21,275 nt of DNA from a virus: positions 1 through 21,275 of the IMG/VR virus record IMGVR_UViG_3300006919_000568. One strand, 5' to 3'. Below, piece by piece: positions 1 through 21,275 of the stretch; within the stretch, counting starts at the first letter, position 1, and every line of letters begins with the position of its first letter. The translations under genes and the position numbers were made by a program. Below the pieces are notes generated by a model. It did no database searches. It saw only the letters and a list, made by a program, of their open reading frames with translations, and had not been told where the DNA came from.

Positions 1-1848
1 AATAACGGCAGTCCTGTATATATTACTGGTACTCATTACATGTACTTGCAATGGTCAAAAATCGATGTTGGAGCACCAGACTATAGAGATTCAAACAGAC
101 TCTTCTTTATATTTTGGGAAGCATGTAAAGCAGATACAAGATGTTACGGAATGTGCTACCTTAAAAACAGACGATCTGGATTCTCTTTTATGTCAAGCGC
201 GGAACTTGTCAACCAAGCTACAATATCTTCCGATGCTAGATTCGGCATACTTTCCAAATCTGGAGCTGATGCCAAAAAAATGTTTACAGATAAAGTTGTC
301 CCAATATCCGTTAATTATCCGTTTTTCTTCAAACCAATTCAAGACGGTATGGATCGGCCAAAAACTGAGTTGGCATATAGGGTTCCGGCATCCAAACTTA
401 CTAGAAGAAAGTTGGAGACTAATGAACAACTTAGAGAATTAGACGGACTTGATACAACTATTGACTGGAAAAATACAGGTGACAACTCTTATGATGGTGA
501 AAAGTTAAAACTATTAGCTCATGATGAAAGTGGTAAATGGGAAAGACCTGATAACATATTAAACAACTGGAGGGTTACAAAAACTACATTACGTCTAGGA
601 TCTAGAATTGTAGGTAAATGTATGATGGGCTCAACATCAAACGCGTTAGACAAAGGTGGAGACAACTTTAAAAAATTATACTACGCTTCAGACGTTACTA
701 AAAGAAATAGAAACGGACAAACAGCTTCTGGGCTCTATAGCTTGTTCATTCCTATGGAATGGAACTATGAGGGATTCATCGATACTCATGGACTACCTGT
801 CTTCGTTAGAGGCGAAGCTCCAATCAAAGGAGTTGACGGTTATGAAATTACAACAGGAGTTATTGAACACTGGGAAAACGAAGTTGAAGGATTAAAAGGA
901 GATAGTGATAGTTTAAATGAATACTATAGGCAATTTCCAAGAACAGAACAACATGCTTTTAGAGACGAAACAAAAGATAGTTTATTTAACTTAACTAAAA
1001 TATACGAGCAAATAGACTATAACGAAGAAATGAATAATAATACCACTGTAACAAAAGGTAATTTTCAGTGGCAAAATGGTATTAAAGATACATCAGTTAT
1101 ATTTGTACCAAATAATAATGGAAGATTTTTAATTTCTTGGATACCACCTAAAAATCTTCAAAATAGAGTGATATTAAAGAATGGAACAAGATGTCCTGGT
1201 AATGAACACGTTGGAGCTTTTGGCTGTGATAGTTACGACATTAGCGGTACTGTTGATGGTAAAGGCTCTAATGGGTCTTTACACGGATTAACAAAGTTTT
1301 CTATGGAAGATGTACCTCCTAATCATTTCTTTTTAGAATATATATCAAGACCGCAAACGGCTGAAATATTTTTTGAAGATATATTAATGTCATTAGTGTT
1401 TTATGGTATGCCAATACTTGCAGAAAATAATAAACCAAGATTGTTGTATTATTTAAAACGTAGAGGTTATAGAGGTTTTAGTATGAATAGGCCTGACAAA
1501 ATATGGAATAAATTATCTCCAGCAGAAAAAGAAATAGGTGGAATACCTAATTCAAGTGAAGATATAAAACAAGCACATGCTGCTGCTATTGAAAGTTATA
1601 TAGAAAACCACGTAGGTAGAAACGAAGAAGGATATGGTGATATGTATTTTCAAAAAACATTAGAAGACTGGGCTAAGTTTAACATTAACAATAGAACAAA
1701 GCACGATGCTTCAATTAGCTCTGGTTTAGCTATTATGGCTTGTAATAAAAACCTATATAAGCCGGTCGCTGAAAGAGCTAAAAAAAATATTAATTTAGGT
1801 ATTAAAAGATATAATAACGAAGGAATTTTTTCACAAATAATTAAATAA
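1..1848 (+). CDS. terL: Terminase large subunit (DNA-packaging ATPase/nuclease), 5' end missing
   Basis: Motor that packages phage DNA into the prohead and cuts it to length; it docks on the portal. The frame is open from base 1, so the N-terminus lies outside the window; the Met at base 40 is internal. Counting from that Met, a degenerate Walker A-like stretch (KNRRSGFSF) sits at about 42-50, Walker B (LKLLAHDE) at 156-163 with D162/E163, and the coupling motif GSTSN at 197-201. The RNase H-like nuclease part follows, with candidate metal-binding acids D397 (GCDSYD), E462 (LAENNK) and D556 (KHDAS). The whole protein closely resembles crAss-like phage terminases as I remember them. It ends in TAA and the portal ATG follows with no gap. 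The first ~950 bases are visibly richer in G+C than the rest of the gene. Confidence 0.95.
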   Translation, partial: NNGSPVYITGTHYMYLQWSKIDVGAPDYRDSNRLFFIFWEACKADTRCYGMCYLKNRRSGFSFMSSAELVNQATISSDARFGILSKSGADAKKMFTDKVVPISVNYPFFFKPIQDGMDRPKTELAYRVPASKLTRRKLETNEQLRELDGLDTTIDWKNTGDNSYDGEKLKLLAHDESGKWERPDNILNNWRVTKTTLRLGSRIVGKCMMGSTSNALDKGGDNFKKLYYASDVTKRNRNGQTASGLYSLFIPMEWNYEGFIDTHGLPVFVRGEAPIKGVDGYEITTGVIEHWENEVEGLKGDSDSLNEYYRQFPRTEQHAFRDETKDSLFNLTKIYEQIDYNEEMNNNTTVTKGNFQWQNGIKDTSVIFVPNNNGRFLISWIPPKNLQNRVILKNGTRCPGNEHVGAFGCDSYDISGTVDGKGSNGSLHGLTKFSMEDVPPNHFFLEYISRPQTAEIFFEDILMSLVFYGMPILAENNKPRLLYYLKRRGYRGFSMNRPDKIWNKLSPAEKEIGGIPNSSEDIKQAHAAAIESYIENHVGRNEEGYGDMYFQKTLEDWAKFNINNRTKHDASISSGLAIMACNKNLYKPVAERAKKNINLGIKRYNNEGIFSQIIK

Positions 1849-4260
1849 ATGGTTGTAACTGATAGTAATAGTATTTTTCCAGATCAAGTTGTTCCTGATG
1901 AAGTAAAGTCAAGCTATGATTATGGTATGCAAGTTGGCAAAGCCATAGAGGGAGAGTGGTTTAGCGGAACTAGAACTGGCATGGGTAATAGATACTCTAC
2001 TAACCTTAATAATTTTAGAAACTTAAGGCTATATGCTAGAGGTGAACAAGCAGTTCAAAAATATAAAGATGAACTAGCTATTAATGGTGATTTATCTTAT
2101 CTTAATTTAGACTGGAAGCCAGTTCCTGTTATACCTAAGTTTGTAGATATTGTTGTTAATGGAATGTCTGAAAAGCTTTATGAAATAAAAGCTTACGCAC
2201 AAGATCCTCAATCTTTGCAGTCTAGAACAGAATATGCTAATAGAATATTAAGAGATATTGAAACTCAAGAATATTTAAATAACGTACAAGAAACTCTAGG
2301 ATTAAATTTATATTCTACTGAAAATCCAGAAGACATGCCTCAAAATCAAGAGGAGTTAGAGCTTCACATGCAGTTAGACTATAAACAGTCTGTAGAAATA
2401 GCTGAAGAAGAATTAATAAATAATACTTTAGATAGAAACAGATATGAACTAACTAGACGTAGAATAAATCAAGATCTAGTAGTATTAGGTATTGCAGCTA
2501 CCAAAACTAGTTTTAATAAAGCAGAAGGCATAACAGTTGAATATGTTGATCCAGCTAGATTAGTTTATTCATATACTGAAGATCCTAACTTTGAAGACAT
2601 ATGGTATGTAGGTGAAGTAAAAAGGATTAGTCTAGCAGATTTAAAAAGACAATTTCCAAACTTAACACCAGAAGAACTAGAGCGTATACAGAAGTATCCA
2701 GGAAATAGCAACTATATGTTTGACTGGCAAGGTAGAGATGATAATAACAGTGTTTATGTTCTTTACTTTGAATACAAAACTTATAGTGATCAAGTTTTTA
2801 AAATAAAACAAACAGCTACAGGACTTGAAAAAGCATTAGAAAAGCCAGATACTTTTAATCCTCCAGTTAATGACAAGTTTGATAGAGTATCAAGAGCTAT
2901 AGAAGTATTATATTCAGGGGCTAAAATATTAGGACATGAAACTTTATTAGAGTGGAAAATGGCTGAAAACATGACAAGACCATCTTCTAATTTAGTTAAA
3001 GTAAATATGAATTATAATATATGTGCACCTCGCATGTATAAAGGTCGTATTGAAAGTTTAGTTAGTAGAGTTACTGGTTTTGCTGATATGATACAGCTTA
3101 CTCATTTAAAGCTACAACAGGTAATGTCTAGAATAGTACCTGATGGTGTTTTCTTAGATGCAGACGGTTTAGCAGAAGTAGATCTTGGAAATGGAACTAA
3201 CTATAATCCTCAAGAAGCTTTAAATATGTACTTCCAAACTGGTAGTATTATAGGTAGATCTATGACTCAAGATGGTGGTGCTAATCCAGGTAAAGTTCCA
3301 ATACAAGAGCTTTCTACATCAAATGGTATGGGTAAAATTCAAGGTCTTATACAGACTTATGAATATTACTTAAAAATGATTAGGGACGTAACCGGGCTTA
3401 ATGAAGCTAGAGATGGAAGTACTCCATCTAGTGATTCATTAGTAGGTTTACAAAAATTAGCTATAGCAAACTCTAACACTGCTACAAGACATATAGTACA
3501 AGCTAGTTTATATTTAACACTTAAAACTTGTGAAAATATAGCATTAAGAGTAGCTGACTGTTTAGAATTTGATTTAACTAGAGAAGCTTTACGTTCTAGC
3601 ATTAGCGCTTATAACGTAGGCACGCTCGAGGATATATTTAGTTTGCATCTATATGACTTTGGAGTATTTTTAGAACTAGTACCTGATGAAGAAGAAAAAG
3701 CTCAGTTAGAACAAAATATTCAAGTAGCTTTACAAAGTGGTCAAATATTCTTAGAAGATGCTATTGATATTAGACAGGTTAATAATTTAAAACTTGCTAA
3801 TCAATTATTAAAACAAAGAAGAAAACAGAAACAACAGCAAGACCAACAGGCTCAACAAGCTAACATACAAGCTCAAGCAGCTGCTCAAGCAGAGACAGCA
3901 GAAAGAACTGCTATGGCAGAAGTACAAAAACAAGAAGCATTAGCGCAAACTACTCTACAAATTGAGCAAGGTAAATCTCAGTTTGAAATACAACGTATGG
4001 AAAGAGAAGCTGAAATTAAAAGACAACTCATGCAAATTGAGTTTGACTTTAATATACAGCTAACTAAAGCTAAAGGTGAAGCTGAAAGGCAAAAAGAAAC
4101 TTTTATTGAAGATCGTAAAGATAAAAGAGCTAAGATTATAGGTACTCAGCAAAGCCAAATGATAGATCAAAAGAAAAATGATTTATTACCAACAAACTTT
4201 GAATCCGCTGGTAATGACAACTTAAGTGGATTTGGACTAGAGCAATTTGCTCCACAATAA
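1849..4260 (+). CDS. Portal protein, crAss-like type
   Basis: Ring at the unique capsid vertex through which DNA enters and leaves; partner of the terminase and the neck rings. At 803 residues it is long for a portal but matches the roughly 800 residues known for crAss-like portals. A conserved-looking segment around residues 510-550 (VTGLNEARDGSTPSSD, then LVGLQKLAIANSNTATRHI) is typical of that group. From about residue 655 to 780 the chain becomes a Gln/Ala/Glu/Lys-rich helical stretch with strong coiled-coil character, probably the barrel that projects into the capsid. The ATG follows the terminase TAA directly and has no Shine-Dalgarno sequence, so expression is probably coupled. Position between terminase and scaffold/capsid supports the call. 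Ends in TAA. Confidence 0.92.
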   Translation: MVVTDSNSIFPDQVVPDEVKSSYDYGMQVGKAIEGEWFSGTRTGMGNRYSTNLNNFRNLRLYARGEQAVQKYKDELAINGDLSYLNLDWKPVPVIPKFVDIVVNGMSEKLYEIKAYAQDPQSLQSRTEYANRILRDIETQEYLNNVQETLGLNLYSTENPEDMPQNQEELELHMQLDYKQSVEIAEEELINNTLDRNRYELTRRRINQDLVVLGIAATKTSFNKAEGITVEYVDPARLVYSYTEDPNFEDIWYVGEVKRISLADLKRQFPNLTPEELERIQKYPGNSNYMFDWQGRDDNNSVYVLYFEYKTYSDQVFKIKQTATGLEKALEKPDTFNPPVNDKFDRVSRAIEVLYSGAKILGHETLLEWKMAENMTRPSSNLVKVNMNYNICAPRMYKGRIESLVSRVTGFADMIQLTHLKLQQVMSRIVPDGVFLDADGLAEVDLGNGTNYNPQEALNMYFQTGSIIGRSMTQDGGANPGKVPIQELSTSNGMGKIQGLIQTYEYYLKMIRDVTGLNEARDGSTPSSDSLVGLQKLAIANSNTATRHIVQASLYLTLKTCENIALRVADCLEFDLTREALRSSISAYNVGTLEDIFSLHLYDFGVFLELVPDEEEKAQLEQNIQVALQSGQIFLEDAIDIRQVNNLKLANQLLKQRRKQKQQQDQQAQQANIQAQAAAQAETAERTAMAEVQKQEALAQTTLQIEQGKSQFEIQRMEREAEIKRQLMQIEFDFNIQLTKAKGEAERQKETFIEDRKDKRAKIIGTQQSQMIDQKKNDLLPTNFESAGNDNLSGFGLEQFAPQ

Positions 4261-4264
4261 TTTT

Positions 4265-4286
4265 TTATTAACTATTATATTATATT
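4265..4286 (+). promoter_or_regulatory. AT-only-like leader shared with the gene at 7057
   Basis: The 22 bases in front of the scaffold start are repeated at 7030-7051 with a single C/T difference. They end in TATTATATTATATT directly before ATG. No Shine-Dalgarno sequence is present, so this unstructured AT-rich stretch may be the ribosome-loading leader or part of a late promoter. Function is inferred from position and repetition only. Confidence 0.4.
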
Positions 4287-5498
4287 ATGTCAAAAAAAGA
4301 AAAAGTAGACCTACCTGTAGACGAAAAAAAGGAAGGTTTAAAAGTAAAAAAGAAACCAGGTAGACCTAGAAAAATAGGTGAAAAAACGCCTGAAGTAGTA
4401 AAACTAGACTTAACTAAAAAAGAAGAAGATGCCGTTCAAGAGCCAGAAACAACGAAAGTTGTGTTACAGTCTGATGAGAAGAAAGAAGAACAAGTCGTGG
4501 GATTGCAAGAAGTGGGAAAAGCACACGAAGAAGAAAAACCTACCGAAGAAGTTAAACAAGAAATAGTATCACCTATATCTGAAATAACAGAAGAAGAAGT
4601 AAAAGAAGAGACTAAAGAAGTAACACAAGAACTAAAAGAAGCAGTAAGAGATGAAAAAGTAATAGGTAAGCCATTACCTGAAAACATCGAAAAACTAGTT
4701 TCTTTTATGGAAGAAACAGGTGGTAGTGTAGAAGATTATGTTAGACTTAATGCTGATTATTCTAATATAAATGAAGATGTTTTACTAAGAGAATATTATA
4801 AACAAACTAAACCACATTTAGACAGAGAAGAAGTTGACTTCATATTAGAAGATAACTTTTCTTGGGATGAAGATGTGGATGATGAGCGAGGTATAAAGAA
4901 AAAGAAACTCGCTTATAAAGAAGAAATTGCTAAAGCTCGTAATTTTCTGGAGCAAACAAAGAGTAAATACTACGACGAAATCAAGTTGAGACCCGGCGTA
5001 ACTCAAGAGCAACAGAAAGCAATGGACTTTTTCAATAGATATAACAAAGAGCAAGACATAGCTAATAAACAACATCAAGAGTTTCAGCAAAGAACTAATA
5101 AAATGTTCTCTAACGATTTCAAAGGTTTTGAATTTAATGTTGGAGAAAAACGTTTTAGATACGGAGTTGCTAATCCTCAAGAAGTTGCTAAAAGCCAATC
5201 GAACCTCTCTCATTTTGTTAAGAAGTTCTTAAACGAAGATGGAAGTGTAAAAGATCATGTTGGTTATCATAAAGCTATTTATGCAGCAGAAAATGCTGAT
5301 ACTATTGCTAATCATTTCTATGAGCAAGGCAAAGCCGATGCTGTTAGAGATATAAACGCAAAATCTAAAAACATTAATTTGACTTCGCAGACGCCTGCTG
5401 GAGGAGATATAATGCTTGGGGGATTAAAAGTAAAAGCAATATCTGGTGTTGATAGTTCTAAGTTAAAAATACAACGCAAAATAAAAATAAATAAATAA
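4287..5498 (+). CDS. Probable capsid scaffold protein with N-terminal AT-hook-like motif
   Basis: Probably the internal scaffold around which the capsid assembles. The 403-residue protein is very rich in Lys and Glu. Residues 1-130 look disordered and charged, with KKPGRPRKI at 22-30, an AT-hook-like core (PGRPRK) that in other proteins binds the minor groove of AT-rich DNA. The middle (about 200-290) is helical and charged. The C-terminal third contains a helical FYEQGKADAVRDI segment followed by a short glycine-containing tail, GGDIMLGGLKVKAI, an arrangement I associate with scaffold proteins of related marine phages. It lies between portal and capsid genes, where scaffolds usually sit, and no prohead protease gene is seen nearby. 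It could instead be another capsid-internal protein. Start chosen at the ATG after the AT-rich leader. Confidence 0.65.
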   Translation: MSKKEKVDLPVDEKKEGLKVKKKPGRPRKIGEKTPEVVKLDLTKKEEDAVQEPETTKVVLQSDEKKEEQVVGLQEVGKAHEEEKPTEEVKQEIVSPISEITEEEVKEETKEVTQELKEAVRDEKVIGKPLPENIEKLVSFMEETGGSVEDYVRLNADYSNINEDVLLREYYKQTKPHLDREEVDFILEDNFSWDEDVDDERGIKKKKLAYKEEIAKARNFLEQTKSKYYDEIKLRPGVTQEQQKAMDFFNRYNKEQDIANKQHQEFQQRTNKMFSNDFKGFEFNVGEKRFRYGVANPQEVAKSQSNLSHFVKKFLNEDGSVKDHVGYHKAIYAAENADTIANHFYEQGKADAVRDINAKSKNINLTSQTPAGGDIMLGGLKVKAISGVDSSKLKIQRKIKINK

Positions 5499-5508
5499 AA
5501 ACAACAAC

Positions 5509-6990
5509 ATGCCTATTTCAAATTTATCTGGGGGAGCATTTCCTCCCTCATTAAAGCCAATGCCGAAAAAGCAGGTAGTTCAAGATAATTATATTGATTT
5601 TCATGACTCTAGCTTTTCAACTTGGACACAACAATATCTACCTGAGCTTTATGAGCAAGAAGTAGAAAGATACGGAAACCGAACTTTAGGTGGTTTCTTG
5701 AGAATGGTTGGCGCTGAAATGCCAATGACATCAGACCAAGTAATTTGGACTGAACAAAATAGATTACACATTGCTTATGACAAAGTAACTGTATCACAAG
5801 TAGGTACTTTCCCTAAGTTTAGAGTTGTTATTACTAGCACTGGTAACCCAGCTTCATCTGGTATTAGAGTTGGTAATACTATTTTAATCTCTGACAATTC
5901 TACTGGTTTAGTAACTTTAAAAGCTTTAGTACTTAGCAATACTGCTAACTCTACTACTGATGGTTACACTTTAGAGTGTCATGCTTATGAAGGTTCTGCT
6001 TTAGCCGCAGGGTTGTTAGGATCAGAAGCTTGTAACTTGTTTGTATATGGTTCTGAATTTCCAAAAGGAAGTGACGGAATGAAGCAAGCTCTTACTCCTG
6101 TACCTACAACTTATGAAAACAGCCCAATTATTTTAAAAGATAATTTTGAAATAGCTGGATCTGATGCTGCTCAAATAGGTTGGATAGAAGTGGCTACAGA
6201 AGAAGGTACTTCAGGATATATGTGGTATTTAAAAGCTGAGTCTGAAACAAGACTAAGATTTGATGATTACTTAGAAATGAGTATGGTTGAGTCTGAGAAA
6301 AATGCTAATGCTGCTAACTTCCCAACTGGCGCTGCTCAGTTTACTCCTGGAAGTTCACAAGCTATTAAAGGATCTGAAGGTCTATTTGCTGCTGTAGAAG
6401 CTAGAGGTAATGTATACTCTGGATTTTCTGCTCCTACTTCTGGTGGTTCTGGTGCTTTAGCTGATTTCGACACTATACTTCAACAACTAGACAAGCAAGG
6501 TGCTATTGAAGAAAACATGTTATTCTTATCGAGACAAACTGCTCTTGATTTTGATGATATGATTGCTGCTGTCAATGGCGGTTATGCTACTGGCGCTTCT
6601 TACGGTCTATTTGACAATGAAGAAGATATGGCATTAAATTTTGGTTTTTCAGGATTTAGAAGAGGTTCTTATGACTTCTACAAAACTGACTGGAAATACT
6701 TAAATGATGCTACTACTAGAGGATTATCTAAAGAGATTGATGGTGTAATGGTACCAGCTGGAACTACTACAGTATACGATCAAATGTTAGGTATTAACAT
6801 TAGACGTCCTTTCTTACACGTAAGATATAGAGCTTCTGAAACAGAAGATAGAAGATACAAAACTTGGATCACTGGATCTGTTGGAGGTGCTTATACTTCT
6901 GATTTAGATACAATGAGAGTTAACTTCTTATCTGAAAGATGCTTAGTAACTCAAGCTGCTAACAACTTTGTATTATTCAAAGGAGCTTAA
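5509..6990 (+). CDS. Major capsid protein
   Basis: Main shell protein, expected to adopt the HK97 fold. The 493-residue length is what crAss-like capsid proteins have. N-terminal residues 1-90 include a helical acidic arm (WTQQYLPELYEQEVERYG), and the C-terminal part (about 390-493) has a dense conserved-looking stretch, RRPFLHVRYRASETEDRRYK, and ends SERCLVTQAANNFVLFKGA, typical for this group. Codons are biased to a narrow set such as GCT, ACT and TCT, as expected for a highly expressed gene. It follows the scaffold gene after 10 bases with an A-rich leader (AAACAACAAC) and no Shine-Dalgarno sequence. It ends in a tandem TAA-TAG, and a strong hairpin terminator lies just downstream, so this is the end of a main transcript. 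Confidence 0.92.
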   Translation: MPISNLSGGAFPPSLKPMPKKQVVQDNYIDFHDSSFSTWTQQYLPELYEQEVERYGNRTLGGFLRMVGAEMPMTSDQVIWTEQNRLHIAYDKVTVSQVGTFPKFRVVITSTGNPASSGIRVGNTILISDNSTGLVTLKALVLSNTANSTTDGYTLECHAYEGSALAAGLLGSEACNLFVYGSEFPKGSDGMKQALTPVPTTYENSPIILKDNFEIAGSDAAQIGWIEVATEEGTSGYMWYLKAESETRLRFDDYLEMSMVESEKNANAANFPTGAAQFTPGSSQAIKGSEGLFAAVEARGNVYSGFSAPTSGGSGALADFDTILQQLDKQGAIEENMLFLSRQTALDFDDMIAAVNGGYATGASYGLFDNEEDMALNFGFSGFRRGSYDFYKTDWKYLNDATTRGLSKEIDGVMVPAGTTTVYDQMLGINIRRPFLHVRYRASETEDRRYKTWITGSVGGAYTSDLDTMRVNFLSERCLVTQAANNFVLFKGA

Positions 6991-7005
6991 TAGCTGTTTA
7001 AAATA

Positions 7006-7034
7006 AAAGATCCCGCTTCGGCGGGGTCTTTATT
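7006..7034 (+). terminator. Rho-independent terminator after the capsid gene
   Basis: GATCCCGC at 7009-7016 pairs with GCGGGGTC at 7021-7028 (eight pairs, one T-G wobble) around a TTCG tetraloop at 7017-7020. Flanking AAA (7006-7008) and TTT (7029-7031) extend the stem. The C(UUCG)G loop is exceptionally stable. The T run after the stem is short and interrupted, so some read-through to the downstream gene is likely. Confidence 0.85.
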
Positions 7035-7056
7035 AATTATTATATTATATTATATT
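7030..7056 (+). promoter_or_regulatory. Second copy of the AT-rich leader, with one extra ATATT unit
   Basis: This stretch repeats the leader at 4265-4286 with one base changed and one additional ATATT unit placed directly before the ATG at 7057. It overlaps the tail of the upstream terminator. The repetition in front of two unrelated genes argues for a functional initiation signal, either transcriptional or translational; which one cannot be told from the sequence. Confidence 0.4.
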
Positions 7057-7857
7057 ATGGAAGAAACAAAATCAAAAAAGGCTACAGTTAAAAAAGCTGC
7101 GCCTGTAGAAAAAAAGCCAGTTGATACCTGGGAATATAAAGATAGAAATTATTATCTAATAGGAAACAAAACGCCTTTAACTCACACTATACCTAGTAGA
7201 CATTCTAGTCGTTATCCTTTAGTATGGTTTGATCCAGAAAAAGGTTATGAAAGAGAGTTAAGATATGCTACAAATCAAAAATCTGTTTTTGTAGACGAAC
7301 AAAAAGGAGAATCAACATTAAAACATGTTGTATTTGATAAAGGCCACTTACATGTTCCTAAAGAAAAAAGAAACTTACAAGAGTTTTTAAGTAAACATCC
7401 TCACAACAATATATTGTTTAAAGAGTTTGATCCAGTTGTACAAGCTGAAGATGAATATGAAAATTTAGAAATAGAGTTAGAAGCAATGACAACTGCTATG
7501 AGTATGGACATAGATCATCTAGAAGCTATATTAAGAGTAGAACAAGGATCATCAGTAAATGATCTTAGCTCAAAAGAACTGAAAAGAGATGGTTTAATGT
7601 TCGCTAAGAAAAACCCTTCTTTATTTTTAGATTTAGCTAATGATGAGAATGTTGTATTAAGAAACTTTGCAATAAACGCTACTGAAGTAGGTTTATTAAC
7701 TTTATCACAAGATCAAAGAACTTTCTTGTGGGGTAGTAACCAAAGAAAATTAATGACAGTACCTTTTGACGAAAATCCATATTCAGCTATGGCTGCTTGG
7801 TTTAAAACTGATGAAGGTATAGAAGTTTATAGATCAATAGAGAAAAAACTTAAATAA
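7057..7857 (+). CDS. Unknown virion-region protein between capsid and ring genes
   Basis: I cannot assign a function. The 266-residue soluble protein starts with a Lys/Ala/Pro-rich tail (about 1-21), followed by an aromatic and charged globular part with IPSRHSSRYPLVWFDPEKG near 45-63 and LQEFLSKHPHN near 107-117. An acidic helical segment follows (about 130-150, AEDEYENLEIELEA), then a C-terminal helical domain. No membrane segment or signal peptide is visible. Related-looking proteins occur, as I recall, at the same place in other crAss-like and marine phage genomes, so it is likely a head or neck accessory protein, for example a capsid auxiliary or head-tail joining factor. It is flanked on both sides by terminators, so it can be expressed at its own level. 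Ends in TAA. Confidence 0.6.
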   Translation: MEETKSKKATVKKAAPVEKKPVDTWEYKDRNYYLIGNKTPLTHTIPSRHSSRYPLVWFDPEKGYERELRYATNQKSVFVDEQKGESTLKHVVFDKGHLHVPKEKRNLQEFLSKHPHNNILFKEFDPVVQAEDEYENLEIELEAMTTAMSMDIDHLEAILRVEQGSSVNDLSSKELKRDGLMFAKKNPSLFLDLANDENVVLRNFAINATEVGLLTLSQDQRTFLWGSNQRKLMTVPFDENPYSAMAAWFKTDEGIEVYRSIEKKLK

Positions 7858-7873
7858 CAAGTGATTATAATTT

Positions 7874-7900
7874 AGGGTGGTTCACGCCACCCTTTTTTTT
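7874..7900 (+). terminator. Rho-independent terminator before the ring-protein genes
   Basis: AGGGTGG at 7874-7880 pairs perfectly with CCACCCT at 7887-7893 across a six-base loop (TTCACG). It is followed by an uninterrupted run of eight T at 7893-7900, a textbook intrinsic terminator. It lies 17 bases after the stop of the preceding gene and 12 bases before the next ATG. Confidence 0.92.
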
Positions 7901-7912
7901 AAAAATATTAAA

Positions 7913-8647
7913 ATGGCAATAAGCGTAAATAAAGTATATCAAACTGTATTACTTATTTTAAATAAAGAGCAAAGAGGTTATATGACGCCTGAGGAATTTA
8001 ATAAAATAGGTACGCAAGTGCAAAGAGAAATATTTGAAAAATATTTTGAAGACTTAAATCAATACGCTAGATCGCCTCAAAGTGATATAGACTATGGCAA
8101 TAGGCTAATGAACCTAAACGAAAAAATGAATATATTTAAACGTGATGGCAATGCAGCTTATGTGTCTGGTGACAATAACTTTACACTACCAACTGGTACT
8201 CACATAATAGGATCTGTTACATATGAAGAAAATAACAGACTACCAGTTGAAATGCAAAGAGTAGATAGAGGAGAGTTTTACAATTTAAGATTATCTCCAC
8301 TAGTAACTCCAAGCGAACAATTTCCAATATACTTATTAGAAGAAAATAAATTAAAAGTATATCCAGATATTATAAATACAAAAGCAAACGCAGGTACTGC
8401 AAATGTAGCTGTTCAACATATTAAAGTTCCAGAAGATGTCAACTGGGCTTATACGGTAGGTAACTTAGGTCAATTTATATACAACTCAAGCACTCCACCT
8501 ACTGTTGACTTTGAATTACATAACTCTGAATTTACAGAAGTAGTATTATCTATATTACTATATGCTGGTATAGTTATAAGAGATCCTCAAATAGTGCAAG
8601 CTGCATCAGGACAATTACAAGCTGATAGAGTAAATCAAAAACAATAA
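7913..8647 (+). CDS. Probable neck/tail ring protein
   Basis: Probable component of the collar rings that join the portal to the tail in crAss-like particles. The N-terminus (MAISVNKVYQTVLLILNKEQ, then RGYMTPEEFNKI at about 21-32) is helical and resembles ring proteins of that group. The centre (about 80-175) is beta-rich and the C-terminus is helical, ending in a hydrophilic Gln-rich tail. A longer reading frame opens at a GTG at 7877, but that start would fall inside the terminator stem, so I chose the ATG at 7913, giving 244 residues. The leader AAAATATTAAA is A-rich without a Shine-Dalgarno sequence. It ends in tandem TAA-TAG, and the next gene's ATG follows directly. Which ring it forms cannot be decided from sequence alone. 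Confidence 0.7.
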   Translation: MAISVNKVYQTVLLILNKEQRGYMTPEEFNKIGTQVQREIFEKYFEDLNQYARSPQSDIDYGNRLMNLNEKMNIFKRDGNAAYVSGDNNFTLPTGTHIIGSVTYEENNRLPVEMQRVDRGEFYNLRLSPLVTPSEQFPIYLLEENKLKVYPDIINTKANAGTANVAVQHIKVPEDVNWAYTVGNLGQFIYNSSTPPTVDFELHNSEFTEVVLSILLYAGIVIRDPQIVQAASGQLQADRVNQKQ

Positions 8648-8650
8648 TAG

Positions 8651-9838
8651 ATGAGTTTAATTAATCAAACTAACGAAGAGTACTACGCTGGTGAAAAAAT
8701 AGTAGCTGTAACAACTACACCTCAAAGTGTGTTTACATCTACATTTGAAGTTAAATTACAAACAGAATCAACTACAGCACCGGCTAATTTTGATTTAAAA
8801 GTAAGTACGGATGGTGGAAATACATTTAATGATTATACAGGTACTATAGTATCTGTCGTTAATAATAATACAGTAACACCACCTTATAATACTCAAACTA
8901 TAACTGTTAATCCAGCTGTTCCAGCTACTGCCGATACACTAGTTAGAATAGGTTTAAAAGCTACAGCTCTTTGGAATAACTATGGAAGTTATGAATATAT
9001 AAAACTTAATGATATAGTAAATAACTTTTTAATAGCTTACACTGGTGTTGGTAAATTAATACCATTGGTTAAAAGAACTGATGTTATATTTCACGCTAAA
9101 AGAGGTTTACAAGAATTTAGTTATGATACTTTAAATAGTATAAAAGCTATGGAGCTAGACTTGCCTCCAAGTATGTCTATAATAATACCTCAAGACTATG
9201 TTAATTATGTTAGGATGTCTTTTGTAGACGAACTAGGCGTATTGCACCCTATATATCCAGCTAATAATTTAACTACTGACCCAACGTCTGTACCTTTACA
9301 AAATGGTGACGGTACATTTATTCAAGATCAATATGGATCAAATACTGAAGCTGATCAATCTATAACTAGAACTAGATGGAAAGATGCTAACGACAGGTTA
9401 ATAAATGGCGCTTATCAAGAATATTACTATAATGCTAACGTTTATAACTGGAGTTGGAGAAAAGAGTCTTATGGAAGAAGATATGGCTTAGATCCAGTAA
9501 CTTCTCAAAGCAATGGTTGGTTTAACATAGATAAAAGAAAAAATATAATATCTTTTTCTAGCGACTTAAAGGATAGACTTATAATATTAGAATATATATC
9601 AGATGGTTTATCTTCAGATCTTGATACTAAATTACCTAAAATGGCTGAAGAAGCTATGTATATGCATATAGCTTATTCTATATTAGCTGGTAGAGCTGGA
9701 GTGCCAGAATATGTAGTTCAAAGGTTTAAAAGAGATAGATCAGCTCAACTTAGAAATGCTAAAATACGTTTAAGTAATATGAAGCTAGGTGAAATGATAC
9801 AAAACATGAGAGGCAAATCAAAATGGATAAAGCATTAA
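8651..9838 (+). CDS. Tail stabilisation/ring protein (tail accessory, P22 gp4-like role)
   Basis: Probable ring between portal and nozzle, corresponding to the tail stabilisation protein annotated in crAss-like phages. Residues 1-105 form a beta-rich, Thr-rich domain. The hallmark is at about 140-200: KRTDVIFHAKRGLQEFSYD, then LPPSMSIIIPQDYVNYVRMS, a pattern recurrent in crAss-like and other marine phage structural proteins. The C-terminal third is helical and ends strongly basic (GKSKWIKH), suitable for contact with DNA or an acidic partner. At 395 residues it is complete. Its ATG follows the tandem stop TAATAG of the preceding ring gene, and the next gene begins one base after its TAA, so the three genes are probably translated together. 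Confidence 0.75.
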   Translation: MSLINQTNEEYYAGEKIVAVTTTPQSVFTSTFEVKLQTESTTAPANFDLKVSTDGGNTFNDYTGTIVSVVNNNTVTPPYNTQTITVNPAVPATADTLVRIGLKATALWNNYGSYEYIKLNDIVNNFLIAYTGVGKLIPLVKRTDVIFHAKRGLQEFSYDTLNSIKAMELDLPPSMSIIIPQDYVNYVRMSFVDELGVLHPIYPANNLTTDPTSVPLQNGDGTFIQDQYGSNTEADQSITRTRWKDANDRLINGAYQEYYYNANVYNWSWRKESYGRRYGLDPVTSQSNGWFNIDKRKNIISFSSDLKDRLIILEYISDGLSSDLDTKLPKMAEEAMYMHIAYSILAGRAGVPEYVVQRFKRDRSAQLRNAKIRLSNMKLGEMIQNMRGKSKWIKH

Positions 9839-9839
9839 G

Positions 9840-12800
9840 ATGGCAGAAGTAAGAAATGTATTTGTCAAGTCTAAAATGAATAAAGACTTAGATGAAAGAC
9901 TTTTACCTCCTGGTGAATACAGAGATGGCAGAAATATATCTGTTAATAAAAGTGAAGGTCCTGATGAAGGTGTTGTTGAAAATATTATAGGTAATAATCT
10001 ATATTCTAATTTTAACTTTGGTGCAGACGTAGAAATAATAGGTGCATATGTCGATACTGATAGAGATAGAATATTTATATTTGCCACTAATCATTCTGAC
10101 GGTTCGCCAACTCAATTAGATGCTAGAGCAGTTGGTAATGTAGATACAGTATCAGGAAGATTTACAAAAAGTGCTGTTTGTGTTATAGCATATATAGAAG
10201 GACCTACATCTTCTAATGGCAATGTGCCTAAATTTGATAAACTAGTTGAAGGAGTGTTTTTAAATTTTTCTAAAACGCACCCTATGCTTGGTATAGATAT
10301 GATAGAAGATTTGTTATTTTTTACTGATAATAGAAATCAACCAAGAAAAATAAATGTACAAACAGCAATAGGAGCTTCTGCTACTAGTCCAGAGCCTTAT
10401 TATACAACTGAAGATCATATATCTGTAGCTAAATTTGCTCCTGTAGAGCCTATAAACTTTATACATAAAGTAGGTGGAGCTTGGGTATCTGGTTTAATAG
10501 ATGAAACAAGCGAGTATTTACCTGCTAATTCTACAGGTATATTTAGTTCAGCTGGAACACCTGGTCAAATTATATGTAGTGCTAATATACCTCAGCTAGC
10601 TTCTTCTTTAAATAACACTGTTAGATTTAAAAATTTAAATTTTCCTGAATTAGGTTATTTCTTAATGACAAATTTTACTAGTAATTCACCTGCTACTTTT
10701 ACTTATAAATACCCTATTAATTCTAATAATACAGCTGCTCAATCTTATGCTGCAGCTATAGAGGCTGCAAAAAGTTTTTCTGGGTATGACAATAGCAATA
10801 ATCCCAAAAGATATCCGTTTGCCGCCGGTGATGTGTTACAGTTTGAAAGACAAAACCCTTTGTATGATGCTTCTTATTCAGGTGATAAAGAATATTTAAG
10901 AAATAAATTTGTAAGATTTAGCTATAGGTTTAAATATGACGATGGTGAATACTCTTTGATGGCGCCATTTACTCAACACGCTTTTATACCTAAACAATTT
11001 GGTTATATACTAGACAGTCCATACCAAGCTAGTGGGCCTAACCAAATGAAAAGAGATGAAAAAGACATAGCTGAAAGTGGAATAAATAGATTAATGGAAA
11101 ACCAAGTTACATCGATAAAGCTAAGGTTGCCAATGCCTAATTTAGTAACTGGAGTTCAAGCTCAAAAATCAGTTTTTAAAAAGTTTTTTAAAGTAAAAAC
11201 TATACAAATTTTATTAAAAGAATCTGATGGTTTAGCCATCAAAGTAGTAGACGAGATAGATGTGAATGATGTAAACGGCACTGATAAGTTTTATGAGTAT
11301 GATTATAAATCTGAAAAACCGTTTAAAGTTTTACCAGATGCAGACGCTACTAGAGTTCATGATAAAGTACCTATAAGAGCTTTAGCTCAAGCTGTTAGTG
11401 GTAATAGAGTTATATATGGTAATTTTATAGAGAAAAACGAATCACCTGACTTCTTACAATTTGATATAAGTGTAACGGATAAACCTGATAATACAGCTAC
11501 TGTGTTTGATCAAAAAGAATATCCTAACCACACTTTAAAGCAAAATAGATCTTATAAAGTTGGTGTAGTATTAGTTGATAGATATGGTAGGTCTTCTAAC
11601 GTTATATTAAGAAAGCCTAATTCTTCTGTGTCTATTGGTGGTGAATCATCTTCTATATATGCTCCATATGAAAACTTAACTAATGGCACTTTAAACTGGC
11701 CGGGTAATAATTTAAATATATTATTTAACAACACAATACCAGTAAATAAAACAAGTACTTATCCAGGTATTTTTTCAATAAATAACCCTTTAGGGTATTA
11801 TAGTTATAAAGTAGTTGTACAACAAAAAGAACAAGAGTATTATAATGTATACGTGCCTGGTGCATGTTCTGGAAAAATAACTTTTAAAGGTGAAGCTGGA
11901 ACACAAACTAATTTTCCAACATACCCAAGAGCTAATACCACTACAAATATAGTATTATACGGAGATAATATAAACAAAGTTCCAAAAGAACTAGCTGATG
12001 TTGGTCCAACTGAAGAAATATATGGTAGTGAAACTTTACTTTATCCTAGAGTAGCTACTAGATATATAGTAAACGCTAGTAACAATCCTACAGCTTACAA
12101 ACCAGCTTTATCAAGTTCTGAATCTTCTCAAATAAGAGAACTTAATGAATTCACTGTAAGTTCAATAATGTCTTTTAATGACTTAGGCGCTTGGGTTGGT
12201 GATAGAAATAAAGCTCCAAGTGGTTCTTCATATCCTCACGATGGAACAAACTACATAGATCCATTATATTTAGAAGGTTCACATAACCCATTTGTTGCTC
12301 AATTAGCTACTAATTTTTTAGTAGGTTTTGCACCAGCAACTCAAGAAGGAATACAACAAGGCAATACTCAATTACCACCTAGTTTTTCTAAAAATTTAAA
12401 TGTTTTTGAAACAGATCCTGTAGTGTCTAAAATAGATATATTTTGGGAAAGTAGTTCTGCTGGACTTATATCTGATTTAAATAGCGAAATAGAAAGTGGT
12501 ACAGCTGGACTACCTGTAGGTATAAGTGAACCTAACTTTAACATGTTAGAATCTTTAACTCCAGGTGTAAGTGCTTGGGTTTCAAATACATTTGATATAA
12601 TTGACGATACTGGTAGTGCTATAGCGGGTGCTACAGCTACCATGGAAGTAACTAACGGTAATAACTCTGTTGTAAACATATTTGAACTAGAAGAAAGCCC
12701 AGCCGCTCCTTCTTATAGAATTAGATATAATCCTACTGATGCTAGTATTTATTATGGTTCTGATGCTAATTTTAGAACTTTTAATTTTAAAATAACATCA

Positions 12801-13328
12801 ACTAATTCAAGTGGTGCTATAAATGTTTCTAATCATGAAATGCTACTGAGCAATGTTGCTCCTACTTTTACCATACCTACAAATGGTGTTGGTACAAAAG
12901 CATATTTATATCCAGGTGAAAGCGGCTTTCCATCAGGACAACAAGGAGCTATTGACAATCCATTTCCTATATTTACTTTTAATCCTTCAGCTAGTAATCC
13001 TCAACCTGGATCATCACTAGGTAGTTTTAATATGTTCACTGATATAGTTAATGGTAGTGGAAGTACTGTAGGAAACGTTAACACAGAGGAAACAGTTTTA
13101 GTTCAAGATGGCTCTGTAGCTTCTAGAGTTTTGTTTCAATTATCTACAGTAACACCAATAACTACTATAAAAGTTACTTCAAGTTTGAATGACTTGCAAT
13201 ATTACGGTAGTAGAAATGACGATACAGGAGCACCAGGCGTGGGTATATATTTATTAAAAGTTTATGCTGTTGATGCTAATCCTATAGGTATTAAAACATT
13301 TTATTCTGCATATTTTCAAATACAATAA
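9840..13328 (+). CDS. Large tail nozzle/muzzle protein, N-terminal part
   Basis: Probable main protein of the distal tail tube (nozzle or muzzle) through which DNA leaves. The N-terminus, with KMNKDLDERLLPPGEYRDGR at about 13-32 followed by a GVVENIIGNN segment, is the signature of nozzle-type proteins in crAss-like phages and loosely recalls T7 gp12. Repeated beta-strand blocks follow, such as DRDRIFIFATNH near 74-85 and FFTDNRNQPRKIN near 158-170. FVRFSYRFKYDDGEYSLMAP near 356-375 is also typical. The last ~260 residues (about 900-1162) are Ser/Thr/Gly/Asn-rich beta sequence resembling Ig- or cadherin-like domains and may be exposed. The stop region reads TAATAATGG, where the second stop overlaps the next gene's ATG. 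The fold is inferred, not computed. Confidence 0.75.
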   Translation: MAEVRNVFVKSKMNKDLDERLLPPGEYRDGRNISVNKSEGPDEGVVENIIGNNLYSNFNFGADVEIIGAYVDTDRDRIFIFATNHSDGSPTQLDARAVGNVDTVSGRFTKSAVCVIAYIEGPTSSNGNVPKFDKLVEGVFLNFSKTHPMLGIDMIEDLLFFTDNRNQPRKINVQTAIGASATSPEPYYTTEDHISVAKFAPVEPINFIHKVGGAWVSGLIDETSEYLPANSTGIFSSAGTPGQIICSANIPQLASSLNNTVRFKNLNFPELGYFLMTNFTSNSPATFTYKYPINSNNTAAQSYAAAIEAAKSFSGYDNSNNPKRYPFAAGDVLQFERQNPLYDASYSGDKEYLRNKFVRFSYRFKYDDGEYSLMAPFTQHAFIPKQFGYILDSPYQASGPNQMKRDEKDIAESGINRLMENQVTSIKLRLPMPNLVTGVQAQKSVFKKFFKVKTIQILLKESDGLAIKVVDEIDVNDVNGTDKFYEYDYKSEKPFKVLPDADATRVHDKVPIRALAQAVSGNRVIYGNFIEKNESPDFLQFDISVTDKPDNTATVFDQKEYPNHTLKQNRSYKVGVVLVDRYGRSSNVILRKPNSSVSIGGESSSIYAPYENLTNGTLNWPGNNLNILFNNTIPVNKTSTYPGIFSINNPLGYYSYKVVVQQKEQEYYNVYVPGACSGKITFKGEAGTQTNFPTYPRANTTTNIVLYGDNINKVPKELADVGPTEEIYGSETLLYPRVATRYIVNASNNPTAYKPALSSSESSQIRELNEFTVSSIMSFNDLGAWVGDRNKAPSGSSYPHDGTNYIDPLYLEGSHNPFVAQLATNFLVGFAPATQEGIQQGNTQLPPSFSKNLNVFETDPVVSKIDIFWESSSAGLISDLNSEIESGTAGLPVGISEPNFNMLESLTPGVSAWVSNTFDIIDDTGSAIAGATATMEVTNGNNSVVNIFELEESPAAPSYRIRYNPTDASIYYGSDANFRTFNFKITSTNSSGAINVSNHEMLLSNVAPTFTIPTNGVGTKAYLYPGESGFPSGQQGAIDNPFPIFTFNPSASNPQPGSSLGSFNMFTDIVNGSGSTVGNVNTEETVLVQDGSVASRVLFQLSTVTPITTIKVTSSLNDLQYYGSRNDDTGAPGVGIYLLKVYAVDANPIGIKTFYSAYFQIQ

Positions 13329-13330
13329 TA

Positions 13331-15124
13331 ATGGGGTATAGATTAAATGTTAAATATTACAACTCTTTTTGGTTAAAGAAAACTATATATGTAGGTAGCT
13401 TGCCTAATCCAACAGCAGGCCAGCCTGATCCAAATAGAGGAGGTTATGGTTCTAATTTTCCAGGGCTGCCATGGAATCCAACAGACTTTCCAACGTTTCC
13501 ATCTGGCGCAGGCGATAGTCAAAATAGTAACTATGATGAAGTAGAAAACTGGTTTATAGAAGAATCAAGGTATCAAGGTGGATTTAACGATGTTTCTACT
13601 GATTATGGTGCGAAAGCTTACTTAAAAGAAGATAATAACTCTCAAGAGTATAGGCCAAATGCTTTGATATACTCAGGTGTTTATAATTCTAGAACTGGAT
13701 TAAACGACACTAATGTATTTTCTGTAGGTGAAGCGATAACTAGAGCTGTTGATCCTCATCAAGGTAGTGTTCAAAAACTTTATGCAGAAGATACTAACTT
13801 AATAGTGTTTCAAGAAGATAAAGTAAATAGAGCTTTAATTGATAAAGATACTTTATATACTTCTGAAGGTGGTACACAGACATTGCCTCAAGGTGTTGTT
13901 ATAGGTCAATTAACTCCATATAAAGGTGAATTTGGTATTAGTAAAAACCCAGAGTCATTTGCTGTATATGGATTTAGAAAATATTTTGCAGATAAAGATA
14001 GAGGTTCTATAATGAGATTATCATATGATGGTATGACAGAAATATCTGAGTATGGTATGTCTAACTTTTTTAGAGATCAATTAAAAAATATAAGTGAGAT
14101 ACAGCAGCCTGTTGATTTTGTTAAAACTTCTAATGGGCAGTTTTCTACGCCAAGTGGTGGTTTACCTGATCCTAAATGGGTTAGATTAACCACATCGTCT
14201 AGTGATGTACCTACAGGCGCTGCTTTAATAGTAGCTGGAATTGAATACCCAACATACGTTACAGCTGTGGAAGCTGACTATGTTTATTTAACTAGTCACT
14301 ATAATGACAATGCTAATAATCCTATAACAAACGGAACTGTTATTACTTTTAGAACTTATATAAAAGATAAAATACAAGGTGCTTGGGATATATATGATAG
14401 AAATTATGTTGTGTCTTTACAGCAAGAATCTCAAAGTGATTATCATACTTTATCTTTTGATGAAAGTGTTTTAGGTTGGCCAACTTTTTATACTTATAGA
14501 CCTGGTGAAATGTTTAGCTTGAAAAATACTTTTTTCTCAACTAACTCAGGTGAAATATATCAGCATTATTTTGAAGGTAGTAGCAATAATAGAAATACAT
14601 TTTATGGTGTCACTTCTAAGTCTTCAATAACATTTGTTTTTAATCCAGCGCCTAATATTAGCAAAAACTTCTTAACGGTAGGTTATGAAGGTAGCAATGG
14701 TTGGCAAGCTGAAAGTTTTATATCTGACTTACAAGGATTACAAGAGGTGCCTAGCAACTATGTTAATCCTAATACAGCTAATCCATCATATGTAAATTAT
14801 AATGATAGTAGTGTAATAGTAAATAGTTACTATGAAGGTGCTTACGATAGCCAAGGAAATGAATATCCTGCAGCATTAACAGAGCCTATATTTAGAGCTG
14901 GTTTCCATTTAAAAGAAGGTAAGTACGTAGCTAACTTAAAAAGTAATAGCTCTACTAGAGCTGGTGAAGTTGTGTTTGGCCCTGATGCTTATGGTGGTTA
15001 TCCAACAAGTGGTATTAAAGGATATGTGGCTACGGTTAAATTATCTACAGACGCTAGTACTAATCCAGGTGGACAAAAACAAATATTCGCAGCCTTCACT
15101 AATCAAGTAACATCGTCTAATTAA
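13331..15124 (+). CDS. Tail nozzle/muzzle protein, probable C-terminal partner of the preceding gene
   Basis: This 597-residue protein probably completes the nozzle. Residues 1-20 are aromatic and basic; residues 22-62 are a Gly/Pro-rich linker (GSLPNPTAGQPDPNRGGYGS and onward). From about 75 on comes a segment I associate with the C-terminal half of long nozzle proteins in related phages: WFIEESRYQGGFN, EAITRAVDPHQGSVQKLYAE, LIVFQEDKVNRALIDKD, and ESFAVYGFRKYFADKDRG with MTEISEYGMSNFFRD. These look like beta-propeller blades. In those phages, as I recall, both halves often lie in one chain; here they are two genes in different frames whose stop and start overlap. Alternatively it is a separate tail protein. 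Ends in TAA; the next gene begins six bases later in the same frame. Confidence 0.65.
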   Translation: MGYRLNVKYYNSFWLKKTIYVGSLPNPTAGQPDPNRGGYGSNFPGLPWNPTDFPTFPSGAGDSQNSNYDEVENWFIEESRYQGGFNDVSTDYGAKAYLKEDNNSQEYRPNALIYSGVYNSRTGLNDTNVFSVGEAITRAVDPHQGSVQKLYAEDTNLIVFQEDKVNRALIDKDTLYTSEGGTQTLPQGVVIGQLTPYKGEFGISKNPESFAVYGFRKYFADKDRGSIMRLSYDGMTEISEYGMSNFFRDQLKNISEIQQPVDFVKTSNGQFSTPSGGLPDPKWVRLTTSSSDVPTGAALIVAGIEYPTYVTAVEADYVYLTSHYNDNANNPITNGTVITFRTYIKDKIQGAWDIYDRNYVVSLQQESQSDYHTLSFDESVLGWPTFYTYRPGEMFSLKNTFFSTNSGEIYQHYFEGSSNNRNTFYGVTSKSSITFVFNPAPNISKNFLTVGYEGSNGWQAESFISDLQGLQEVPSNYVNPNTANPSYVNYNDSSVIVNSYYEGAYDSQGNEYPAALTEPIFRAGFHLKEGKYVANLKSNSSTRAGEVVFGPDAYGGYPTSGIKGYVATVKLSTDASTNPGGQKQIFAAFTNQVTSSN

Positions 15125-15130
15125 ATTAAA

Positions 15131-15532
15131 TTGAATATACGTAGACTTACAGACAAAGACTGGGATACGTTAGTATCTTGGTGGAGTAATTGGCCTAAAT
15201 GGCAAGCTCCAGTAAAAGATTTTTTACCAGAAGATGGTAAGGGTGGTTTAATAGTTGAAAAAGATAATAAGCCTATAGTGGCTGGATTTATCTATTTAAC
15301 TAATTCTAAGACAGCTTTATTAGAATGGATAGTATCTAATCCTAAATATAGAGAAGCTGACAGAAAACAAGCTATAGAGCTTCTCATAACAGGAGCTGAA
15401 AACCTTGTTAAATCACTTGACTATAAATATTTATTTGCAGTAATGCAACATAAAGGACTAATTGAAACACACGAGAAACTAGGGTGGAATAAAGATCCAA
15501 AACCCTCATATGAATTAACTAAAGTATTGTAA
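15131..15532 (+). CDS. Small GNAT-fold acetyltransferase-like protein
   Basis: The 133-residue protein has the strand-helix pattern of GNAT acyltransferases: MNIRRLTDKDWDTLVSWW at the start, a strand pair GLIVEKDNKPIVAGFIYLT at about 39-57, then LLEWIVSNPKYREADRKQA at about 63-82 where acetyl-CoA binding (motif A) should be, and a final HEKLGW turn near 114-119. The usual Gln/Arg-x-x-Gly-x-Gly loop is replaced by a charged ADRKQA segment without glycine, so catalysis is uncertain and a structural role in the tail is possible. The start is TTG at 15131; the next internal Met is too far downstream. The in-frame stop of the nozzle gene lies only six bases upstream, so read-through would yield a fusion. 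Substrate unknown. Confidence 0.6.
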   Translation: MNIRRLTDKDWDTLVSWWSNWPKWQAPVKDFLPEDGKGGLIVEKDNKPIVAGFIYLTNSKTALLEWIVSNPKYREADRKQAIELLITGAENLVKSLDYKYLFAVMQHKGLIETHEKLGWNKDPKPSYELTKVL

Positions 15533-15533
15533 T

Positions 15534-16220
15534 ATGGCAGTAACAACAAGTTTAGCAATAGCAGCAGGTGTAGCGGCAACTACTAAATTAGTAAATGCAC
15601 AGATGCAGAAAAATGCAGCTAAAGAACAACAAGAACAGCAAGCAACAATAGCTAATGATAAAAAATTAGCTATAGAAGAGCTAGAAAAAAATAGGCAAGA
15701 AGTTATTAATCCGTATGAAAATATGGCTAATGAATTTGAAAATATAGGAGTTGCTACACAAGCTTCTAAGTTTCAAGCTGAAGAAGCTGACATTGCTTTA
15801 GCTAATACTTTAGATACTATAATGCAAACAGGTGGAGGCGCTGGTGGTGCTACTGCTTTAGCAAGAGCTGCTTTAGAATCTAAGCGTGGTATATCTGCTG
15901 ATATACAAAAACAAGAACAAGCTAATAACCAAGCAAGAGCTGAAGGCGCTAATCAAGTTGCTCAATTAAAAGCTCAAGGCGAAGCTTATAAGTTTGAATC
16001 ACAAGAAGCTAGAGATAATGCTCAGTTAAATAGATTACAAGCTCAACAAGATCAAGCACAGTATTTAGAGCAACAAGCTAGAAATGTTAAAGTGGCTGCT
16101 AATCAAGACATGTTAGGTGCTGTTGGAGGTGCTGTAGGCGGTATGTTTGATCCATCAAGCATGGTTAGAGGTGGTAAAACCTTTGGTCAAGACTTAACAG
16201 CAGGTAAAATATTCGGTTAA
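15534..16220 (+). CDS. Internal virion (ejection) protein, small, coiled-coil type
   Basis: Probable protein carried inside the particle and expelled with the DNA, similar in size and character to T7 gp14 or P22 gp7. Of 228 residues, 3-21 are a hydrophobic Ala-rich stretch (VTTSLAIAAGVAATTKLVN) that could insert in a membrane. Residues ~24-60 and ~120-188 are Gln/Ala/Glu-rich helices with coiled-coil character. Between them is a flexible GGGAGGATALARAALESKRG segment at about 99-118, a pattern recurring in such internal proteins. The C-terminus is Gly-rich (GAVGGAVGGMF). It starts one base after the TAA of the GNAT-like gene and is the first of three probable cargo genes. The call rests on composition and position, not on a catalytic motif. 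Confidence 0.65.
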   Translation: MAVTTSLAIAAGVAATTKLVNAQMQKNAAKEQQEQQATIANDKKLAIEELEKNRQEVINPYENMANEFENIGVATQASKFQAEEADIALANTLDTIMQTGGGAGGATALARAALESKRGISADIQKQEQANNQARAEGANQVAQLKAQGEAYKFESQEARDNAQLNRLQAQQDQAQYLEQQARNVKVAANQDMLGAVGGAVGGMFDPSSMVRGGKTFGQDLTAGKIFG

Positions 16221-16230
16221 AATATAAATT

Positions 16231-17877
16231 ATGGCAAAAAGATATTCAGGAGTTAAATACGGCGGTAGTAGAGGCAGAGGTGGTTCATATGAAAATCCAC
16301 AATTAATAACTAACCAGCAGTTCGATGCTTATTTATCTAGTAGACCTAGTGTAGCACAAGAGATGGACCAAATGGTAGCATCTGTAGTTGCTAATAACAA
16401 ATTAGAAAGAGCTAAACAAGAGAAATTATTTGCAGAACAAAATTTAGAGCAAAAAACTATGTTTGATAAAGTAGCTGGTATAAAAGAAACTGGCTATGGT
16501 AATTTTGACAAAAGCATGAATGAGTTTTTTGATGCTCAAACTGAAAAATATTTTAAAATAAAACAAGGCATTAAAGATGGTACAGTTCCTCAGATGGAGG
16601 GTAATAGAGCTTTATCATATTTAAATAATCAAGTAACTCAATTTAAAGATGCTGTTATACCTATAATGGCACAAACAAAAGCTTTAGCTGAGGCATTAAA
16701 AATACCGCCAGGGCAACCAGGTGCTATTAGTTCTAGAGTGCCAACTGCTCAGCAAGAAGTATTATTAGAGCTACAGCAAGGAGGTAATGTGAAGTTAGTT
16801 GATAATGACGGAGAGTTAGTTTTATTTAGACCAGGTGGTGATGGCAAAGAACCAGCTATGGTAAATGTAAATGAATTATTACAACTAGAAAATAGTGGTA
16901 TAAAGTATTTTGAAACAGTACCTGATTTATCTGAATCATTAAAAAGCGTTTATGATAATACTGTAAAGCCTGGAGGTAAAGATAATGCTGATTTAGTAAT
17001 GTTTGAAACTAAAAGAGTAGGAGATCAAGAAGTTACAGTTAAATATATGACGCCTGAGCAAAGACAAAAAGCTGCACAATCAATGGTAAAATCTAATCAG
17101 TTTAAAGGAATACTAGATGATGATACTCGTATGAAGAGTGTTTGGGCTGATATGATGGGTAAAGACACGGATTGGATGGTATTTCCGCCTAATGCAACTG
17201 CTGATCAAATCAAGGCAATGACTCAAAAACAGAGAGATGAAGCTGCTTTATTTTTAGCTAATAAATCTTTAGATGATAATGCTGCTGCAGATGGTGTAGA
17301 AACTATAGTAGGTAGAAAAAAATATGAAGCTCCTAAACCTCAAACATCTGGCACTTCTAAAGAAAATGTTTTAAGACTAGAAACTAAAGAGCAAATAGCA
17401 ACTTATGGAGATGATTATGAGGCTATGACTCTAGAAGCTGACAGTTATGTAGGTAACCCACGAGCTGTTATTGATAGATACGAGTTCTATAGCGGAGGAT
17501 TGAAAGATTATAAAACTAAAGAAGAAATACTAGAAGAAGACCCAGATTTTAAAGATGCTGACAAACTAAAAGATGATAGAATATACTTTGTAGTAGATGA
17601 GGAGGGCAATATAAATCCAAATGTTTATAAAGAAACTTCTAATCTTCAAGACGTAGTTGAAATATTCGCAATAGGTAAAGGTTTAAATGATGCTGCCATA
17701 CAACAATTAAAAAAGAAGTATCCAGTTAAAAAAAGAGTAGTACAACCAAATAACGAAGCACCTAAAGATTATGCGGCTGAAGTAGCTAGCAAAACCACTA
17801 CAACTGAAGATGAAACTAAAAAAGCAACAGGAGCTACATCTGATACTTCTAGATTCCCTTCACCAGGTTTAAAGTAA
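16231..17877 (+). CDS. Internal virion (cargo/ejection) protein, medium
   Basis: Function not firmly recognised. The 548-residue hydrophilic protein begins with a Gly/Arg/Tyr-rich basic tail (residues 1-20, AKRYSGVKYGGSRGRGGSY), possibly contacting DNA. Residues ~40-170 are helical (VASVVANNKLERAKQEKLF and onward). A mixed alpha/beta region covers about 180-340, with QGGNVKLVDNDGELVLFRPG near 190-209. The C-terminal part is charged, with an acidic EEILEEDPDFKDADKLKDD near 430-448, and the last ~45 residues are Thr/Lys/Ala-rich and probably disordered. No membrane segment is apparent. Its place between a small coiled-coil protein and a giant multidomain protein mirrors T7 gp15, hence the cargo call. 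The leader AATATAAATT has no Shine-Dalgarno sequence; ends in TAA. Confidence 0.55.
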   Translation: MAKRYSGVKYGGSRGRGGSYENPQLITNQQFDAYLSSRPSVAQEMDQMVASVVANNKLERAKQEKLFAEQNLEQKTMFDKVAGIKETGYGNFDKSMNEFFDAQTEKYFKIKQGIKDGTVPQMEGNRALSYLNNQVTQFKDAVIPIMAQTKALAEALKIPPGQPGAISSRVPTAQQEVLLELQQGGNVKLVDNDGELVLFRPGGDGKEPAMVNVNELLQLENSGIKYFETVPDLSESLKSVYDNTVKPGGKDNADLVMFETKRVGDQEVTVKYMTPEQRQKAAQSMVKSNQFKGILDDDTRMKSVWADMMGKDTDWMVFPPNATADQIKAMTQKQRDEAALFLANKSLDDNAAADGVETIVGRKKYEAPKPQTSGTSKENVLRLETKEQIATYGDDYEAMTLEADSYVGNPRAVIDRYEFYSGGLKDYKTKEEILEEDPDFKDADKLKDDRIYFVVDEEGNINPNVYKETSNLQDVVEIFAIGKGLNDAAIQQLKKKYPVKKRVVQPNNEAPKDYAAEVASKTTTTEDETKKATGATSDTSRFPSPGLK

Positions 17878-17885
17878 ATTAAATT

Positions 17886-20800
17886 ATGCCAAAAATATAC
17901 ACAATGATGGATTCTACAGGTCAACTGTGGAATAACATTAATGAAGATTTATTACCGCAGTTTATGCAGGATTATCCTGAAGCTACAACAGTAAGCGTTG
18001 AAGATGACGAGCCTGTACAATTAGAGCAACCATCAATTGAAATAGACTCAGATCCTAATAAAAAGTATAGAGATAAATTACAAAAAGATTTATCTGGTTA
18101 TGATCCAGTAAAAGAAATATTAGTTAAAACTTATGAAGATTTACCTACTGAAACTAGGATGAAGTTAACTGATAAAGATGCTAAAATAGCTGCTACAGGT
18201 AATTTGCAAAACATAAGTGATCAAGGTAAAAGAATTATATTAACAGACTATACTTTTCCAAGTGGATGGACAGGTAATAAAGATTTTAATGGTTTTATAG
18301 AAGTTAATAAACAAGCTAAAGAAACTTTTGGATTAGATGAATCATCTGAATATGACTCTAAATTAAATAAATATAATCAAGATCTTAATAACGCTTTACT
18401 TAATGTAAAAGAAGGTGAAATACCTACAAACATATTAGATGGAGATTTAGGTGCTAAAATAGTAGGGCATGAAGAAGAGCAAGTATATAAAACTTTAAAC
18501 AAACTTTATGGTAGTTTTGGTTTTGAGTTTGAAGAAACTGGACTAGGTGACAATATAAAAGTATATGCACCTAATGGTCAGGCAACTGAAATATCTTTAG
18601 ACAACTGGACTAACGCTGGAGACAAAGAGCAAGCAAGTAAGTTAAAAAGTTTTCTAGATTTAAACAAAGGAGAATATAAGCCTAAAAACTTAAAAGAAAT
18701 AGCTACTATAATAGATGGTGATCTAGATGCCGCCGCTATAGAAAAAATAGCAAAAGATAAAGCTGGAGAAGGTGAATGGGACTGGTTAAAAAACTGGTAT
18801 AAAGAAGATAAGCTTTCAGCTGAAACTATAAGAAAATTTGACGCTGCTTACGATGAAGATGTAGTTAAAGAAGAATCTCAAAAACTAAATAATAGTTTAA
18901 TAAGTATAAATAAGCAGATGGCTGAAAATCAAGCTGCTGTTAATACTTATAAAAAAGATGTTGCTTTATTAGAAGATGAAATTAAAAACGGTAATTTAAC
19001 GCCACAAGAGATTGAAGCAAGAAGAACTGCGCTACTTCAAACACAAACAGAATTAGTAAGTACAGGTAATAATATACAGAATATATATGAAAAAGAAATA
19101 AAACCTTTACAAGCTCAACTACAAGTAGTTAATGCTAAGAAATACGTAGTAGAATCTGAAAAAGGAAATATAGCTGGAATAACTGGTAACACTGTTTTAG
19201 GTGTTGTAGATAAAATATCTACTTATTTTAGTTCTGGCATGTTAGCATTGAAAGAAGATGATATAAAAGAATATTGGGAAGGTAACGAAGAACAAGCTAA
19301 AAAAGCTTTACAAAGAGAAGCTAAGTTAGCAATATCTAATATAAAAGATAAATATGGAGCCGACGTTACTAATGAATATGAGCAAGAATTTAATGCTACT
19401 GTATTAGGCGGAGTTTATACTTCTATGGTTGAAATGGGTAGCATGATGTTAGCTGCTGGCTTAACTGGCACAGGACCAGTTGGTTATGGAGCTATGATGG
19501 GATTATCAATTGCTGGTGGTGAAATGGAAGAGATGTTAGGTGAAGATTTTGACGGCCTTTCAATGAAAGAAAGATTTTTATTTGCAACTACTGTAGGTAC
19601 TGTTAATGGTCTTTTAGAAGCAGCAGGTGCTAAGTTTGGTAAAATATTTGGAGGAGGTAAAAACCCAGTAACAAACTATGTTAAGAAAGATGTAGTAGGT
19701 AAAGTATTTAGTAGATTAGCTGGTAAAAACTTTACAAGAGCTGCTATAACTAAAGCCACTGATGAAATAATTAAAGAAGGCGTAGAAACAGGTATATATG
19801 CTTTAGGTAAAGCTGGTTTAAGAGCTGGAATATCTGAAGCTGGAACAGAAGCAGCACAGGAAGTTGCTACTAGAGGCATGAAACAAGTTGTTAACATGTT
19901 GAAAGAAGATGAGGTGTTTGACAAAGCTGCTAATGAAATAACTCTTAGTAACATAACTAGAGCTGGTGCTATGGGATTTTTAGCTGGTGGACCTATTGGA
20001 GTTATATCTGCTGGCAGCAGAGCTGCAAAGTCTAAATCAATTGATAAAATTTCTAATGCTCAATATAAATTAGCTAAAACATTTACTCTTAATCCTGAGT
20101 TTCAGAAAATGTATTCTGAAAATTTACAGCTTAGAGTTTTGGATCCTAATAACTCCATGACTAAAGAAGCTGCTGAAGCTCATTTAAGAGATTTAAAAGA
20201 GCAGGGTGGCATGATGAGAGAGTTGGACGATATGAGTTTAACTATAGAAGGAGAAAAGCAAGCTTTTAAACTGTTAGATAAGAAAAGATCTTTACAAAAA
20301 CAAATTGATAAAGCTACTGATAAAGCTATAGTTAAAAAACAAAGAGAAGATATAACAGCTATAGACAAACAATTAGAAGCTATTAGTTTAGAATATAACT
20401 TTGAAACAGCATTTGAAGCTGGTCTTGAAGTAGCTAGACAAAGAACTTTAGAAAGTGAAAAACAATTTCAAGAGTTTGATAGCTCAGAAGATTTTGAAGC
20501 CAAAATGAAAGAGCTAGGCCAACAAGATGATGCTGGCTTTAGAGGAACTTCTGGTTATATAGATAATGACGGTAATATTTATATAAATAGAGAAGCTGCT
20601 AAAAATCTTAGAGATATTTCAGTTGGACAACATGAACTACTTCACGGTGTGGTTGGTAAACAAATAGGTAATGTGGCTCCTGAAACTGTACAAGGATTTA
20701 AAGATTCCTTAACAAACAAAGAGTTAGAAGTAGTAGAAAAAAGATTAAAAGAAGCTTACGGAGTTACTAACGTAGAAGACGCTAATGCAGAAGAATATTT

Positions 20801-21275
20801 CAATGCTTTAGTTGATGGAGTTGTTAAAGGAGATATTGTATACGACGAGAATGTATTTACTAAAATAGGTAATTTTATAGTTGAAAACATATTAAGACCT
20901 ATGGGATTTTCTAATGCTCAACTAGGCTTTAAAGATGGTAGACAAGTTTATAACTTTGTTAAAGATTATGCTAAGCAATCTAAGCGTATAGCTGAAGGAC
21001 AACAAGAAGGTTTTGAAGGTGAAGTAGGAGATATAGTAGCAGAAGGTACTGCAGGTAGAACTATTGGAGCTAGAAGTGTACAAGATATAAATGCTACTGA
21101 TTTAGCAGCACAGTATAAAGACGGAACTATAGACTCAGATAATATAACTAATTTCATAGAACAATACCACAAGTTAGGATTAAGAGCTATGAAGTTTGAC
21201 ACATCAAAAGGTGATATTGCTAGAGATGAAGCTATAAGTTTTTTAAATAAAGAATTTGAAAGTGTCGTAAGAAAC
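17886..21275 (+). CDS. Giant cargo/polyvalent-type protein with zinc metallopeptidase motif, 3' end missing
   Basis: A single frame stays open for 1130 codons from ATG 17886 to the window edge. Probably an ejected virion protein. Residues 1-325 are hydrophilic. About 328-425 and 760-860 are long Gln/Lys/Glu-rich coiled coils. Residues ~507-550 (TSMVEMGSMMLAAGLTGTG and onward) and ~684-715 (GAMGFLAGGPIGVISAG) are Gly/Ala-rich and hydrophobic, possibly membrane-active. HELLH at 916-920 matches the HExxH zinc site; E969/E970 (NAEEYFNALVDG), about 50 residues later, could supply the third ligand as in gluzincins. The stretch just before, GYIDNDGNIYINREAAKN, resembles the strand preceding the active helix. 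Polyvalent phage proteins and some crAss-like virion proteins are known to carry zincin domains. The target is unknown. It starts nine bases after the preceding stop codon begins, with leader ATTAAATT. Confidence 0.7.
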   Translation, partial: MPKIYTMMDSTGQLWNNINEDLLPQFMQDYPEATTVSVEDDEPVQLEQPSIEIDSDPNKKYRDKLQKDLSGYDPVKEILVKTYEDLPTETRMKLTDKDAKIAATGNLQNISDQGKRIILTDYTFPSGWTGNKDFNGFIEVNKQAKETFGLDESSEYDSKLNKYNQDLNNALLNVKEGEIPTNILDGDLGAKIVGHEEEQVYKTLNKLYGSFGFEFEETGLGDNIKVYAPNGQATEISLDNWTNAGDKEQASKLKSFLDLNKGEYKPKNLKEIATIIDGDLDAAAIEKIAKDKAGEGEWDWLKNWYKEDKLSAETIRKFDAAYDEDVVKEESQKLNNSLISINKQMAENQAAVNTYKKDVALLEDEIKNGNLTPQEIEARRTALLQTQTELVSTGNNIQNIYEKEIKPLQAQLQVVNAKKYVVESEKGNIAGITGNTVLGVVDKISTYFSSGMLALKEDDIKEYWEGNEEQAKKALQREAKLAISNIKDKYGADVTNEYEQEFNATVLGGVYTSMVEMGSMMLAAGLTGTGPVGYGAMMGLSIAGGEMEEMLGEDFDGLSMKERFLFATTVGTVNGLLEAAGAKFGKIFGGGKNPVTNYVKKDVVGKVFSRLAGKNFTRAAITKATDEIIKEGVETGIYALGKAGLRAGISEAGTEAAQEVATRGMKQVVNMLKEDEVFDKAANEITLSNITRAGAMGFLAGGPIGVISAGSRAAKSKSIDKISNAQYKLAKTFTLNPEFQKMYSENLQLRVLDPNNSMTKEAAEAHLRDLKEQGGMMRELDDMSLTIEGEKQAFKLLDKKRSLQKQIDKATDKAIVKKQREDITAIDKQLEAISLEYNFETAFEAGLEVARQRTLESEKQFQEFDSSEDFEAKMKELGQQDDAGFRGTSGYIDNDGNIYINREAAKNLRDISVGQHELLHGVVGKQIGNVAPETVQGFKDSLTNKELEVVEKRLKEAYGVTNVEDANAEEYFNALVDGVVKGDIVYDENVFTKIGNFIVENILRPMGFSNAQLGFKDGRQVYNFVKDYAKQSKRIAEGQQEGFEGEVGDIVAEGTAGRTIGARSVQDINATDLAAQYKDGTIDSDNITNFIEQYHKLGLRAMKFDTSKGDIARDEAISFLNKEFESVVRN

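Follow-up and report, generated by a model that had tools for sequence, protein, structure and literature searches.

A zincin-like peptidase domain in a giant, probably injected cargo protein of a crAss-related podovirus

Polyvalent proteins are injected multidomain phage proteins whose commonest domain is a zincin-like metallopeptidase (MPTase), that of the N4 virion RNA polymerase (vRNAP) included (Iyer et al. 2017, PMC5512222). Both autoproteolysis and effector roles have been proposed for these zincins. N4 vRNAP itself is packaged unprocessed, its zincin-bearing region being needed for encapsidation (PMC5512222), and the HExxH in the zincin region of N4 gp50 was noted in a 2025 structure preprint (PMC12633501). 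A different type of example is P1 DdrB, which is processed, packaged in the head and has a C-terminal metallopeptidase motif (HELGHH at residue 872). Also pertinent, from the perspective of gene order, are the PhicrAss001 proteins gp45, gp46, gp47, gp49 and gp50, large proteins whose genes follow that of the muzzle; they are stored in the capsid and tail and leave before or with the DNA (PMC10172136).

The DNA considered here, termed the window, is the entire 21,275-bp virus record IMGVR_UViG_3300006919_000568. The phage is a marine, crAss-related podovirus, and the window is its structural module as judged from ORFs, Pfam and PHROG matches: terminase, portal, ring-like proteins, a split muzzle-like protein, cargo genes and a giant gene. 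Where the major capsid protein is usually encoded there is a gene for a PHROG virion structural protein, and a weak GNAT candidate is also present. The features relevant to what follows are these.

9840..15124, plus strand: muzzle-like tail protein in two genes (9840-13328 and 13331-15124), both matching phrog_14478, the second also crAss_MUZ_C (E 1.7e-8)
15534..16220, plus strand: 228-aa probable cargo/virion protein, with HMM matches in the phi38:1, Gundel_1, Panino and elemoA loci
16231..17877, plus strand: 548-aa gene directly upstream of the giant (ORF, synteny), a probable second cargo protein by position
17886..21275, plus strand: giant probable cargo/ejection protein, 1,130 residues seen (ORF with ATG at 17886; relatives)
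17886..20432, plus strand: its N-terminal module, residues 1-849 (nucleotide comparisons)
20433..21014, plus strand: zincin-like metallopeptidase domain, about residues 850-1043 (alignments A1 and A2, model, N4 vRNAP zincin match)
20631..20645, plus strand: HELLH, residues 916-920, with predicted zinc ligands H916 and H920 and general base E917
20793..20795, plus strand: E970, predicted third zinc ligand
21126..21275, plus strand: start of a post-zincin domain, residues 1081-1130, related to those of contigs L053, L054 and L059

The giant gene is incomplete, its frame being still open where the window, and with it the contig, stops; complete relatives are about 2,000-3,070 aa. An earlier note, made from the window's letters, had placed HELLH at residues 916-920 of this last gene of more than 1130 residues, and those coordinates are correct. 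HELLH is the only HExxH across the six frames of the window, and NAEEYFNALVDG, in which a glutamate ligand had been sought, begins at residue 967 (nt 20784).

Storage of the giant in the virion and its ejection with the DNA are probable, as argued from gene order and from the virion annotations of cultured relatives. A muzzle gene precedes the giant in 77 of 84 loci, so that the giant has the position after the muzzle gene of Crassvirales cargo, and the 228-aa gene, whose homologues are annotated as structural in cultured phages, is present in 68 of the 84. The giant genes of phi38:1, elemoA and Gundel_1, which come late in the equivalent cluster, carry a structural annotation, though this is annotation only and for phi38:1 was made by similarity to another phage. 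Likeness to the PhicrAss001 cargo is one of size and position, the account of those proteins mentioning no peptidase domain in them (PMC10172136). The cultured relatives have Cellulophaga, Flavobacterium, Tenacibaculum and Maribacter as hosts, and those looked up fall, by their NCBI lineages, outside the formal order Crassvirales. Of these, phi38:1, Gundel_1 and elemoA encode the muzzle-like protein in a single long gene, the window and its relatives in two.

Conservation was counted over 84 non-redundant giants; an IMG/VR scan with the aligned domain had brought up 183 relatives, and 80 of them were retained. H916, E917, H920 and E970 are invariant (84/84), and the D977 position is Asp in 80. 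The spacing from H920 to E970 ranges from 48 to 99 residues among relatives. The earlier note had left the third ligand as E969 or E970; the latter stands, whereas the former is Asp in a number of relatives. Alignments lacking a conserved HELLH were to have counted against the note's reading, and the motif is in fact shared by the homologues. That this conservation is not a product of the search is evident from the 28 of the 84 giants that do not match the search pattern with HExxH and the 34 that do not match the one with the glutamate; giants reached via a muzzle scan involved no selection for the motif. In comparisons with L008, L011 and L012, dN/dS for the zincin is about 0.15, the lowest of the protein, as against 0.23-0.41 upstream, and on this sequence measure the domain is the most constrained part of the giant.

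As the window sequence alone gave no zincin match in Pfam or PHROGs, searches at the family level were needed. PDB sequence profile searches with A1 and A2 yielded nothing usable. The profile of the N4 vRNAP zincin family matches this family with a score of 40.0 (E 1.6e-5). Controls in which the HExxH block was kept and the flanking columns shuffled scored 26.0 +/- 0.7 (maximum 29.6), with 0 of 60 reaching 40, so that the match goes beyond the motif. An AlphaFold model from 59 sequences (pLDDT 84, pTM 0.71) has the element order of a zincin, which together with the invariant residues and the N4 match upholds the suggestion that the segments around HELLH form a zincin core. In domain numbering there are strands at 12-15, 41-43 and 49-52 and helices at 18-27, 64-78 and 119-131. 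HExxH (H916, E917, H920) falls in helix 64-78 and E970 in helix 119-131. The prediction is that H916 and H920 from one helix and E970 from a second hold zinc, with E917 as general base; we infer zinc binding and, with it, catalysis. An earlier model, from 11 sequences, had pLDDT 73 and no meaningful fold match.

Searching the PDB with the 59-sequence model gave no significant fold match, the best of zincin type being PPEP-3 at E 0.83, and this weakens the explanation favored below. Among viral folds two giant phage proteins lead (best E 2.9e-4), and the first 14 matches include a PolyVal protein, large-polyvalent-domain proteins, an IrrE protein, and structural proteins of the Cellulophaga phages phi17:2 and phi14:2. 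M78/IrrE-like membership, taken as a match above the family's curated cut-off, was not borne out: 7 of 59 sequences gave weak M78 matches (best E 6.9e-5) and the window sequence gave none. With the evidence combined, the zincin domain of the giant is genuine and of the polyvalent-protein kind, found here in a phage group new for it.

In common with polyvalent-protein MPTases it has the HExxH helix, the glutamate on the following helix and a three-stranded sheet with an N-terminal helix (the sheet from element order), and is within a very large, probably multidomain phage protein that is probably delivered with the DNA. Differences are the phage group and the junction boxes, sigma-like neighbor domain and cassette exchange of the relatives, dealt with below; also, the window zincin is without the extra Asp three residues after HExxH that is a feature of the MPTases of one widespread phage clade. 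The nearest well-studied counterpart of the giant is N4 vRNAP, with subdomain C1 of gp50 being the homologous zincin by profile and gp50 likewise being a giant virion protein ejected into the cell. However, gp50 carries a T7-like RNA polymerase, and none was detected in the giants scanned. P1 DdrB is much smaller (996 aa), and its motif is HExxxH-like. With Cellulophaga phage phi14:2 (Crassvirales), gp65 is a virion protein by MS/MS annotation and has HEIMH at residue 245; its 1,421 aa are also the length of the phi14:2 structural protein in the viral fold search. There, however, the fold match is weak (probability 0.41), the zincin is near the N-terminus and there is no significant sequence-profile match. 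In the slot where T7 gp16 has a transglycosylase, the earlier note had envisaged a different enzyme. A zincin and not a transglycosylase was indeed found, with no lysozyme or transglycosylase Pfam match in the giants scanned (the window protein being incomplete), but the T7 comparison is a positional analogy only.

Several features of the giants are seen only in relatives, and all of them, i.e. the boxes, the sigma-like domain and the C-terminal region, lie beyond the window's end. In about 40 of the 84 giants, some truncated, the domain directly after the zincin resembles sigma-70 region 2 (e.g. L089:9637-10011 and L056:9490-9867). Against the PDB, its profile ranks 12 sigma factors of RNA polymerase above all other entries (best E 0.003). 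Pfam Sigma70_r2 is matched by 4 of 20 members (best E 9.6e-7), and each of two PHROG sigma families is matched by a single member. The window's last 50 residues are of another post-zincin family, weakly linked to this one; a sigma-like assignment for the window tail was considered and, with a weak profile link (probability 18), is not claimed. A region of about 700 aa is conserved at the C-terminal end of the giants; it was not found in those of cultured relatives. DFDID motifs in some relatives had raised a crAss-type RNA polymerase as a candidate, but Pfam showed no polymerase in L012 or L021, and that reading was given up. The L036 giant has an AAA/zeta-toxin-like kinase domain at residues about 1600-1748 (AAA_33 E 4.7e-15, Zeta_toxin E 1e-9). 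Combination of unrelated domains is displayed by relatives, as zincin with the sigma-70 region 2-like domain and with zeta-toxin/AAA in L036, the window protein being truncated.

A KFSK(S/T) box, possibly a cleavage or docking signal, also recurs at domain joints among the giants of L004-L106, nearly always C-terminal to the zincin. In the giants KFSK was counted in 28 distinct contexts against 2.9 expected, and FSKS in 21 against 1.7. Among 451 structural proteins from the contigs that encode the giants, KFSK, KFSR, KFSL and QFSK each stayed below the four-occurrence counting threshold. Testing was by word counts because unsupervised motif discovery in the linkers was dominated by the zincin tail and downstream homologous domains; the boxes had been spotted by eye and were tested afterwards. 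In complete giants 88 of 90 are after the zincin and 2 before, for which the nominal binomial P of 2e-10 overstates independence, positions being partly orthologous. Three positions are used repeatedly: a little way past the zincin, about 340 residues further on, and near where the conserved C-terminal region begins. A strict box is missing from 12 of 55 complete giants, and no recurrent box was seen in the more distant zincin carriers (the giants of Gundel_1, elemoA, ctfjg026, phi14:2 and N4). The window's own post-zincin linker has no clear box in the 80 residues between the zincin and the window's end. Boxes at domain joints suggest, from sequence, that the zincin may cut the giant into working pieces.

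Over 7.1 kb L012 and L005 share 97% identity, and between the muzzle end and a point just before the giant 93%, but L012 14626-17986 has no nucleotide match to L005, identity resuming thereafter at 92.5%. As the L012 giant starts at 14750 and its zincin ends at about 17915, the mismatch spans giant start to zincin end, and the N-terminal module and zincin have been exchanged as one block. Such a swap between near-identical phages, like the boxes and the sigma-like domain of the relatives, goes beyond what was known before. The window itself is 91% identical to L010 up to 17723, and not beyond.

The giant, probably stored in the virion and ejected alongside the DNA, carries a zincin-like peptidase domain whose likeliest job is processing of the giant itself, a reading given about an even chance. 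The cuts could be made within one molecule or by one copy on another, either at packaging or once in the cell, and would separate the N-terminal module from later domains; in many relatives the freed sigma-70 region 2-like domain could then reach host RNA polymerase. In favor are the travel of the zincin with the N-terminal module, the crossover being just after the zincin, the location of boxes 88:2 after the zincin at repeated joints, with KFSK below threshold in the 451 structural proteins, and the precedents of P1 DdrB and of the autoproteolysis proposal of Iyer et al. (PMC5512222). Against it are the unprocessed packaging of N4 vRNAP, the best-studied homologue (PMC5512222), the 12 of 55 complete giants without a strict box, its lack in distant carriers, and a window that stops before boxes could be seen and whose own linker has no clear one. 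The main rival, possible but less likely, is that the zincin is injected as an effector against a host protein (e.g. of defense, transcription or the envelope), which it would cleave, the giant being mainly a vehicle. Such roles have been proposed for polyvalent zincins (PMC5512222), exchange of the zincin-bearing module as a cassette is expected of a host-interacting part, and some relatives have other likely effector domains, e.g. the kinase-like one of L036; however, no target is indicated and the boxes at the giant's joints are unaccounted for. A more elaborate version of self-processing, rather unlikely as a whole, is a phage-borne polyprotein in which the zincin cuts the boxes near the time of injection and, in many members, frees a sigma-70-like factor, with N-terminal module plus zincin swapped among phages as a host-specific cassette. 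If true, the factor would recruit host RNA polymerase to the incoming genome.

That the zincin acts on other cargo or on head proteins as virions assemble, in the manner of a prohead protease, would fit with its location in the cargo gene cluster, but is improbable given that KFSK is below the counting threshold in the contigs' other structural proteins and that the zincin is within the giant and not in a separate assembly gene. More improbable still is that the domain keeps its fold and zinc site while acting structurally, in packaging or regulation, and not as a protease; the requirement of the N4 zincin region for encapsidation of a protein packaged unprocessed (PMC5512222) is in keeping with this, but invariance of the general base E917 in all 84 is not demanded by structure alone. 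That HELLH arose by chance in a helical protein might have been thought from the lack of a Pfam or PDB sequence match for the window sequence alone and from the first, shallow model, which matched nothing. It is scarcely credible when the composition (5 His and 109 Glu in 1,130 residues) predicts 0.002 HExxH in the giant, and is already contradicted by the four conserved residues, by the N4 match beyond the motif and by the viral fold matches. For self-processing at the boxes, and likewise for packaging in the window phage, we infer from the relatives.

The kind of zincin is already known; what is new, as far as the literature shows, is to find it together with junction boxes, cassette exchange and a sigma-like partner, though an earlier crAss-like account is possible. 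Substrates of polyvalent zincins have so far only been proposed (PMC5512222), and the box at domain joints is a concrete candidate for one. A sigma-like domain beside a protease is a possible reason for processing. The setting is that of largely uncultured marine relatives of crAss-like phages.

Other variation is also present among these relatives. L012:7176-11099 is a second variable block with respect to L005, comprising most of the muzzle genes and perhaps tied to host recognition, and the 3,859-aa giant of L026 (ctfjg026) has two HEFGH motifs, at residues 1615 and 2500.
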